DNA of 64,000 nucleotides from Streptomyces sp. NBC_00250. Lineage in GTDB: Bacteria > Actinomycetota > Actinomycetes > Streptomycetales > Streptomycetaceae. The position numbers and the translations under genes were made by a program. The DNA lies in NCBI RefSeq assembly GCF_036192275.1, contig NZ_CP108088.1:4031501-4095500 (forward strand), given 5' to 3'. The notes under the pieces are model-generated. The model made no database searches, was not told the DNA's origin, and was given only the letters and a program-made list of their open reading frames with translations. Shown in pieces: positions 1 through 64,000 of this stretch; positions within the stretch are counted from its first letter, which is position 1; each line of letters starts with the position of its first letter.

Positions 1-1
1 C

Positions 2-1453
2 GCCGCCCTCACCCCCGACCGGCCCGTCCTCCTCCAGGGAGACCGCGTCCTCACCTTCGAGGGCCTGCGCGAGCGCGCCGAGCGCTGCGCCGCCGGGCTC
101 CACACCATGGGGGTGCGCCCCGGCACGGTCGTCGCCTGGCAGCTGCCCACCCGCATCGAGACCGCGGTGCTCTCCTTCGCGCTCGCCCGCATCGGAGCCG
201 TACAGACGCCCGTGATCCCCTTCTACCGGGACAAGGAGGTCGGCTTCGCGCTGCGCGAGTCCAAGGCCGAGTTCTTCGCCGTTCCCGGAATCTGGCGCGG
301 ATTCGACCATACGGAGATGGCCCGGCGGCTCGGCGCGCACGGCGTCTTCGAGGCGTACGGCCCCGATTCCCTCCCCGACGGCGACCCGGCGGTCCTTCCC
401 CCGCCGCCGTCCTCCGGGACCGACGTCCGCTGGATCTACTGGACGTCCGGCACGACCTCCGACCCCAAGGGCGTCCTGCACACCGACCGCTCGCTCCTCG
501 CGGGCGGCTCCTGCCTCGCCCACGCGCTCCATCTCACCTCGTCCGACGTCGGCTCGATGGCCTTCCCGTACGCGCACATCGCCGGGCCCGACTACACGGT
601 GATGCTGCTGCTGTACGGATTCCCGGCCGTCATGTTCGAACAGTTCGCGCTGCCGGACGCCCTGGACGAGTACCGCCGGCACGGGGTCACGGTGGCCGGC
701 GGATCCACCGCCTTCTACGCGATGTTCCTCGCCGAGCAGCGCAAACAGCCGGACGAGCCGGTCATCCCCACCCTGCGGCTGCTCGCGGGCGGCGGAGCGC
801 CGAAGCCGCCGGAGATCTACCACTCCGTACGGAAGGAGCTGGGCTGCCAACTCACCCACGGGTACGGCATGACCGAGGTCCCCATGATCACCATGGGCGC
901 CCCCGACGACACCCCCGAGAACCTCGCGACCACCGAGGGCCGCCCGCCCGCCGGCATGGAGATCCGGATCACCGGTTCCGGGGAGGTACGGCTCCGCGGA
1001 GAGGCCGTCTGCCGGGGCTATCTGGACCCGGCGCAGACGGCCGCCGCCTTCGACGAGGACGGCTTCCTCATCACCGGCGACGTCGGACACCTCACCCCGA
1101 GCGGGCATCTCGTCCTCACCGGCCGGATCAAGGACATCATCATCCGCAAGGGCGAGAACATCTCGGCCAAGGAGATCGAGGACCTCCTCCACCGGCACCC
1201 GGACATCGGCGACACGGCCGTCATAGGCCTCCCGGACGCCGAGCGCGGCGAACGCGTCTGCGCCGTCGTCGAACAGCCCCCGGGCGCCGCCCCGCTGACC
1301 CTCCCGGCGGTCACTGCCTTCCTCCGCGAGGCGGGCCTCTCGGTCCACAAACTGCCGGAACAGCTGGAGGTGGTGGCCGAACTCCCCCGCAACGAGACCC
1401 TGCGGAAGGTGCTGAAGTACAAACTCAGGGAGCGGTTCGGCCGCTCTCTATAA
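2..1453 (+). CDS. AMP-binding acyl-CoA synthetase, 5' end cut by window edge
   Basis: The frame is open from base 2, so the start lies before the window; the ATG at 107 is internal. The enzyme adenylates a carboxylic acid with ATP and passes it to CoA. Visible motifs are the phosphate loop YWTSGTTSDPKGV, the A5 motif GYGMTEV, GDVGHL, the hinge GRIKDIIIRKGENI and a C-terminal lysine in RKVLKYKLRE. The substrate cannot be read from the sequence. An 8-bp hairpin follows the stop, and the next gene starts 52 bases downstream. Confidence 0.9.
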   Translation, partial: AALTPDRPVLLQGDRVLTFEGLRERAERCAAGLHTMGVRPGTVVAWQLPTRIETAVLSFALARIGAVQTPVIPFYRDKEVGFALRESKAEFFAVPGIWRGFDHTEMARRLGAHGVFEAYGPDSLPDGDPAVLPPPPSSGTDVRWIYWTSGTTSDPKGVLHTDRSLLAGGSCLAHALHLTSSDVGSMAFPYAHIAGPDYTVMLLLYGFPAVMFEQFALPDALDEYRRHGVTVAGGSTAFYAMFLAEQRKQPDEPVIPTLRLLAGGGAPKPPEIYHSVRKELGCQLTHGYGMTEVPMITMGAPDDTPENLATTEGRPPAGMEIRITGSGEVRLRGEAVCRGYLDPAQTAAAFDEDGFLITGDVGHLTPSGHLVLTGRIKDIIIRKGENISAKEIEDLLHRHPDIGDTAVIGLPDAERGERVCAVVEQPPGAAPLTLPAVTAFLREAGLSVHKLPEQLEVVAELPRNETLRKVLKYKLRERFGRSL

Positions 1454-1467
1454 TCCCCGGGATCCTT

Positions 1468-1487
1468 CCGCGAGTTCCCACTCGCGG
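1468..1487 (+). terminator. Hairpin after acyl-CoA synthetase
   Basis: Perfect 8-bp stem CCGCGAGT/ACTCGCGG with a 4-base loop, 14 bases after the stop. There is no T-run, as is usual in Streptomyces. Confidence 0.45.
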
Positions 1488-1505
1488 AACCTGAGGGGGA
1501 ATCAC

Positions 1506-3296
1506 ATGAGAAGACGACCCATCGCTTTCGCGGCGGGACTGGCGGCCGTCGCCGGCCTGCTGCTCGGCATACCGGCGGCGAGCCCGGCGACGGCAGCGAC
1601 AGCGCCGACGACGACCGCGCCCTACGCCGATGAAGTACGTGTCATCAGCTGGAACATCTGCGGCGAGGCCGGCAGCGACCGCGGGAAGATCGGCTACTGC
1701 CCGTACCGCAACGAGCCCGGTCTCAAGATGGACGAGGTCAAGAAGCTCGTCGACGCCCACCAGGCGAACGTCGTGATGCTCCAGGAGGCCTGCGGCTACG
1801 AGGGCGCGACGCCCCCGGCCGGTGCCGAGAAGAGTCACATGGCGCTGCTCGCCGCCCGCCTCGGCGCCGGCTGGTCCCTCGCGCACGCCGCCGGGAACAG
1901 GGCCAAGGACTACACCGACGCGACCAACACCTCGCTCAACCCCGTATCGAATTGCCGCGGCACCGCTCTGGGCGGCACGGTCGGCGTCCTGCTCGCCGTC
2001 AAGGGAACCTTCGACGGCCCCGTCGAGCGCGTCGAGACCGTCCCCGCCGGGGTCTCCGAGCGCCGGCTTCCCCTGCTCTGCGCACGGGTCACCGGCCTCA
2101 CGGACAAGCTCTGCACCACGCACCTCATCGACAGCGACAGCACCGTGGCAGAACGGCAGAGCAAAACCGTCCACGACCACCTCACATCCGCGCTCGCCAC
2201 CGGTGTCGTCCTCGGCGGCGACTTCAACTACCGCGAGACCACGGCAGCCCTGGAGCCGATCACCACCGCCCTCGGCCGCTGCCGGAACGACGACGACACC
2301 TCCGTCCACTGGGAGAACGCCGCCGCCCAGCCGCACTGGAGCCGCATCGACCACCTCTTCGGAACCGAGCGGCCCGGTGGGCAGCGGTTCGTGTCCTGCA
2401 CCGTCGACCACTCCCTCCTCGACACCACGCACAACCTGCTCTCCGGCGCCGAACCCCCCAACGGCTACTCCGACCACGCCCCGGTCATCGGCTACCGCCG
2501 CCCCGCCCCCGTCCCCGGCGACATGACCGGCGACGGCGCGCCCGACCTCGTCGCCGTCGACGCCGACGGCAAGCTGCGGCTCTACCACGGCGAGGGCACC
2601 GGCGGGATCCCCGGCGCCCACGACGTCATCGGCACCGGCGGCTGGTACAGCGCCTCGGTGGCGCACCGCGGGGACTGGACCGGGGACGGCAGGGAGGACG
2701 TGCTCGCCCGCGTCGGCGGTGAGCTGCGCGTCTACGCCAACCGCGGCGGCGGCGCGCTCGCCGCGCCGGTCACGGTCGCGACCGGACTGCCCACCGGCGC
2801 CCAGGTCGTGGGCGTCGGCGACACCACCCACGACGGACACCCCGACGCGGTCCTCCGGTACGGCGACAAGCTGTGGCTCCACGCCGGGGTCCGCGGCTCC
2901 GCACCGGCGGTGGCCGCACCCCGCGCGATCGGCGACAGCGGCTGGGACGCCATGACGCTCGCCTCACCCGGTGACGCCGACCGGGACGGCCGGGCCGACC
3001 TGCTCGCCCGGGACACCGGGACCGGCGACCTCTGGCTCTACCGGGGCGACGACGACGGGACCTTCGGCGACCGCGTCCTGTACGGGTACGGGTTCGGGGT
3101 CGGTGCGCGCCCGCTGCTCGCGGGAGGCGCCGACGCCGACCGGAACGGCGTGGCCGACCTGTGGGCCACGACGAACGAGGGCACCGGCACCCTGCTCTTC
3201 TACGCGGGCGGGACGGGCGACACGGGGACCCCGGTGGACGGCCCGCGCACCACGGTCGGGCTGAGCTCCTGGAACACCATCCGGTCCATCGGCTGA
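1506..3296 (+). CDS. Secreted endonuclease/exonuclease/phosphatase-fold protein with FG-GAP repeats
   Basis: 596 aa. The ATG follows a GAGGGGGA ribosome-binding site. Residues 1-30 form a signal peptide with an ASPATA-like cleavage region, so the protein is exported. Residues about 40-330 carry the EEP (DNase I-like) landmarks: VRVISWNIC, VVMLQE, VLGGDFNY and YSDHAPV, giving the metal-binding Asn/Glu and the catalytic Asp/His set. From about residue 335 there are five FG-GAP/VCBS repeats of the type GDMTGDGAPDLVAV and GDADRDGRADLLAR, which normally build a calcium-binding beta-propeller. A secreted nuclease or phosphoesterase with a propeller that binds the cell surface or substrate is likely; the substrate is unknown. 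Confidence 0.85.
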   Translation: MRRRPIAFAAGLAAVAGLLLGIPAASPATAATAPTTTAPYADEVRVISWNICGEAGSDRGKIGYCPYRNEPGLKMDEVKKLVDAHQANVVMLQEACGYEGATPPAGAEKSHMALLAARLGAGWSLAHAAGNRAKDYTDATNTSLNPVSNCRGTALGGTVGVLLAVKGTFDGPVERVETVPAGVSERRLPLLCARVTGLTDKLCTTHLIDSDSTVAERQSKTVHDHLTSALATGVVLGGDFNYRETTAALEPITTALGRCRNDDDTSVHWENAAAQPHWSRIDHLFGTERPGGQRFVSCTVDHSLLDTTHNLLSGAEPPNGYSDHAPVIGYRRPAPVPGDMTGDGAPDLVAVDADGKLRLYHGEGTGGIPGAHDVIGTGGWYSASVAHRGDWTGDGREDVLARVGGELRVYANRGGGALAAPVTVATGLPTGAQVVGVGDTTHDGHPDAVLRYGDKLWLHAGVRGSAPAVAAPRAIGDSGWDAMTLASPGDADRDGRADLLARDTGTGDLWLYRGDDDGTFGDRVLYGYGFGVGARPLLAGGADADRNGVADLWATTNEGTGTLLFYAGGTGDTGTPVDGPRTTVGLSSWNTIRSIG

Positions 3297-3309
3297 CCCT
3301 GCCGGCGCC

Positions 3310-3696
3310 TCAGGCGCTGAGGGGCTCGGGTCTGTCCGCCATCGCCGCGGGAACGTCCTCGTACACCTCGAAGAGGCGGCGGACACCGAGCGCGCCGAGC
3401 ACCCGGCCGACGTGCCCGTCCCTGTTCTCGGGGAGGATCAGGCGCAGCCTGCCGCCGCAGGAGCGGAGCAGTCGGCGGGCTGCGATCAGTACCCCGACCC
3501 CGCTGGAATCGCAGAACCGCACGGCGGACAGGTCGATCACCAGGTCGTGGCGGCCGCCCGCCACGGCGTCGTGGACGCGGCGGCGTATCCGGGGGGAGGT
3601 GACCAGGTCCATTTCGCCCCGCACGTGGAACACCGTCCAGGAGCCGTACTCGTTCTCGTCGACCTCGATCGTCGTCACGGTCGCCGCCTGCCCCAC
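3310..3696 (-). CDS. STAS-domain anti-sigma factor antagonist
   Basis: 128 aa from a GTG start. A single STAS domain spans residues about 10-110. CDSSGVGVL holds the conserved serine that a serine kinase/anti-sigma factor would phosphorylate, and VIDLSAVRF is the preceding strand. In the SpoIIAA/RsbV model the unphosphorylated antagonist frees a sigma factor by binding the anti-sigma. It is divergent from the sigma/anti-sigma pair at 3862-5711, but that anti-sigma is of the zinc-finger type rather than the RsbW kinase type, so its true partner may be encoded elsewhere. Confidence 0.88.
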   Translation of the reverse strand: MGQAATVTTIEVDENEYGSWTVFHVRGEMDLVTSPRIRRRVHDAVAGGRHDLVIDLSAVRFCDSSGVGVLIAARRLLRSCGGRLRLILPENRDGHVGRVLGALGVRRLFEVYEDVPAAMADRPEPLSA

Positions 3697-3861
3697 CGGC
3701 GCGAACCGAAACCCCCGGAATCAGGGATGACGCGTTCCTTACCATCCGGGGCGACGTCAAGGGCGTACTTGCGGGAAACATGCGTGCGTTGTCGGGACGG
3801 CGCACTACTTTGGAGGAGAACCGGGAGCCGTCGGGAAGCCACAGGAGGGGCGGAGGGTCGG

Positions 3862-4443
3862 ATGGCGATGGACACACCACCGCGCTGGGACCGCAGGATG
3901 CAGCAGCGGCTGGCGCGCGGCGAGGCGGCCGCGCTCGGCGAGCTGTACGACCGGTTCGCCGCTCTGGTGCACAGCCTCGCCCACCGGGTCCTCGACGACG
4001 ACGCCGCGGCCGACCAGATCACCCGCGAGGTCTTCGGCTACATCTGGGAGAACCCGGACGCGTACGACCCCAAGCAGGGGAACCTGCGCTCGTGGGTCGC
4101 CAAGCTGACACAGCGGCAGGCCGTCCACCGGCTGCGGCAGGCCGAGGCGACGGCGTACGCGGAGACGGGCCGGGGCTCGGCGGAGGAGCTGGAGCAGAAG
4201 GTGCGGCGGGCCTCCGTCGCGGCCCGCGCCGACTACATCGTGACGTCCATGCCGACACCCCTGCGGGCCGCGCTCGAACTGGCGTACTTCCAGCGGCGGG
4301 ACTACCGGCAGACCGCCGCGGACCTCGGCGTCACCGAGGACGAGGCGCGGCGGCGCCTCCGCCTCGGGCTGCAGCTGCTCTCCTCGGCGAACCGGCCCGC
4401 GTCCGAGGGCGGCGGTCCGCCCGGCTACGGACGGACGCTGTGA
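3862..4443 (+). CDS. RNA polymerase sigma factor, ECF/SigK-like
   Basis: 193 aa. The ATG at 3862 follows GGAGGG; an in-frame ATG at 3868 is an alternative. Region 2 is visible as ALGELYDRFAALVHSLAHRV and EVFGYIWENPDAYDP, and region 4 as LELAYFQRRDYRQTAADLGV followed by RRRLRLGLQLL. The downstream zinc-finger gene overlaps the stop (GTGA), which marks it as the cognate anti-sigma factor. From memory, the pair resembles the S. coelicolor SCO4409 locus. The target promoters are unknown. Confidence 0.88.
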   Translation: MAMDTPPRWDRRMQQRLARGEAAALGELYDRFAALVHSLAHRVLDDDAAADQITREVFGYIWENPDAYDPKQGNLRSWVAKLTQRQAVHRLRQAEATAYAETGRGSAEELEQKVRRASVAARADYIVTSMPTPLRAALELAYFQRRDYRQTAADLGVTEDEARRRLRLGLQLLSSANRPASEGGGPPGYGRTL

Positions 4444-5711
4444 CCGGGGCGAACGACGACGACGGGAACGACGTCGCACGCGCCCCGTGGATACCGGGGC
4501 CGCGTCGGGCGGCGGACGACCACGCGGACCTGACGGCCGATCCGAACTCAGCGCCGGAAGCAGCGCCGGAAGAGGAGAAGTCCGGGGTGGAACCCGAGCC
4601 CGACGTACCGGTCCTCAGCCACGGGGTGCTCAAGTCCCTCCTCGGGGCGTGGGCGCTCTCGGCGTGTTCGGCCGGGGAGACGAAGGCCGTCGAGGACCAC
4701 CTCACGGCCTGCGCGCCGTGCGCGGACGAGGCGCTGCGGCTGCGGGACGCGGTGACGCTGCTGCACGAGGACCGCGACCTGGACCTCGACCCGCTGCTGC
4801 GGTCCCGGGTCCTGGAGAACTGCCTGGGCCGGCGCCCGGCGCGCATCCCGGTGCCGGAATGGGTGACGCCGTACGACGCGGAGACCGCGCGGCTCGACGC
4901 GCTCCTGCGGGACATCGGCGAGTCGGAGTGGCACGCGCCGGTGCGGCTGAAGTGGTACGACGGGGACCGGATCGTACGCCGGAAGGCGACGGTCGCGGGA
5001 GTCATCGGCCATCTCCTCGCGGTGGACGGCCTGGTGTCGTCGGCGCTCGGGCTCGAAGACCCGCTGGGCACCGGGACTCCGGAACTGTCGCCGTCGGAGC
5101 GGACGGAGGCGTTCTGGTCGGGCCTGGACCGGCCGCCGAACCGCTCGATCCGAGGGCCGTGGCGGGAGCAGAGCCACACGCTGATCCGTACGGTCTCGTT
5201 CGCCGGGCGCGGTGTCGCGGACCTGACGGTCACGTACAAGGACTTCGCGCTGCCGCTGCGGGACTCGCTCCTTGAGCGGGCCTTCGAGTGCTGGGTGCAC
5301 GCGGACGACATCGCGAACGCGGTGGCGTACCCGTACGCGCCGCCGAGCGGGGCGCATCTGCACGACATGATCGACCTGGCGGCCCGTCTGCTCCCGGCGG
5401 CCCTGGCGCACCGCCGCCGCACGGGCCTCGCGTCCCCCGCCCGCCGGCTGGTCGCGGCGGGCGCGCCGGGCCGCTCGCTCCACCTGGAGGTGGAGGGCGC
5501 GGGCGGCGGCCACTGGTACATCGCGCTCGACTCCCCGGCGGCGATCGGCTCACCGGAACAGACGGTGGCGCAGGTCGCGATGGACGGCGTCGAGTTCTGC
5601 CAGCTGGTGGCGGGCCACATCTCCCCGGAGGAAGCGGCGGCCGGACAGGACGGCGACCGCGAAGCGATCAAGGACGTCCTGTCGGCGGTGGCGTCGCTGA
5701 GCCGCCTGTAG
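4440..5711 (+). CDS. Zinc-finger anti-sigma factor fused to a maleylpyruvate-isomerase-like (MDMPI) domain
   Basis: 423 aa. The GTG at 4440 overlaps the sigma factor stop, so the two are translationally coupled. Residues 1-50 are acidic and poorly ordered. HLTACAPC is the HxxxCxxC signature of zf-HC2/ZAS anti-sigma factors and sits near residue 90 after LLGAWALSACS. From about residue 140 to the end is a large domain resembling mycothiol-dependent maleylpyruvate isomerase/DinB proteins (LDALLRDIGESEW, ATVAGVIGHLLAVDGLV, ECWVHADDIANAV). No membrane segment is evident, so this is a soluble anti-sigma whose second domain may sense a ligand or thiol state. The function of that second domain is inferred. 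Confidence 0.85.
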   Translation: MTGANDDDGNDVARAPWIPGPRRAADDHADLTADPNSAPEAAPEEEKSGVEPEPDVPVLSHGVLKSLLGAWALSACSAGETKAVEDHLTACAPCADEALRLRDAVTLLHEDRDLDLDPLLRSRVLENCLGRRPARIPVPEWVTPYDAETARLDALLRDIGESEWHAPVRLKWYDGDRIVRRKATVAGVIGHLLAVDGLVSSALGLEDPLGTGTPELSPSERTEAFWSGLDRPPNRSIRGPWREQSHTLIRTVSFAGRGVADLTVTYKDFALPLRDSLLERAFECWVHADDIANAVAYPYAPPSGAHLHDMIDLAARLLPAALAHRRRTGLASPARRLVAAGAPGRSLHLEVEGAGGGHWYIALDSPAAIGSPEQTVAQVAMDGVEFCQLVAGHISPEEAAAGQDGDREAIKDVLSAVASLSRL

Positions 5712-5808
5712 AAAGACCCGCGGGAGGCACATATAGGCTGGTCAGCACTTGTGTCGTGCACATTGCCGGGAGGCACGACCCGCCCCCGTGACATGGAGTT
5801 CCTCCCTC

Positions 5809-6621
5809 ATGCGCCGTGCGCTTCCGTCCGTCCTGCTCTGCGCCGCGCTGCTGACCGCCGGCTGCGCCACCGTGGAAGCGAAGCCCGGCGCCACCGCCCC
5901 GGCCTCGACACCGAGCGCCGTCGCGACGACCCCCGCCGACGAGACCCGCGCGATACGCGACGCCGTCGCGGCGACCGGCCGGACCACCGCCCGGTTCTCG
6001 TACCGGACGGAGATCGGTACGAGCCCGTCGGCGGCTCCGTACGTCATCACGACCAGCGGCGCCCACGACTTCGCGCGGGACCTCGGCTCCCTCCGTTCGG
6101 GCATGGGGAAGGTGGCCCAGGTCGAGGAGGTCCTCACCTCGAAGCGGATCTACCTGCGGAGCACCGTCGGCGACGAGACGATGCCGTGGTCCTATCTCGA
6201 TCGCGCCGACGTCGAGGCCCGCCACGCCCTCCGGGCGCCCGCCAACGACCCCGAGTACACGCTGCGGCAGGTCGCCCTGGGCGAGCGGTTCACGCGGGTC
6301 GGCGAGGAGAAGCTGAACGGCGCGCCGGTCACGCACTACCGCGGCCACCTCCCGCACGCGGCCCTCATCCTGGAGATGGCGGAGGACCGTCGGGCGCTGG
6401 TGGACAAGATTCGCAAGCTCCTGGGCGGCCCGCTCCCCGCGTCCGCCGACGTGTGGGTGGACGGACGGAAGCGGGTCGTGAAGATGCGTCTCTCGCTGAA
6501 CATCGAGGGCATGCCGCTCTCCGTCAACACGCTCACGCTCACCGAGCTGGGCAAGCCGGTGAAGGTCACCGTCCCCAGCGCCGACGAAGCCGCCGAGTCG
6601 GACGGCTCGATCCTCGGCTGA
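5809..6621 (+). CDS. Exported lipoprotein, LolA/LppX-like fold possible
   Basis: 270 aa. The start ATG at 5809 gives a clean lipoprotein signal (MRRALPSVLLCAALLTAGC, lipobox LTAGC, lipidated Cys near residue 19). An earlier in-frame ATG at 5749 is disfavoured because it buries the signal. After a Thr/Ala/Pro-rich linker, the mature part alternates beta strands (TARFSYRTEIG, SKRIYLRSTVG, HYRGHLPHA, ADVWVDGRKRVVKMRL), as in LppX/LprG/LolA-like lipid-carrier lipoproteins. Its role is not established. Confidence 0.8.
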   Translation: MRRALPSVLLCAALLTAGCATVEAKPGATAPASTPSAVATTPADETRAIRDAVAATGRTTARFSYRTEIGTSPSAAPYVITTSGAHDFARDLGSLRSGMGKVAQVEEVLTSKRIYLRSTVGDETMPWSYLDRADVEARHALRAPANDPEYTLRQVALGERFTRVGEEKLNGAPVTHYRGHLPHAALILEMAEDRRALVDKIRKLLGGPLPASADVWVDGRKRVVKMRLSLNIEGMPLSVNTLTLTELGKPVKVTVPSADEAAESDGSILG

Positions 6622-6631
6622 CGCCGGTCGG

Positions 6632-6669
6632 GGTCGGCCGACGGCCGACCGCCCACCGGGCCGGTGGGC
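6632..6669. terminator. Bidirectional terminator-like hairpins between lipoprotein gene and purU
   Basis: GGTCGGCCG/CGGCCGACC (6632-6650) and GCCCACCGG/CCGGTGGGC (6651-6669) are two adjacent stems between the convergent genes. Confidence 0.55.
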
Positions 6670-6685
6670 CGGTGGGCGACGGGCG

Positions 6686-7537
6686 TTACGCGAAGACCAC
6701 CGTGCGGCGGCCGTTCAGGAGGATGCGGTGTTCCGCGTGCCACTTCACCGCGCGGGCCAGCGCCTGGCACTCCACGTCGCGGCCGATAGCGACCAGCTGG
6801 TCGGGGGTCACCTCGTGGCCGACCCGCTCGACCTCCTGCTCGATGATCGGGCCCTCGTCGAGGTCGGCGGTCACGTAGTGGGCCGTCGCGCCGATCAGCT
6901 TCACACCGCGCGCGTGCGCCTGGTGGTAGGGCTTGGCGCCCTTGAAGCTGGGGAGGAAGGAGTGGTGGATGTTGATGATCCGCCCGGAGAGCTGCTTGCA
7001 GAGGTCGTCGGAGAGGACCTGCATGTAGCGGGCGAGGACGACCAGCTCGACGTTCTCCTCGCGGACGAGGTCCAGGAGCGTCGCCTCGGCCTCCGCCTTG
7101 GTGTCCTTGGTGACGGGGATGTGCCGGAAGGGCAGCCCGTACGAGCCGACGAGTTCCTCGAAGTCGGTGTGGTTGGAGACGACGGCGACGATCTCGACCG
7201 GCAGCGCGCCGATCCGCGAGCGGAACAGCAGGTCGTTCAGGCAGTGGCCGAACTTCGACACCATGAGGACGACCCGCATGCGCTGGTCGGCGCGGTTGAT
7301 CTGCCAGTCCATCTCGAAGGAGTCGCCGACCGCGGCGAAGCTGGCCCGCAGCTTGTCGACGTTCACGGGCGCCTCGGCCGAGAAGTGGACCCGCATGAAG
7401 AAGAGTCCGCTGTCACGGTCTCCGAACTGCTGACTGTCCTCGATGTTGCACCCGGTGATGAAGAGGTAGCTCGACACGGCGTGCACGATGCCCTGCTTGT
7501 CGGGGCACGAGAGGGTGAGGACGTACTGGTCGGTCAT
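6686..7537 (-). CDS. purU: Formyltetrahydrofolate deformylase
   Basis: 283 aa. PurU hydrolyses 10-formyl-THF to formate and THF, feeding formate to PurT-type purine synthesis and balancing one-carbon pools. The ATG at 7537 (MTDQYVLTLSCPDKQG) is chosen over a start six codons upstream because it begins the ACT domain (residues 1-85). The formyltransferase core has MVSKFGHCLNDLLFR, NIHHSFLPSFKGA and the conserved His/Asp in IGATAHYVTADLDEGPI. Its length is the usual one. It is convergent with the lipoprotein gene and runs in the same direction as the SCO4402-like gene upstream. Confidence 0.95.
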   Translation of the reverse strand: MTDQYVLTLSCPDKQGIVHAVSSYLFITGCNIEDSQQFGDRDSGLFFMRVHFSAEAPVNVDKLRASFAAVGDSFEMDWQINRADQRMRVVLMVSKFGHCLNDLLFRSRIGALPVEIVAVVSNHTDFEELVGSYGLPFRHIPVTKDTKAEAEATLLDLVREENVELVVLARYMQVLSDDLCKQLSGRIINIHHSFLPSFKGAKPYHQAHARGVKLIGATAHYVTADLDEGPIIEQEVERVGHEVTPDQLVAIGRDVECQALARAVKWHAEHRILLNGRRTVVFA

Positions 7538-7601
7538 CCCGTCAGCCTGCCACACCCGGACGGGCCGGGTGACCCACTGTCCGGCAGACGGAACGGCGGG
7601 G

Positions 7602-8105
7602 TCAGGACCCGGTCATGATGTGCAGCACGTCCAGGGAGCGCGGAGGCGTGTCGGGGTCCTCCCCGTCGGCCTGCGCGAGGCGTACGTGTGCCTCGCGGGC
7701 GGCCCGTACGGCCTCCGGCCACCCGGGGTGCTGCAGATAGGCGGAGACGGGGGCGTCGGGGCCCACCTGGTGCATGATGCGCAGCACCCGGAGGACGGCG
7801 ACGTCGACGAGGGCGGCCTCGCCGGTGTCTCGGAAGATCGAGCCGACGTATTTCTCGGCGGACCAGTTGTCGAGCCAGGTGTCCTCGACCAGGCGGTAGA
7901 CGGCGTCGGTGACGTCGCCGTACCCGTCCAGGCCGGCCAGCCAGGTGGTCTCGTGGAACCCGGGGTCGGAGAGCATGTGCAGCGCCGAGCGCACGTTGCT
8001 GCGCCAGCGCCACCACGGCATGTCGTTGAGCGGCATGCCGCCCATGGTGGAGGAGCGACGGCCGCGACGGGAAGAGTTAACCGAACCGGAGACTGGACTG
8101 GACAC
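7602..8105 (-). CDS. SCO4402-family protein of unknown function
   Basis: Up to 167 aa from a GTG at 8105; an ATG at 8045 (MGGMPLNDMPWWRW) would give 147 aa. Neither has a clear ribosome-binding site. It is a conserved actinobacterial protein with MPLNDMPWWRWRSNVRSAL and a helical body, and no catalytic motif is recognised. It lies 64 bases upstream of purU in the same direction, as I recall for the S. coelicolor SCO4402/SCO4403 pair, so the two may be co-transcribed. Confidence 0.75.
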   Translation of the reverse strand: MSSPVSGSVNSSRRGRRSSTMGGMPLNDMPWWRWRSNVRSALHMLSDPGFHETTWLAGLDGYGDVTDAVYRLVEDTWLDNWSAEKYVGSIFRDTGEAALVDVAVLRVLRIMHQVGPDAPVSAYLQHPGWPEAVRAAREAHVRLAQADGEDPDTPPRSLDVLHIMTGS

Positions 8106-8225
8106 GTTTCGATCGTACGTTCCCTTGTCCGGTAACCGGAGCCGCCCCCTCGCAGCCCCCGTAATTCACCTTCACGTCACCCACCGTTGAACCGACCTCA
8201 CTCCCGCGTTACCCATGAGGCGGAA

Positions 8226-9548
8226 ATGTGCATGCCCATGACCGGTAGGCGACTGACCTCACTCATCGCGTATGTCACGACCGCGGCGGCCGGAGCTTCG
8301 TTGCTCACCGGGTGTGGCGTGCTCCCTGGTACCACGGGGGGTTCCAGGGAGCCCGTCACGGTGATGACGTGGGCTCCCGACCAGACCCGAGCCACCAATA
8401 TGCCCGGAATGCCCGCTATGGCGCAGGCCTACGCCCGCTGGGTCAACTCCCAGGGCGGCATCGACGGCCACGAACTGCGCATCCTCACCTGCAACGAGAG
8501 GAACACCGCCACCGGCGCCGCCGAGTGTGCCCGCCGGGCCGTCCGCGAGAACGCGGTCGCGGTCGTCGGCTCGTACAGCCAGAACGGGCGGGCCTTCATG
8601 GCGCCCCTGGAGGCCGCCGAGATCCCGTACATCGGCGGCTACGGCATCTCCGAGGACGAGTTCACCAGCCCGCTCTCGTACCCCGTCAACGGCGGCCAGG
8701 CGGCCCTCATCGCCGGTCACGGCATGCAGCTCGCCGGGTCCTGCCGGACCGTCTCCCTCGTCCGGCCCGACACCCTCGCCGGCGACAAGCTCCCCGAGCT
8801 CCTCGACTCCGGCCTGCGCAAGGCGAGCCACCGGGGGGCCGTCGACATCCCCGCCGTCGAGGACGCCGCCGAGTACACCGCGCAGGCCACCACGGCCCGT
8901 GAGAAGGCCGGTGAGAAGGACGGCTGCGTCACCGCCGTGCTCGGCGAGCGCACCCAGACCTTCTTCGACTCCTTCCGCCGCCTCCCGGACCAGGAGGGCG
9001 GCGGCGACAGCGGCGACAGCGGCAACGGCTCCGGCGACGACTCCGGCGAGAAGAAGGAGGCCGTGCGGATCTCCTCCGTCCTCGGCAGCGTCGGCCAGCC
9101 CGTGATCGACCGCACCGGAGGCGCCCACAGCCCCTTCGAAGGCGCGTTCGTCACCGGCTGGTACCCGGAGGCGGCCGACAAGAGCTGGGCGCCGATGCGG
9201 AAGGTCATCCAGGAGCACGCCTTCGCCGACAACCGGGTCGACCCGGCCGACGCGGGCGTCCAGACCACCTGGATCGCCTACACGGTCCTCAAGGAGGTCA
9301 TCGAGGGCCTCGACTCCGACGAGATCACGGCCGGCCGGATCGCCCACGCCCTCGACCGGGGCGCGAAGATCGACACCGGCGGCCTGACCCCCACCCTGCG
9401 CTGGAAGTACGAGGACATGCTCGGCGCCCCCGGCTTCCCCCGGATCGTCAACCACGAGGTGACGTTCCAGGTGGTCCGCAAGGGGCAGCTGGTGGCGCAG
9501 AAGCCCGGCTTCGTCGACGTCGGCGAGACCGTCCTCAGCGCCCCCTGA
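8226..9548 (+). CDS. ABC-type substrate-binding lipoprotein (branched-chain amino acid receptor-like)
   Basis: About 440 aa. ATG at 8226 lies 5 bases after GAGG; 8187, 8232 and 8238 are alternative starts. A lipobox LLTGC anchors the protein outside the membrane. The body matches the periplasmic-binding-protein type I / Peripla_BP_6 fold (MAQAYARWVNSQGGIDGHEL, NAVAVVGSYSQNGRAFMAPL, IPYIGGYGIS). A Gly/Asp/Ser-rich stretch (GGGDSGDSGNGSGDD) interrupts the C-terminal half. No permease or ATPase gene adjoins it, so it may serve a remote transporter or act as a sensor. Confidence 0.85.
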   Translation: MCMPMTGRRLTSLIAYVTTAAAGASLLTGCGVLPGTTGGSREPVTVMTWAPDQTRATNMPGMPAMAQAYARWVNSQGGIDGHELRILTCNERNTATGAAECARRAVRENAVAVVGSYSQNGRAFMAPLEAAEIPYIGGYGISEDEFTSPLSYPVNGGQAALIAGHGMQLAGSCRTVSLVRPDTLAGDKLPELLDSGLRKASHRGAVDIPAVEDAAEYTAQATTAREKAGEKDGCVTAVLGERTQTFFDSFRRLPDQEGGGDSGDSGNGSGDDSGEKKEAVRISSVLGSVGQPVIDRTGGAHSPFEGAFVTGWYPEAADKSWAPMRKVIQEHAFADNRVDPADAGVQTTWIAYTVLKEVIEGLDSDEITAGRIAHALDRGAKIDTGGLTPTLRWKYEDMLGAPGFPRIVNHEVTFQVVRKGQLVAQKPGFVDVGETVLSAP

Positions 9549-9557
9549 GCCCGTCCC

Positions 9558-11069
9558 CTACAGCTGGGTGTACGTCCGCTTCTCCAGGCCGTACTTCGCG
9601 GCCGTCGGGTTCCACAGCGAGGCCGCCTTCTTCTTCGCGGTGGTGGCCTCGCCGCTCTTGTCGCTCGCCGCGACCAGGTGGTTGGTCGAGCGGGCCTTGC
9701 CGCCCTTGCAGGCCTTCTTGGCCTTCATCTGGTCCGCCCAGGCCGCGTAGTGGTCGTCCGCGGACGCCGAGGCCTGCCAGGCCTTGATGAGCGAGGCCGT
9801 CAGTGCGGGGTTGTCCGGGATCTTGTCGACCGACAGCGACTGGAGCTTGGTGACCAGGCCCCGGCGCTGCTCGGCGGCGCCCCGCAGGTCACTCGCGGCC
9901 TTGTCCAGGTTCTTGCACTGCTTGATGGACTCGACGGAGCTGATCACCGTGTCGCGGCTGCTGCTGCTGGTCGCGAGGAGCTTGCTCAGCTCCTGCGCCT
10001 GCGGCTCCGCCGGGTCGGCCGGCTTCTCGGTGGGCGGCGTCGTCGCCTCGCCGGACGGCGCGGCGGAGCTCTCCGCCACGTTCTGGGGGCCCTTCTTGGG
10101 GTCCTTGTCCTCGTCGCCTCCGCTGAGCAGCGCACCGGCGCCGAGGCCGACGACGGCGCAGCCGACGACGACGGCGGCGATCAGCGCGACCGGCGACTTG
10201 CGGCGCGAGGGCTCCGGCTCGGCGCCGTCGTCGTAGTAGGCGTCCTGGTAGGCGTACTGCTGCGGGGGCGCCGGCGGCTGGTGGTGCTGCTGGTGCTGCG
10301 GCGGCTGATGCTGCTGGTACGGGGCCGGGGCGGGCTGCTGGTAGGCCTGCGCGTGCGGCTGCTGCGGGGCCTGCGGCGCGCGCGGGGCCTCCGTACGGAA
10401 GAGGTTGTCGAACTCGGCGGGCGGCTGGCGCTCACCGGGCTCCTGCGCCGGTACGGGGGCGATGTACTGGGTGGCGTCGGAGGCACCCGCGGGTCCGGGG
10501 CCCTGCGCCTGGAGCGGCCCGGTGCCCAGGAACTGGGTCTGGGCGCCCCCGCCCTGCTGCGGCGGCACGGGGGCGATGTGCTGGGTGGCCTGCATGTCCC
10601 CGGCCGGCGGCGGATAGCCGTACCCGGGCTGCGGACCGGCCTGCGGCATCCCGCCGGGCGCCTGCTGCGGGTATCCGTAGCCCGGCTGCGGGCCCGGGTG
10701 CTGCCCCGGCGCCTGCGGCATCCCGCCCTGGACCGGGGACACCGGCGGCATTCCGCCCGGGACCGGCGCTATGTGCTGGGTCGCCTGCATGTCGGCGCCG
10801 CCCGGGGCGCCCGGCCCCGGGTAGCCGTAGCCGGGCTGCGGCGCGCCCTGCGGCGGGATCGGCGGCAGGTACTGGGTGGACTGCATGTCGGCGGCGCCGC
10901 CCGGTGCCGCCTCCGGAGGCAGGGGCTGTGCGGGCGGCAGCGGCTGCCCGCCCGGCGCTGCGCCGGCGGGACCCCAGGCGCCACCGTACGGCTGTGCTCC
11001 CCCTTGGGCGTTCTGCGCGGGGGGCACCGCCGGGTACTGCGGCTCCGGACCCTGTCCGTTCTGCGTCAC
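9558..11069 (-). CDS. Pro/Gln-rich single-pass membrane protein with repeated TQ[YH][IL]xP motifs
   Basis: 503 aa. Residues 1-290 are a cytoplasmic, low-complexity region rich in Pro, Gly, Gln and Ala. Four near-identical motifs occur at residues 62-72, 94-104, 159-169 and 198-207 (for example MQATQHIAPVP and SDATQYIAPVP), a fifth degenerate one near 177, and EFDNLFRTE near 219. A membrane helix follows at about 293-313 (VALIAAVVVGCAVVGLGAGALL), then a Thr/Ser/Pro linker and a helical exported domain with two cysteines (SIKQCKNLD, AKKACKGG). The phosphorylatable-looking motifs suggest a signalling or scaffold role. The gene is convergent with the ABC lipoprotein gene. Confidence 0.8.
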   Translation of the reverse strand: MTQNGQGPEPQYPAVPPAQNAQGGAQPYGGAWGPAGAAPGGQPLPPAQPLPPEAAPGGAADMQSTQYLPPIPPQGAPQPGYGYPGPGAPGGADMQATQHIAPVPGGMPPVSPVQGGMPQAPGQHPGPQPGYGYPQQAPGGMPQAGPQPGYGYPPPAGDMQATQHIAPVPPQQGGGAQTQFLGTGPLQAQGPGPAGASDATQYIAPVPAQEPGERQPPAEFDNLFRTEAPRAPQAPQQPHAQAYQQPAPAPYQQHQPPQHQQHHQPPAPPQQYAYQDAYYDDGAEPEPSRRKSPVALIAAVVVGCAVVGLGAGALLSGGDEDKDPKKGPQNVAESSAAPSGEATTPPTEKPADPAEPQAQELSKLLATSSSSRDTVISSVESIKQCKNLDKAASDLRGAAEQRRGLVTKLQSLSVDKIPDNPALTASLIKAWQASASADDHYAAWADQMKAKKACKGGKARSTNHLVAASDKSGEATTAKKKAASLWNPTAAKYGLEKRTYTQL

Positions 11070-11123
11070 CGGGACTCCTACTGATGGACCTACGGAATCG
11101 TCGGCTCACGCTACCGGGTGCGC

Positions 11124-11153
11124 CCGGGGCTCCGCACACACGTGTGAGCCCGG
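11124..11153 (-). terminator. Hairpin after HTH-TPR regulator
   Basis: CCGGGGCTC pairs with GAGCCCGG, with one bulged G, 40 bases beyond the stop of the leftward regulator gene. Confidence 0.4.
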
Positions 11154-11192
11154 TTACACAACCTTCTCGAACGGCACCGCCCCCCTCAGGGA

Positions 11193-12575
11193 CTAAGCGG
11201 CATACAGCTCCATCCGCGCCCCGAACTCCCGTACCACCGCCTCCCCCGCGTACGGCTCCAGGCGCTCCCGCAGATCGTCCAGGTACTCCGCGCCCCTCGA
11301 CGACCGCAGCGTGCCGAGCAGTTCGAGCGCCCGCGTGCCCGTCCGGCAGGCCTGCTCGACCTCCCGCTGCTGGACCTGCGCCGAGGCGAGCAGGGCCAGG
11401 CCGATCGCCCGGCGCCGCGCACGGGTCTCCGGGTGCCCGGCGATCGACTCCTCCGCGGCCCGCGCCGCCTCCGCCGCGTTCCCCAGGTCCCGGTGGCAGT
11501 GGGCCAGTTCGTCGGCGAGGTACGCGTGGTCGAAGTGGGCGATCCACGCCGGGTCGTCGCCCGACTCCGGATCGGCCTGCTCCAGGGCCCGTACGGCACG
11601 GCCCGCCGCGGTCTCGAAGGCGCTGACGTCCCCGAGCAGCGCGTGCCCGCGCGCCTCGGCCGCGAGGAACATCGCCTCGGCCCGCGGCGGCACCTTCCCG
11701 CGCGCGCCCTCCTGCGCCGCCCGCGCCAACTGTGCGATCTCCCGTGGGTTTCCGAGCTGGGCGGCGAGGTGGCTCATCGAGGCGGCGAGGACGTACCCGC
11801 CGTAGCCCCGGTCACCGGCCGCCTGCGCGAGCCGCAGCGCCTGGATGTAGTACCGCTGGGCGAGGCCCGGTTCACCCGTGTCCACCGCCATGTACCCGGC
11901 GAGCTCGGTCAGTCGGGCGACCGCCGCGAACAGCTGCCGGCCGACCGCCTCCCGGTACGAGCCGGACAGCATCCCCGACACCACGCTGTTGAGGTAGTGG
12001 ACGACGACCGGTCGCACGTGCCCGCTGCCGAACCGCCGGTCGAGGTCGACGAGCGCCGCCGTCATCTCCCGTACGGCCGCCACGTCCGCGACCCCGACGC
12101 GCGCGCCCGCCATCCGGGCCACGTGCGCGTCGGGCCCGGTGATCAGCCAGTCCCGGCTGGGCTCGACGAGCGCGGAGGACGCGACCGTGGAGCCGGAGAG
12201 GAAGTCGCGGCGGCCCACGTCACTGCGCCACAGCTCGCAGACCTGCTCGATCGCCCCGGGCACGGTCGGCGCGAACTGGAGCCCCACGCCGGCCGCGAGG
12301 TTCCGGCCGTTGGCCATGCCGACCTCGTCGATCGTGACCGTACGGCCGAGCTTGCGGCCCAGCGCCTCGGCGATGATCCCCGGCGCGCGCCCGCGCGGCT
12401 GCTGCCCGCGCAGCCAGCGCGCCACCGACGTCTTGTCGTACCGCAGGTCGAGTCCGCGCTCCGCGCCGACCATGTTGACCCTGCGGGCGAGGCCGGCGTT
12501 GGAACAGCCGGCCTCCTGGATGAGCGCCTGGAGCCGTTCGTTGAGCTGACGCGGAACGAGTGGCCTGGCTGCCAT
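11193..12575 (-). CDS. HTH (XRE-like) regulator with TPR-like C-terminal domain, NsdA-like
   Basis: 460 aa from ATG 12575, preceded by AGGGGG; the longer open frame to 12620 lacks such a site. Residues 1-75 form a DNA-binding domain (NERLQALIQEAGCSNAGLARRVN, KTSVARWLRGQQPRGR). RRDFLSGSTVASSALVEPSRDWL is a hinge typical of this family. Residues about 190-450 are alpha-helical repeats of TPR type (GYMAVDTGEPGLAQRYYIQALRLA, DELAHCHRDLGNAAEAARAA). Family members such as NsdA affect sporulation and antibiotic production in Streptomyces; the specific role here is inferred. A 9-bp inverted repeat just upstream (12598-12620) is a likely autoregulatory operator. Confidence 0.85.
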   Translation of the reverse strand: MAARPLVPRQLNERLQALIQEAGCSNAGLARRVNMVGAERGLDLRYDKTSVARWLRGQQPRGRAPGIIAEALGRKLGRTVTIDEVGMANGRNLAAGVGLQFAPTVPGAIEQVCELWRSDVGRRDFLSGSTVASSALVEPSRDWLITGPDAHVARMAGARVGVADVAAVREMTAALVDLDRRFGSGHVRPVVVHYLNSVVSGMLSGSYREAVGRQLFAAVARLTELAGYMAVDTGEPGLAQRYYIQALRLAQAAGDRGYGGYVLAASMSHLAAQLGNPREIAQLARAAQEGARGKVPPRAEAMFLAAEARGHALLGDVSAFETAAGRAVRALEQADPESGDDPAWIAHFDHAYLADELAHCHRDLGNAAEAARAAEESIAGHPETRARRRAIGLALLASAQVQQREVEQACRTGTRALELLGTLRSSRGAEYLDDLRERLEPYAGEAVVREFGARMELYAA

Positions 12576-12597
12576 GAGTACCCCCTGAGGCCGTGCG

Positions 12598-12620
12598 GTG
12601 ATCACTGGAGAAGTGATCAC
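12598..12620. promoter_or_regulatory. Palindromic operator between HTH-TPR regulator and PrimPol gene
   Basis: GTGATCACT, 5-base spacer, AGTGATCAC: a perfect 9-bp inverted repeat 22 bases upstream of the regulator start and in the divergent intergenic region. It is a likely binding site for a dimeric repressor, probably the adjacent regulator. Confidence 0.6.
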
Positions 12621-12833
12621 TGCCCGGTGGATATCCGGTCAATGCCGATGTGAACACGCGAAACCGGACACGTCGGCCGCGACTTCGCCGCCGACGCCCC
12701 CACCTGTGCGTACCCACCCCCGCTCCCCGTCCCCCCGCGCGCCCCCGCTCGTGCACCGATGCGCCCCGCGTGCAGGATCGATGCCTCACACCGCTCGGAC
12801 CCCTGGCCGTAACCCCAGGTGGCGGGGGAAGTT

Positions 12834-13520
12834 GTGTTCACCGTGGAAGAGACCATCGGAGTCACGGAAGCCGCACAGATCCCCAAGCAGCGAGGCGAGC
12901 AGCTGCTGGACAGCGCCGTGCGGTACGCGGAAGAGCGGCACTGGGACGTGTTTCCCGGGACCTGGCTGGAGGCCGTCGAGGGCAGGGAGCGCTGCTCCTG
13001 CGGCGCGGACGCGTGCGCCGTGCCCGGCGCCCACGCCGTCAGGCCCGACTGGTCGACCCAGGCGACCGGCAGCGGGGTCGGCGCCCGGCGCATGTGGTCG
13101 AAGCAGCCGAAATCGTCGATCCTGCTGCCGACGGGTCGCACGTTCGACGCGATCGAGGTGCCCGAGTCCGCCGGGTTCCTGGCGCTCGCCCGGATGGAGC
13201 GGATGGAGCTGACGCTCGGCCCGGTGACCTGCACCCCGGACCGCCGCATGTACTTCTTCGTCCTGCCCGGCGCCGCGACCAAGGTGCCGGACCTCGTCCG
13301 CAAGCTCGGCTGGGTCCCGGCCGCCATCGACCTCACCACCCGCGGCGAGGGGCACTACGTGGCGGCCCCGCCCACCCGCATCGGCGGCTGCGGCGCGGTG
13401 CAGTGGGCCCGGCGCCCCACACCGGCGAACCGCTGGCTCCCCGACGCGGAGGAACTGATCAGCGCCCTCGCCTACGCGTGTGGCCGGGAAGCGGCGGAGG
13501 CGAGAAGCCGGACGTCCTGA
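12834..13520 (+). CDS. Bifunctional DNA primase/polymerase (PrimPol-like) domain protein
   Basis: About 228 aa from GTG 12834, placed just after GGGGGAA; GTGs at 12819 and 12843 are alternatives. LLDSAVRYAEERHWDVFPGTWLE is the start of the archaeo-eukaryotic primase-like PrimPol fold, followed by CSCGADACAVPGAHAVRPDW with a Cys/His cluster and by TCTPDRRMYFFVLPG. The protein is much shorter than replication primases and has no helicase domain. Such stand-alone proteins are common in Streptomyces with no assigned role. A strong hairpin follows the gene. Confidence 0.8.
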   Translation: MFTVEETIGVTEAAQIPKQRGEQLLDSAVRYAEERHWDVFPGTWLEAVEGRERCSCGADACAVPGAHAVRPDWSTQATGSGVGARRMWSKQPKSSILLPTGRTFDAIEVPESAGFLALARMERMELTLGPVTCTPDRRMYFFVLPGAATKVPDLVRKLGWVPAAIDLTTRGEGHYVAAPPTRIGGCGAVQWARRPTPANRWLPDAEELISALAYACGREAAEARSRTS

Positions 13521-13533
13521 CCCTGGGTCCCCG

Positions 13534-13560
13534 CGGGCCCCACCCTTAGGGTGGGGCCCG
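13534..13560 (+). terminator. Hairpin terminator after PrimPol gene
   Basis: CGGGCCCCACCC, loop TTA, GGGTGGGGCCCG: a perfect 12-bp stem 13 bases after the stop. Confidence 0.7.
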
Positions 13561-13596
13561 TAAGACACACGGGGACGGACGAGGGGCTGACAGACC

Positions 13597-14442
13597 ATGC
13601 CTGACCAGGCATTTGACGGAGTGTTCGACAAAGCGGGCGCCGCACCGGGAGACGGTGCTGTGCCCGCTGTGCGTGTCGAGGGCTTGTGGAAACGATTCGG
13701 CCAGCAGATCGCGGTGAACGGAATCGATCTGGTGCTGCCCGCGGGCAAGTTCATCGGGCTCGTGGGACCCAACGGCGCCGGCAAGACCACCACACTCTCG
13801 ATGATCACCGGCCTGCTCCGCCCCGACCAGGGCCGCATCCAGGTCGCCGGGCACGACGTGTGGGCCGACCCCGAGTCGGTCGCCCAGGTCAAGGCCCGGA
13901 TCGGCATCCTGCCGGAGGGCCTGCGGCTCTTCGAGCGGCTCTCGGGCCGTGAACTCCTCGCGTACAGCGGCCGGCTGCGGGGGCTGCCCGGTGCCGAGGT
14001 CGACAAGCGGGCCGCGCAGCTCCTCGACGTGCTCGACCTGACCGGCTCGCAGAACAAGCTGGTCGTCGACTACTCGACCGGCATGCGGAAGAAGATCGGG
14101 CTCGCGGCGGCGCTGCTCCACAACCCCGAGGTGCTCTTCCTCGACGAGCCCTTCGAGGGCGTCGACCCGGTCTCCGCGCAGACCATCCGCGGGGTCCTGG
14201 AGCGGTACACCTCCTCCGGCGCCACCGTCGTCTTCTCCAGCCACGTCATGGAACTGGTCGAGTCGCTCTGCGACTGGGTCGCCGTGATGGCCGCGGGCCG
14301 GATCCGCGCACAGGGCACGCTCGCCGAAGTACGGGGCGACGCGCCCTCGCTCCAGGCCGCGTTCCTGGAACTGGTCGGCGCGAACGGGCGCGAGGCGGCG
14401 GGCGACTCGCTGGACTGGCTGGGCGGCGGGGCGCAGCGATGA
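13597..14442 (+). CDS. ABC transporter ATP-binding protein
   Basis: 281 aa. Walker A GPNGAGKTTT, Q-loop region, signature YSTGMRKKIGLAAAL, Walker B VLFLDEPFEGVDP and the switch His in VVFSSHVMELVE are all present. It powers the permease at 14439, whose ATG overlaps this stop (ATGA). Only one permease gene follows, so the transporter would be a dimer of that 550-aa subunit. The DrrA/CcmA-like type suggests export; the substrate is unknown. Confidence 0.92.
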   Translation: MPDQAFDGVFDKAGAAPGDGAVPAVRVEGLWKRFGQQIAVNGIDLVLPAGKFIGLVGPNGAGKTTTLSMITGLLRPDQGRIQVAGHDVWADPESVAQVKARIGILPEGLRLFERLSGRELLAYSGRLRGLPGAEVDKRAAQLLDVLDLTGSQNKLVVDYSTGMRKKIGLAAALLHNPEVLFLDEPFEGVDPVSAQTIRGVLERYTSSGATVVFSSHVMELVESLCDWVAVMAAGRIRAQGTLAEVRGDAPSLQAAFLELVGANGREAAGDSLDWLGGGAQR

Positions 14443-16091
14443 ACGCCTTCCCGACCACGACCACGGCCGCCACCGGCACCACGGCCGGTCCCGTCCCCTC
14501 CCTCACCTCCGTCTTCGTGCGGCTCAAGTTGAGCCTGCTGCGCAACGGGCTGCGGCAGTCGAGCGGGCGTACGGTCGCGTACATCCTGTCCATCGTCATC
14601 GGAGCGCTCTTCGCCGCGGCCCTGCTGCTGTCCTTCGTGCTCATGCGGGGCAGCGCCGATGCCGACAGCATCGCCATCCTCGTCACGGGGGCCCTCGCGC
14701 TCTCCTGGGCGGTGATGCCGCTGTTCATCCCGAGCGGCGACGAGACCCTCGACCCGTCGCGACTCGTCATGCTGCCGCTGCGGCCGCGGCCGCTGGTCCG
14801 GGCGCTGCTCGTGGCCTCCCTCGTGGGCATCGGCCCCGTCCTCACCTTCGTCCTGGTCCTGGGCGCGGCGCTGTCCGTCGCGCACGGCGCGGCCGGCACG
14901 GTCGTCGCCGTCCTGTCCGTCCCCCTCGTGACCGTCACGTGCGTGGCGCTGTCCCGGGCCGTGGCCGCCGCCAACGTCCGGCTCCTCACCTCCCGCAAGG
15001 GCCGGGACCTGGCGCTGCTCAGCGGTCTGATCATCGCGGTCGGCATGCAGGTCGTGAACTTCGCCGCCCAGCGCCTGGGCCAGGCCGGCGGTCTGGAGTC
15101 GCTCGAACCGGCGACGGCCGTCGTCGGCTGGCTGCCGCCGGCCGCGGCGATCGGCGCGGTCGACTCCGCGAGCCAGGGCGACTACGTGGTGGCGACGGTC
15201 CGGCTGCTGCTCACGGCGGCCACGCTCGCGGGACTCGGGTACTGGTGGCAGCGGAGCCTGGTGCGGCTGATGGTCGAGCCCGACGGTTCGACGATCGGCG
15301 CGGCCTCGGACGCGTCCGTCCGCGCCAAGTCCGACAGTGCGGGGCTGCTCGGCCGGATCCTGCCGGACGGACGCACGGGCGCGGTCATGGAGCGCAGCCT
15401 GCGCTATCTGTGGCGTGACCCGAAGACGAAGGCCGGGGCCGTGACCTCGCTCGCGCTCGGCCTGATCGTCCCGCTCGTCAACGCGCTCCAGGGCACGGGC
15501 TCGATCTACTGGGCGTGCTTCGCCTCCGGCATGCTCGGCATGCTGATGTACAACCAGTTCGGGCAGGACACCTCGGCGTTCTGGATCGTCGCCCAGACCA
15601 TCTCGACGACGGCCGACGCGTACGCCGAACTCCGGGCGCGGACCCTGGCCCTGCTCATGGTCACCCTCCCGTACGCGGTCTTCGTCACGGTCCTCACGGT
15701 CGCCGTCCTGGGCGACTGGTCGCGGCTCCCGGACGCCGTAGGCCTGGCGCTCGCCCTGCTCGGCGCGATGCTGGCGACGGGCGCGGTGGCCTCGGCCACC
15801 TTCCCGTACTCGATCCCGCAGGACAGCGGCTACAAGAACGTGGCTCCGGGACAGGGCGCTCTGGCGTGGATCTCGATCCTCGGCGGCATGCTCACGGCCC
15901 CGCTGCTGTGCGCCCCGCTGATCGGCGGGACGATCTATCTCCACCTCTCCGACCAGCAGTCCCTGCTCTGGCTCCTGCTCCCGGCCGGCACGCTCTACGG
16001 CGCGCTCCTCGTCTGGGCGGGCCTGAAGGTGGCGGCGCCGCGGACGGCGAGGCGGCTGCCGGAGATCCTGGCGGCGGTCAGCAAGGGGTAG
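14439..16091 (+). CDS. ABC transporter permease
   Basis: 550 aa with about 12 hydrophobic segments (YILSIVIGALFAAALLLSFV, ALALSWAVMPLFI, LTFVLVLGAALSVAHGAAG and others) and a cytoplasmic loop around residues 285-320. Translation is coupled to the ATPase gene by a 4-base overlap. The N-terminal loop (VRLKLSLLRNGLRQS) is typical of actinobacterial ABC-2-like permeases. Transcription probably ends at the hairpin at 16114-16157. Confidence 0.88.
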   Translation: MNAFPTTTTAATGTTAGPVPSLTSVFVRLKLSLLRNGLRQSSGRTVAYILSIVIGALFAAALLLSFVLMRGSADADSIAILVTGALALSWAVMPLFIPSGDETLDPSRLVMLPLRPRPLVRALLVASLVGIGPVLTFVLVLGAALSVAHGAAGTVVAVLSVPLVTVTCVALSRAVAAANVRLLTSRKGRDLALLSGLIIAVGMQVVNFAAQRLGQAGGLESLEPATAVVGWLPPAAAIGAVDSASQGDYVVATVRLLLTAATLAGLGYWWQRSLVRLMVEPDGSTIGAASDASVRAKSDSAGLLGRILPDGRTGAVMERSLRYLWRDPKTKAGAVTSLALGLIVPLVNALQGTGSIYWACFASGMLGMLMYNQFGQDTSAFWIVAQTISTTADAYAELRARTLALLMVTLPYAVFVTVLTVAVLGDWSRLPDAVGLALALLGAMLATGAVASATFPYSIPQDSGYKNVAPGQGALAWISILGGMLTAPLLCAPLIGGTIYLHLSDQQSLLWLLLPAGTLYGALLVWAGLKVAAPRTARRLPEILAAVSKG

Positions 16092-16113
16092 GTGCGCCGG
16101 TGGCGCGTGCAGT

Positions 16114-16157
16114 ACGTCGATGGCCCACCCGGATCCGTCCGGGCGGGCCATCGACGT
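16114..16157 (+). terminator. Strong hairpin terminator after ABC operon
   Basis: ACGTCGATGGCCC pairs perfectly with GGGCCATCGACGT (13 bp), and an inner CCCGG/CCGGG extends the stem. Confidence 0.75.
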
Positions 16158-16193
16158 GGTCGGACCGGTCCTCCACCTGAAAGGGTGACGACC

Positions 16194-16712
16194 ATGGTCG
16201 ACACATGGGATTCCTGGCAGTCGGCGTCCGACCCCTGGCAGGGGCACGACGTCGGCGGTCTCCTCGTCGCCCTGTTCGCCGGGGCGACGACCCTGATGGC
16301 CCTCACCGTCTACCTGTTCTCGCGGCTCGCGCCGCAGAACCTCCAGCGGTACACCCCGACCCGGGCCCTGCGGGACGTGCCCCTGCTCGCCCTCGCCGTG
16401 GCAACCGCCCTCTACCTGTGGGGACTTCTCCTCGTCCTCCTCACGGAGGACCAGGAACAGGCCCAGGAGTGCGAGCTGCGGCGCCCCGGAGACGTGCCTT
16501 CCCTCGTCGGCCGCAGAGGGGACTTCTTCCCGCTGCGTGTCGTCTGCGAGGGGTCGAACGGCCACGACTACAACGTCGTCGTCCCCGACTACATCACCCC
16601 GGCCCACGCCGCCCTGCTGACGGTCGCCCTGCTCTGCGCCGCCGGCTCCGCCGTCCTCCACCGGAGGCGGCTCGTGGCGGCCGACGGGGCGCCGGGCCCG
16701 GTCAGCCGGTGA
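16194..16712 (+). CDS. Small membrane protein of unknown function
   Basis: 172 aa from ATG 16194, after AAGGGTGA. Three hydrophobic segments are visible: VGGLLVALFAGATTLMALTV near residue 25, DVPLLALAVATALYLWGLLLVLL near 65, and HAALLTVALLCAAGSAVLHR near 150. Between the last two is an exposed stretch with two cysteines (ECELRRPGD, VVCEGSNG) that could form a disulfide outside the cell. No family is recognised. Its 3' end overlaps the convergent DoxX gene by 11 bases. Confidence 0.7.
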   Translation: MVDTWDSWQSASDPWQGHDVGGLLVALFAGATTLMALTVYLFSRLAPQNLQRYTPTRALRDVPLLALAVATALYLWGLLLVLLTEDQEQAQECELRRPGDVPSLVGRRGDFFPLRVVCEGSNGHDYNVVVPDYITPAHAALLTVALLCAAGSAVLHRRRLVAADGAPGPVSR

Positions 16713-17088
16713 AGGCCTCGGGACCGAAGCGGCCCCACACCACGAACCCGATGAGGACGATGTAGGCCAGGTCCACACCCACGAGCTTCAGCTCCCGGCG
16801 CCGGAGCCGGACGATCACCGCCCCCAGCATGACGAGCAGCAGTCCGACGGCGGCCAGCGGCACGAGGACCGGTGCGATGCCGAGCACCGCGGGCAGGATC
16901 AGACCCACGGCGGCCAGGGCCTCCAGGGCCCCGATGGCCTTGACTCCCCCGGCGCTGAAGTCCTCGACCCACTGCCCGCTCGGCCCTGCGGCGGCGATCT
17001 TCGTCTTCGGGGTGACCAGCTTGTAGCCGCCGCCGGCGAGGTAGGCGAGCGCGAGCAGTCCGGTGACGATCCACAGGGCGATGTTCAT
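16702..17088 (-). CDS. DoxX-family membrane protein
   Basis: 128 aa from ATG 17088. Four membrane helices (IALWIVTGLLALAYLAGGGY, AIGALEALAAVGLILPAV, LVPLAAVGLLLVMLGAVIV, LAYIVLIGFVVWGRFG) fit the DoxX family. It lies 41 bases downstream of the AhpD-like gene in the same direction. DoxX proteins are often linked to thiol or oxidant stress, which fits that neighbour. Confidence 0.85.
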   Translation of the reverse strand: MNIALWIVTGLLALAYLAGGGYKLVTPKTKIAAAGPSGQWVEDFSAGGVKAIGALEALAAVGLILPAVLGIAPVLVPLAAVGLLLVMLGAVIVRLRRRELKLVGVDLAYIVLIGFVVWGRFGPEAFTG

Positions 17089-17129
17089 GGGGTTCTCCTT
17101 CAACAGGTACGGGGGAGGCGCGGGCGCGG

Positions 17130-17603
17130 CTAGGCGTACTGGCCGGGCTGGTAGCCACCGGCGGGCTGCTGGATCATGACGTTGGCCCGGTTGAAGGCGT
17201 TGATGAGCGCGATCTGGGAGACCAGGGCGGCGAGCTGGTCCTCGTCGAAATACTTGGCGGCGTCGGCCCAGGCCTCGTCCGTGACGCCGCCGGCGCCGTC
17301 GGCGAGGCGGGTGCCCTGTTCCGTCAGCTCCAGGGCGGCGCGCTCGGCGTCGGTGAAGACGGTGGCCTCGCGCCAGGCGGCGACGAGGTGGAGCCGTATG
17401 GGGGTCTCCCCGGCGGCGGTGGCGTCCTTGGTGTGCATGTCGAGGCAGAAGCCGCACCCGTTGATCTGGCTGGCGCGGACCCTCATCAGCTCCACGGTGG
17501 CGGCCGGCAGCGACGCGTCCGCGAGCACCTTGCCCGCCGCGATGATGTGCTTCCAGGCCTTGACGGCGACCGGGCTGTCGAACATGTTCAGGCGAGCGTT
17601 CAT
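17130..17603 (-). CDS. Carboxymuconolactone decarboxylase / AhpD-like alkylhydroperoxidase
   Basis: 157 aa from ATG 17603 with GGAGG 9 bases upstream. The redox motif INGCGFCLDMH contains the CxxC and following His of AhpD-like proteins, so a thiol-dependent peroxide-reducing role is plausible rather than decarboxylation. MNARLNMFDSPVAVKAWKHI is a typical family N-terminus. It probably forms an operon with the downstream DoxX gene. Confidence 0.88.
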   Translation of the reverse strand: MNARLNMFDSPVAVKAWKHIIAAGKVLADASLPAATVELMRVRASQINGCGFCLDMHTKDATAAGETPIRLHLVAAWREATVFTDAERAALELTEQGTRLADGAGGVTDEAWADAAKYFDEDQLAALVSQIALINAFNRANVMIQQPAGGYQPGQYA

Positions 17604-17786
17604 GGCGGGTTCCTCCGTCGTCGGTCGATGACTACACCCCCAGGACGGAACGAGCTCGCCGAGATGTGACATCCCGGAATGTGACCCGCGTCACCCCGAC
17701 TGCCGGGCCGTTGGAACAGGGTCGACCGGCCCCGGCCGGAGGGCCGTCGGGTACGGACTCCGGCGGGCAGCCCCTGTCCGCGGGAG

Positions 17787-18236
17787 CTACGGCCGGTAGT
17801 AGGCGTCGATCGGCGCGCGCGCCTCGTCGAACAGCGCCGGGCCCTCCTGCGCCACCGCCGGCCAGGCGCCCGACTGCGGGTTGAGTTCGACGAGTTGCTC
17901 GGTGGAGAGGGCATGGACGACCCGGCCGATCCCGGAGCGGACGATGCCGCCTGCACACATGCCGCAGGGCTGGCAGCTGGTGTACAGGGTGACCCGTGCG
18001 GCCGTCTCCGGGTCGAGCTCGCGGGCCGCCCAGCGGGCGAGCTTCAGTTCCGGGTGGGCGGTGATGTCGTCGTCGCGCCGCACCGTGTTGTGGGCCTCGG
18101 CGAGCACGGTGCCGTCCGGGCCGGCCAGCAGGGAGCCGTACGGTGCGTCGCCCAGGGTGACGGCACGGGCCGCGATGCCGATGGCGCGCCGCAGCAGGGT
18201 CTCGTCGGCGGTGGTGATCACGATGCGTTCCTCCAT
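17787..18236 (-). CDS. Cytidine/deoxycytidylate-type nucleoside deaminase
   Basis: 149 aa. Zinc site residues are in ITAHPELKLARWAA (His plus catalytic Glu) and TLYTSCQPCGMCAGGI (two Cys). The usual HAE is HPE here. The family includes guanine, cytosine and tRNA-adenosine deaminases; the short length and PCGMC favour a free base or nucleoside as substrate. Its start overlaps the end of the LLM oxidoreductase gene by 19 bases, so the two are translationally coupled. Confidence 0.85.
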   Translation of the reverse strand: MEERIVITTADETLLRRAIGIAARAVTLGDAPYGSLLAGPDGTVLAEAHNTVRRDDDITAHPELKLARWAARELDPETAARVTLYTSCQPCGMCAGGIVRSGIGRVVHALSTEQLVELNPQSGAWPAVAQEGPALFDEARAPIDAYYRP

Positions 18237-19147
18237 CGGGTGGCCACGGCGGTGAGCGCATGCCAGGCCCGGTCGGGCCGGCGGGTCTCCTCCGGATCTC
18301 CGTGGTACGGGTCGAACACGACGGTGTCGGCGCCGAGCAGGCGGAGCTGCTCAAGGTCGTCGAGGATCTGCTCGACGGTGCCGACGCCGGCGGGCCGTTC
18401 GGGGTCGTCGACCGGTGTGTCGGTCAGGCGAAGGGCGATGCGGGGTGCGAACGCCGGCAGCGAGTGCTCCGACAGGACCGAGCGCATCCGGGCCAGGGGG
18501 AGCCGCAGCGGGTGCCAGGCGTCGCCGAACCTGACGGTACGCCGGATCGCCGCCTCGCTGTGGCCGCCGACCCAGACGGGGACCGGGGTGTGGACCGGTG
18601 CGGGGACCGGGTGGTGGACTTGGTCATGGACCTGGTCCAGGACTTGGTCGCGGACTTGGTCGTGGACTGGGTCGTGGACCGGCGAGGACACCGCGGCCGT
18701 CGTGGTGGTCTCCGTCTGCGCGCGCCAGGCGTCCCGCAGGGTGCCCAGGTAATCGTCGGTGAGCCTGCCGCGCCGGGTGAACGGCACGCCGAGCGCCTCG
18801 AATTCCTGACGCGCCCAGCCGACGCCGACCCCGAGGACGAACCGGCCCCCACTGAGCTGCTGGAGATTGGTCGCCATGCGTGCCACCAGGAGCGGATGCC
18901 GGTAGGGAAGTACGAGAACGGTGGTGCCCAGCCGGAGCTCGGTGGTGATGCCGGCCAGCCACGACAGCGTGGTGAACGGCTCGTAGAACGGCTCCGGGTA
19001 CCGCTCGGCCACGTCCGGGGTGACGGCCACGTGATCCGACATCATCAGGAGGTCGAAGCCGAGTCCCTCCGCGGTCCGCGCCCACTCGCGCAGGACGCCG
19101 GGATCGGTCCCGGGTCCGAAGTTCGGGACGTTGACGCCTAGTTGCAT
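18218..19147 (-). CDS. LLM-class F420-dependent oxidoreductase with a tandem-repeat insertion
   Basis: 309 aa. The bacterial luciferase-like TIM barrel is clear from MQLGVNVPNFGPGTDPGVLR, GFDLLMMSDHV, LRLGTTVLVLPYRHPLLVA, GGRFVLGVGVGW and VPVWVGGHSEAAIRR. Members of this TIGR03619-like group use coenzyme F420. Residues about 156-189 are an odd insertion of V-H/D-[DP]-x tetrapeptides (VHDPVHDQVRDQVLDQ) encoded by a 12-bp tandem repeat at 18581-18682. It lies in a loop before the conserved VWVGG strand and may be tolerated. The gene is divergent from the Lrp regulator at 19241 and coupled to the deaminase. Confidence 0.88.
   Translation of the reverse strand: MQLGVNVPNFGPGTDPGVLREWARTAEGLGFDLLMMSDHVAVTPDVAERYPEPFYEPFTTLSWLAGITTELRLGTTVLVLPYRHPLLVARMATNLQQLSGGRFVLGVGVGWARQEFEALGVPFTRRGRLTDDYLGTLRDAWRAQTETTTTAAVSSPVHDPVHDQVRDQVLDQVHDQVHHPVPAPVHTPVPVWVGGHSEAAIRRTVRFGDAWHPLRLPLARMRSVLSEHSLPAFAPRIALRLTDTPVDDPERPAGVGTVEQILDDLEQLRLLGADTVVFDPYHGDPEETRRPDRAWHALTAVATRWRNAS
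18581..18682 (-). repeat. 12-bp coding tandem repeat inside LLM oxidoreductase gene
   Basis: Degenerate copies of GACCAAGTCCAT-like 12-mers encode a V-x-D-[QP] ladder. It is absent from the family consensus and suggests recent slippage expansion. Confidence 0.7.
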
Positions 19148-19240
19148 GGTCCGAGGCTATCCCTGCGACAGCGGGATACGGAACTGGAAACTCCCGGTGA
19201 TACAGGACTTCTCCCGTGCTTCTGCCGGTAGCATCGCGAT

Positions 19241-19699
19241 ATGACCGCGAATCTTGACGAAGTCGACTGGGCGATCATCGAGCAGCTGCAGCAGGAGGCC
19301 CGTATCTCCCTGAGCGAGTTGGGGAGGCGGGTGAAACTCAGCTCCTCGGCCACCACGGAGCGGGTGCGGAACCTGGAGGCGCTGGGCGTCATCACCGGCT
19401 ATCACGCCGTGGTGGACCTGACCAAGGTCGGCTATCCCGTACTCGCCGTGGTCCGGCTGAAGTACCCGGGCAACCATCACCAGCCGCTGCGGCGGCTGCT
19501 CGCCGAGCGCCGGGAGATCCTGGAGTGCCTGCGGACCACCGGCGACGACTGCTACACCCTGAAGGTGGCCGCGACCTCCATGGAACACCTGGAGACCCTC
19601 ATGGACGAGCTGGCCGGCTTCGGCAGCACGACCACCAGCGTCGTCTACAGCCGGACACTCCCCTACCGCGGACCTTCCCGAGTCCGAGACGCCGGATAA
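19241..19699 (+). CDS. Lrp/AsnC-family transcriptional regulator
   Basis: 152 aa. N-terminal HTH (VDWAIIEQLQQEARISLSEL, LSSSATTERVRNLEALGVI) and C-terminal RAM/ligand-binding domain (YPVLAVVRLKYPG, CLRTTGDDCYTLKVAATSME). It is divergent from the LLM oxidoreductase gene with a 93-base gap, so it probably controls that operon. The effector is likely an amino acid, but this cannot be read here. Confidence 0.92.
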   Translation: MTANLDEVDWAIIEQLQQEARISLSELGRRVKLSSSATTERVRNLEALGVITGYHAVVDLTKVGYPVLAVVRLKYPGNHHQPLRRLLAERREILECLRTTGDDCYTLKVAATSMEHLETLMDELAGFGSTTTSVVYSRTLPYRGPSRVRDAG

Positions 19700-19792
19700 C
19701 GGGCCGCGGAGGCGGCGAGGCCGCGAACCTCCGGAGCGGCAGTCGGCGAGGCGGCGAACGTCCGGAGCGGTCGCCGGGCCCGCGCCTCAGTC

Positions 19793-20008
19793 GTACGCCT
19801 CGCCGTCGTCGCCCTGGACGCGGGCCCCGCCGCCCAGCGCGCGGGCGACCGTCCGGAGCACGGCGAGAGTGGCCGGGTCCGGGTTCTTGACGACGACCCG
19901 GCGCAGCGGTTCTACGAGCGGCACGGCTTCGTCGCGGTGGAGCGGACGGACGGACAGCGCAACGAGGAACGCGAGCCGGACGTCCGCTACTCCTGGCGGC
20001 CCCGCTGA
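19793..20008 (+). pseudogene. C-terminal remnant of a GNAT acetyltransferase
   Basis: The frame ending at TGA 20006-20008 reads RFYERHGFVAVERTDGQRNE and then PDVRYSWRP, the hallmark C-terminus of GNAT enzymes (alpha4-beta6). Upstream in this frame there is no acetyl-CoA motif A, no start and no ribosome-binding site, so the gene has lost most of its length. The opposite-strand frame here (19787-20023) is probably only its shadow. Confidence 0.6.
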
Positions 20009-20017
20009 AGCAGCGTT

Positions 20018-20054
20018 CGGCACCGTTCCGCCTGCGGCAGGCGGAACGGTGCCG
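20018..20054. terminator. Perfect 18-bp hairpin between two gene remnants
   Basis: CGGCACCGTTCCGCCTGC and its exact complement, separated by one base, form a very strong stem. It may serve both converging fragments. Confidence 0.75.
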
Positions 20055-20089
20055 ACTGGTCCCGGGAGGCGCCCCGGCGCCCGGCGGTG

Positions 20090-20191
20090 TCAGCAGATCG
20101 CGCCGGGCCGGGCCTCGGTGGCCTTGAGCAGATCCCGCACCAGGCCGAAGTCGATGTTCTCCGGCCTGCGGAACCGCAGGCATCCCCCCTT
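20090..20191 (-). pseudogene. C-terminal remnant of a DUF1801-like protein
   Basis: Leftward frame ending at TGA 20090-20092 reads KGGCLRFRRPENIDFGLVRD and ends with RPGAIC. This looks like the C-terminal strand-helix of DUF1801 (YdhG/iron-chaperone-like) proteins. The homologous part begins exactly at the stop of the upstream methyltransferase gene, suggesting a deletion that joined the two. No start codon with a ribosome-binding site remains. Confidence 0.5.
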
Positions 20192-20969
20192 AGGCCCGGG
20201 CCTTGTCCGACGGTGGTGCCTCGGCGACGAAGAAGAGGAAGCCGATCTTGGTCGAGAGGGCCTGGAACTCGTCGGGGAACAGCTCGCGGGCGGCCGGGTC
20301 GGGCTGCGGCTCGCTGATGACGGTCAGGCGGAAGCCCGCGGCCGCGAAGGCGTCGGTCATGGCGTGCAGCGGCCTGCGCCAGAAGGTCAGTGGGACGGTC
20401 TTCCCGTTGAAGTTGAAGTCGCTGGTGTAGCTGGTGGTCGCGAAGTAGTCGGGTCGGGGGTCCTGGATCGCGTAGTCCACGAAGGGGTGCTGCACGGACA
20501 CGATCAGGCGGCCGCCGGGCCTGAGGACGCGGCGCAGCTCGGTCAGCGTCGGCCCCCAGTCCTCCAGGTAGTGCAGCACCAGCGACGCGACCACGTCGTC
20601 GAACGCGTCGTCGTCGAACGGCAGGGGGTCTGCCAGGTCGACCACGTGCAGGGCCGTGTCGGCACCGAGCCGCCGCCTGGCCAGCTCCAGCATCCCGGCG
20701 CTGGAGTCGATGCCGGTGACGTCGGCGCCTCGGTCGCGCAGTGCCGCGGACAGGGGACCCGAGCCGCAGCCGGCGTCCAGGATCCGACGGCCGGCCACGT
20801 CTCCGGCGAGGGCCAGCACCGCGGGCCGCTCGTAGTACGCGTTCAGGAGGTTGTTGTCGTTCTCCGCCGTGTACGCCTCGGCGAAGCTGTCGTAGTCGTT
20901 CGCCTGGGCGGGATCTGCCGCCGTTGCAGGCTGGGCGAGGGTCTCGGTCATGTCGGTGGCTCGGTCCAT
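20190..20969 (-). CDS. SAM-dependent methyltransferase (class I)
   Basis: About 259 aa; ATG 20969 is chosen, with GTG 20972 and ATG 20951 possible. Motif I ILDAGCGSGPLSAAL binds SAM, followed by VTGIDSSAGMLELARRRLG, FDDDAFDDVVASLVLHYLED and LRPGGRLIVSVQHPFVDY, typical of UbiE/Methyltransf_11 enzymes. The acceptor is unknown. Its stop codon abuts the DUF1801-like remnant. Confidence 0.88.
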   Translation of the reverse strand: MDRATDMTETLAQPATAADPAQANDYDSFAEAYTAENDNNLLNAYYERPAVLALAGDVAGRRILDAGCGSGPLSAALRDRGADVTGIDSSAGMLELARRRLGADTALHVVDLADPLPFDDDAFDDVVASLVLHYLEDWGPTLTELRRVLRPGGRLIVSVQHPFVDYAIQDPRPDYFATTSYTSDFNFNGKTVPLTFWRRPLHAMTDAFAAAGFRLTVISEPQPDPAARELFPDEFQALSTKIGFLFFVAEAPPSDKARA

Positions 20970-21042
20970 CACCGCAGCCTACGGTTTCACATGATCCGCC
21001 GGACAGGAGCGGTGAGTTGCGGCTGTCCGGCCGCCGCCGGGA

Positions 21043-21594
21043 TCAGACTCCGACGGCTCCGTCGATCCGTTCCCGGATCAGGTCGGCGTGTCCGTTGTGA
21101 CGGGCGTACTCCTCGATCATGTGAATGAGCACCCAGCGCAGGGAGACCGTGCCGCGCCACGCGTCCCGCCCCTCGACGTCCAGGTGCGCGGCCCCGGTCA
21201 CGAAGGCTTCCGCGAAGGCGACTTCGTCGTGCCAGGCCGTCCAGGACTCCTCGACGGTATCGGGTTCGGGGCCGCTGCCGTCGAAGTCGCCCTCGGGGGT
21301 TTCCGGCGAGGAGAAGCGCAGCTCGATGTCCTGCCCGGCGAGGACGGACCGGAACCAGCGGCGTTCCACGTCGGCGAGGTGCCGGACGAGGCCGAGCAGG
21401 GAGAGTGAGGACGGGGGCACGGAACGCAGGGCCAACTCCGCCTCCAGCCCTGAGCACTTCAGCTTCAGGGTGGCCCGCTGGGCGTCCAGCATCGCGACGA
21501 GCATGGCCCGCTCGTCACCGGTCGCGGGGCCGCTGAACCGGCCCTCGCTGCCGGCGCCGGTGAACAGTTCGATGCGTCGGTCGGGAATCTTCAT
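21043..21594 (-). CDS. DinB-family (DUF664) protein
   Basis: 183 aa from ATG 21594. LGLVRHLADVERRWFRSVL and the closing signature HMIEEYARHNGHADLIRERI give the histidines of the DinB/DUF664 four-helix bundle, which usually binds a metal and may act with a bacillithiol- or mycothiol-like thiol. It faces away from the kinase-MFS gene, with 214 bases between the starts. Confidence 0.88.
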   Translation of the reverse strand: MKIPDRRIELFTGAGSEGRFSGPATGDERAMLVAMLDAQRATLKLKCSGLEAELALRSVPPSSLSLLGLVRHLADVERRWFRSVLAGQDIELRFSSPETPEGDFDGSGPEPDTVEESWTAWHDEVAFAEAFVTGAAHLDVEGRDAWRGTVSLRWVLIHMIEEYARHNGHADLIRERIDGAVGV

Positions 21595-21808
21595 GCCCGC
21601 ATCATGATCTCCGGATGGCCGGCCGCGGAAGCGCGAGCCGCCCGAGAAGGCGATGGAGGAGCGCCGTCGCGCGCCCCTACCGTGCAGCCGAACCGAGCCG
21701 TCCGGCCGAGGACTTGGCGTTGACCACCGTGCGGGACCTCCCGCCCGCTCCGACGGCGAGATCATCCGTTCCCCCGCCTGCGCCGAACGCCTCGGATAGA
21801 TTTCCGAC

Positions 21809-24283
21809 GTGGACGCGCTGACCCCTGAAGACCCGACGTACGTGGGCCCGTACCGCCTCATCGCCCGTCTGGGGGCGGGCGGCATGGGGCTCGTCTACCT
21901 CGGCCGCTCCGACATGGGCCGTACGGTCGCGGTCAAGGTCGTACAGGCCGAGTTCGCCGCCCAGCCCGAGTTCCGCAGGCGCTTCGCCCGCGAGGTCGCG
22001 GCGGCCCGGCGGGTGGGCGGGAACTGGACGGCGGATGTCCTCGACGCGGACACGGACACCGAGGTCGCGGTGCCGTGGGTGGCCACGCAGTACATCGCCG
22101 GGCCCGACCTGACCAGTGTCGTCGCCCGCGACTTCGGCCCGCTGCCCGAGCACTCGGTGCGCGTCCTCGCCAACCGGCTCGCGCTCGCGCTGCAGGTCGT
22201 GCACGACGCGGGCCTGATCCACCGCGACCTCAAGCCGTCCAACGTCCTGGTGACGGTGGACGGGCCCCGCGTCATCGACTTCGGCATCGCGCGGGCGATG
22301 GACAGCCTGGCCGGAGACAGCCTGCACACCCGCACCGGCATGCTGATCGGCTCGCCCGGCTTCATGTCGCCGGAGCAGGTCCGGGGCCTCGAACTCACCC
22401 CCGCCAGCGATGTGTTCTGCCTCGGTGCCGTCCTCGTGTACGCCTCCACCGGGCGTCTCCTCTTCGGCGCCACCGACACCGGCCTGAACGCGCACCTCTT
22501 CCGGGTCGCCGAGGAGGAGCCCGACCTCACGAACGTACCGGATTCCCTCCTCGGTCTCGTACGGACCTGTCTGGAGAAGGACCCGGCCAAGCGGCCCACT
22601 CCTCCGCAGATCGCCGCACAGACGGGCGGGGACGACGGCGGGGTCTGGCTTCCGGGGGAGGTGCTGGTCCAACTGGGGCGCCATGCGGCCCAGTTGCTGG
22701 ACTATGTCCCCGCCGCTCGTGCCGAAGCGTCCCCGGCCTCTCCCGTGACGGAGTCGGCTTCCGGCACTCCGGCCTCCCCTGCGTACGCCCCGGCTTCCCC
22801 GGCCCTCCCCGCCTACACCCCGACCACGCCGTCCACCCCGGCGCCCGTCTCCGCTCCCGCCTCCACCCCGCCTCCCTTCTCCGCCTCGGCCCCGACCGCT
22901 CCGGCCCACGGCGTACCCGCTCCGTCGCCCCGCCGCCGGGGAACCCTGGCGGTGATCGTGCTGGCACAGCTGGCGGCGCTGTTCGGGGCGACGGCCGGGC
23001 ATCAGGACTACTACGAACACGACAGCCCGGAGTCGTACGCCTTCGGGGTCACCTTCGCCGCACTGCTGTTCCTCGGCGGGCACCTCGCCGACCGCGTCGG
23101 CGGCAGACGGACGTTGGTCATCGGTCTTTCGGGACTCGCGGTGGCCTCGGTGCTCGGCATCGCGAGCGCCGGCGCAGACCTCACCGTGCTGATCACGGCC
23201 CGTGTCCTGCAGGGCGGCTTCGGGGCGCTGGTGACGGCGGCGGCGCTGGCCCTGGTGTCCACCGCCTTCCCCGAACAGAAGGGACGGCGGAAGGCCTTCG
23301 GGGTCTACGCCTCGGTCAGCCTCGGCGGGCCGGCGCTCCCGATGGTCACGACCGGGGCGATGGGCTGGGGCCCGGCCCTGGGCATCGTCGTGATCCTCGC
23401 CCTGATCTCCCTGGCCGCCTCACGCGTCCTGCCGCTCGACCGCCCGGACCGCACCGGCACGCGGTTCGACGTGCCGGGCATCCTGCTCGGCACCCTCGGG
23501 GTCGGCGCCCTCGGCTACGGCTTCGCCAACGTGTCGCCGAACTGGAACAACCCCCTGGTCATCGGCCCGCTCGTGGTGGGCCTCCTCCTGTGTGCGGCCT
23601 TCCTGTGGCGGCAGAGCGTCGCGTCGAGCCCGCTCCTTCCGTCGTACGCCCTCAAGGAGCGAAACAGGCTCGGCGGCTTCCTCACCATGCTGCTCGCCGC
23701 CGTCGGCGTCCTCGCCCTGGTCCCGGCCCTGACCCGCATCCTGATGTGGTCCTTCGGCCATTCCGTGGCCGAGACCGGGCTGGCCATGCTGCCCATGGTC
23801 GTCGCGATCGCCCTCAGTGCCTCCCTGATCGCCCCCCGTCTGCTGAACCGCTCCGTGGCCCCGCGAGTCCTCATCGCCTCGGGCCTGGTGATCACCCCGT
23901 TCGGGGTGGCCCTGGGCATCTTCGGCATCGAGAACGGCGGCGGGAACGCTCTGCTGCAGCCCTCCATGATCCTCGCGGGCCTGGGTGCCGGCCTGGCCTT
24001 CATGCCGATCTTCGCCACCGTGACCGCCCCCGAGACCGCCGCCGTCATCGCCCCCGTGACCGCCGCCGGGCCCGACCGGTACGCGGGCGGCGCCTCGGCC
24101 GCCCTCCTCACCGCTCAGGCGGTGGGTGGCGGCCTCGGCGCGGCGCTGGTCGGCGGTATCGACGCACCTCCCTGGTGGGCGGTCCTCTGCACGCTCCTCG
24201 CGGCCCTGACCGCCGGTCTGACGGTGACGGGCAGGGGCCTTGTGCCTCCCGGCGAACAGCTCGCGCCGAACCACCGGCCGTGA
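21809..24283 (+). CDS. Fusion of a Ser/Thr protein kinase and an MFS transporter
   Basis: 824 aa from GTG 21809. Residues 14-275 are a Hanks-type kinase: Gly loop LGAGGMGLVYLG, VAVKVV lysine near 43, catalytic loop HRDLKPSN near 138, DFGIA near 157 and SPEQ in the activation segment, so it looks active. Residues about 300-375 are a Pro/Ala/Ser/Thr linker. From about 378 there are 12-14 hydrophobic segments of the MFS DHA2 drug-exporter type, with LFLGGHLADRVGGRRT as the loop 2-3 motif. The sensor domain usual in such kinases is replaced by a transporter. The first MFS segment (VIVLAQLAALFGATAGHQDY) lacks the expected acidic residue of DHA2 helix 1. Substrate and phosphorylation targets are unknown. 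Confidence 0.9.
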   Translation: MDALTPEDPTYVGPYRLIARLGAGGMGLVYLGRSDMGRTVAVKVVQAEFAAQPEFRRRFAREVAAARRVGGNWTADVLDADTDTEVAVPWVATQYIAGPDLTSVVARDFGPLPEHSVRVLANRLALALQVVHDAGLIHRDLKPSNVLVTVDGPRVIDFGIARAMDSLAGDSLHTRTGMLIGSPGFMSPEQVRGLELTPASDVFCLGAVLVYASTGRLLFGATDTGLNAHLFRVAEEEPDLTNVPDSLLGLVRTCLEKDPAKRPTPPQIAAQTGGDDGGVWLPGEVLVQLGRHAAQLLDYVPAARAEASPASPVTESASGTPASPAYAPASPALPAYTPTTPSTPAPVSAPASTPPPFSASAPTAPAHGVPAPSPRRRGTLAVIVLAQLAALFGATAGHQDYYEHDSPESYAFGVTFAALLFLGGHLADRVGGRRTLVIGLSGLAVASVLGIASAGADLTVLITARVLQGGFGALVTAAALALVSTAFPEQKGRRKAFGVYASVSLGGPALPMVTTGAMGWGPALGIVVILALISLAASRVLPLDRPDRTGTRFDVPGILLGTLGVGALGYGFANVSPNWNNPLVIGPLVVGLLLCAAFLWRQSVASSPLLPSYALKERNRLGGFLTMLLAAVGVLALVPALTRILMWSFGHSVAETGLAMLPMVVAIALSASLIAPRLLNRSVAPRVLIASGLVITPFGVALGIFGIENGGGNALLQPSMILAGLGAGLAFMPIFATVTAPETAAVIAPVTAAGPDRYAGGASAALLTAQAVGGGLGAALVGGIDAPPWWAVLCTLLAALTAGLTVTGRGLVPPGEQLAPNHRP

Positions 24284-24296
24284 GGAGAGGGACGTC

Positions 24297-25178
24297 TCAG
24301 ACGAGGTTCGTCAGGAGTTCCGCGAAGATCCGTGGACGGCTGAAGTAGCCGACGTGCGAAGCCGTGAGGGTGTGCACGTCGAAGGGGTGGTGCGGGGTCA
24401 GCGCGTCCGCCGTGCGGATCATGTGGTCCTGGACCGCCAGGGGAAGGCTCCGGTCGGCGGTGAGCCGGACGTACGTGTGCGGCACCCGCCCCCACGTGTC
24501 GGCCCGGACCAGCGCCCCCGGTTCCATCGCCGAGTAGGTCTCGTCCGGGTCCAGGGAGTCGATCAGCAGCCGGAACTGGTGGTCGGTCGAGTCGGCCATG
24601 ACGGCGGCCTTCAGCGCCGCGAACACGTCCGGATCGGTGTGGGCGGCCCGCCAGTTCAGCCGGACGACGCCCGGATCGCGTACGCCCGGCACGGCGATCC
24701 GGGCCACCGCGGCGTCCAGGAGGTTGTCGTCGACGACGTCCCAGGGCTCGGTGAGCATGGCCGGATCGCTGAGGCAGAGCGCGGAGAGGTAGACCACCCG
24801 GTCGATCAGCTCCGGTGCGGTGTTGGCGACGGCGCTGATCGTCAGGCCGCCGAGGCTGTTGCCGACCAGGACGATCGGCCCCGACGCGGCGAGCCGCCGC
24901 AGGGTGTCCACCACGTGGCGCACATTGTCCTTCAGCGTGACCCCGCGCAGCGCGGAGGGCGCGGCGGCAAGGGCCGTGACGTCCTGGGGCTGCCGGTAGT
25001 AGGCGGCAGGGGTGTCGGCGAAGTCGCCGTGACCGGGCAGGTCGACGGCGTGGGAGCGGTATCCGAGCAGGGCCAGCTCGTTCTGCAGCGGGCCCCAGGC
25101 CCGGGCGTTGCTGGAGCCGCCGTGAACACATACGAAAACGGGGCGCGAGTCTGCGCGCATGGTGAAGTTCCTCGTCAT
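24297..25178 (-). CDS. Alpha/beta hydrolase
   Basis: 293 aa. PVFVCVHGGSSNARAWGPLQ provides the oxyanion region, LVGNSLGGL the nucleophile elbow (Ser in GNSLG), and TASHVGYFSRPR the catalytic His. It belongs to the salicylate/methyl-ester esterase-like group (EST/PIR7-like); the substrate is unknown. It is convergent with the kinase-MFS gene (13-base gap). Confidence 0.88.
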   Translation of the reverse strand: MTRNFTMRADSRPVFVCVHGGSSNARAWGPLQNELALLGYRSHAVDLPGHGDFADTPAAYYRQPQDVTALAAAPSALRGVTLKDNVRHVVDTLRRLAASGPIVLVGNSLGGLTISAVANTAPELIDRVVYLSALCLSDPAMLTEPWDVVDDNLLDAAVARIAVPGVRDPGVVRLNWRAAHTDPDVFAALKAAVMADSTDHQFRLLIDSLDPDETYSAMEPGALVRADTWGRVPHTYVRLTADRSLPLAVQDHMIRTADALTPHHPFDVHTLTASHVGYFSRPRIFAELLTNLV

Positions 25179-25386
25179 CCTGAGGTGAAGTGTGAGCGGT
25201 GGACCTGGGCGTGGGACCCCGTGCCGACGGCGGCCGGCATCGCGGTCAGCGCGTCGACCGGCCGCGCAGGGACTGCCAGTTGTGGATGACGGAACACATG
25301 CGGGTGACCGTAACAGCAGGAGCCGGGTGCCGTCAGGGAATTAACGGCCGTGCGGCCCGGACCGCGCTGGTGCACACTTCCTCATC

Positions 25387-25926
25387 ATGGATTCCACGAT
25401 GGACGAGTTGCGGCGCCTTCGGTCCGGGCCGGGAGCCGAGGACGACCAGTCGCTTCCGTTCCTCGTGCGCGTCCGGTTCACCGCCGAGGATCCGGCTCAG
25501 GTCGTCTCCCGTGCGCGTGCGGTGTTGACGGGCGTGGTGGAGCAGGTGGGCGACTGGCCTGCCTTCGACCGCTGGCCGCAGCTGCTGCCGACGTGGTTCG
25601 TCCAGCGGTGCGCGCCCGAACACCCGGAGCCGGAGCACGGTGAGCCCGTCGATGCCGAGGCATGGATGCGGCGATGGCAGGCGATGACGCCGGAACAGAA
25701 AGCAGCCCTCAGCCAGGGGCCGTGGACGCTTTCGGGCTGGCTGGACTGCTTCGACCCGACCGAGGAAGGGAGGGGTGACGATCGCAGCTGGTGGTGGTGG
25801 CACGCCGGAACCGATGAGTCCGGCGGCTGGGTGCAGGTGGTCACCACCGGCTGGCCGTTCGGCAGCGGTTCGCTGACCTGGCTGATCGAGGCCTGCGGTG
25901 GTGCGGATCTCGTCCACGGGCCCTGA
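25387..25926 (+). CDS. Protein of unknown function, Trp-rich
   Basis: 179 aa. No signal peptide or membrane segment. It contains a run of tryptophans (DRSWWWWHAGTDESGGWVQV) and WLDCFDPTEEGRGDD, with no recognised family. Codon use is normal for the genome, so it is probably a real gene. ATG 25387 has no clear ribosome-binding site; ATG 25399 is an alternative. Confidence 0.65.
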   Translation: MDSTMDELRRLRSGPGAEDDQSLPFLVRVRFTAEDPAQVVSRARAVLTGVVEQVGDWPAFDRWPQLLPTWFVQRCAPEHPEPEHGEPVDAEAWMRRWQAMTPEQKAALSQGPWTLSGWLDCFDPTEEGRGDDRSWWWWHAGTDESGGWVQVVTTGWPFGSGSLTWLIEACGGADLVHGP

Positions 25927-25971
25927 GGATCGACTCGACCGCGCCAACCGGATGAACCTTCGCCACCCTCT

Positions 25972-26898
25972 TCAGTCGCGACGCCGCAGAATGTAGAAGT
26001 TCCCGTCGTCGGGGTCGCCGACGGTGACGAACAGCTTCGGTCGCTCGTCACTTCCGGTCACCCGCCACTCGTCCATCAGGCAGTCCGCGACGGACACGGT
26101 CACGGACTGGGACCACGGCCCGCTCCCCGGGTCGTACTCCCAGGTTCCGTCACCGCTGCACTTCTTCAGCACGGTTTCGAACGAATCGTCGAAGTCGGAC
26201 GTCTCGATGCGGGTCGCCGTGACCCTGCCGTCCGCCGCGAGGGTGAGCGTTCCGCCCCTCCCGTCGGACCACGTCCCGGCCATCCGCTCCTTGTTCAGCT
26301 GTGGGGGCTCGTATCCGATCCCCGCGTACAGGGCGATGCCGGCCAGCGTGAAGGCAGTGACGGCGGCGAGCGTCCCGTACAGCGCCACCCATCCGAACAC
26401 CGCGCGGACGGAGAGCCGCGGGCGGTGCGGAAGCAGCACCCGGCGGGCGGCGAGCGCGGGGACGGCGAGCGCCACCGCCGCCGTGACCCAGCCGCAGAGG
26501 CCCGCCACCGGACCCGCCTCCGCGAGCACCGTCACGGCCAGGGCGGCCGGGGCCGTTCCGGCGGCAGCCAGTGCCGGGACCCACCACCCCGCCTCACGCC
26601 CCGAGAACCTGCGGCCGAGTCGAGCGGCCCCGGTCAGCAACGGGATCACCAGGGCGTACGTCAGCAGGGCCGCGAAGGCGGCCCCGAACGGCGCCAGAAA
26701 GATCAGGAGGAAGACGCCCATCGGGTTGATGGGCGCACTCGGGCCCTCCTGGGTCGCCTGCCAGACGAAGAGCGCGATCACCCCGATCACGGACTCGACG
26801 AACTGCACCGACAGCGAAGCGGCCAGCACCTCGCCGATCCTGTCGCGCACAGGCACCTGCGCCTGCTCGCCCGCCCGCCCTTGCATTTCTGAACGCAT
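25972..26898 (-). CDS. Multi-pass membrane protein with C-terminal extracytoplasmic beta domain
   Basis: 308 aa. About five hydrophobic segments lie in residues 20-200 (VESVIGVIALFVWQA, GVFLLIFLAPFGAAFAALLT, WVPALAAAGTAPAALAVTVL and others). A soluble tail from about residue 205 reads MAGTWSDGRGGTLTLAADGR, as in small lipocalin-like META/DUF domains, and holds two cysteines (KKCSGDG, VADCLMDEW) that may pair. The function is unknown. Confidence 0.75.
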   Translation of the reverse strand: MRSEMQGRAGEQAQVPVRDRIGEVLAASLSVQFVESVIGVIALFVWQATQEGPSAPINPMGVFLLIFLAPFGAAFAALLTYALVIPLLTGAARLGRRFSGREAGWWVPALAAAGTAPAALAVTVLAEAGPVAGLCGWVTAAVALAVPALAARRVLLPHRPRLSVRAVFGWVALYGTLAAVTAFTLAGIALYAGIGYEPPQLNKERMAGTWSDGRGGTLTLAADGRVTATRIETSDFDDSFETVLKKCSGDGTWEYDPGSGPWSQSVTVSVADCLMDEWRVTGSDERPKLFVTVGDPDDGNFYILRRRD

Positions 26899-27063
26899 TC
26901 AAATCCCCTCCCGCCCCGCATCCTCCACCATGCGGAACGGAACCCCATCGCCGGGGTCCCCTGGCCGGAGCCCGTGACAGAGGCCGGTGCGGGAACAGCG
27001 GTTTGCCCCGGGAGGCGACCAGGGCAAGATCGTGTGCAGTGACGAGCGGTCGGAGGCAGCAGC

Positions 27064-27498
27064 ATGGCCCGGGAAATCCAAGTGACGTACGACTGCGCCG
27101 ATCCGCGCGCCCAGGCGGAGTTCTGGGCCGCGGCGCTGGGCTATCGCACCCAGCCGCCGCCCGAGGGGTTCGCCGACTGGCCGTCCGCGCTGACGGCGCA
27201 GGGCGTACCTCCCGAGCTCCAGAACCTCCGGGCCGCCATCACGGATCCGGAGGGCAAGGGACCTCGCCTGTACTTCCAGAAGGTCCCGGAGGGCAAGACG
27301 GTGAAGAACCGCGTGCACCTCGACGTGCGCGCCGCGCCCGGACTGACCGGGGACGAGCGGATGGCCGCGCTGGCCGAGGAGGCCCTCAGGCTGGAGGCGC
27401 TGGGAGCGAAGGAGCTGTACCGGTTCGAGGCCAACGACGTGGACGAGTCGATGATCGCGATGTCCGACCCCGAGGGCAACGAATTCTGCCTGGACTGA
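27064..27498 (+). CDS. VOC/glyoxalase-like family protein
   Basis: 144 aa after GGAGG. One long glyoxalase-like domain of the PF18029 type: DCADPRAQAEFWAAALGY at the start, NRVHLDVRA in the middle and MSDPEGNEFCLD at the end, where family metal ligands or their replacements lie. A role in small-molecule binding or detoxification is likely; the ligand is not known. Confidence 0.88.
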   Translation: MAREIQVTYDCADPRAQAEFWAAALGYRTQPPPEGFADWPSALTAQGVPPELQNLRAAITDPEGKGPRLYFQKVPEGKTVKNRVHLDVRAAPGLTGDERMAALAEEALRLEALGAKELYRFEANDVDESMIAMSDPEGNEFCLD

Positions 27499-27596
27499 GC
27501 GACCGATCCCCGGCCGCGCGCGTCAGCCTCCCCCCGGCGGGGACGAGCCACCGGACGAGTCCCCCGCGGCCGATGGGTCGACAGGGCCTCTCTCCG

Positions 27597-27722
27597 TTAC
27601 GCGAGTCGGGCCTGGAGGAGTTCGTCCCGGCGCTCCCGCCAGGGCACGACGGTCTTGTCCGGGCCCGGGCCGAAGCGGCGCGCATGGGCTTCCCAAGTCC
27701 GGACGCCGCCGACGGTCAAGGC
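27597..27722 (-). pseudogene. Possible C-terminal gene remnant
   Basis: Leftward frame ending in TAA at 27597 reads VRTWEAHARRFGPGPDKTVV and then PWRERRDELLQARLA, which looks like a genuine protein end with Streptomyces codon bias. It has no start and no recognisable upstream part. The family is not recognised. Confidence 0.3.
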
Positions 27723-27981
27723 GCTGGCGGCGGCCGTCCCGGCGGAGCTGCGCAACGAACCGGCGCGACAGCATGAGTAAGCATTTCCGGTGGGCCTCTA
27801 GACCACTTGAAGTGAAGGCCCCTGGATTACCGGTGTTACCGGAATCCCCTGCATTCCCAGCGAACAGCCGGACGTGGGAGACGCCTTCGCCCGATACAGC
27901 ACGCTGCGCGCGCAGGCCCCCCGCCCCCGGAGGATTCCGTGCGACTGATCGAACAGGCCGCTGGGACGGGGGTGGGACGCC

Positions 27982-28017
27982 GTGAGGGCCCCCACCCGTC
28001 GGGGTGGAGGCCCTCAC
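27982..28017 (-). terminator. Strong hairpin after first I36/FG-GAP gene
   Basis: GTGAGGGCC plus CCCACCC pairs with GGGTGG plus GGCCCTCAC around a GTC loop with one mismatch, 22 bases beyond the stop at 28039. Confidence 0.75.
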
Positions 28018-28038
28018 GTACACGTCACCAGGTACGGG

Positions 28039-29268
28039 TCAGAAGGTGCCGCGCAGGTCGGCCCAGTTGATTTCCCAGCTCTCCGGGAGCCCCGGCTGGA
28101 GCGCGCCGGTGCCCTTGCCCGCGTAGAGGACCAGGCAGCCGACACCGCGGCAGCCCTCGCCGTTGTAGTTGCTGGTGGTGACGCCGGCCAGGTCGTTGAG
28201 ACCGTCCGCGTTGAAGTCGCCGACGGCGAGCATCGAGGCCATGACGTTCCAGCCGCCGGAGCCGATCAGCACGCGCGTGCCGAAGGAGCCGGTGCCGGTG
28301 CCCGGGTAGAACCAGAGCTTGCCGGTGGCCGCCTCGCGGGCGATCAGGTCGGCCTTGCCGTCGCCGTTCATGTCGCCGGGCGCCACGAGCGAGTTCATCG
28401 CGTTCCAGCCGCCGGCCCCGATCAGCTTGCGCGCGCCCAGGGTGCCGGTGGCGGTGCCGGGGTAGGCCCAGAGCTTGCCGGTGGACGGCTCGACGGCGAG
28501 CAGGTCGGAACGGCCGTCACCGGTCAGGTCGCCGTACGCGGTGAGCTTGCTCATCCCGTTCCAGCCGCCGGAGCCGATCAGCTTGCGGCTGCCGAGGGCG
28601 CCGGTGCCGGTGCCGGGGTAGAGCCACAGCTTTCCGGTGGCGCTCTCGCGGGCGATGACGTCCTCGCGGCCGTCGCCGGAGAAGTCGCCGTGCCGGGTGA
28701 GGGCGTTCATGGCGGTCCAGCCGGCGGTGCCGACCAGCTTGCCGGAACCGTCACCCGGCAGGAACCACAGGCGGCCCGCCTCGTCACGGACCAGGACGTC
28801 CGACTTCCGGTCGGCGTTCATGTCGCCGAAGCCGGCCGCCTTGGGGGCGGTCGCGGTCTTCCACTGGGGATACGCGGTCCCGAAGCACTCGCGTTCGGTG
28901 GGGACGAGCTTCACCGAGCTGACCGAATCGCCGACGAAGCTCCACTCGGTGCCTGCCGGGTCGGGGGGACGCACGTCCGCGCCCAGGGAGTCGACGTAGT
29001 TCGGGCCGTCGTACAGGCAGAGGTACTTGTTCGTGTGGTTGACGATCGAGCGGAACGTGTTGTCCCAGGTCCCGAGCGTCGCCCTGTTCACGTTGGTCTT
29101 GTACATGGTGCCGGTGCCGTTGTCGGACTTCCAGGCACAGAAGTAGCCGGACGGGCAGTCGCTGATCGCGGCCTGTGCCGGCGCCACGCTCGCGCCCAGC
29201 AGGCCGAGCGAGGTGAGCCCCAGCGTCGTGGCCACCGTGGCCACGCGCCGCAGCATGGAAATGCGCAT
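28039..29268 (-). CDS. Secreted peptidase-inhibitor-I36-like protein with FG-GAP repeats (paralogue A)
   Basis: 409 aa from ATG 29268 after GGGAGGGAA. Signal peptide with cleavage near PAQAA (residue about 29). Residues 30-120 resemble the I36 domain: DCPSGYFCAWKSDNGTG, then NTFRSIVN and paired cysteines (YLCLYDG, ERECFG). Residues about 135-385 hold five FG-GAP/VCBS repeats of about 50 residues (GDMNADRKSDVLVRD, GDFSGDGREDVIARE, GDLTGDGRSDLLAVE, GDMNGDGKADLIARE, GDFNADGLNDLAGV), a likely Ca-binding propeller. Paralogue B lies just upstream. It may inhibit a protease or bind the cell surface; neither has been shown. Confidence 0.85.
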   Translation of the reverse strand: MRISMLRRVATVATTLGLTSLGLLGASVAPAQAAISDCPSGYFCAWKSDNGTGTMYKTNVNRATLGTWDNTFRSIVNHTNKYLCLYDGPNYVDSLGADVRPPDPAGTEWSFVGDSVSSVKLVPTERECFGTAYPQWKTATAPKAAGFGDMNADRKSDVLVRDEAGRLWFLPGDGSGKLVGTAGWTAMNALTRHGDFSGDGREDVIARESATGKLWLYPGTGTGALGSRKLIGSGGWNGMSKLTAYGDLTGDGRSDLLAVEPSTGKLWAYPGTATGTLGARKLIGAGGWNAMNSLVAPGDMNGDGKADLIAREAATGKLWFYPGTGTGSFGTRVLIGSGGWNVMASMLAVGDFNADGLNDLAGVTTSNYNGEGCRGVGCLVLYAGKGTGALQPGLPESWEINWADLRGTF

Positions 29269-29378
29269 TGAGTTCCCTCCCAGCGGCGCGGAGGCATGCT
29301 GCTCGACGCGCCGTGAGAGGGACCGTACCTCGCCGGTTTCCCATGCCATCGCGGGGGCCCCGATTCCTGGTGGCACGA

Positions 29379-29418
29379 CGAAGGCCTCCCCCTCGGTTTC
29401 CCGGGGTGGAGGCCTTCG
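29379..29418 (-). terminator. Hairpin after second I36/FG-GAP gene
   Basis: CGAAGGCCTCC pairs with GGAGGCCTTCG and is extended by CCC/GGG, 85 bases beyond the stop of paralogue B. Confidence 0.65.
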
Positions 29419-29433
29419 GCCGACCGAACTCAC

Positions 29434-29502
29434 CGATCAGTACTCACCGGTGCTCACCGGCCAGGACTCACTGATCAAGACTCACCGATCAGGACTCACT
29501 GA
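29434..29502. repeat. Short direct repeats ACTCACYGATCA between FG-GAP paralogues
   Basis: Six or so degenerate copies of ACTCACTGATCA/ACTCACCGGTC fill the space between the stop of paralogue B and its hairpin. Confidence 0.6.
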
Positions 29503-30726
29503 TCAGAACGCGCCGTTCAGGTTCCACCAGCTGTCGGTCTCCGGGAAGCCCGCTTCGAGCTTGCCCGTGCCGGTGCCCGAGTAGAGCACCAGGGCGCCCT
29601 CGCCGCGGAACACGTTGGAGGAGTAGCTGCTGCCGGAGATCGCGGCCAGGTCGTTGTGACCGTCGCCCTCGAAGTCGCCGACGGCGAGGAGGGAGGCCAT
29701 GACGTTCCAGCCGCCGGCGCCGATCAGGACGCGGGTCCCGAGGGCTCCGGTCTTGCCCGGGTAGAGCCAGAGCTTGCCCGTGGCCGCCTCGCGGGCGATC
29801 AGGTCGGCCTTGCCGTCGCCGTTCATGTCGCCCGGCGCCGCCAGGGTGTTCATGACGTTCCAGCCGCCCGCGCCGATCAGCTTGCGCGCGCCGAGGGTGC
29901 CCGTGGACGTGCCCGGGTAGAGCCACAGCTTGCCCGTGGACTTCTCGACGGCGAGGACGTCCGAGCGGCCGTCGCCGGACAGGTCGCCGAAGGCGGTGAT
30001 GCTGTTCATGACGTTCCAGCCGCCGCTGCCGATGAGCTTGCGGGCGCCGAGGCTGCCGGTGCCGGTGCCCGGGTAGAGCCACAGCTTGCCGCTGGCCGTC
30101 TCGCGGGCGATGACGTCCTCGCGGGCGTCGCCGGTGAAGTCGCCGTGGCGTGTGAGGGCGTTCATGACGTTCCAGCCGCCCGCGCCGACGAGCTTGCCCG
30201 TCCCGTTGCCGGGCAGGAACCAGAGGCGGCCCGCCTTGTCGCGGACGAGGATGTCCGACGTCCGGTCGGCGTTCAGGTCGCCGAAACCGGCTGCCTTGGT
30301 GGCCTGACCCGCGTGCCAGACCGGGTACGGGTCCATGGCGCACTCGCGCTCGGTGGGGACGAACTTCACCGAGCTGACCGAGTTGCTGCCGGGACCGCCC
30401 CACTCGGTGCCCGAGGGGTTCGGGTCCATGACGCCGACGTCGCCTTCGAGGCCGTGGTTGGCGTCGTCGTACAGGCAGGCGAACTTGTTCGTGCGGTTCA
30501 CGACCGACCGGAACGTGTTGTCCCAGCCGCCGAGCGTCGCCACGCTCGTGTTCGTCTTGTACATCGTGCCGGTGCCGTCGTCGGTCTTCCAGGCACAGAA
30601 GTAGCCCGACGGGCAGTCGCTGATCGCGGCCTGGGCGGGCGCGGCGCCCGCGCCCAGGAGCCCGGCCGAGCTGAGCCCCAGCGCCGTGGCCACCGTGGCC
30701 ACGCGCCGCAGCAGAGATATGCGCAT
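29503..30726 (-). CDS. Secreted peptidase-inhibitor-I36-like protein with FG-GAP repeats (paralogue B)
   Basis: 407 aa from ATG 30726. Same architecture as paralogue A: signal peptide (MRISLLRRVATVATALGLSS), I36-like DCPSGYFCAWKTDDGTG with paired cysteines (KFACLYDD, ERECAMD), then five FG-GAP/VCBS repeats (for example GDFTGDAREDVIARE and GDMNGDGKADLIARE). The two genes are about 75-80% alike by eye and stand in tandem, so they arose by duplication; the main differences are in the inhibitor domain and the last blade. Confidence 0.85.
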   Translation of the reverse strand: MRISLLRRVATVATALGLSSAGLLGAGAAPAQAAISDCPSGYFCAWKTDDGTGTMYKTNTSVATLGGWDNTFRSVVNRTNKFACLYDDANHGLEGDVGVMDPNPSGTEWGGPGSNSVSSVKFVPTERECAMDPYPVWHAGQATKAAGFGDLNADRTSDILVRDKAGRLWFLPGNGTGKLVGAGGWNVMNALTRHGDFTGDAREDVIARETASGKLWLYPGTGTGSLGARKLIGSGGWNVMNSITAFGDLSGDGRSDVLAVEKSTGKLWLYPGTSTGTLGARKLIGAGGWNVMNTLAAPGDMNGDGKADLIAREAATGKLWLYPGKTGALGTRVLIGAGGWNVMASLLAVGDFEGDGHNDLAAISGSSYSSNVFRGEGALVLYSGTGTGKLEAGFPETDSWWNLNGAF

Positions 30727-30841
30727 GCGGTTCCTCCCTGAGGCGGCGCGGAGAAGGCCTCGAACGCGCCGCGAGAGGGACCGTACCCTGCCGGGCACTC
30801 GCGCCCGGCAGGAGGGGGTCGCCCTTCCCCAGGAGGGCGAT

Positions 30842-31918
30842 CTACGAGGTGAGGACGCCGTTCAGGAAGGGGCCGACCGCCTCGCGCCAGGCGTCCGGGT
30901 GCTCGTAGTGGAGGAGGTGGCCCGCGTCGGGGATCTCCGCATACGCCCCGCGGGGCAGCACCCGGACCATCTCCTGCGCCTCGGCGCGGCCCAGCTCGCC
31001 GTCCAGGCCGCGGACGACCAGCGTCGGGCAGCGGACCTGGGCCAGCGACTCCCAGTGGGCGTCGTGCACCCAGGTCTCCCGGGAGGTCAGCATCTGCTCC
31101 GGGTCGAAGACCGGGCGCCAGCCGTCCGGGTGCTCGGCCATCACCTCGGCGAAGAAGGCACCCCGGGCGGGGTTGGGCCGCTCGACCCACGGGTCCTCCT
31201 CGCCGAACCAGCGGCGGGCGGCGTCGAGCGAGGGGAACGGGGCCGGCCAGCGGCGGAACCAGTCCCGCCACTCGCGCTGCGAGGCCGCGCCGAGCGCCGA
31301 GGCGCGCATGTCGCAGATGACCAGGGCGTGGACGAGGTCGGGGCGCTCCGCGGCGAGCTGCCAGGCCGTGAGGGCGCCCATGGAGTGGCCGATGAGGGTG
31401 ACCGGGCCGAGACCGAGCTGCTCGACGGCGGCGGCCGCGTCCGCCACGTACGCCTCGCGGGTGAACACCCCGCCGGGGGGCTTGTCGCTGTGCCCGTGGC
31501 CGCGCTGGTCGAGGGCGATGGTGCGGGGGTGGGGCCCGGGCCGGCGAGGGACGGAGGAGGCGGAGAGTACGGAGGGGGCTCCGGGCGCGGGGAGCGTGAT
31601 GGCGGGGGCGCCGGGGCCGGGTCGGGGCACTCCGGTGTCGAAGGCGCCGGTGTCGAAGGCGCCGGGGCCGAGCCCGATGCCGGGGGATCCGGGGACGGGG
31701 ACGCCGGGGCCGGGGAGCCCGATGCCGGGGGATCCGGTGTCGGGGCGGGCGGCAGCTGCCGTGAGGCGGCTGATCGCCGGGGCCCAATGGGCGGCGTGGC
31801 CCATCAGGCCGTGGAGGAGTAACACCCCGGGGCCGGTCTGCGGGGCGGTCCCGGGCGTGAAGTCCCAGGCCGCCAGCCGTACGCCGTCGGCCCCGGTGAC
31901 GTCGAGTCGTCGCGCCAT
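30842..31918 (-). CDS. Alpha/beta hydrolase with a Pro/Gly-rich insertion
   Basis: 358 aa from ATG 31918 (MARRLDVTGADGVRL). VLLLHGLMGHAAHW is the oxyanion motif, IALDQRGHGHSDKP the next strand, LIGHSMGALTA the nucleophile elbow (Ser), and PDAGHLLHYEHPD the catalytic His. Between the first helix and IALDQRG, residues about 57-125 are a low-complexity insertion (SPGIGLPGPGVPVPGSPGIG and a duplicated AFDTG) that normal family members lack. It sits where a surface loop would be. The substrate is unknown. Confidence 0.85.
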   Translation of the reverse strand: MARRLDVTGADGVRLAAWDFTPGTAPQTGPGVLLLHGLMGHAAHWAPAISRLTAAAARPDTGSPGIGLPGPGVPVPGSPGIGLGPGAFDTGAFDTGVPRPGPGAPAITLPAPGAPSVLSASSVPRRPGPHPRTIALDQRGHGHSDKPPGGVFTREAYVADAAAAVEQLGLGPVTLIGHSMGALTAWQLAAERPDLVHALVICDMRASALGAASQREWRDWFRRWPAPFPSLDAARRWFGEEDPWVERPNPARGAFFAEVMAEHPDGWRPVFDPEQMLTSRETWVHDAHWESLAQVRCPTLVVRGLDGELGRAEAQEMVRVLPRGAYAEIPDAGHLLHYEHPDAWREAVGPFLNGVLTS

Positions 31919-32550
31919 CCCTGGCACCCCCTCTTCTTGCCGTCGAACCACGCCAGACTATCGAACTCGCATTCGAAAATGCGCTCCTGCCGCGCAACAC
32001 CCCTCGTTCGAGTGACAGGGCTCAAGGATTGACGGCCGCTGCCGAGGGGAGATCTTGAACGGGAGGCGGACCGCTCGGGGAAAAACGGTCCGAGGGGATG
32101 ACCTTGAGAGCTCGGGGCTCCAGGTCAGCACAGGGGAGGACAGGCCCCGGCGCCCAAGGGCGCCGGGGCCCTCTGCTGTCCGGGGCGCACGGGCCACCGG
32201 GACGGACGGCAACCGACGCACCACATCCACTCGCCGCACCGCCCCACCCCTCCCCGGTATCGCCTCGCCCGACCCCCGGTGTCGCACCACTTCGACCCAG
32301 CGTGGCACGGCGAGGGCGCGGGCGTAGCCATTCCGGCGTAAAACGGGGCGCACGGCGGTCGTCGGCCACGCCGGGCCGCACCGAGGCCATCCCTTGCCCC
32401 CCACGTCCAACCAATGCCCCACGCTGCGGGTCAAGTTGGTCATGCTCAGTTCACAGGTCCTCACCAAGGGGGACTCCGACGCGACCCGAGGAGAGGGACC
32501 CGGCCGGCAGCGCCCTGGTCACCACCGAGGAGGACGGGTTCGTCCTCAAG
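31919..32550. other. Intergenic region, about 630 bases, no confident gene
   Basis: Open frames here are long only because of the high G+C and show no family motif. A perfect 13-bp hairpin stands at 32143-32170. The stretch could hold a small RNA, but nothing in the sequence proves it. Confidence 0.4.
32143..32170. terminator. Perfect 13-bp hairpin
   Basis: GGCCCCGGCGCCC, loop AA, GGGCGCCGGGGCC. It is far from any recognised stop, so it may end an unrecognised transcript. Confidence 0.5.
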
Positions 32551-32631
32551 ATGTGGCAGGCGTGGACGGGCGGTGCGGCCGTCGGAATCCTCTTCCTCGG
32601 CCTGTGGGGCGTCCTCGCCCCCTACATCTGA
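32551..32631 (+). CDS. Possible 26-aa single-helix membrane peptide
   Basis: ATG 32551 opens MWQAWTGGAAVGILFLGLWG and ends LAPYI: almost exactly one membrane helix. Upstream GAGGAGG lies 17 bases before the ATG, which is far, and the frame continues upstream without a better start (TTEEDGFVLK). The hydrophobic design suggests a real small protein, but the support is weak. Confidence 0.4.
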   Translation: MWQAWTGGAAVGILFLGLWGVLAPYI

Positions 32632-32659
32632 CCGGAAACCACTGCCGCGGAAGCCGAAA

Positions 32660-32701
32660 AGGGCGCCCCGCCGGTCCGTTCACCGGCCGGCAGGACGCCC
32701 T
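32660..32701 (-). terminator. Hairpin after iron repressor gene
   Basis: AGGGCG...CGCCCT outer stem with inner GCCGG/CCGGC, 27 bases beyond the stop of the repressor gene. Confidence 0.5.
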
Positions 32702-32727
32702 CGACTCCGTACGAAAGCTGTGAAGCC

Positions 32728-33417
32728 TCAGCGCTTCGCGACGAACACGTGCGCCGCGACGTCCGCGTCCAGCTCGGCCGCCTCGCCGCTGCTGCCCACG
32801 AGAATGCCGCCCGCGGACTCCGTCACCGACACCACGGAGCCGGGCTGCACGCCCGCCCGCCGCAGCGTGTACATCAGCTGGGCGTCCGTCTGGATCGGCT
32901 CGCCGATCCGGCGGACGACCACCGTCTTGCCCTCGCTCGCGTCCAGCTCGGCGAGCGACACCATCGAGTCGTCGAGGAAGGCCTCGGCCTCCGCCTTCTC
33001 GCCCAGCTCCTCAAGGCCCGGGATCGGGTTCCCGTACGGCGACTCCGTCGGGTGACGGAGCAGCTCAAGGACCCTCCGCTCCACGGCCTCGCTCATCACG
33101 TGCTCCCAGCGACAGGCCTCGGCGTGCACCTGCTCCCACTCCAGGCCGATCACGTCGACGAGCAGGCACTCCGCGAGGCGGTGCTTGCGCATGACGCGGG
33201 TGGCGAGGCGGCGGCCCTCGTCCGTGAGCTCCAGGTGCCGGTCGCTGGCCACGGCCACCAGGCCGTCGCGCTCCATCCGGGCCACCGTCTGGCTCACCGT
33301 TGGGCCGCTCTGGTCGAGCCGCTCGGCGATCCGGGCACGCATGGGGACCACACCTTCCTCCTCAAGCTCGAGGATGGTGCGGAGATACATCTCCGTTGTG
33401 TCGATCAGTCCGGACAT
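32728..33417 (-). CDS. dmdR1: DtxR-family iron-dependent repressor (DmdR1/DesR)
   Basis: 229 aa from ATG 33417 with GAGGGG upstream. Residues 1-65 are the winged HTH (YLRTILELEEEGVVPMRARI, RLDQSGPTVSQTVARMERDG). The dimerisation and metal sites include MRKHRLAECLLVDVIGLEW and EACRWEHVMSE with the Cys-Glu-His set near residue 102. The C-terminal SH3-like domain spans about 150-228. With Fe(II) it should repress siderophore and iron-uptake genes. The S. coelicolor orthologue dmdR1 is SCO4394 and adjoins the SIS gene SCO4393, as here. A DasR-like site lies in the shared upstream region. Confidence 0.92.
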   Translation of the reverse strand: MSGLIDTTEMYLRTILELEEEGVVPMRARIAERLDQSGPTVSQTVARMERDGLVAVASDRHLELTDEGRRLATRVMRKHRLAECLLVDVIGLEWEQVHAEACRWEHVMSEAVERRVLELLRHPTESPYGNPIPGLEELGEKAEAEAFLDDSMVSLAELDASEGKTVVVRRIGEPIQTDAQLMYTLRRAGVQPGSVVSVTESAGGILVGSSGEAAELDADVAAHVFVAKR

Positions 33418-33462
33418 ACGTGCCCCTCGATGAGTCGTGCGCTGGCCCTGCACCAATTCTGA
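32749..33462 (+). other. Antiparallel open frame over the iron repressor gene (adm-like)
   Basis: A 237-codon frame lies antisense to almost all of dmdR1. In S. coelicolor an antiparallel gene, adm, overlapping dmdR1 has been reported. In a high-G+C gene such antisense frames also arise by chance, and the protein here has no family motif, so coding is not shown. Confidence 0.25.
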
Positions 33463-33504
33463 CGCATCGCGCCGACAACCGGGCCGCACCGGCCGAAGGC
33501 GGTA

Positions 33505-33530
33505 TTGACAGAGCAATGGTCCAGACCGCA
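33505..33530 (+). promoter_or_regulatory. Promoter -35 box and DasR-like (dre) site upstream of SIS gene
   Basis: TTGACA at 33505-33510 is followed by AATGGTCCAGACCGCA at 33515-33530, matching 12 of 16 positions of the dre consensus ACTGGTCTAGACCACT. It stands in the gap between divergent dmdR1 and the SIS gene. Confidence 0.6.
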
Positions 33531-33602
33531 CCGTGATCGGCGACCGGGGCACGACCACGACATGACGCGACGACGTGACGGCGACGAGAAGGAGCTTCTG
33601 GA

Positions 33603-34370
33603 ATGGGCGACAGCGCGGGCGAGAGCAAGCTGGCCGGACAGTTCTTCGACGCCGCGATCGGCCTGCTCCAGCAGGTACGCGACGGCGACTCGGCCGAGAT
33701 CGCCGAGGCGGGCGCCGCGATCGCCGAGGCCGTCGCCAACGGCAACCGGCTCTTCGCCTTCGGCGCGGGCCACTCCTCGCTCGCCGCCCAGGACGTCGTC
33801 TACCGGGCGGGCGGCCTCGCCCTCATGAACCTGCTCGTCGTCCCGGGTGTCGTGGGCGTCGACGTCATGCCCGCGACGCTCGGCTCCGCCCTCGAACGGG
33901 TCGACGGCCTCGCCGGCGCGGTCCTGGACTCCTCCCCCGCCAAGGCCGGGGACGTCCTGATCATCATCTCCCTCTCCGGGCGCAACGCCCTGCCCGTCGA
34001 GATGGCGATGAACGCCCGCGCGCTCGGCCTCACCGTCATCGGCGTCACCTCGGTGGCCTACGCGACGGAGACGAAGTCCCGGCACGTCTCGGGCACCTAC
34101 CTCAAGGACCACTGCGACATCGTCCTCGACTCCCGGATCGCCGTCGGGGACGCGGAACTCACCCACGAGGGCATCGAGGCCCCCTTCGCACCCGCGTCCA
34201 CCGTCGTCACCAGCGCCCTCATGCAGGCCACCCTCGCCGCCGCCGCCGAGGACCTCGTCCGCCGCGGCATCGAGCCGCCGCTGCTGCGGTCCGGGAACGT
34301 CGACGGCGGCCACGAGTGGAACGGCCGCGTGATGACGGAGTACGGCGACCGGATCTTCTACCGGCACTAG
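33603..34370 (+). CDS. SIS-domain sugar-phosphate isomerase/binding protein (UPF0309, SCO4393-like)
   Basis: 255 aa. The SIS fold is shown by NGNRLFAFGAGHSSLAAQDV and GDVLIIISLSGRNALPVEMA, the two sugar-phosphate loops, and by a closing EWNGRVMTEYGDRIF. Relatives such as MurQ and GlmS-type domains act on amino-sugar phosphates. The dre-like site upstream supports an N-acetylglucosamine link. Its TAG stop and the stop of the next, convergent gene share the bases CTAG. Confidence 0.88.
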   Translation: MGDSAGESKLAGQFFDAAIGLLQQVRDGDSAEIAEAGAAIAEAVANGNRLFAFGAGHSSLAAQDVVYRAGGLALMNLLVVPGVVGVDVMPATLGSALERVDGLAGAVLDSSPAKAGDVLIIISLSGRNALPVEMAMNARALGLTVIGVTSVAYATETKSRHVSGTYLKDHCDIVLDSRIAVGDAELTHEGIEAPFAPASTVVTSALMQATLAAAAEDLVRRGIEPPLLRSGNVDGGHEWNGRVMTEYGDRIFYRH

Positions 34371-35656
34371 AGGGCGGTGGCGGGAACGGGCTCGGACGCG
34401 GGCCCCGACACGGGCACCGGCACCGGCACGGGCTCGAAGGTGTCCGTGCCGCACAGTGCCCGCCCGTACAGCGTCCGCAGGGCGCCGTCGATGGGATGGG
34501 GCTGCGGGATCCCCTCGGAATCCCGCTCGTTCCACCGCTGCAGGTTGACCGCCACCGACATCTGACGCCTGCCGTCGGCCCTGGTCAGGGAGATGGTCCC
34601 GGCTCCCCAGAGCGAGCCGTCGTGACCCCAGAAGGTGCCGCAGCCGGGAACGACGACCTTGTGCAGGCCGAGACCGTAATCGATCATCGTCCCGTCCAGG
34701 GCGCGGACCGGGATCGTGCGCTGCATCTCCGCCAGCGACGCACGGCCGACGATCCTGCCGCCGAGCAGCTCGGCGTAGAAACGGTTGAGGTCCTCCATGG
34801 TGGCGACGAGGCCGGCTCCCGTCATCGCCCAGGACATGCCGTAGACGCTGTAGTCACGCGGCGGGTCGAGCAGGCCGAACATGGCCTCGTACATCCGCGG
34901 GTGCGGCCCGTCGATCCGGGGCCCGTCCGGGAACCCCGTGTGCCGCAGCCCCGCGCGCTCGATGACGTGGCGGGTGATGTAGCGCTCGGCGGTGGTGCCG
35001 GTCACCCGCTCCAGGAGTTGGCCGAGCAGCAGCCAGTTGGTGTTGGAGTAGACGCCCACCGGGCCTCCGGGCTCGCCCGTGGGCGGCGCCGCGAGGCCCA
35101 GTGCGATCAGCTCGGCCGGGCGGAACTCCCGGAACCGGTTGTCGTCCAGGCTCCTGGGCGAGTTCTCCTGGAGGGAGGGGAACGCGTACGGGATGTAGTC
35201 GGGGATGCCACTGGTGTTGTTGAGGAGCATCCGGACCGTGATCCGCTTGCCCCGCTCCCCCGGCACCAGGTCCGGCAGGTGGTCACCGACGGGTGCGTCC
35301 AGCTCGATCCGGCCCCGCTCGACCTGCTGCATGACGGCGGCCGCGGTGAAGGTCTTGGTGATACTGGCGACGCGCTGACGCATCCCGGCGTCGACGGGCC
35401 GACCGGTGGCGAGGTCGGCGACCCCGGAAGCTCCGCGCCAGGTCCGGCCGGCGTCCCGCACCTCGCCGAACACCCCCGGAACGCCCGCCCGATGGACACC
35501 GTCCATGGCGGACCTCAGCTTCCCGGGATCGACACGGGCGGGCCCGGACGTCGCCGCGTCCGGGCCGGGAGCGGCCGCCACCGTCCCCACGCAGGCCGTG
35601 AGCGCGGCCACACCGGCGCACAGGACGAGTCGGATCTTCTTCGACCGGAGCTTCAC
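34367..35656 (-). CDS. Secreted serine hydrolase, beta-lactamase/DD-peptidase class C-like
   Basis: 429 aa from GTG 35656. Signal peptide to about residue 28 (ALTACVGTVAAA; a Cys is present but the lipobox is poor). SxxK motif VASITKTFTAAAV near residue 97, YxN motif VYSNTNW, and late HxG-like GHDGSLWGAG give the full penicillin-recognising active site. It may be a D-alanyl-D-alanine carboxypeptidase, esterase or lactamase. The tail (VPVPVPVSGPASEPVP) is repetitive. Confidence 0.88.
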   Translation of the reverse strand: MKLRSKKIRLVLCAGVAALTACVGTVAAAPGPDAATSGPARVDPGKLRSAMDGVHRAGVPGVFGEVRDAGRTWRGASGVADLATGRPVDAGMRQRVASITKTFTAAAVMQQVERGRIELDAPVGDHLPDLVPGERGKRITVRMLLNNTSGIPDYIPYAFPSLQENSPRSLDDNRFREFRPAELIALGLAAPPTGEPGGPVGVYSNTNWLLLGQLLERVTGTTAERYITRHVIERAGLRHTGFPDGPRIDGPHPRMYEAMFGLLDPPRDYSVYGMSWAMTGAGLVATMEDLNRFYAELLGGRIVGRASLAEMQRTIPVRALDGTMIDYGLGLHKVVVPGCGTFWGHDGSLWGAGTISLTRADGRRQMSVAVNLQRWNERDSEGIPQPHPIDGALRTLYGRALCGTDTFEPVPVPVPVSGPASEPVPATAL

Positions 35657-35867
35657 GGCGTACGTCCTTCGATCGGGTCGGTGCGGTCCGTCCGAGTCAA
35701 GAACGGTGCGAACACTTCGAGTTCGGGGTTCATGGCGACCATCCTCACGGGGTCACCCCGACCGGGTCGCCCGCCGTCCGTCGGACATCGCGCACCGGTC
35801 ACGCGCCGATCGTCGGACTGCGGGCGGCGGGCGCCGATCGCCGTCAGGCCCCGCCGATGGCGGCCCG

Positions 35868-35937
35868 TCGGTGGCGGCCACTCGGTGGCGGTCAGTCGGT
35901 AGCGGCCACTCGGTGGCGGTCAGTCGGTGGCGGTCAG
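35868..35937. repeat. Five 14-bp tandem repeats at the 3' end of the PEP-mutase-like gene
   Basis: TCGGTGGCGGTCAG and TCGGTGGCGGCCAC alternate with exact 14-bp spacing. Read leftward, each full unit encodes L-T-A-T-D plus a stop-like TGA; the true stop lies at 35920-35922 inside unit four. Confidence 0.8.
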
Positions 35938-36807
35938 GAGCAGGGTGTTCAGGGTGGCGTAGTCGGCGCCGCCCTCAAGTTCCTTCGCCGTGCCCTGCTC
36001 CAGCAGTTCGCGGGCCGCCCGCCCGGCCAGCCCGTACGCCGCCTCCGCGATCGACGAGCCCGCGCTCACCCGGGCCACGCCCGCCGCCGCGAGCTCGGCC
36101 ACCGACAGTGTCCCGGGGCCGACCGCGACGTTCACCGGCAGCGGCGACGCGGCCACCAGGCGCTCGACCGTCGCGGCGTCCAGCGCGCCCAGGACGAAGA
36201 TCCCGTCCGCCCCGGCCGCCGCGTAGGCCACGGCCCGGGACAGCGTCTCGTCCAGCCAGGCCGCACGGTCCCCCGGCGGCATCCGGTGGGTGTCGATGCG
36301 GGCGTTCACGAAGAGCGGGACCCCGGCCGTGTCCGCCGCCCCGCGCGCCGCCGCGATCCGGGCGGCCTGCTCGGCCACGGGGCGCAGGGCGTCCGGGCGC
36401 AGGGTGTCCTCCAGGTTGATGCCGACGGCACCCGCCGCGAGGACGCCCCGTACGGTCTCGGCCACCCCGGCCGGATCGTCCGCGTAGCCGCGCTCGACGT
36501 CGGCGGTGACCGGTACGTCGACCGATGCCGCGACACGGGCGACCGCGGCCAGCGCCTCGTCCCGGCCCAGGTGATCACCGTCGCCACGGCCGAGCGACCA
36601 CGCCACGCCCGCGCTGGTCGTCGCCACCGCCGGGGCCCCGGCGTCCGCGACGACGCGCGCCGAGGCGACGTCCCACGCGTTGGGCAGGACCACCGGCCGG
36701 CCGGGCACGTGCAGGGAACGGAACAGCCGGGCCCTGTCCGGAAGGGTCGCGGAAAGCGTGGGAACCGCGGGAATCGTGGCGGCCTTCGGAGTCTTCGGAG
36801 TCGTCAT
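35920..36807 (-). CDS. Isocitrate lyase/PEP mutase family enzyme
   Basis: 295 aa. VVLPNAWDVASARVVADAGA, VPVTADVERGYADDP (metal-binding Asp and Glu), VGINLEDT and VNARIDTH mark the PEP mutase/2-methylisocitrate lyase superfamily. The catalytic lyase motif K[KR]CGH is absent, as in oxaloacetate decarboxylase- or phosphonate-related members, so lyase activity on isocitrate is unlikely. The first 20 residues are Thr/Pro/Ala-rich. The substrate is unknown. Confidence 0.87.
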   Translation of the reverse strand: MTTPKTPKAATIPAVPTLSATLPDRARLFRSLHVPGRPVVLPNAWDVASARVVADAGAPAVATTSAGVAWSLGRGDGDHLGRDEALAAVARVAASVDVPVTADVERGYADDPAGVAETVRGVLAAGAVGINLEDTLRPDALRPVAEQAARIAAARGAADTAGVPLFVNARIDTHRMPPGDRAAWLDETLSRAVAYAAAGADGIFVLGALDAATVERLVAASPLPVNVAVGPGTLSVAELAAAGVARVSAGSSIAEAAYGLAGRAARELLEQGTAKELEGGADYATLNTLLLTATD

Positions 36808-36840
36808 GGCCGGATCCCATCACGGTGCCGGACCGGCGGC

Positions 36841-36924
36841 GGGGAATTTCCCCGCGCGGACCCAGCCCGGGGAAGCTCCCCGCGCGGACCCAGCCCGGGG
36901 AAGCTCCCCGCGCGGACTCAACCC
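36841..36924. repeat. Three 28-bp tandem repeats, each a GGGGAAGCTCCCC hairpin
   Basis: Units start at 36841, 36869 and 36897 (GGGGAAGCTCCCCGCGCGGA then CCCAGCCC; unit one has GAATTTC). The third covers the stop codon of the PAS/GAF gene (36918-36920). Confidence 0.8.
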
Positions 36925-38240
36925 CTCCCGAGGTCCAGCGCCGCCGCCACCCTCGACGCCACCGCCTCCGCGAAGACCACGTCCTCGCGCTCGAAGGGCT
37001 GTCGGCACGCCGCCCGCAGAAACGTCACCACGCCCAGCGTGCGACCCCGGGAGCGCAGGGCCACGCAGACCGCGTGGGCCGCGTCGCCGGGCCACTGATG
37101 GGCCTCCGCCCACACCTCGGCCGTCCGGCCCGCGCTCGCCCGTACCGTGCCCACCCGGTCCCAGGCCTGGAGCGCCGGGTGCCGCGGGCCGTACCGCAGC
37201 GGGATGCCGCCGCCCACCACCGGCGAGGCCGGGCCCGGGGCGCCCGCCGGAGTGGCCAGGGTCCGGGTCAGGCGCCGCTCGCCCGCGACCCGGTCGACCA
37301 GGGCGTGATCCGCGAAGCCGGCCAGGGCGAAGTCGAGCAGCACCGCGGCCGCCTCCGCCGGGTCCTCGCACTCGGCCGCCGCCGCGCCGGCCCGGTGCAG
37401 CTGACTCCACCGGAACCGCAGCCGGTCCGCCTCCCGGGCAGCGAGCCGCTCCTCCGTCACGTCCTGGAACAGCCAGGCCACCCCCAGCGGCACCGGCTCC
37501 TCCGCCATCGGCGAGGACAGCCGCAGGAAGCCGCTGCGCCAGCACCGGCGCCGCTCCCCCTCCGACGTCCGCAGCGTCACCCAGACCTCGGCGGGCGCCG
37601 GCGGCGTGCCCTCCGCGAGTACGTGCTGGAGCGCGCCCTCCAGCTCCTCGGCCCCGTGCACGACGACATCACCCAGCGGGCGCCCGAGCAGGGCCGTACG
37701 CCCGGTTCCGAAGGCGCGGGCCGCGTGGCCGTTGACCATGGCGGGGCGCAGATCGGCGTCCACGAGGACGACTCCCCAGGAGGCGTCCTCGAACAGGGCC
37801 TCGCTGAGCGCCACCGAACGCTCCAGGTCGAGCTGGACGTGGACCTCGCTGAACGCGCAGTACACCCCCGCCGGAGCGCCGTCCGCCCCTCGCACCCCGG
37901 CGGCCTGGCTCCGTACGAGCACCCGGCCGCCGTCCTTGCGGAGCAGCGCCAGCTCGTGGACCTGCCGCCCGGGGCCCTTCATGGCCCCCATCAGCCGCTG
38001 CAGGGTCTCCTCCGCGTCCGCGCTCCGCGCCGCCCAGCCCTCGAACCCGCGCCGCCCGACGGCCTCGGCGGCGGACCAGCCGAGGATCCGCTCGGCCTCG
38101 CGGTTCCAGTGCGTGATCGTCCCGTCCGCGTCGAAGGCGCAGAGCGCCGCGTCCATCCCGTCGAGCAGCGCGGCCAGCAGATCGGCCCCCGCCCCGGGAA
38201 CGGAAGCGGTCTCGCTCGCGGACCCCGTGAAAGCACTCAT
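36918..38240 (-). CDS. PAS-PAS-GAF sensor protein without an output domain
   Basis: 440 aa from ATG 38240 (MSAFTGSASETASV). PAS 1 covers about 20-135 (CAFDADGTITHWNREAERIL, LLRKDGGRVLV), PAS 2 about 140-265 (ALFEDASWGVVLVDADLRPA, LGVAWLFQDVTEERLAAREA), and a GAF-like domain about 285-440 ends with EDVVFAEAVASRVAAALDLG. There is no kinase, phosphatase, HTH or GGDEF domain. In Streptomyces similar proteins precede PP2C phosphatases; here the output is missing or encoded elsewhere. Three 28-bp repeats follow. Confidence 0.85.
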   Translation of the reverse strand: MSAFTGSASETASVPGAGADLLAALLDGMDAALCAFDADGTITHWNREAERILGWSAAEAVGRRGFEGWAARSADAEETLQRLMGAMKGPGRQVHELALLRKDGGRVLVRSQAAGVRGADGAPAGVYCAFSEVHVQLDLERSVALSEALFEDASWGVVLVDADLRPAMVNGHAARAFGTGRTALLGRPLGDVVVHGAEELEGALQHVLAEGTPPAPAEVWVTLRTSEGERRRCWRSGFLRLSSPMAEEPVPLGVAWLFQDVTEERLAAREADRLRFRWSQLHRAGAAAAECEDPAEAAAVLLDFALAGFADHALVDRVAGERRLTRTLATPAGAPGPASPVVGGGIPLRYGPRHPALQAWDRVGTVRASAGRTAEVWAEAHQWPGDAAHAVCVALRSRGRTLGVVTFLRAACRQPFEREDVVFAEAVASRVAAALDLGRG

Positions 38241-38417
38241 CCCGGCAATCCCCCCGGCCTCACCCTGGCACTCCCCCTGGTGCAAACCATTCAACTGGAA
38301 CGTGACCCAGAACACATCAGGTTCACCGAAATCGTTGCGCGGCGGAAACGAGCACGCAAACCCACGGGGCGGCCGCGGGGAGCGCGCACGCCACGGGCCG
38401 GGGCGCGAGCCGCGTCG

Positions 38418-39086
38418 CTAGGGCGCCAGGCGCTCCACGCGCCACTGCTCGTCGCCCTCGCGGACGTACCGCAGACGGTCGTGGAGGCGGTTCTCGTGCC
38501 CCTGCCAGAACTCGACCGCGTCCGGGACGACCCGGACGCCGCCCCACTCCGGCGGGACCGGGACCTGGGCGTCCTCGGGGTAGCGGGCGGCGAGTTCCCC
38601 GTAGCGGGCGAGGAGTTCGGCGCGGGAGTCGATCACCGAGGACTGGCGGCTCGCCCAGGCACCCAGCTGGGAGCCGTGCGGGCGGGTGCGGAAGTAGGCG
38701 ACGGTCTCGTCGCGGCCGATGCGCTCGGCGCGGCCGGTGACGATGACCTGGCGGGCCAGCGGGTGCCAGGGGAAGAGCAGCGAGGCGTACGGGTTGGCCG
38801 CCAGCTCCGCGCCCTTGCGGGAGTCGTAGTTGGTGAAGAAGACGAAGCCGGCCCCGTCGTAGTGCTTGAGGAGCACCGTGCGGGAGGACGGGCGGCCGTC
38901 GGGGGTGGCCGTGGAGACGATCATCGCGTTCGGCTCGTGGATCGCCGGGTTCGCGGCGGTCTCCTTGAACCAGCGGGCGAACTGCGCGATCGGCTCGGGC
39001 GCGAGGTCGGACGCCGACAGCTCCGTGGTGCGGTACTGCTCGCGCATGTCGGCGGGATCCAGGGCATCGTTCACAGGATCGGTCAC
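38418..39086 (-). CDS. pdxH: Pyridoxamine/pyridoxine 5'-phosphate oxidase
   Basis: 222 aa from GTG 39086; the frame is open to 39137 but that extension is not part of the family. It oxidises PNP/PMP to PLP using FMN and O2. [47 protein letters not shown] and the C-terminal signature [10 protein letters not shown] are present. It is divergent from the citrate synthase gene, and the shared upstream region carries a 15-bp direct repeat. Confidence 0.95.
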
Positions 39087-39222
39087 GGGGCCATCCTGCC
39101 GCAGCACCCCAGTCTGCCCGGCACCGCGTGCCGTCAATCCTTACTCGCCGGATCGGCGCAGTGTGCCGGATGTCACGCTTCCCCGCATCATCGGAACCGT
39201 ACAGACTCTTGGGCTGGACTGC

Positions 39223-39255
39223 TGTTGAATCCCCACCATCTGTTGAATCCCCACC
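39223..39255. promoter_or_regulatory. 15-bp direct repeat in pdxH/citrate synthase intergenic region
   Basis: TGTTGAATCCCCACC occurs at 39223-39237 and 39241-39255, spaced 18 bp. It is a possible binding site for a dimer of direct-repeat type, or simple slippage. Confidence 0.4.
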
Positions 39256-39310
39256 GTCCCCACCATCGACCAGCACTCGGTTGATCGATCATCGATAGAG
39301 GAGCCGCCTG

Positions 39311-40411
39311 ATGTCCGACTTCGTACCCGGGCTCGAGGGAGTCGTCGCGTTCGAGACGGAGATCGCCGAACCCGACAAGGAAGGCGGCGCCCTCCGCTAC
39401 CGCGGCGTCGACATCGAGGACCTGGTCGGTCACGTCTCGTTCGGCAACGTCTGGGGGCTGCTCGTCGACGGCGCCTTCAACCCGGGCCTGCCGGCCGCCG
39501 AGCCCTTCCCGATCCCGGTGCACTCCGGCGACATCCGCGTCGACGTCCAGTCCGCGCTCGCGATGCTCGCCCCCGTGTGGGGCCTCAAACCGCTCCTCGA
39601 CATCTCCGCCGAGCAGGCCCGCGACGACCTCGCACGCGCCGCCGTCATGGCGCTCTCGTACGTCGCCCAGTCCGCCCGCGGCCAGGGCCTCCCCATGGTC
39701 CCGCAGAGCGAGATCGACAAGGCCGATTCCGTCGTCGAGCGCTTCATGATCCGCTGGCGCGGCGAGCCCGACCCGAAGCACGTCAAGGCCGTCGACGCCT
39801 ACTGGACGTCCGCCGCCGAGCACGGCATGAACGCCTCCACGTTCACCGCGCGCGTCATCGCCTCCACCGGCGCCGACGTGGCCGCCTCCCTCTCCGGCGC
39901 CGTCGGTGCCATGTCGGGCCCCCTGCACGGCGGCGCGCCCTCCCGCGTCCTCGGCATGATCGAGGAGATCGAGCGGACCGGCGACGCCACCGCGTACGTG
40001 AAGCAGGCCCTCGACAAGGGCGAGCGCCTCATGGGCTTCGGCCACCGCGTCTACCGCGCCGAGGACCCCCGCGCGCGCGTGCTGCGCCGTACCGCCCGCG
40101 AGCTCGCCGCGCCGCGCTTCGAGGTCGCCGAGGCCCTGGAGAAGGCCGCGCTGGAGGAGCTGCACAACCGGCGCCCCGACCGCGTCCTGGCCACGAACGT
40201 GGAGTTCTGGGCGGCCATCGTCCTCGACTTCGCCGAGGTCCCGGCGCACATGTTCACCTCGATGTTCACGTGCGCGCGTACGGCCGGCTGGTCGGCGCAC
40301 ATCCTGGAGCAGAAGCGCACCGGCCGCCTGGTCCGCCCGTCCGCCCGCTACACGGGCCCCGGCCAGCGGAACCCGCGCGAGATCGAGGGTTTCGAGGACA
40401 TCGCGGGCTGA
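39311..40411 (+). CDS. Citrate synthase paralogue (citrate synthase 2 type)
   Basis: 366 aa. AEHGMNASTFTARVIAST and GPLHGGAPSRVLGMI hold the two catalytic histidines, MGFGHRVYRAEDPR binds oxaloacetate, and ATNVEFWAAIVLDFAEVP includes the region near the catalytic Asp. It is shorter than the main type-II citrate synthase and resembles the S. coelicolor SCO4388 type, so it may also act as a methylcitrate synthase. A 14-bp hairpin terminator follows. Confidence 0.9.
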   Translation: MSDFVPGLEGVVAFETEIAEPDKEGGALRYRGVDIEDLVGHVSFGNVWGLLVDGAFNPGLPAAEPFPIPVHSGDIRVDVQSALAMLAPVWGLKPLLDISAEQARDDLARAAVMALSYVAQSARGQGLPMVPQSEIDKADSVVERFMIRWRGEPDPKHVKAVDAYWTSAAEHGMNASTFTARVIASTGADVAASLSGAVGAMSGPLHGGAPSRVLGMIEEIERTGDATAYVKQALDKGERLMGFGHRVYRAEDPRARVLRRTARELAAPRFEVAEALEKAALEELHNRRPDRVLATNVEFWAAIVLDFAEVPAHMFTSMFTCARTAGWSAHILEQKRTGRLVRPSARYTGPGQRNPREIEGFEDIAG

Positions 40412-40450
40412 TCCCGCCTGCTACCGCCTGCTACTTCCTGCCGCGACGCA

Positions 40451-40492
40451 CACGGCGACGGCCCGACCCGCACAGTCAGGGCCGTCGCCGTG
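40451..40492. terminator. Bidirectional 14-bp hairpin terminator
   Basis: CACGGCGACGGCCC and GGGCCGTCGCCGTG with a 14-base loop, between convergent citrate synthase and oxygenase genes. Confidence 0.75.
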
Positions 40493-40582
40493 TCGGTCAC
40501 GGAAGCCGTGGAAGCCACAGGCCGTAGCCGTAGGGCGTAGCCGCAGGCCTTAGCCGGCCCCGGCCGCCGTACCGCCTGCGCC

Positions 40583-41626
40583 CTACGCCGACAGCGCCGG
40601 CTGCGCTTCCGGGTGCAGCAGCAGGTCCGCGTGGTGACGGGCCGCCACCAGCGGGTGGGCCCGCATCTTGCCCTTCAGCTCGTTGCGGCCGTACTCGGCG
40701 AACAGCGGGTTCGCGGGGTCCGCCGTGACGCCGGGCGCGGACTCCGCGTACGGGAAGGCCAGCGGGGTGATCCGGGCGTCGAGCCGCGGGTTGTAGAAGA
40801 ACGGCACCGAGTACCGCTCGGTCGCCCCGGGCGGCGAGACGACCCGGTGGTTGGTGGCGATCAGATAGCCGTTGGTCGCCACTTCGAGCAGCTCGCCGAG
40901 GTTCACGACGAACGCGCCCGGCAGCGGCGGCACGTCGTGGAAGTTCCCGTCCTCGCGCTGCACCTGGAGCCCGCCCACCTGGTCCTGCAGGAGCAGGGTG
41001 AGGAAGCCGTAGTCCTTGTGCGCGCCGACGCCCTGGTCGTCGCCCTCGCCGCTGCTGCCCGGGTAGCGCACCAGCTTGAGGTGCGGATGGGCGCGGGGCC
41101 CGAAGATGTCGTCGTAGAAGTCCGCGGGCGCGCCGATCGAGACGAGCAGCTCGTGCAGCAGCCGCTCGGCGACCCCGCTGAGCCGATCGATCCAGTGGAG
41201 GGCGGCGGTCCGCAGCTCGGGGAGGGCCTCGGGCCACTGGTTGGGGCCTTCGAGCCACCAGTACGGGGCTTCCCAGGGTGCGGGGGTGCGCGCGGGGCGC
41301 TCGGCGCCTATGTCGAGCTGGTCGCGCCAGTCGCGCGCGCCGGCGGTGCGCTCGTCGCCGATGCGGGTGTAGCCGCGGAAGTGCGGCGAGTTGATGTTGT
41401 CGAGGGCCAGCCGGTCGGCCTCGGGCAGGGCGAAGAAGGCGTGCATCGCGGACGTCAGCGCCCGCGTCTCGGCCTCGGTCACACCGTGCCCGATGAGCTG
41501 GAAGAACCCGACGTCGTGCGCGGCGGAGTGCAGCTGCGCGTGGAGCAGGCGCCGGGCCTGGGGGTCACGGTCTGCGGCCGAGAGGTCGACGATGGGGAGC
41601 TGCGAGGGGTACGAGCTGCGAGTCAT
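40583..41626 (-). CDS. 2-oxoglutarate/Fe(II)-dependent oxygenase, isopenicillin N synthase-like
   Basis: 347 aa. N-terminal DIOX_N (PIVDLSAADRDPQ, GFFQLIGHGVTEAE) and C-terminal double-stranded helix with the iron ligands in VGAHKDYGFLTLLLQ (HxD) and IATNHRVVSPPGATERYSVP (His, and the Arg of RxS that binds 2-oxoglutarate). It is probably a hydroxylase of a small substrate. ATG 41626 has no evident ribosome-binding site. A 24-codon leader peptide gene lies 129 bases upstream, suggesting translation-linked control. Confidence 0.9.
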   Translation of the reverse strand: MTRSSYPSQLPIVDLSAADRDPQARRLLHAQLHSAAHDVGFFQLIGHGVTEAETRALTSAMHAFFALPEADRLALDNINSPHFRGYTRIGDERTAGARDWRDQLDIGAERPARTPAPWEAPYWWLEGPNQWPEALPELRTAALHWIDRLSGVAERLLHELLVSIGAPADFYDDIFGPRAHPHLKLVRYPGSSGEGDDQGVGAHKDYGFLTLLLQDQVGGLQVQREDGNFHDVPPLPGAFVVNLGELLEVATNGYLIATNHRVVSPPGATERYSVPFFYNPRLDARITPLAFPYAESAPGVTADPANPLFAEYGRNELKGKMRAHPLVAARHHADLLLHPEAQPALSA

Positions 41627-41755
41627 GTGTGCGTCCGCGGGGTCTACGGGTGCCCGGGGCGGCCGCCAAGGGTGGGGCGGGGGCCACGGGTGCCGGTCGG
41701 CTTGGGCTCTGAACGAGGGACCCGGGCGGGGGGCGGTGGTGGTGCCCCTCGGGGG

Positions 41756-41830
41756 TCAGGCGGAGCGGCGACAGCTCATGCTCGTGACGCGGACGAAGTC
41801 CACGTGGCGACGGCGTACGAGCGTAGGCAT
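41756..41830 (-). CDS. Putative 24-aa regulatory leader peptide
   Basis: ATG 41830 opens MPTLVRRRHVDFVRVTSMSC and ends RRSA, stop at 41756. The RRRHVDxxRV...C pattern matches the tiny 'putative leader peptide' family seen in many Streptomyces genomes, often (from memory) ahead of sulfur-related genes. There is no ribosome-binding site, and a -10-like TACTCT lies 7 bases before the ATG, which suggests a leaderless transcript. It would control the oxygenase gene downstream. Confidence 0.7.
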   Translation of the reverse strand: MPTLVRRRHVDFVRVTSMSCRRSA

Positions 41831-42018
41831 GCGACCAGAGTACTGCGGGAGCGGTGGATCGACTGTGGCCCGGGTCACGTCCCGACATCCGGGGCCCGGT
41901 TGTTCTCACCCGGAACCCAGGGGTGTTCAAAGGGGCGGACGTACGCGAAGATCGCCGCCACACGTGTCACGCGCACGTCAAGCTTCTCGTCGCAGCATCC
42001 CTACGCAGGAGGATGTCC

Positions 42019-43074
42019 ATGACCCGCCGCCCGTCCCGCGGCCTGCTCGCCGCAGCCGTCGCCACCGCCGCCACGGCGGCCACCGTCGCGCTGCTGCCCG
42101 CCGCCGGCGCCTCCGCCCTCCCCCAGGCGGCCTCCCCGCTCCCCCAGGCCCGCGTCTTCATGGTGAACCCGGTCCAGGCCACCGGCGACCAGTCCCTCAC
42201 CGACCACAAGGACGCGGCGAGCGACGTCCCCGCCTCCGCGTACGCCACCGTCGCGCTGCGGAACCTCGACGCGAGCGGCGGCCTGTCCGGCCGCTGGGTC
42301 GCGGTCCGGTCCGAGACGGGCAAGCCCGCCACCGTCGCGGGCGCCGCCGCGTACAACCGCTCCGACGACCAGTTCGAGCAGGTCATGGCGTACTTCTGGG
42401 TCAACGAGGCACAGGAGTACCTGCAGGGGCTCGGCTTCGGCACCGAGCTGCCCGGGGCCAACGACCGGGTGCAGCCGGTCCGGCTCAACCAGTGGGGCGC
42501 CGACAACTCCTTCTTCACCGACAAGAAGGGCGAGATCCGCTTCGGCAAGGGTGGGGTGGACGACGCCGAGGACGCCGAGGTGGTCCTGCACGAGTACGGC
42601 CACGCCGTGCACAACGCGCAGGTCCCCGGCTTCGGGACGACCCCGGAGGCCGGCGCGATCGGCGAGGCCTTCGGCGACTACCTGGCCGTGCAGGTCGGCA
42701 CCCACGCCGTCCAGAAGTACGGCTGGGCGATGAAGGCGGACGCGGCCTGCGTCGCCGACTGGGACGCGACCGGCTACAGCGAGGCGCCGCACTGCCTCCG
42801 CCGGATCGACGGCACCAAGACGTACGCCGACCGGGAGGGCGAGGTCCACGCCGACGGCGAGATCTGGTCCCGCGCCCTCCTCGACATCCGCACCTCGCTC
42901 GGCGCCCGGACGGCCGACCGGATCATCGTGAACGCCCAGTTCGGCTTCGCACCCGACACCGATTTCGGCGACGCGGCCCGGAAGACCGTCGAGACGGCAC
43001 AGAAGATGTACGGCACGTCGGCGGCGAACGCCGTGCGGGACGCCTTCCGGGCGCGGGAGATCCCGGGGGTCTGA
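42019..43074 (+). CDS. Secreted zinc metallopeptidase (M36 fungalysin/M4-like gluzincin)
   Basis: 351 aa from ATG 42019, six bases after AGGAGG; the ATG at 42013 touches that site. Signal peptide through about residue 35 (LLPAAGASA). EVVLHEYGHAVHNAQ is the HExxH zinc motif and GAIGEAFGDYLAVQ supplies the third ligand Glu, as in gluzincins. A later EVHADGEIWSRALLDI holds the His of M4/M36 enzymes. It lacks the large propeptide of full fungalysins. Confidence 0.88.
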   Translation: MTRRPSRGLLAAAVATAATAATVALLPAAGASALPQAASPLPQARVFMVNPVQATGDQSLTDHKDAASDVPASAYATVALRNLDASGGLSGRWVAVRSETGKPATVAGAAAYNRSDDQFEQVMAYFWVNEAQEYLQGLGFGTELPGANDRVQPVRLNQWGADNSFFTDKKGEIRFGKGGVDDAEDAEVVLHEYGHAVHNAQVPGFGTTPEAGAIGEAFGDYLAVQVGTHAVQKYGWAMKADAACVADWDATGYSEAPHCLRRIDGTKTYADREGEVHADGEIWSRALLDIRTSLGARTADRIIVNAQFGFAPDTDFGDAARKTVETAQKMYGTSAANAVRDAFRAREIPGV

Positions 43075-43086
43075 GCCTCCTCGCCC

Positions 43087-43665
43087 CTACGCGAGTGCTT
43101 CGTCCAACAGCCGCGCCCACTGGGAGACCACTCGTTCCCGGCGGGCGCGGTCGTCCGTCAGGAGGGTGGCGAGGCCCAGGCCGCGGGCCATGTCCAGGAG
43201 GCCCTGGACGGTTTCGCGGACGCCGGGGCGCGACTCGTCGGCACCCAGGACCTCGACGGCGATGCGATGCGACTCGCGGCCGACGCGGGCCTCCAGCTCG
43301 GTCACGCGCGTGCGGAGCTGCTCCTCGCCCGAGGCGGCGACCCACAGGTGGAGGGCGGCCCGGAACAGGGGCCCGGTGTAGAGGTCGACGAGCGCGGCGA
43401 CGGCCTCGTGGCGGTCCCGGGACGGCAGGGCACGCAGTGCCTGCGAGCGCTCCTCGGCGACGTACTCGACGGCGGCCGTGAACAGGTCCTCGCGGGTCGG
43501 GAAGTGGTGCTGGGCGGCGCCCCGGGAGACGCCGGCCCGTTCCGCGACGACGGCGACCGTGGAACCCGCCCAGCCGTGCTCGGCCAGGCAGGACACGGCC
43601 GCCTCCAGGAGCCGCTGCCGGGTGGCGCGGCTCCTGTCCTGCTTGGGTGCGGTCACAGCCGCCAT
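43087..43665 (-). CDS. TetR-family transcriptional regulator of acyl-CoA operons
   Basis: 192 aa. HTH in STVAVVAERAGVSRGAAQHHFPTRED; the rest is a helical ligand domain. It is the last gene of the leftward 4CL - enoyl-CoA hydratase - TetR unit and overlaps the hydratase gene by 13 bases. The matching operator-like sequences at 46039 and 57601 suggest it represses its own operon and the carboxylase operon, with an acyl-CoA as likely inducer (inferred). Confidence 0.9.
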   Translation of the reverse strand: MAAVTAPKQDRSRATRQRLLEAAVSCLAEHGWAGSTVAVVAERAGVSRGAAQHHFPTREDLFTAAVEYVAEERSQALRALPSRDRHEAVAALVDLYTGPLFRAALHLWVAASGEEQLRTRVTELEARVGRESHRIAVEVLGADESRPGVRETVQGLLDMARGLGLATLLTDDRARRERVVSQWARLLDEALA

Positions 43666-44378
43666 GCGGGGTCCCGTCGTTCGAGGAAGGCCGTCATCCC
43701 CTCGCGCGCCTCGGTGGAGGCGAAGAGCGTGGCCGACCTCTGCACCAGGTCCTCCGCGTCGCGTTCGAAGGTCTCCAGGACTCTAGCGGTGACCAGGCGC
43801 TTCGCCTCGCGCAGGCCCTGCGGGGAGGCGGCCCGGAGGGAGTCGAGGATGCCGGGCAGGGCCTCCTCGCCGTCGGTGACGAGTCCCATGGCGGTCGCCT
43901 CCGCCACCCCGAACCGCTCGCCCGTCAGGTAGTACCGGGCCGCCGCGCGCGGCTCCAGCTTCGGGAGGAGGGTGAGGGAGATGACGGCCGGCGCGACCCC
44001 GATCCGTACCTCCGTGAGGGCGAAGTCGGCCGCCTCCGCCGCCACCACGACGTCACAGGCGCCGAGCAGCCCGAGGCCCCCGGCCCGTACGTGCCCCGTG
44101 ACGTGTCCGACCACCGGCTTCGGCAGCTCGACGATCTGCCGGAGCAGATCCACGAAGGCGTACGGGCTCGGCGGCGCCTTCAGGTCGGCGCCCGCGCTGA
44201 ACGTGCCGCCGGTGTGGGTGAGCACCACCGCCCGGACCGCGGGGTCCTTCCCGCAGGCGGTGAGTGCGTCGGCGAGCTCGGTGACGAGCGCCGCCGACAG
44301 CGCGTTGCGGGTGGCCGGGGAGTCGAGGGCGAGGGTGGTGATGCCCCGTTCCTCGGCCGATGTCACGAGTGTCGTCAT
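43653..44378 (-). CDS. Enoyl-CoA hydratase/isomerase family protein
   Basis: 241 aa. LALDSPATRNALSAALVTEL, VVLTHTGGTFSAGADLKAP (oxyanion hole), GHVTGHVRAGGLGLLGACDV and DFALTEVRIGVAPAVISL mark the crotonase fold. The first catalytic Glu position is altered (GHVRAGGLGL), so the reaction may be isomerisation or hydrolysis rather than hydration. Its ATG overlaps the 4CL stop by 4 bases (ATGA). Confidence 0.9.
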   Translation of the reverse strand: MTTLVTSAEERGITTLALDSPATRNALSAALVTELADALTACGKDPAVRAVVLTHTGGTFSAGADLKAPPSPYAFVDLLRQIVELPKPVVGHVTGHVRAGGLGLLGACDVVVAAEAADFALTEVRIGVAPAVISLTLLPKLEPRAAARYYLTGERFGVAEATAMGLVTDGEEALPGILDSLRAASPQGLREAKRLVTARVLETFERDAEDLVQRSATLFASTEAREGMTAFLERRDPAWRL

Positions 44379-45946
44379 GCGCGGTCCCTCAGTTCCCTTC
44401 GGAGGATCTTCCCGGACGCTGCCCGGGGCACGGCTTCGATGAACTCGACGCTGCGGACCTTCTTGTACGGGGAGACCCGGGCGGCGACGTGCGCCATGAC
44501 GTCCTCGGCGGTGAGGCCGGGCGCGGCGGCCTGGCGTACGACGAAGGCCTTGGGCATCTCGGTGCCGTCCGCGTCGGTGACGCCGATGACGGCGGCGTCC
44601 GCGACCCCCTCGTGGGTGAGGAGGAGCGCTTCGAGTTCGGCGGGGGCGACCTGGAAGCCCTTGTACTTGATGAGTTCCTTGACGCGGTCGACGACGTACA
44701 GCCAGCCGTCGTCGTCGACCCGGCCGATGTCGCCGGTGTGCACCCAGCCGTCGGCGTCGACCATGGCGGCGGTGGCGTCGGGCCGGCCGAGGTACCCCTT
44801 CATGACCTGCGGCCCCCGGATGGCGACCTCGCCGTCCTCGCCGGGCGCCGCGTCCTTCGAGGGGTCGTCGAGGGACAGGATCCGCATCTCGGTGGAGGGC
44901 AGCAGCTTGCCGACGGTGCCGGGCGGCGGGTTCGCGGCGGAGAGCGGGACCACGTGCGTCCCCGGGGACAGCTCGGTCATGCCGTACGCCTGGAGGACCG
45001 GCGGCAGCCCGAGCCGCGCCGAACAGGCCTGGGCGAGGGCCGCGTCGAGCGGGGCGGCGGCGCTGACGATGTACTCCAGGGAGGACAGGTCGTAGTCGGC
45101 GACGGCCGGGTGCTTGGCGAGGGCGAGCACGATCGGCGGGGCGACGTAGAGGCCGTTGATGCGGTGCTTCTGGATGGCGCCGAGGAAGGTGTCGAGCTCG
45201 AAGCGGGGGAGGACGACGACGGTGGCGCCCTGGCGGAGGGGCGCGTTCATGAGGGCGGTGAGCCCGTAGATGTGGAAGAAGGGAAGGACCGCCAGGATCC
45301 GGTCACCGGGCCCCATCGGGATGACCGGATCCAGCTGGGCGAGGTTCGTGGCGATCGAGGCGTGGGTGAGCATCACGCCCTTGGGGACGCCGGTGGTGCC
45401 GGAGGAGTACGGGAGCGCGGCGACGTCCTCGTCGGGGTCGATCCCGATCTCGGGGACGGGCGCGGTCGAGCCGAGGAAGGCCTGCAGGGAGCGGGCGCCA
45501 TCCTGCGCCTCGTCACAGACGAAGATCTCCTCGATCCCGCCCGCGAGTTCGGCCGCCGCACGGGCCGAGGGAAGCAGCGGGGAGACGGTGACGATCCAGC
45601 GCGCGGCGGAGTCGCGGAGCTGCTTGGCGAACTCCTCGGGCGTGGCGAGCGGATGCACGGTCGTGACGGAGGCACCCGCGCGCGTGGCGGCGTAGAACGC
45701 GACGGGGAAGAGCACGGTGTTGGGGCTGTGCAGCGCGAGCACGTCCCCCTTCCGCACCCCGGCCTCGGCGAGCCCGGCGGCGACCCGCCGATGAAAGGCG
45801 TCGACCTGTCCGTACGTGAGGGTGAACTCCCCTGCCCCGTCGACCAGCGCGGGTGTGTCGCCCCGCTCGGCGGCGCCGCCGAGCACCGCGTCGTGGATCG
45901 GCAGGGAGACGGTCGGAACGGCCTCGTACTCGCTGTGGAACACCAT
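44375..45946 (-). CDS. 4-coumarate/cinnamate:CoA ligase
   Basis: 523 aa from ATG 45946 with AGGGGGC upstream. It makes cinnamoyl- or coumaroyl-CoA from acid, ATP and CoA. Motifs: PYSSGTTGVPKGVMLTHAS (P-loop), AYGMTELSPGTHV, GEVAIRGPQVMKGYLGRPDA, VDRVKELIKYKGFQVAPAEL and KILRREL with the catalytic Lys. Gene context (hydratase, TetR) equals the S. coelicolor SCO4383-4385 locus, where SCO4383 was characterised as cinnamate:CoA ligase. First gene of its operon; operator-like site at 46039. Confidence 0.9.
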   Translation of the reverse strand: MVFHSEYEAVPTVSLPIHDAVLGGAAERGDTPALVDGAGEFTLTYGQVDAFHRRVAAGLAEAGVRKGDVLALHSPNTVLFPVAFYAATRAGASVTTVHPLATPEEFAKQLRDSAARWIVTVSPLLPSARAAAELAGGIEEIFVCDEAQDGARSLQAFLGSTAPVPEIGIDPDEDVAALPYSSGTTGVPKGVMLTHASIATNLAQLDPVIPMGPGDRILAVLPFFHIYGLTALMNAPLRQGATVVVLPRFELDTFLGAIQKHRINGLYVAPPIVLALAKHPAVADYDLSSLEYIVSAAAPLDAALAQACSARLGLPPVLQAYGMTELSPGTHVVPLSAANPPPGTVGKLLPSTEMRILSLDDPSKDAAPGEDGEVAIRGPQVMKGYLGRPDATAAMVDADGWVHTGDIGRVDDDGWLYVVDRVKELIKYKGFQVAPAELEALLLTHEGVADAAVIGVTDADGTEMPKAFVVRQAAAPGLTAEDVMAHVAARVSPYKKVRSVEFIEAVPRAASGKILRRELRDRA

Positions 45947-46038
45947 GCAAGCCCCCTGGAGAGGTGGGAGAGGTGGAAGGTGGTCGCCAGGATCGCGCGT
46001 GTCGGTACGACTTGGGGAGACCTTGTCAGCACTCCACC

Positions 46039-46070
46039 GAAACAATCAAGCACGCCTGCATGATTCTTGG
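46039..46070. promoter_or_regulatory. TetR operator-like site, operon 1
   Basis: GAAACAATCAAGC, then ACGCCTGC, with inverted AATCAAGCA/TGCATGATT. The first 13 bases are identical to the site at 57603. Located 93 bases upstream of the 4CL start. Confidence 0.65.
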
Positions 46071-46107
46071 GAAGAACGACGACCGGCGTGAACCCGACAC
46101 CTCCGCC

Positions 46108-47079
46108 TCAGGACGCACCCCCGTATCGGGCGACGATCGCGGCGGCCCGGTCGCGCAGCGAGGTCCGCAACGACTGCGGGGCCAGGGCCTCCACATCCGT
46201 ACCGAGCCGCCACAGCGCCCACTCGGCATGCCACGCGTCCTGAAAGGTCAGCTCGAGCCGCAGCCGGCCGTCCCCGTCGGGCGCTTCCGCACGCACGGCC
46301 ACCGCGGAGTCCAGCAGCTCCTCCCGCCGCACCGGGTCGACCCGTACCAGCACCGTGATGTGGCCGTCGGCGAGGAACCGCGCCGAGCGCTCCCGCCAGA
46401 TCCGGTCCAGATCGACCCGGTTCGGCCGCTCCGCAGCCTCGGGGAGTTCCTCGGCGGCCACCACCCGCGACAGCCGGTAGGTGCGGTCCTCGCCGTCCCT
46501 CGTGGCCAGCAGATAGCCCCGCTCCCGTACGGTGACCAGCCCGATCGGATCCACCGTGCGCCACTGCGGCGCCTCGCCCGTGGCCGCGTAGTGGATGCGC
46601 AGCTTGTGTCCGGCCAGCACCGAGCGCCGGACCTCCGTCATGACGGCGCCGGGTACCTCGTCCGTGACCGGCCGACGCGAGAGCAGGTCGGTCTCCGGAT
46701 CGACGAGAAAACGCTGGGCGGCGTCGCTCGCGGTGGCCAGGTGCTGCTCCGGCAGCGCGTCGACCACCTTCCGCACGGCCGAGGCCAGCGCCTTGCCGAG
46801 GCCCAGCACCTGCTCGCCGCGCCCCGATCCGGCGGTCAGCAGCGCCAGGGCCTCGTCGTGGTTCAGCCCGGTGAGCTCCGTCCGGAACCCGGGCAGCAAC
46901 GCGAACCCGCCGTGCCGGCCCCGCTCGGCGTAGACCGGGACGCCCGCCACCGACAGCGCCTCGATGTCGCGCAGCACGGTGCGGGTGGACACCTCCAGCT
47001 CGCGGGCGAGCGTGTCCGCGGTCAATCGGCCGTGCCGACGCAGCAGGAGCACCAGGGAGACCAACCGGTCGGCGCGCAT
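46108..47079 (-). CDS. WYL-domain HTH transcriptional regulator (YafY type)
   Basis: 323 aa. Winged HTH_11 at residues 1-60 (LVSLVLLLRRHGRLTADTLA, VSTRTVLRDIEALSVAGVPV), then a WYL domain about 130-230 (VLAGHKLRIHYAATGEAPQW, RTVDPIGLVTVRERGYLLAT) and a WCX-like C-terminus. It probably binds a nucleotide-like or small ligand. It is divergent from the RidA gene (94-base gap), its likely target. Confidence 0.9.
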   Translation of the reverse strand: MRADRLVSLVLLLRRHGRLTADTLARELEVSTRTVLRDIEALSVAGVPVYAERGRHGGFALLPGFRTELTGLNHDEALALLTAGSGRGEQVLGLGKALASAVRKVVDALPEQHLATASDAAQRFLVDPETDLLSRRPVTDEVPGAVMTEVRRSVLAGHKLRIHYAATGEAPQWRTVDPIGLVTVRERGYLLATRDGEDRTYRLSRVVAAEELPEAAERPNRVDLDRIWRERSARFLADGHITVLVRVDPVRREELLDSAVAVRAEAPDGDGRLRLELTFQDAWHAEWALWRLGTDVEALAPQSLRTSLRDRAAAIVARYGGAS

Positions 47080-47173
47080 GCGGGAACGCTAACGGAATAC
47101 ATGACCAAGGGTGTCGTGATTCCTTGGAAGTCTCTCCGTCGTACGCACTTCCCGTGAACCGAATGGAGCTGAT

Positions 47174-47575
47174 GTGGCGATGGAGCGAACGGCGATCAAC
47201 CCGGTGACGTGGTCCCTGGAGATGGGCTTCAACCAGGGCGAGCTCGTCACGGGGCACACCCGGACCCTGTACGTCTCCGGGCAGACCTCGATGAGCGACG
47301 ACGGCAAGCCCCTGCACGAGGGCGACATGGCGGCGCAGTTGGCCCTGAGCATCGAGAACCTGGAGGCGGTGCTCGGCGAGGCCGGCATGACTCTCGCCCA
47401 TCTCGTCCGCCTGAACGTCTACACGACCGACGTCGACCTGCTCTTCCCTCACTACGGCGTGCTCGCGGCGCGGTTGGGAGCCGCCCGTGTGGCACCGGCC
47501 ACCACGATGCTCGGGGTGACACGGCTGGCGATCCCCGGCCAGCTGGTCGAGCTGGAGGGCACCGCCGTCGGGTAG
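47174..47575 (+). CDS. RidA/YjgF-family protein
   Basis: 133 aa; GTG 47174 lies 5 bases after GGAG, with ATG 47180 also possible. LYVSGQTSMSDDGKPLHEGD, LVRLNVYTTDVDLLF and TMLGVTRLAIPGQLVELEGT match the family, whose members hydrolyse reactive enamine/imine intermediates. The Arg expected before the last strands is shifted (GAARVAPATTML), so deaminase activity is uncertain. Divergent from the WYL regulator. Confidence 0.88.
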   Translation: MAMERTAINPVTWSLEMGFNQGELVTGHTRTLYVSGQTSMSDDGKPLHEGDMAAQLALSIENLEAVLGEAGMTLAHLVRLNVYTTDVDLLFPHYGVLAARLGAARVAPATTMLGVTRLAIPGQLVELEGTAVG

Positions 47576-47657
47576 GGCGACATCGCCCGTGCCCCGGGCC
47601 CGGCCGGAGCCCGAACTTCCGCTCCCTGCAAGGTCATCAGCCGGTTAGCCTGCGCGC

Positions 47658-48464
47658 ATGGTCTTCAAGCGTCTTCTGGGCATGGGCGGTATACCGCTCG
47701 AAATCGACACCCTCGTGCAGTCCGAGCCTGCGCTGCCGGGCGGCCTGCTGCGCGGGGAAGTGGTGTTGCGCGCCCCCGAACGCCGCGTGGAGGTGAAGTC
47801 GATCTACCTGAAGCTCGTCACCGACGCGCCGGTGGCCCACAAGGGCGACGGTGACGGCTCCACCGGCGACACCTTCGACTACCCGAGCATGAGCGGCTAC
47901 TTCACCCTGGAGAAGGGCGAGGAGAGGCGGATTCCCATCCGCCACCGGCTCAAGTGGGAGACCCCGCTGACCGAGGTGAAGGGACGGAAGCTCGGGGTCC
48001 ACCTGGGCCTGCACACCGAGGTCGAGGCCGAGGGCATCAAGGCCCAGACGGACGACGACCTCGTGCACATCACCGCACTCCCCCTCCACGAGGCGGTCCT
48101 CGACGCCTTCGCCACCGAGGGCTACGCCCTGGAGACCTCGCGCATCCACAACGGGAACATCCCCCGCACCGAGTACCACGTCTACCGGCAGCAGGGGCTC
48201 CTGCTCGTCGACCGGCAGACCGGGCAGGACCGCCCGCGGGAGCTGGAACTGCACTTCCACACCAACGCGGTCGGCTGCGAGATCTTCCTTCGCAAGGCCG
48301 CCCTCAAGGAGCGCTACTGGAAGAGCAAGCCGCCCGCCCGGCGCTTCGTGGCCGCCCACCACGAGGTCGGCCGGGTGGACTTCGGCGAGGAGGTACGCCG
48401 CTGGATCGGCGAGGTCGTCCTCCTGGGCGGCAGCCACGCCGCCGAGGAGGAGGACGAGGACTGA
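47658..48464 (+). CDS. Spo0M-like sporulation-control protein
   Basis: 268 aa. MVFKRLLGMGGIPLEIDTLV and GGLLRGEVVLRAPERRVEV are the arrestin-like Spo0M start; the domain continues through IPIRHRLKWETPLTEV to a Glu/Asp-rich tail (AAEEEDED). Spo0M affects sporulation in Bacillus; its Streptomyces role is not well defined. A hairpin follows. Confidence 0.88.
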   Translation: MVFKRLLGMGGIPLEIDTLVQSEPALPGGLLRGEVVLRAPERRVEVKSIYLKLVTDAPVAHKGDGDGSTGDTFDYPSMSGYFTLEKGEERRIPIRHRLKWETPLTEVKGRKLGVHLGLHTEVEAEGIKAQTDDDLVHITALPLHEAVLDAFATEGYALETSRIHNGNIPRTEYHVYRQQGLLLVDRQTGQDRPRELELHFHTNAVGCEIFLRKAALKERYWKSKPPARRFVAAHHEVGRVDFGEEVRRWIGEVVLLGGSHAAEEEDED

Positions 48465-48478
48465 GCGGGCCGGTCCGA

Positions 48479-48503
48479 GAGGGCCGCGGGGGTCGCGGCC
48501 CTC
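48479..48503 (+). terminator. Hairpin after Spo0M-like gene
   Basis: GAGGGCCGC and GCGGCCCTC, 9-bp perfect stem, 15 bases after the stop. Confidence 0.65.
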
Positions 48504-48716
48504 AGGGGCGGGCGCCCGTACCGATCCGTCGGTCCAGCGCCCGCCGGCCCCGGACCGGCCGGCACGTCGGCCAGTACGGCACGGCCGACGACCGGACTGC
48601 CTGACGACCGGGCCGGTGAAAGGTTGTACGCGGAGGATCTTCCCTTCCTTTTCCTGCGGACCTTAAGATCCGGACGCCTTCGGGCCCCGTCTCCACCACC
48701 CGTCCCAGGAGGGACT

Positions 48717-50375
48717 TTGCTCCACACGCACCACCGGCGTCGTACGCGTCGCCTCGCGGCCTGCACGGCCCTCGCGCTCGGCGTGGGCCTGCTGTCCGTC
48801 GTTCCCACGCCCGCCACGGCCGAAGCGGCCACCACGGCCCGCGCGAAGCCCCGCTTCGACCGGGACGGAGACGGCCGGAGCGACCGGGTCTACCGGTCGG
48901 CCACCACCGGCAAGCTGACGATCGCCCTGTCGAAGACGGGCACCAGCGCACCGTTCACCATCGGCGCGGACGACCTCGACGGCACCGTCAGCCAGGAGAT
49001 CCTGTCCGCGGACAACCTGTGGGGCACCGACACCCCGGACCTGCTGACGATCCGCTCCGACGGCACGCTCCGGCTGCACTCCGCCAAGAGCCCCACGGCC
49101 ACCGACCCCGGGCTCGTCTGGCAGGGGAACGGCTGGCACATCTACAACAAGGTCCTCGCCCCCGGCGACCTGACCAAGGACGGACTCCAGGACCTGCTGG
49201 CCCGTACCCCGTCCGGCACGCTCTACCTGTACTCCGGGCGGGGCACCGTCTACAACGGCGGGCCGTTCAAGACGCGCGTCAAGGTCGGCGAGGGCTGGCA
49301 GGGCTACGACCAGCTCGTCGGCACCAACGACGTCGACGGCGACACGATCGCCGACATCGTCGCCCGCACCACGGCCGGCGACCTCTACTTCTACAAGGGC
49401 ACCGGCTCCGCCACCGCCCCGTTCAAGCCCCGCGTCAGGATCGGCGGCGGCTGGAACGCCTACAACCAGATCATCGGTGCCGACGACCTCGACAACGACG
49501 GCCGGGCCGACCTGCTGGCCCGCACGCCCGGCGGCGCGTTCTACCGGTACCTCTCCGTCGGCGGCGGGAAGTTCGGTCCGCGGACGTACTACGGCGGCGG
49601 CGGCCAGAACCTCTCGTACTACCTCGGCCAGGGCGGCGTACCGGCGTACGGCAAGCACGGCCTGTTCGTCGTCGACACCACCGGCACCGCCTTCACGTAC
49701 GGAACGCTCTCCGACGGCACGTTCACCGCGCGCAAGCAGTTCGGCGCGGCCGGGGAGTACGCCTACCACTGGGGCACGTCCAGCGTCCACGCGATGAACT
49801 CCAACGACCGGGCCACCCTGCTGACCGCCAACAACGCCGGCCTGTACGGCGACGGCGGCTCCATGGTCTCCAGCAGCCCTGCCTTCCGCGACTACCAGGC
49901 GCGGATCTCGATCGGTGACATCACCGGCGACGGCCCGACCGACGTCCTCGGCCTGGACCTGTGGGGCTCTCTGTTCCTCTACCCCGGCGTGAAGCACGAG
50001 ACGCCGACCCGTGTCGGCGCGGCCGTGAAGATCGGCACCGGCTGGAAGGTGGACAAGCTGATCGGCGCAGGGGACGTCACCGGCGACGGCCGCCCCGACC
50101 TGATCTCCCGGTACGACAACCGCCTGTACGTCCACCCGGGCACCGGCTCGCCCACCGCTCCGTTCGCCGCGCGCGTCCTGATCGGCTCGGGCTGGGACGG
50201 GTACGCGCACCTGGTCGCACCGGGCGACATGAACGGCGACGGCCGGGCCGACCTGGTCGCCGTCACCCCCGGCGGCGACGTCTACCGCTACACGGCCACC
50301 GGCCTGCGCGGCGCCGCCACGTTCACCGCGCGCGTCAAGATCGCGACGGGCTGGACGTACGAGCACATCAGCTGA
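48717..50375 (+). CDS. Secreted FG-GAP/VCBS repeat protein
   Basis: 552 aa. TTG 48717, just after AGGAGGG, gives a proper signal peptide (RRRTRRLAACTALALGVGLL, cleavage near TAEA); an ATG at 48624 upstream would bury it. The whole mature chain is FG-GAP repeats (DRDGDGRSDRVYRS, GDLTKDGLQDLLART, NDVDGDTIADIVART, DDLDNDGRADLLART, GDITGDGPTDVLGLD, GDVTGDGRPDLISR, GDMNGDGRADLVAV), about eight blades, so probably a Ca-binding propeller with no catalytic domain. A strong hairpin follows. Confidence 0.85.
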   Translation: MLHTHHRRRTRRLAACTALALGVGLLSVVPTPATAEAATTARAKPRFDRDGDGRSDRVYRSATTGKLTIALSKTGTSAPFTIGADDLDGTVSQEILSADNLWGTDTPDLLTIRSDGTLRLHSAKSPTATDPGLVWQGNGWHIYNKVLAPGDLTKDGLQDLLARTPSGTLYLYSGRGTVYNGGPFKTRVKVGEGWQGYDQLVGTNDVDGDTIADIVARTTAGDLYFYKGTGSATAPFKPRVRIGGGWNAYNQIIGADDLDNDGRADLLARTPGGAFYRYLSVGGGKFGPRTYYGGGGQNLSYYLGQGGVPAYGKHGLFVVDTTGTAFTYGTLSDGTFTARKQFGAAGEYAYHWGTSSVHAMNSNDRATLLTANNAGLYGDGGSMVSSSPAFRDYQARISIGDITGDGPTDVLGLDLWGSLFLYPGVKHETPTRVGAAVKIGTGWKVDKLIGAGDVTGDGRPDLISRYDNRLYVHPGTGSPTAPFAARVLIGSGWDGYAHLVAPGDMNGDGRADLVAVTPGGDVYRYTATGLRGAATFTARVKIATGWTYEHIS

Positions 50376-50382
50376 CACCGCC

Positions 50383-50416
50383 CGGTGGGCCCCCGGCCGT
50401 GGCCGAGGGCCCACCG
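50383..50416. terminator. Bidirectional hairpin between FG-GAP and acyl-CoA dehydrogenase genes
   Basis: CGGTGGGCCC pairs with GGGCCCACCG and inner CGGCC with GGCCG. Lies between convergent stops at 50375 and 50423. Confidence 0.75.
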
Positions 50417-50422
50417 CGCGGA

Positions 50423-51556
50423 TCAGTACGACTTGGGCAGCCCCAGCGTCTGGTGCGACACATAGTTGAGGATCATCTCCCGGCTGACCGGGGCGATCCG
50501 GGCCACCCGCGCCGCCGTGACCAGCCGGGCCAGGCCGAACTCCCGCGTCAGACCGTTGCCGCCGAGGGTGTGGACCGCCTGGTCCACGGCCCTCACACAG
50601 GCCTCCGCCGCCGCGTACTTGGCCATGTTGGCCGCCTCGCCCGCACCCAGATCGTCGCCCGCGTCGTAGAGGTGCGCCGCCTTCGCCATCATCAGACGGG
50701 CCAGTTCCAGCTCGATGTGCGCCTGGGCGAGCGGATGCGCGATCGCCTGGTGGGCGCCGATCGGCGCCTTCCAGACCTGACGCTCCTTCGCGTACTTCAC
50801 CGCCTGCGCGAGCGCGTACCGCCCCATGCCGATCGCGAACGCGGCCGTCATGATCCGCTCCGGGTTGAGCCCCGCGAACAACTGGAGCAGACCCGCGTCC
50901 TCGTCGCCGACGAGCGCGTCGGCCGGCAGGTGGACGTCGTCGATCGTCAGCTCGAACTGCTTCTCGTTCGCGTCGAGTTCCATCTCGATGTGGCGCCGCT
51001 GGAAACCGGGGGCATCACGCGGCACGATGAAGAGACAGGGCTTGAGACTCCCGGTCCTGGCATCCGACGTACGGCCCACGATCAGCGTCGCGTCGGCGAT
51101 GTCGACACCCGACACGAACACCTTCCGCCCGTTGAGGACCCAGCCCTCCTCCGTACGGGTCGCGGTGGTCGTGATGCGATGCGAGTTCGAGCCCGCGTCC
51201 GGCTCCGTGATGCCGAACGCCATCGTCCGCGAACCGTCCGCCAGACCCGGCAGCCAGTCCCGCTTCTGCTCCTCCGTACCGAAGCGGGCGATGACCGTGC
51301 CGCAGATCGCGGGCGAGACGACCATCATCAGGAGCGGCGCACCGGCCGCGCCCGCCTCCTCGAGGACGATCGACAGCTCGGCCATGCCGCCGCCCCCGCC
51401 GCCGTACTCCTCGGGCAGGTTCACGCCCAGATAACCGAGCTTGCCCGCCTCCGCCCACAGCGCGGCCCGGTCGAAGCCGGGGCCGTGCCGGTGGCCGAGC
51501 GCGGAGACCGCGGCGCGGAGCGCGGTCAGCTCTTCGCTTTCGATCATGGTGCTCAT
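50423..51556 (-). CDS. Acyl-CoA dehydrogenase
   Basis: 377 aa. GITEPDAGSNSHRITTTATR (FAD/substrate region), EAGAAGAPLLMMVVSPAICG, and LGGNGLTREFGLARLV near the C-terminus are typical. It oxidises an acyl-CoA to the 2-enoyl form with FAD. It is the last gene of the five-gene leftward operon, and its ATG overlaps the stop of the carboxylase alpha gene by 4 bases. Confidence 0.92.
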   Translation of the reverse strand: MSTMIESEELTALRAAVSALGHRHGPGFDRAALWAEAGKLGYLGVNLPEEYGGGGGGMAELSIVLEEAGAAGAPLLMMVVSPAICGTVIARFGTEEQKRDWLPGLADGSRTMAFGITEPDAGSNSHRITTTATRTEEGWVLNGRKVFVSGVDIADATLIVGRTSDARTGSLKPCLFIVPRDAPGFQRRHIEMELDANEKQFELTIDDVHLPADALVGDEDAGLLQLFAGLNPERIMTAAFAIGMGRYALAQAVKYAKERQVWKAPIGAHQAIAHPLAQAHIELELARLMMAKAAHLYDAGDDLGAGEAANMAKYAAAEACVRAVDQAVHTLGGNGLTREFGLARLVTAARVARIAPVSREMILNYVSHQTLGLPKSY

Positions 51557-53451
51557 ACGGTCTGGTCCTCCTGTGCTGCTTCGGTCGTGGCGTCGTCGGA
51601 GACGACGGCGAGCAGGGCGCCGACCTCGACCTGGCGGCCGGGGGCGGCATGGAGTGCGGTGAGCGTGCCGGAGGCGGGGGCGATGACGCGGTGCTCCATC
51701 TTCATGGCCTCCAGCCAGAGGAGCGGCTGCCCGGCGGCGACCCGATCGCCGACGGCGAGACCGTCCGCGACCCGCACGACGGTGCCGGGCATGGGCGCGA
51801 GCAGGGACCCGGGGGCCGTCTGCTCACGGGGGTCGGTGAAGCGGGGTCGGGCCGTGAGCCGGTACGGACCGGCGTGGACGGTGCCGTCCTCGTACGCCGA
51901 GACGTCGAAGTTCCGTACGACCCCGGCGACTTCGAGGCGCACCCGATCGGGGGCCGCCGAGACGACCCGTACGCCTTCGGGGGCCTTGACCTCGTACCCG
52001 CCGCCCCGGGCCGGCCGATAGCGGACCTCGTGGTCCCCGTACGTCCGCGTCTCGTCCTGCGAACGCAGGTTCCGCCAACCACCGCCGAACCGGCCGGTGT
52101 CGGCGGCTGCCGCGGCAAGGGCGGCGGCAGCCGCCGCGTACTCCTCACCCTCCCGGGGACGGGTCAGCGCGTCCAGGTTCCGGTCGTAGAACCCGGTGTC
52201 GAGGTGATCCTCGGACCCGTACTCGGGGTGCCGGAGCGAGGCCACCAACAGCTCCCGGTTGGTGACCGGCCCGTGGATCCGGGCCCGATCCAGGGCATGG
52301 GCGAGCTTGCGGACCGCCTCGCCGCGGGTCGGGGCGTGGACGATCACCTTCGCGAGCATCGGGTCGTAGTGGACGCCGACCGTGTCCCCGGAGACGTACC
52401 CCGTGTCGACGCGGAGCCGCGCGCCCCCGGGCAGCTCGAAGCGGTGCAGGACGCCCGTCTGCGGCGCCCACTCCCGCGCCGGGTCCTCCGCGTACAGGCG
52501 GGCCTCGATCGCGTGGCCCCGCGGGGCCGGGGGCTCCGGGGGCAGGGCGCGGCCCTCGGCGACGGCCAACTGGAGGGCGACGAGGTCGACCCCGAACACC
52601 TCTTCCGTCACGGGGTGTTCGACCTGGAGGCGGGTGTTCATCTCCAGGAAGTGCGCCCGGCCGTCCGCGACCAGGAACTCGACCGTGCCCGCGCCGACGT
52701 AGCCGACGGCCTTCGCCGCCCGGACGGCCGTGTCCAGGAGGGACGCTTCGAGCGCGGCCGGCAGGCCGGGCGCCGGGGCCTCCTCGACCACTTTCTGGTG
52801 TCGGCGCTGGAGGGAGCAGTCCCGGGTGCCGAGCGCCCAGACCGTGCCGTGGGTGTCACAGAGCAGCTGCACCTCGACGTGTCGGCCGTTCTCGACGTAC
52901 GGCTCGACGAAGACCTCGCCGTCCCCGAAGGCACTCACCGCCTCGGCCGACGCCGACTCCAACGCGCCTGCCAGCGCGTCGAGTTCTCGCACGATCCGCA
53001 TACCGCGGCCACCGCCGCCCGCCGCCGCCTTCACCAGGACGGGCAGGTCGGCCTCGGTGACCTCGGCCAGCGGGGCGATGCCGAGGACCTCCTTCGCGCG
53101 GGTCTTCGAGCCCATCGTCTCGATGGCCTCGGGCGGCGGGCCGATCCAGACCAGGCCGGCGTCGGTCACCGCCCGGGCGAAGTCGGCGTTCTCGGACAGG
53201 AAGCCGTAGCCCGGGTGGACGGCGTCCGCGCCCGCCGCGAGCGCCGCCTTCACCACCAGGTCGCCGCGCAGATACGTCTCCGAGGGTGCGGCCCCCGGCA
53301 GCCGTACGGCCGTGTCCGCCTCCCGTACGTGCAGGGCGTCGGCGTCCGCGTCGGAGTACACGGCGACGGTGGACATGCCGAGCTCACGGCAGGTGCGGAA
53401 GACCCGGCAGGCGATCTCGCCCCGGTTCGCCACAAGGACGGTGGAAATCAC
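51553..53451 (-). CDS. Acyl-CoA carboxylase alpha subunit (biotin carboxylase + BCCP)
   Basis: 632 aa from GTG 53451, six bases after GAGG; an overlapping GTG at 53463 is possible. Biotin carboxylase: VLVANRGEIACRVFRTCREL, AAAGGGGRGMRIV (ATP grasp), DCSLQRRHQKVVEEAP and EMNTRLQVEHPVTE. C-terminal biotinyl domain with LEAMKMEH near residue 600, where Lys carries biotin. With the beta subunit at 53460 it carboxylates an acyl-CoA, possibly a branched or terpenoid one given the AtuA neighbour. Confidence 0.93.
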   Translation of the reverse strand: MISTVLVANRGEIACRVFRTCRELGMSTVAVYSDADADALHVREADTAVRLPGAAPSETYLRGDLVVKAALAAGADAVHPGYGFLSENADFARAVTDAGLVWIGPPPEAIETMGSKTRAKEVLGIAPLAEVTEADLPVLVKAAAGGGGRGMRIVRELDALAGALESASAEAVSAFGDGEVFVEPYVENGRHVEVQLLCDTHGTVWALGTRDCSLQRRHQKVVEEAPAPGLPAALEASLLDTAVRAAKAVGYVGAGTVEFLVADGRAHFLEMNTRLQVEHPVTEEVFGVDLVALQLAVAEGRALPPEPPAPRGHAIEARLYAEDPAREWAPQTGVLHRFELPGGARLRVDTGYVSGDTVGVHYDPMLAKVIVHAPTRGEAVRKLAHALDRARIHGPVTNRELLVASLRHPEYGSEDHLDTGFYDRNLDALTRPREGEEYAAAAAALAAAAADTGRFGGGWRNLRSQDETRTYGDHEVRYRPARGGGYEVKAPEGVRVVSAAPDRVRLEVAGVVRNFDVSAYEDGTVHAGPYRLTARPRFTDPREQTAPGSLLAPMPGTVVRVADGLAVGDRVAAGQPLLWLEAMKMEHRVIAPASGTLTALHAAPGRQVEVGALLAVVSDDATTEAAQEDQTV

Positions 53452-53459
53452 GAGGGGCC

Positions 53460-55058
53460 TCACATTCGGAAGACGCCGAAGCCGCCGCGCGCGCCCTCGA
53501 CCGGTGCCGTGTGGATCGCGGAGAGGCACAGCCCGAGGACCGTGCGGGTGTCGCGGGGGTCGATGACCCCGTCGTCGTAGAGCCGGCCGGAGAGGAACAT
53601 CGGCAGCGACTCGGACTCGATCTGCGCCTCGACGAGCGCCCGGAGACCGGCGTCGGCCTCCTCGTCGTACGGCTGCCCCTTCGCGACGGCGCTCGCCCGC
53701 GCCACGATGGAGAGGACACCGGCGAGCTGCTGCGGGCCCATGACCGCGGACTTGGCGCTCGGCCAGGCGAAGAGGAAACGCGGATCGTACGCCCGGCCGC
53801 ACATGCCGTAGTGCCCGGCGCCGTAACTCGCCCCCATGAGGACGGACAGATGGGGGACCTTCGAGTTCGACACGGCGTTGATCATCATCGCGCCGTGCTT
53901 GATGATCCCGCCCTGCTCGTACTCCTTGCCCACCATGTAACCCGTGGTGTTGTGGAGGAAGACGAGCGGGATGTCCCGCTGATTGGCGAGCTGGATGAAC
54001 TGCGCGGCCTTCTGCGACTCCGGGCCGAAGAGGACGCCCTGCGCATTGGCGAGGACGCCGACCGGATAACCGTGCAGGCTCGCCCACCCGGTGACCAGCG
54101 ACGGCCCGTACAGCGGCTTGAACTCGTCGAAGTCGGAGCCGTCGACGATCCGGGCGATCACCTCGCGCGGATCGAAGGGCGTCTTGAGATCCCCGGGCAC
54201 GATCCCGAGCAGCTCGTCCTCGTCGTACCGGGGAGGTTCCCCGACGCTCGGATCCGGGTGGGCCTTGCGGTGGTTCAGCCGGGCCACGATCCGACGAGCC
54301 TGGCGCAGCGCGTCGGCCTCGTCGACGGCGTAGTGGTCGGCCAGCCCGGACGTCCGCGCGTGCATCTCCGCGCCGCCGAGGGACTCGTCGTCGCTCTCCT
54401 CCCCCGTCGCCATCTTCACCAGCGGCGGACCGCCGAGGAACACCTTCGACCGCTCCTTGATCATCACGGCGTGGTCGGACATGCCCGGGACGTACGCGCC
54501 ACCGGCCGTCGAGTTGCCGAAGACGACCGCGATCGTCGGGATACCGGCGGCGGAGAGACGCGTGAGGTCACGGAAGAGCGCCCCGCCGGGGATGAAGATC
54601 TCCTTCTGGGAGGGGAGATCGGCGCCGCCGGACTCGACGAGCGAGATGACGGGCAGGCGGTTGGCGAACGCGATCTCGTTGGCGCGCAGGGCCTTCTTCA
54701 ACGTCCACGGGTTGGACGCGCCACCGCGCACGGTCGGATCGTTGGCCGTGATCAGGCACTCGACGCCCTCGACGACCCCGATCCCGGTGATCAGGGAGGC
54801 GCCCACCGCGTAGTCGCTGCCCCACGCGGCAAGCGGCGACAGTTCCAGGAAGGGGGAGTCCGGGTCGACGAGCAGCTCGATGCGCTCCCGCGCGAGCATC
54901 TTGCCGCGCTTGCGATGCCGCGCGATGTACTTCTCGCCGCCGCCCGCCAGCGCCTTGGCGTGCTCGGCGTCGAGGGCGGTGAGCTTGTCGAGCATGGCGG
55001 CGCGGTGAGCCCGGTAGTCGGATCCGCCGGTGTCGAGAGCGGAGGCGAGGACGGTCAC
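53460..55058 (-). CDS. Acyl-CoA carboxylase beta subunit (carboxyltransferase)
   Basis: 532 aa from GTG 55058, overlapping the AtuA stop (GTGA). Carboxyltransferase N and C domains: GGEKYIARHRKRGKMLARER, VSLVESGGADLPSQKE, GNSTAGGAYVPGMSDH, and PLVFLHNTTGYMVGKEYEQG. This is the 3-methylcrotonyl/geranyl-CoA carboxylase-like group more than the propionyl group, judged from the N-terminal pattern. Confidence 0.93.
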   Translation of the reverse strand: MTVLASALDTGGSDYRAHRAAMLDKLTALDAEHAKALAGGGEKYIARHRKRGKMLARERIELLVDPDSPFLELSPLAAWGSDYAVGASLITGIGVVEGVECLITANDPTVRGGASNPWTLKKALRANEIAFANRLPVISLVESGGADLPSQKEIFIPGGALFRDLTRLSAAGIPTIAVVFGNSTAGGAYVPGMSDHAVMIKERSKVFLGGPPLVKMATGEESDDESLGGAEMHARTSGLADHYAVDEADALRQARRIVARLNHRKAHPDPSVGEPPRYDEDELLGIVPGDLKTPFDPREVIARIVDGSDFDEFKPLYGPSLVTGWASLHGYPVGVLANAQGVLFGPESQKAAQFIQLANQRDIPLVFLHNTTGYMVGKEYEQGGIIKHGAMMINAVSNSKVPHLSVLMGASYGAGHYGMCGRAYDPRFLFAWPSAKSAVMGPQQLAGVLSIVARASAVAKGQPYDEEADAGLRALVEAQIESESLPMFLSGRLYDDGVIDPRDTRTVLGLCLSAIHTAPVEGARGGFGVFRM

Positions 55059-56746
55059 AGGAGTCCCTCCGGGATGTCTGTTTCACGGGAGCGGAGCCAC
55101 TCGCCGAGGGCCTTGGCCTGGGGATCGAAACGGGCCTGGGAGGCGACGCCCTCGCCGAGGATTCCGGCGATGGTGAAGTTGAGCGCGCGGAGCTGCGGGA
55201 GGACGTGCCGGGTGACGGCCAAGTCGGCGGTCTCAGGAAGGAGTTCGGCCAGTTTCGACACGGTGAGGGTGTGGGCCAGCCAGCGCCACTCCTCCTCCGT
55301 GCGGACCCAGACGCCGATGTTGGCGTCGCCGCCCTTGTCACCGCTGCGGGCGCCGGCGATCCGACCGAGGGGGACGCGCCGGGTGGGCCCGGACGGGAGC
55401 GGCTCGGGAAGCGGCGGCTCGGGTACGGGTTCCAGATCGCGGGCCCTCGGCGGTACGGGGACCGGGACGCGGGTCCCGTCCGGCAGCACGGCCGTGTGCG
55501 GGACGTCGGCGGCGGGGACGTACGCCGTCTCGAAGACCCCGTAGGGGGCACCCTTCCCGGGCGGGGCGGTGACGTGGAAGCCGGGATAGCTCGCGAGGGC
55601 CAGCTCGATGGCGGCGCCGGTGAGGGCGCGACCGACGGCCTCGGGGCCGGGGTCCCGGACGACCAGCCGCAGCAGGGCGCTCGCGGTCTCCTCCGTGCCG
55701 GCGTCGGGCCGGTCGGTGCGGACCAGCTCCCAACGGACCTCACGGGGCCGCCCGTTGGCGAGCGCGTCTTCGATCTGGGCCCGAACGAGTCCTGCCTTCT
55801 CCTCGATGTCGAGGCCTGTCAGGACGAACACGACCTCGTTGCGGAAGCCACCGAGCCGACTGAGTCCGACCTTGAGCGTCGGCGGCGGCGCCTCGCCCCG
55901 CACACCGTCGATCCGGACCCGGTCGGGGCCCTCCCGGGTGAGCCGGACGGTGTCGAGGCGGGCCGTCACGTCGGGGCCGGGGTAGCGGGCGCCGGCCGTC
56001 TCGTAGAGGAGCTGGGCCGTGACCGTACCGACGTCGACGAGGCCGCCGGTGCCGGGGTGCTTGGTGATGACCGCGCCGCCGTCCTCGTGGAGCTCGGCGA
56101 CCGGGAAGCCGGGACGGCGGAAGACCGCCGGATCGTGCTCCCGGAAGAAGGCGTAATTGCCACCGGTCGCCTGGGTCCCGCACTCCAGGACGTGCCCGGC
56201 GACGACCGCGCCCGCGAGCTTGTCGTACTCCTCCGGACCCCAGCCGAAATGCCACTGCGCGGGCCCGGTGACGAGGGCGGCGTCGGTGACCCGGCCGGTG
56301 ACGACGACATCGGCCCCGGCGGCGAGGCAGGCGGCGATCCCGGCGCCGCCGAGATAGGCGTTGGCGGCCAACGCGTCCCTCGTGGGCGGGAGTCGGTCAC
56401 CCTCGACATGCGCGACACGGAGGGGGAGACCGAGTTTCGCGGCGAGCGCGCGCAGCGCATCGGCGAGACCGGCGGGGTTGAGGCCGCCGGCATTGGTGAC
56501 GATCCGCACGCCGCGCTCATGGGCGAGCCCGAGGCCCTCCTCCATCTGGCGCAGGAAGGTCTTCGCGTACCCGGCGGACGGGTCCTTGAGCTGGTCGCGG
56601 CCGAGGATGAGCATCGTCAGCTCGGCGAGGTAGTCGCCGGTGAGGACATCGATCGCGCCCTCGGGTCCACCGCCGGTGAGCATCTCGCGGACGGCGTCGA
56701 AACGGTCGCCGTAGAAGCCGGAGGCGTTGCCGATCCGGAGGACCAT
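55055..56746 (-). CDS. AtuA-family protein (acyclic terpene utilisation, DUF1446)
   Basis: 563 aa. MVLRIGNASGFYGDRFDAVR, VLTGDYLAELTMLILGRDQL, VRIVTNAGGLNPAGLADALR and VVTGRVTDAALVTGPAQWHF are conserved in AtuA proteins, found with geranyl-CoA carboxylase in Pseudomonas citronellol degradation. A C-terminal DUF4387-like part is fused (RIAGARSGDKGGDANIGVWV). The biochemical role is unsettled. Start and preceding stop share one base (TGATG). Confidence 0.88.
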   Translation of the reverse strand: MVLRIGNASGFYGDRFDAVREMLTGGGPEGAIDVLTGDYLAELTMLILGRDQLKDPSAGYAKTFLRQMEEGLGLAHERGVRIVTNAGGLNPAGLADALRALAAKLGLPLRVAHVEGDRLPPTRDALAANAYLGGAGIAACLAAGADVVVTGRVTDAALVTGPAQWHFGWGPEEYDKLAGAVVAGHVLECGTQATGGNYAFFREHDPAVFRRPGFPVAELHEDGGAVITKHPGTGGLVDVGTVTAQLLYETAGARYPGPDVTARLDTVRLTREGPDRVRIDGVRGEAPPPTLKVGLSRLGGFRNEVVFVLTGLDIEEKAGLVRAQIEDALANGRPREVRWELVRTDRPDAGTEETASALLRLVVRDPGPEAVGRALTGAAIELALASYPGFHVTAPPGKGAPYGVFETAYVPAADVPHTAVLPDGTRVPVPVPPRARDLEPVPEPPLPEPLPSGPTRRVPLGRIAGARSGDKGGDANIGVWVRTEEEWRWLAHTLTVSKLAELLPETADLAVTRHVLPQLRALNFTIAGILGEGVASQARFDPQAKALGEWLRSRETDIPEGLL

Positions 56747-57540
56747 CAGACCTCCCCGGTCGCGGCCGCGCGGCCGGGGCCCGCCGGTCCGGCGAAGGCC
56801 TGGGCGATGGTGAGCCAGTGCTCGGCGTCGGAACCGACGGCGACGAGAGCGGTGTCGTCACGGTGAACGCGCTGGGTCACGAGCAGACAGAAGTCGAGGG
56901 CGGTCCCGGTGACCCGCTGGGCGGCACCCTCGGGCCCGTACACCCACAACTCCCCACCAGGAGATACGAGTTCCACCCGGAACGGCTCGGCGGGCGCCGG
57001 GAGCCCCCGCACCAGGAAGGCGTAGTCACGGGCGCGGTGGCCGATCCAGGCGACGTGCCGGAGGCGGTCGGTAGGAGCGCGGACGATCCCGAGGGCGTCG
57101 GCGACGTCCTGCCCGTGCGCCCAGGTCTCCATGAGCCGGGCGGTGGCCATGGCGGGGGCGCTCATGGGGGGCCCGTACCAGGGGAAACGGGCACCGGACG
57201 GCACCGCGCGAAGGGCGCCCTGAAGCCGCTCGCGCCCCTCGCGCCAACGGGCGAGAAGCTCGGCGACCGGCAGCGCCGCCCCTTCTTCGGCCCCGTCGTC
57301 GACGAAACGATCGGGAGCGGCGAGCGCCTTCCCGGCCTCGGCGGCAAAGGCGTCGGGGTCGGTGGCGGCGAGAAGCGCGGCACGATCGGTCCAGGCGAGG
57401 TGCGCGATCTGATGGGCGACGGTCCAGCCGGGCGCGGGGGTGGGCGTACCCCACTGCTCCTCGCTCAACTCACCGACGAGACGGTCGAGTTCGTCACTCT
57501 CGTCACGCAGGTCGTCGAGGACGACGACGGGGTCGGACAC
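56746..57540 (-). CDS. TIGR03084-family DinB/MDMPI-like protein
   Basis: 264 aa from GTG 57540. LDDLRDESDELDRLVGELSE, WTVAHQIAHLAWTDRAALLA and METWAHGQDVADALGI give the metal-binding His of the mycothiol-dependent isomerase fold. First gene of the leftward five-gene acyl-CoA operon, so it probably acts on a pathway intermediate or its thiol adduct. The TetR operator-like site lies 61 bases upstream. Confidence 0.88.
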   Translation of the reverse strand: MSDPVVVLDDLRDESDELDRLVGELSEEQWGTPTPAPGWTVAHQIAHLAWTDRAALLAATDPDAFAAEAGKALAAPDRFVDDGAEEGAALPVAELLARWREGRERLQGALRAVPSGARFPWYGPPMSAPAMATARLMETWAHGQDVADALGIVRAPTDRLRHVAWIGHRARDYAFLVRGLPAPAEPFRVELVSPGGELWVYGPEGAAQRVTGTALDFCLLVTQRVHRDDTALVAVGSDAEHWLTIAQAFAGPAGPGRAAATGEV

Positions 57541-57600
57541 GGTGCGCTCCCCTCGGGGACGGGCGTTCACGGGCCTTCGCGAGGAGCATGACAGCGGGAC

Positions 57601-57634
57601 CAGAAACAATCAAGCGTGCTTGCTTTAGTTTCTG
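57601..57634. promoter_or_regulatory. TetR operator-like site, operon 2
   Basis: CAGAAAC...GTTTCTG (perfect 7-bp ends) around CAAGCGTGCTTG. GAAACAATCAAGC is identical to the site at 46039. Confidence 0.7.
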
Positions 57635-57637
57635 ACC

Positions 57638-58069
57638 TCACCCCCTCCGCCGCCTCTGAACGACGGCGGCCAGGACGGTGACCGCGACCACGAGAACGAG
57701 GGAACGGAGAGGAAGCAGGGCGCCGGGGACGTCATCGACGGCGTCGATGCCGTCACCCAGGACGGCGACCCAACCGACAGTGCCCACAAGGACCATCGGC
57801 CCGACTCTCCGCTCCCCGGTGAGGCGCATGCCGACCCACAGGACGAACGGCATCAGGAGGACGGTGTTCATGATCGCGGCGGTGAACGCCTGATCGGTGG
57901 AGTAGCCGGGCCCCACACCCAACGTCGCCGCCGCCTGACCGCTGAGGGCCAGATACAGGGTGTCGGAAAGGACGAGGTGTGAAGCGGCGACGGCGATCAG
58001 CGAGACGATCGCGGCTTTGAGGAGCCGCGGGGCGAGGGGGGTGGGCGAGGAGGACGAGGAGGGTGTCAT
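57638..58069 (-). CDS. Four-helix membrane protein of unknown function
   Basis: 143 aa. Hydrophobic segments AAIVSLIAVAASHLVLS, AIMNTVLLMPFVLWVGMRL, MVLVGTVGWVAVLGDGID and LRSLVLVVAVTVLAAVV, with a Ser/Thr/Pro N-terminus and basic end RRRRG. No family recognised. An AT-rich palindrome 24 bases before the start suggests control by a dedicated repressor. Confidence 0.75.
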   Translation of the reverse strand: MTPSSSSSPTPLAPRLLKAAIVSLIAVAASHLVLSDTLYLALSGQAAATLGVGPGYSTDQAFTAAIMNTVLLMPFVLWVGMRLTGERRVGPMVLVGTVGWVAVLGDGIDAVDDVPGALLPLRSLVLVVAVTVLAAVVQRRRRG

Positions 58070-58078
58070 GAGGCGTGA

Positions 58079-58110
58079 CTATACGCAGAGTGTATACATG
58101 CGATGTATAG
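58079..58110 (-). promoter_or_regulatory. AT-rich promoter with palindromic operator TATACAT-GCG-ATGTATA
   Basis: Perfect 7-bp inverted repeat at 58093-58109 with a 3-base spacer, next to a -10-like TATAGT read leftward; a second TATAC half-site precedes it. Fits PadR- or TetR-type repressors; no such gene is adjacent. Confidence 0.6.
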
Positions 58111-58148
58111 AGCCCTGGACGACGCCCCCGCCAGCAACGAACTGGACT

Positions 58149-58252
58149 AGACGGCCAGACGGCCAGACGGCCAGACGGCCAGACGGCCAGACGGCCAGAC
58201 GGCCAGACGGCCAGACGGCCAGACGGCCAGACGGCTAGACGGCTAGACGGCT
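58149..58252. repeat. Thirteen 8-bp tandem repeats AGACGGCC/AGACGGCT
   Basis: Ten exact AGACGGCC copies then three AGACGGCT, ending on the stop codon of the DUF1272 gene. Likely prone to slippage. Confidence 0.9.
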
Positions 58253-58433
58253 ACTTGAGGATTCGCCGCGGCCGGGGCACGAGCTCGCCACCGCAGTTGG
58301 GGCAGACATCGCTCATGGCGTCGGCACACGGCACGCAGAAGCTGCACTCGTACGAACAGATCCGCGCGGGCCCGTCCACCACCAGCACCGCCACCTCACA
58401 CCGCTCGCACTGCTCACGCATCTCCAGGGCCAC
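58251..58433 (-). CDS. DUF1272 zinc-ribbon protein
   Basis: 60 aa from GTG 58433, six bases after GGAGGGGAG. EMREQCERCEVAVLVVDG, CSYECSFCVPCADAMSDVCPNC: eight or nine cysteines in CxxC pairs mark the small DUF1272 zinc-binding protein. The function is unknown. The 8-bp tandem repeat starts right at its stop. Confidence 0.85.
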   Translation of the reverse strand: MALEMREQCERCEVAVLVVDGPARICSYECSFCVPCADAMSDVCPNCGGELVPRPRRILK

Positions 58434-58604
58434 GACGGGCTCCCCTCCTCGAACGTCGGACAACACCCCCATCGTCGAGGCGACCCCGACACCCCCGAAA
58501 CAGCCGGAGGGCCAATGATCAACAGGATCGGGTCGCGCGAGGGCCGGCTCGGCTCGGGCCAGCGGGGGTCCTTGGGGTCGGGGGTCCTGATGAGGTGCGG
58601 GTGC

Positions 58605-58734
58605 GGCCGCCCTCTTTCCGAGTGTGGCGGCCTCCACCACCGCGTCAAGGGCGCCTCCGGCGTCGCTGCGCGATGGGCTGCGCCCACCCTTGACCCGGCG
58701 GCGGAGGCCGCCTTTTCACACTCGGAGGGCGGCC
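58605..58734. repeat. Left terminal hairpin of the large inverted repeat
   Basis: GGCCGCCCTC and GAGGGCGGCC, then CCGAGTGT/ACACTCGG, GGCGGCCTCC/GGAGGCCGCC and inner GTCAAGGG/CCCTTGAC. Core GTCGCTGCGCGATGG. Confidence 0.8.
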
Positions 58735-59287
58735 GGGGGACCCGGCCTACGCAGAGCCCCGGGCAGTGTCCGGGGTCGGTGCGTGCGTCTGACGGCCGGT
58801 GGGTGGGGGCTCGGTTTGTGGCGGGGCTGGGTGGGTGCCCTTCCGGCCGGTCGGGGGGTGCGCGGCCGTGCGATGGGGCGGTCGGGCTTGGCTCAGCGGG
58901 TTGCGGTCGGTGGGTGGTCGGGCTTCAGGCCCCGCTGGTCTGTGTTCGTGGGTGGTGGGAGCGGCTGGCGAGAGTTTCTTGCAGTTTCATCGCCCGGAAT
59001 GGGCGAAGTGCCCCCTTCGAGCCTTTGTCCGAGACGTGCTACTCGGAGTAGTGCAGGGTTTCCACTCCTCCCACCCACCGGGAGTGACCAGCGGGGCCTG
59101 AAGCCCCACCCCGAACGACCCTTCGTCGCTAAGCGCCGCCCGGCCGCCCCATCCAACGACCGCGCACCCCCGACCGGCCGAAGGAAAGCCCACCCACCCC
59201 CGCCGCAAACCGAGCCCCCACCCACCGGCCGTCAGACGCACGCAATCCCCGGATACTGCCCGGGGCCCGGCGGTGACCCCGCCCCCC

Positions 59288-59425
59288 GGACCGCCCTCCG
59301 AGAGGTCTTTCGCTCCTGGAGGCGGTGGGTCAAGGGTGGCCGAAGGCCATCGCGCAGCGACGCGACCGCAGGGAGCGCCCTTGACGCACCGCCGGAAGGA
59401 GCGACTCTCGGAAAGAGGGCGGTCC
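59288..59425. repeat. Right terminal hairpin of the large inverted repeat
   Basis: GGACCGCCCTC pairs with GAGGGCGGTCC; inner GTCAAGGG/CCCTTGAC. Shares CCATCGCGCAGCGAC (inverted) with the left hairpin. Confidence 0.8.
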
Positions 59426-59487
59426 CACCAGAAGCCCACGAACCCGGCCCACCCCTCGCGCCTAGGAGACCCCGCCCATCAGACCCC

Positions 59488-59865
59488 TCAGTGCCTGACC
59501 AGGCAGAACGGGTGTCCCGCCAGGTCCGCGTAAACGCGCCAGCTCCTCTTGCCCTCTCCCGCGTCCAGGAGGGTCGCGCCCTGCGCCAGGACCTGCTCCT
59601 CCGCCTCGTCCAGGTTCGGGACGGCGAAGTCGAGGTGGGACTGCTGGGGGCGTTCCGGGGACGGCCAGGTCGGTGGGCGGTGGTCGGGGACCCCCTGGAA
59701 GCAGAGGACGAGCCCAGCCGGGGTGTGGAGGGTGGACCACGCCTCGCCCAGGGACCAACGGCTGTCCGGGCGGTCGACCTCGCCACCGAGCACCGCGCGG
59801 TAGAACTCCGCGAGTTCGGCGGGCGCCGGGCAGTCGATGACGAGGCACTGCAGTTCAGCGATCAT
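59488..59865 (-). CDS. VOC/glyoxalase-like family protein
   Basis: 125 aa. LQCLVIDCPAPAELAEFYRA, VLCFQGVPDHRPPTWPSPER, HLDFAVPNLDEAEEQVLAQG and closing LAGHPFCLVRH are the PF18029 glyoxalase-like pattern, a relative of the protein at 27064. Likely a small-molecule binding enzyme; substrate unknown. Confidence 0.88.
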   Translation of the reverse strand: MIAELQCLVIDCPAPAELAEFYRAVLGGEVDRPDSRWSLGEAWSTLHTPAGLVLCFQGVPDHRPPTWPSPERPQQSHLDFAVPNLDEAEEQVLAQGATLLDAGEGKRSWRVYADLAGHPFCLVRH

Positions 59866-59937
59866 GCGCGGATCCTAGGACCTGCCCCCTGCCCCCTACC
59901 CCCTGCCCGCTGCCCGCCGCCGGGCCCACCCCGAGTC

Positions 59938-59990
59938 GGTCAGCCGTCCAGCCGTCCAGCCGGTCCAGCCGGTCCAGCCGGCCAGCCGTC
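59938..59990. repeat. Short GCCGTCCA/GCCGGTCCA repeats
   Basis: Degenerate copies of GTCCAGCCG between the VOC start and the transporter stop; a CCCCCTGC run lies just before (59880-59920). Confidence 0.6.
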
Positions 59991-60043
59991 ACCCAAGATC
60001 CGGGCCTCGCCCGCCTGCCCCGCACCGCGCTGACCCGAGCCCG

Positions 60044-61012
60044 CTAGAGCGTCGTCGGCGCAGACTTGGCAGCCCTGACCTGCGTCCGTACCGCGCCCAT
60101 GCTCGCCGCGATGACCAGGGCGATCGCGGCGGCGTCGGTGAGTGACAGGGCCTGGCTGAGGACGAGGAAGCCTGCCGTCGCCGCGATGGCAGGTTCCAGG
60201 CTCATCAGGATCGCGAAGGTGGGGGCGGGCAGGCGGCGCAGGGCGAGGAGTTCGAGGGTGTACGGCAGGACGGAGGACATCAGCGCGACCGCGAGGCCGA
60301 GGCCGATCGTCGACGGTACGAGGAGCTTGTCGCCCGCCTCCGCGATGCCCAGTGGCAGGCTGAGGACGGCGCCGAAGGCCATCGCGAGCGCGAGCCCGTC
60401 CGCCTGCGGGAAGCGTCGGCCCGTACGCGCGCTGAAGACGATGTACGCGGCCCACATCGCGCCCGCCGCGAGCGCGAAGGCCGCGCCCACCGGGTCGAGG
60501 CGGTCGAAGCCGCCGCCGCTGAGCAGGACGACGCCGCCGAGGGCGAGGCCCGCCCAGAGCAGGTTCATCAGGCGGCGGGAGGCGACCACGGAGAGGATCA
60601 GCGGGCCGAGGACCTCCAGGGTCACGGCGGCGCCCAGCGGAATCCGGTCGGCCGCCTGGTAGAAGAGGATGTTCATCCCCGCCATGGCCGTGCCGAACGC
60701 GACGATCGTGCCCCAGTCCGCGCGGCCGTAGCCGCGGACCTTCGGGCGGCAGACGATCAGCAGGACCGCCGCGGCGAGCACGAGCCGCAGGGTGACGACG
60801 CCGAGGGCGCCGGCCCGGGGCATGAGGAGGACGGCGAGAGCCGATCCGAACTGGACGGACAGCCCACCCGTGACGACGAGCGCGACGGGCCCGAAGCGGT
60901 GGCCCGCCAGGCCCTTCGGCCCCCGGGCGCGGACGGATCCGGGGGCGGTGCCCACCGGTTCCACGCCGGCCGCGACCGCCGCCGGGGTCACTTCCTTGAC
61001 CGGACTGTCCAC
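60044..61012 (-). CDS. EamA-family (RhtA-like) transporter
   Basis: 322 aa from GTG 61012, after GAGGAG; the frame reaches 61054 but lacks a better site. Ten membrane helices in two EamA repeats (ALVVTGGLSVQFGSALAVLL, TLRLVLAAAVLLIV, GTAMAGMNILFYQAADRIPL, MSSVLPYTLELLALRRL, SLEPAIAATAGFLVL). RhtA-type members export threonine, homoserine or related metabolites. It is divergent from the LysR gene, its likely regulator. Confidence 0.9.
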   Translation of the reverse strand: MDSPVKEVTPAAVAAGVEPVGTAPGSVRARGPKGLAGHRFGPVALVVTGGLSVQFGSALAVLLMPRAGALGVVTLRLVLAAAVLLIVCRPKVRGYGRADWGTIVAFGTAMAGMNILFYQAADRIPLGAAVTLEVLGPLILSVVASRRLMNLLWAGLALGGVVLLSGGGFDRLDPVGAAFALAAGAMWAAYIVFSARTGRRFPQADGLALAMAFGAVLSLPLGIAEAGDKLLVPSTIGLGLAVALMSSVLPYTLELLALRRLPAPTFAILMSLEPAIAATAGFLVLSQALSLTDAAAIALVIAASMGAVRTQVRAAKSAPTTL

Positions 61013-61061
61013 CGACCGCTCCTCCACACCAGACCACACCAGACCACACAACAAGGTTTAA

Positions 61062-61081
61062 TGAACTGTACTCCCAGTTCA
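61062..61081. promoter_or_regulatory. LysR-type operator TGAACTG-N6-CAGTTCA
   Basis: Perfect 7-bp inverted repeat in the gap between divergent EamA and LysR genes, in an AT-richer stretch. Confidence 0.6.
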
Positions 61082-61218
61082 CGATAATGCACTACAGGCG
61101 GTCCGTCCCGACGTCCCCCTCCCGCTCCCCTCCCCCAGCTCCCTCTCTCCCCTCCCACGCTACGAGCGTCCGCGCGGCGCCGGAAATGCCGATTGTGCTG
61201 CGGTTATGCTCCGGACGC

Positions 61219-62076
61219 ATGAGCATCGAGCTACGCCACCTCCGCTGCTTCCTCGCCATCGCCGAGGAATCCAGCCTCACCAGGGCGGCCGCCCGGCTCC
61301 ACCTCACCCAGCCCGCCGTCTCCCGTACGCTCGCCGCCCTCGAACAGCACCTCGGCGCCCGGCTGGTCGACCGCTCCACCCACCACATCGCCCTCACCGC
61401 CGAGGGCCGCGCCTTCCGGGACCGGGCCGCCGCAGCACTCGCCGCCTTCGAGGCCGCCGTCGACCCGGCCAGACTGCGCCACCGGCCGCTGCGCCTCGGA
61501 CACGCCTGGTCGGCCTTCGGCCCGTACACCACGCCCCTGCTCCGGCGCTGGCAGCGCGAGCACCCCGAGACTCCCCTCGAACTCCTCCGCATCGACGACC
61601 GCACGGCCGGACTCACCCGGGGCGAGGTGGACGCGGCCCTGCTGCGGGGGCCGGTCGACGCGCCGGGCCTGGCCACCGAGGAGCTCACGACCGAGGAGCG
61701 CGTCGCCGCCGTGCCCGCCGACGGCCCGCTGGCCGACCGTCCCGCCCTCACCCTCGACGACCTGGCCGACGGCACCGTCGTCCTCAACACCGTCTCCGGT
61801 ACGACCACCCTCACGCTCTGGTCGGCCGCCGCGCGCCCGGCGGCGACCGTGACGGTCGCCAACACCGACGACTGGCTCACGGCGATCGCGGCGGGCCGGG
61901 GCGTCGGCGTCTCCTCGGCGTCCACGGCGGCCCTGCACCCGCACCCGGGCGTCGCCTACCGGCCGCTGCCCGACGCGCCACCGCTGCCGGTGGTCCTGGC
62001 CTGGCGGGACGCGTTCCCGCACCCGGCGACGGGGGCGCTGGTCGCCATGGCGCGGGAGATCGTCAGCGGAAACTGA
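61219..62076 (+). CDS. LysR-family transcriptional regulator
   Basis: 285 aa from ATG 61219 (MSIELRHLRCFLAIAEESSL); upstream in-frame ATG 61087 would add a non-family tail. HTH in LTRAAARLHLTQPAVSRTLA, co-inducer domain from about residue 90 (LRLGHAWSAFGPYTTPLLRR). Probably controls the divergent EamA gene through the palindrome at 61062. Confidence 0.92.
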   Translation: MSIELRHLRCFLAIAEESSLTRAAARLHLTQPAVSRTLAALEQHLGARLVDRSTHHIALTAEGRAFRDRAAAALAAFEAAVDPARLRHRPLRLGHAWSAFGPYTTPLLRRWQREHPETPLELLRIDDRTAGLTRGEVDAALLRGPVDAPGLATEELTTEERVAAVPADGPLADRPALTLDDLADGTVVLNTVSGTTTLTLWSAAARPAATVTVANTDDWLTAIAAGRGVGVSSASTAALHPHPGVAYRPLPDAPPLPVVLAWRDAFPHPATGALVAMAREIVSGN

Positions 62077-62085
62077 GAGCGAAGG

Positions 62086-62200
62086 CCAGGGCCGGCACCG
62101 AAGGCCAGGGCCGACGCCGAAAGCCAGGGTCGACACCGAAAGCCAGGGTCGACACCGAAAGCCAGAGCCGACGCCGAAAGCCGGCGCCGACACCGAAGGC
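62086..62200. repeat. 19-bp tandem repeats between LysR gene and enolase
   Basis: CCGAAAGCCAGGGTCGACA and variants recur with 19-bp spacing (starts at 62117, 62136, 62155), about six copies, between convergent stops. Confidence 0.8.
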
Positions 62201-62225
62201 CGCGGCCGTCGCGCCGCGCGGCCCG

Positions 62226-63680
<1,455 letters not shown>

Positions 63681-63729
63681 CGCGGCAGAGGGGCAGAGCT
63701 CCGCCGGTGGTCACCGGTTAAAGTGCCGT

Positions 63730-64000
63730 ATGCCCACCCCGGAACCCGCCGCCGTCGCCACCGAACTGCGTATAGCGATGGGCAAGCTCACGCGCCGCGT
63801 GAAGCACGAGGACCGGATCCCGCTCGGCCAGGCCTCCGTACTCGGCACCCTCGATCGCAACGGGGCCATGACCACCAGCGACCTGGCGGCGGACCAGCGC
63901 GTACGACCCCAGTCCATGGCCCGTGCGGTCGGGCTGCTCATGGAACAGGGGCTCGTCGTCCGCCGGGCGCACCCCACGGACGGCCGCAAGTCCCTGGTGG
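63730..64000 (+). CDS. MarR-family transcriptional regulator, 3' end cut by window edge
   Basis: First 90 codons only. ATEL RIAMGKLTRRV, QASVLGTLDRNGAMTTSDLA, RPQSMARAVGLLMEQGLVVR and RAHPTDGRKS are the MarR winged helix with its wing. It is divergent from enolase and probably binds the iterons between them. Confidence 0.88.
   Translation, partial: MPTPEPAAVATELRIAMGKLTRRVKHEDRIPLGQASVLGTLDRNGAMTTSDLAADQRVRPQSMARAVGLLMEQGLVVRRAHPTDGRKSLV

Follow-up and report, generated by a model that had tools for sequence, protein, structure and literature searches.

What kind of genetic object is a long inverted repeat, ending in hairpins on both sides, that lies between two genes in the interior of a Streptomyces chromosome? 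The repeat studied here belongs to Streptomyces sp. NBC_00250 (G000) and lies in what we call the window, the whole 64-kb stretch of DNA that was analysed. It is found 4.09 Mb along a 9.16-Mb contig, not at a replicon end. Two minus-strand genes are nearby, one for a DUF1272 protein to the left and one for a glyoxalase-like protein to the right.

Layout and folding of the window copy

The window copy (58607-59422) is a diverged dyad: its left half and the reverse complement of its right half are 72.9% identical over 420 columns. A first-pass annotation had described a hairpin-arm-spacer-arm-hairpin layout with perfect matches of 39 and 21 bp, which is borne out by a local alignment score of 304, compared with a best score of 33 in 200 dinucleotide shuffles. 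These two are the longest perfect inverted matches (Table 1), followed by one of 17 nt (58660-58676/59347-59363) and one of 16 nt (58607-58622/59407-59422). The long end hairpins with a common core, which belonged to the same description, are present as well: they are nested, span about 130 nt each and fold as DNA with -61 kcal/mol (left) and -56 kcal/mol (right), their folding z values being equalled by none of 200 shuffles at either end. Judged by eye from other copies, the true edges of the element probably lie about 30 bp farther out, near 58574 and 59455.

In agreement with the earlier view that no credible protein is encoded, no open reading frame wholly between the two cores passed a codon-usage score; long mechanical reading frames are present in the region. 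Rfam gave no match at the gathering score anywhere in the 64-kb window, and no tRNA was found within it. Separately, about 12 tandem copies of an 8-bp unit (GACGGCCA) occupy positions 58143-58250 and end about 330 bp to the left of the element.

Table 1. Features of the window copy, in window coordinates
Feature	Positions	Strand	Basis
Probable outer left extension, starting GGGGTCGGGGG	58574..58606		Own-genome copies and sharp edges (GGGGTGGGC) of a related family
Left nested hairpin, GNA loops on minus strand	58607..58736	-	Fold, z -10.3
Left clover-leaf core, 8-bp outer stem and three mini-hairpins	58644..58694	-	Covariation; model R1, 71.3 bits
Left arm	58737..58964		Inverted repeats I1, I2, I3, I5
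39-bp perfect inverted match, left copy	58780..58818		Dyad alignment
21-bp perfect inverted match, left copy	58920..58940		Dyad alignment
Centre; gene-bearing position in two sister copies (GNAT acetyltransferase; lipoprotein-like)	58965..59061		Copy comparison
Right arm	59062..59283		Inverted repeats
21-bp perfect inverted match, right copy	59086..59106		Dyad alignment
39-bp perfect inverted match, right copy	59206..59244		Dyad alignment
Right nested hairpin, GNA loops on plus strand	59286..59422	+	Fold, z -7.9
Right clover-leaf core, same sequence in five own-genome copies	59329..59385	+	Copy comparison, model R1
Probable outer right extension, ending ...GGCCCACCCC	59423..59455		Own-genome copies

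The core shared by both ends is a clover-leaf, in which an 8-bp stem (GTCAAGGG/CCCTTGAC), usually containing TTGAC, bears three mini-hairpins. Covariance analysis, which had been suggested as a check, supports this fold: in an alignment of 18 single-strand rows, 96.8% of the cells are paired and seven pairs have changed on both sides, and none of 500 shuffles was as good on any of five measures. We prefer this alignment to a second one, since the covariation in the latter is inflated by the many hairpins that are present on both strands.

The loops follow a clear pattern. In the left core of the window copy, the plus-strand loops read TCC, TGC and TGC, and among the 281 mini-hairpins of 98 distinct, model-found cores, 255 have TNC loops (GNA on the opposite strand), with all four bases occurring in the middle position, and 264 have a C-G closing pair. 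These counts come from a parser that accepted three-base loops only and from an incomplete set of cores, drawn from 150 of 184 matches. From base composition, TNC would be expected in 7.4% of the loops; among perfect triloop hairpins with stems of at least 4, it was found in 28 of 519 elsewhere in the window and in 24 of 273 in the flanks of the fetched loci.

Passages in the literature describe GNA loops as lending DNA mini-hairpins unusual stability and nuclease resistance (PMC4686876), and the loop as containing a sheared G-A pair (PMC6479982). As this stability rule concerns DNA, the folded form is likely to be single-stranded DNA of the GNA strand, and with regard to the long hairpin RNA that had been proposed as one option, the loop rule points to DNA rather than RNA as the folded molecule. 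A role for GNA loops in RNA is also conceivable and could count against the explanation that we favour below. Together, c-GNA-g triloops with a free middle base, covarying stems and a fixed strand form a clear rule marking a folded single-stranded-DNA function, which makes the hairpins both findable by a model and testable.

The retained symmetry had been taken as a sign of selection for structure. Comparison with the orthologue of the window copy in G061, another genome of this species, upholds this for the end hairpins, with 5 mismatches in 270 aligned positions, but not for the arms, which drift (105 mismatches in 541 positions of arms and centre; length changes are not counted in either figure). 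The genes beside the two copies are 94-98% identical, and the left core is longer in G061 (57 nt) than in G000 (51 nt). For another orthologous pair, the right cores are identical at 57 of 57 positions, whereas the left cores, at 89.1% (5 of 51 positions unaligned), are no better conserved than the neighbouring genes (85-89%). Part of the hairpin conservation may stem from gene conversion between copies.

Strand polarity and likeness to chromosome ends

The paired arrangement of the window copy is general. Among the 162 core matches listed for ten genomes, all 62 close pairs are convergent, i.e. they point inward, at spacings of 685-3143 (median 1286). Outside this set, two cores of G005 form two more convergent pairs, and at least seven further close pairs, assessed by eye in G066, G092 and G109, are all convergent; the exceptions, one divergent (L238) and one tandem pair (L261), lie outside Streptomyces. 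As the TNC strand reads inward from both ends in all 62 pairs, the GNA strand is the 3'-outward strand.

This polarity is shared with the ends of Streptomyces chromosomes. Thirteen contig ends were fetched, of which six were chosen as palindromic-looking; read inward, their triloop hairpins with stems of at least 6 have TNC loops in 25 of 30 cases, GNA in 2 and others in 3, while the remaining seven contain no telomere-like hairpins. In passages of a published study, the 3' overhang of the Streptomyces telomere folds into hairpins with GCA loops closed by sheared G-A pairs, and these hairpins are bound by Tap (PMC4513846). Given inward TNC in both and the published GCA-loop overhangs, the element ends resemble telomere overhangs in loop type and polarity, both carrying GNA-loop hairpins on the 3'-outward strand. 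However, the element is internal in the chromosome whereas telomeres are terminal. We rejected a telomere relic, for which this position is unfit; the clover-leaf model, for its part, has no match at the chromosome start.

Copies, passengers and empty sites

The search for further copies that the first-pass annotation had proposed revealed a repeat family in the own genome. With an 851-base query, 22 matching segments were found at about seven places, representing five paired copies, the window copy included, and remnants. Two other full copies are 94% and 92% identical to the query, and two have extra central DNA, whose product is a GNAT acetyltransferase for L050 and, for L051, a lipoprotein-like protein without a Pfam match. 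The remnants comprise L052, which is devoid of both hairpin tips, and one lone hairpin. The window copy is a worn member of a family of hairpin-ended cassettes, in which convergent nested hairpins form the two ends, followed inward by inverted arms and, at the centre, room for a passenger gene. The arms can be built differently: by eye, those of an element in G011 (L059:1032-2672) are many near-copies of a 60-80-bp unit with CTCAGCG...AAGCCG, possibly a set of protein-binding repeats.

Orthologous copies occur in G061 at the window site and elsewhere. One site lacks the left hairpin, the break falling at the hairpin base, and a second lacks the left hairpin together with much of the arms. When L050 is matched to a third site, the right-hairpin stretch is skipped and the match ends before the left hairpin. 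At a fourth site, a full element in G061 corresponds to the lone hairpin in G000. Since hairpins are absent in G061 where other parts stay, loss can affect the hairpin by itself. The hairpin absence at three sites occupied in G000 may be decay, which counts against a mobility reading. The sites covered by L144, L141 and G061:C2:3526486-3528938 show hairpins missing from G061 at their base while arms or passenger stay, as if lost as units.

Beyond this species, the clover-leaf model (R1) matches at least 49 of 121 Streptomyces genomes among the matches listed and 13 of 149 genomes sampled across the phylum, both counts including the own genome; G005 has at least 40 cores among the matches listed. 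An exact 30-base core variant, searched in one genome for each of 84,980 species, occurs in 42 stretches, all from Actinomycetota by name, and in no viral contig. Phage records contain nothing that explains the element, the core alone matching a single phage, represented by two records (E 0.04). A few Proteobacteria join the actinobacterial carriers when plasmid records are included, and the alphaproteobacterial matches carry the whole hairpin, which continues past the matched part.

Gene-like reading frames are enclosed by 16 of 60 pairs, a set that excludes L178, L180, L187 and L189, which were also fetched. Their Pfam matches are GNAT (two elements), PadR with an alpha/beta hydrolase, an EryCIII-like glycosyltransferase, DUF6069, class IV aminotransferase, glyoxalase, SnoaL-like, aldo/keto reductase with TetR, and DUF3089; several passengers have no Pfam match above the cut-off. 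No mobility gene is common to the 16 passenger-bearing pairs, and no autonomous insertion sequence (IS) with the same ends was recognised among the 60, in which a Mutator-type transposase occurs in a single pair (L175). Reading-frame calls had suggested that one site holds different passengers in two species; we gave up this view because the alignment of L157 with L162 continues across the passenger at 78.5%. Identity between the two ends of an element reaches 97% or more in 2 of the 60 pairs and stays below 75% in 16.

Empty sites were found for a related element, not for the window copy. This element, L150 of G062, lies between two genes, and nine of 11 candidate genomes (all except G065 and G109) were examined for its site. 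In G070, G063, G066, G078 and G107, the site is an empty intergenic region, too diverged for placing the edges to the base; G098 contains other DNA of about 1 kb at this place, and the second anchor could not be located in G125, G129 or G141. Together with the dispersed copies and the passenger genes, these empty sites lend support to the earlier proposal of a non-autonomous mobile element with hairpin ends. Several sites are common to different species, so that turnover may be slow.

The empty sites also bear on the idea that the hairpins are bidirectional transcription terminators or insulators, retained for gene regulation. The 3' side of the neighbouring gene does face the element end in 63 of 102 cases (p 0.02; 18 more ends have no clear neighbour), but it is the 5' side in the other 39, and such a role sits poorly with empty sites and leaves the GNA loops on one strand, the convergent pairs and the passengers unexplained. 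We therefore consider it very improbable.

Other carriers of the core and known systems

The core also travels in other vehicles. In Candidatus Mycobacterium methanotrophicum, it lies inside nine 282-bp elements with near-identical ends, on chromosome and plasmid (L226, L229, L243, L251, L256, L261, L264, L265), which are flanked by 8-bp target duplications at 9 of 9 sites; one element has nine extra bases. Their ends resemble those of the ISL3 family. In Acidiphilium, the core adjoins an ISL3 transposase gene. Both cases would fit ordinary MITE-like elements that are moved by a DDE transposase and carry the hairpin as mere baggage. In Streptomyces, the evidence runs against this. Most G005 copies have common sharp edges, mostly beginning GGGGTGGGC; the ends of its elements differ, and in the 12 of 20 G005 elements tested for target duplication, the mean longest word common to both flanks is 5.75, compared with 5.78 for shuffled partners. 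The target-site duplication sought at the edges of the window copy was likewise not found: the longest words common to both flanks have 5 nt and lie off the edges, and across the window family such words measure 4-5 nt in five copies and 8 nt, off the edges, in L052. With no target duplication above chance in the 12 elements, there is no sign of transposition of the usual DDE kind, and with no transposase common to the passenger-bearing pairs, this explanation appears distinctly improbable for the family.

No mobilising enzyme was found in Streptomyces. A Y1 transposase was rejected for this role, as Y1_Tnp is present in 13 of the 49 genomes with the core and in 18 of the 72 without (Fisher p 1.0; by eye, among the matches listed); it was not found in G005.

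Small plasmids suggest another alternative, namely that the hairpin is a general single-strand signal of plasmids, such as a complementary-strand start or single-strand promoter, which spread to chromosomes and for which the cassette architecture is secondary. Single copies do occur on small actinobacterial plasmids. At 6 of 18 annotated plasmid loci (L069, L070 and L221-L224, including two near-duplicate pairs), a copG, rep, parA or mobC-position gene follows 100-300 bp downstream of the core; the lone hairpins of L070, L221, L222, L223 and L224 lie 100-220 bp upstream of rep, parA or a mobC-position gene, and the TTGAC of their stem, usual in the outer stem in general, resembles a minus-35 box. 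Yet the other 12 loci lack this upstream position, a minus-10-like spacing is, by eye, not kept in the chromosomal families, and matches among plasmid records are few (31 of 72,556 with one core as query, 12 with another query), so that the core is not a core plasmid part. This origin seems unlikely to us. On its own, L069 is a circular Curtobacterium plasmid (D03b) of 1579 bp with one clover-leaf hairpin and, as its single annotated gene, a member of the CopG family; it could represent a minimal plasmid or else a cassette that was excised.

The loop rule, together with the convergent pairs and the fixed strand, is most economically read as recognition of a folded single-stranded end. When the DNA turns single-stranded, the 3'-outward strand at each end would fold into a clover-leaf of GNA-loop mini-hairpins, and a putative enzyme supplied in trans would read the folded end and move or copy the cassette. 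The window copy is, in our judgement, probably a passenger-free member of non-autonomous mobile cassettes whose ends act in this way.

One candidate lead on such an enzyme comes from Actinomadura, where convergent pairs of hairpins of about 175 bp enclose a DUF222 gene of 394-500 aa (L225:2460-4941, L255:3117-5276, L259:1769-4487). Across 19 loci of Actinomadura and Spirillospora, a DUF222 gene lies on the inner side, at 208-913 bp, for 18 of 22 strong cores and at 2.6 kb for one more; the other three have none within the 649, 83 and 66 inner bases covered, and in L273 the first of them (L227) is seen to have the gene between its two cores. The stretches examined around 17 cores from other genera yielded no DUF222 gene. 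Conversely, 12 of 30 DUF222 loci, in seven genomes picked for carrying cores, have at least one core. We take the Actinomadura genes to be of the 13E12 type, with HNH; one of five proteins has a weak HNH match (E 0.25), and Pfam lists the function of DUF222 as unknown. In Streptomyces, DUF222 as mobiliser is unsupported: it occurs in 6 of 121 genomes but was found neither in G000 nor in G005, so that it does not serve as mobiliser there at present. The Actinomadura genes are like the window family in being flanked by the same hairpins and unlike it in the presence of DUF222. The hairpin family gives a lead on this gene family.

More tentatively, the cassettes may represent an undescribed actinobacterial class with clover-leaf, GNA-triloop ends of single-stranded DNA, no target duplication and a dedicated trans-acting enzyme, which in Actinomadura might be the DUF222 protein encoded between the hairpins. 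A literature search, mostly of listings, returned no description of this family, and the 15 papers in which the four core 11-mers turn up include none relevant by title; the cassettes are thus a gene-carrying vehicle of Streptomyces and relatives for which this search found no description.

Three known systems invite comparison. Mobile insertion cassettes (MICs), like other non-autonomous elements with passengers, have matching inverted ends, no transposase and varied passenger genes, and the window family likewise has terminal inverted repeats, varied passengers and, bar L175, no transposase gene. Unlike MICs as they are generally known, its ends are nested hairpins of 130-175 bp with a conserved clover-leaf, it shows no target duplication in the family tested here, and no parent IS was found. 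REP repeats are paired inverted hairpins, mostly intergenic, and in this pairing REP/BIME elements with their RAYT (Y1) enzymes are similar, whereas the clover-leaf carriers have no association with Y1_Tnp. Integron cassettes, finally, are genes attached to a folded single-strand attC site, and the cassettes described here also join genes to a folded single-strand site; however, they have two inverted hairpins each, as in all 62 close pairs, where the integron cassette has one direct attC.
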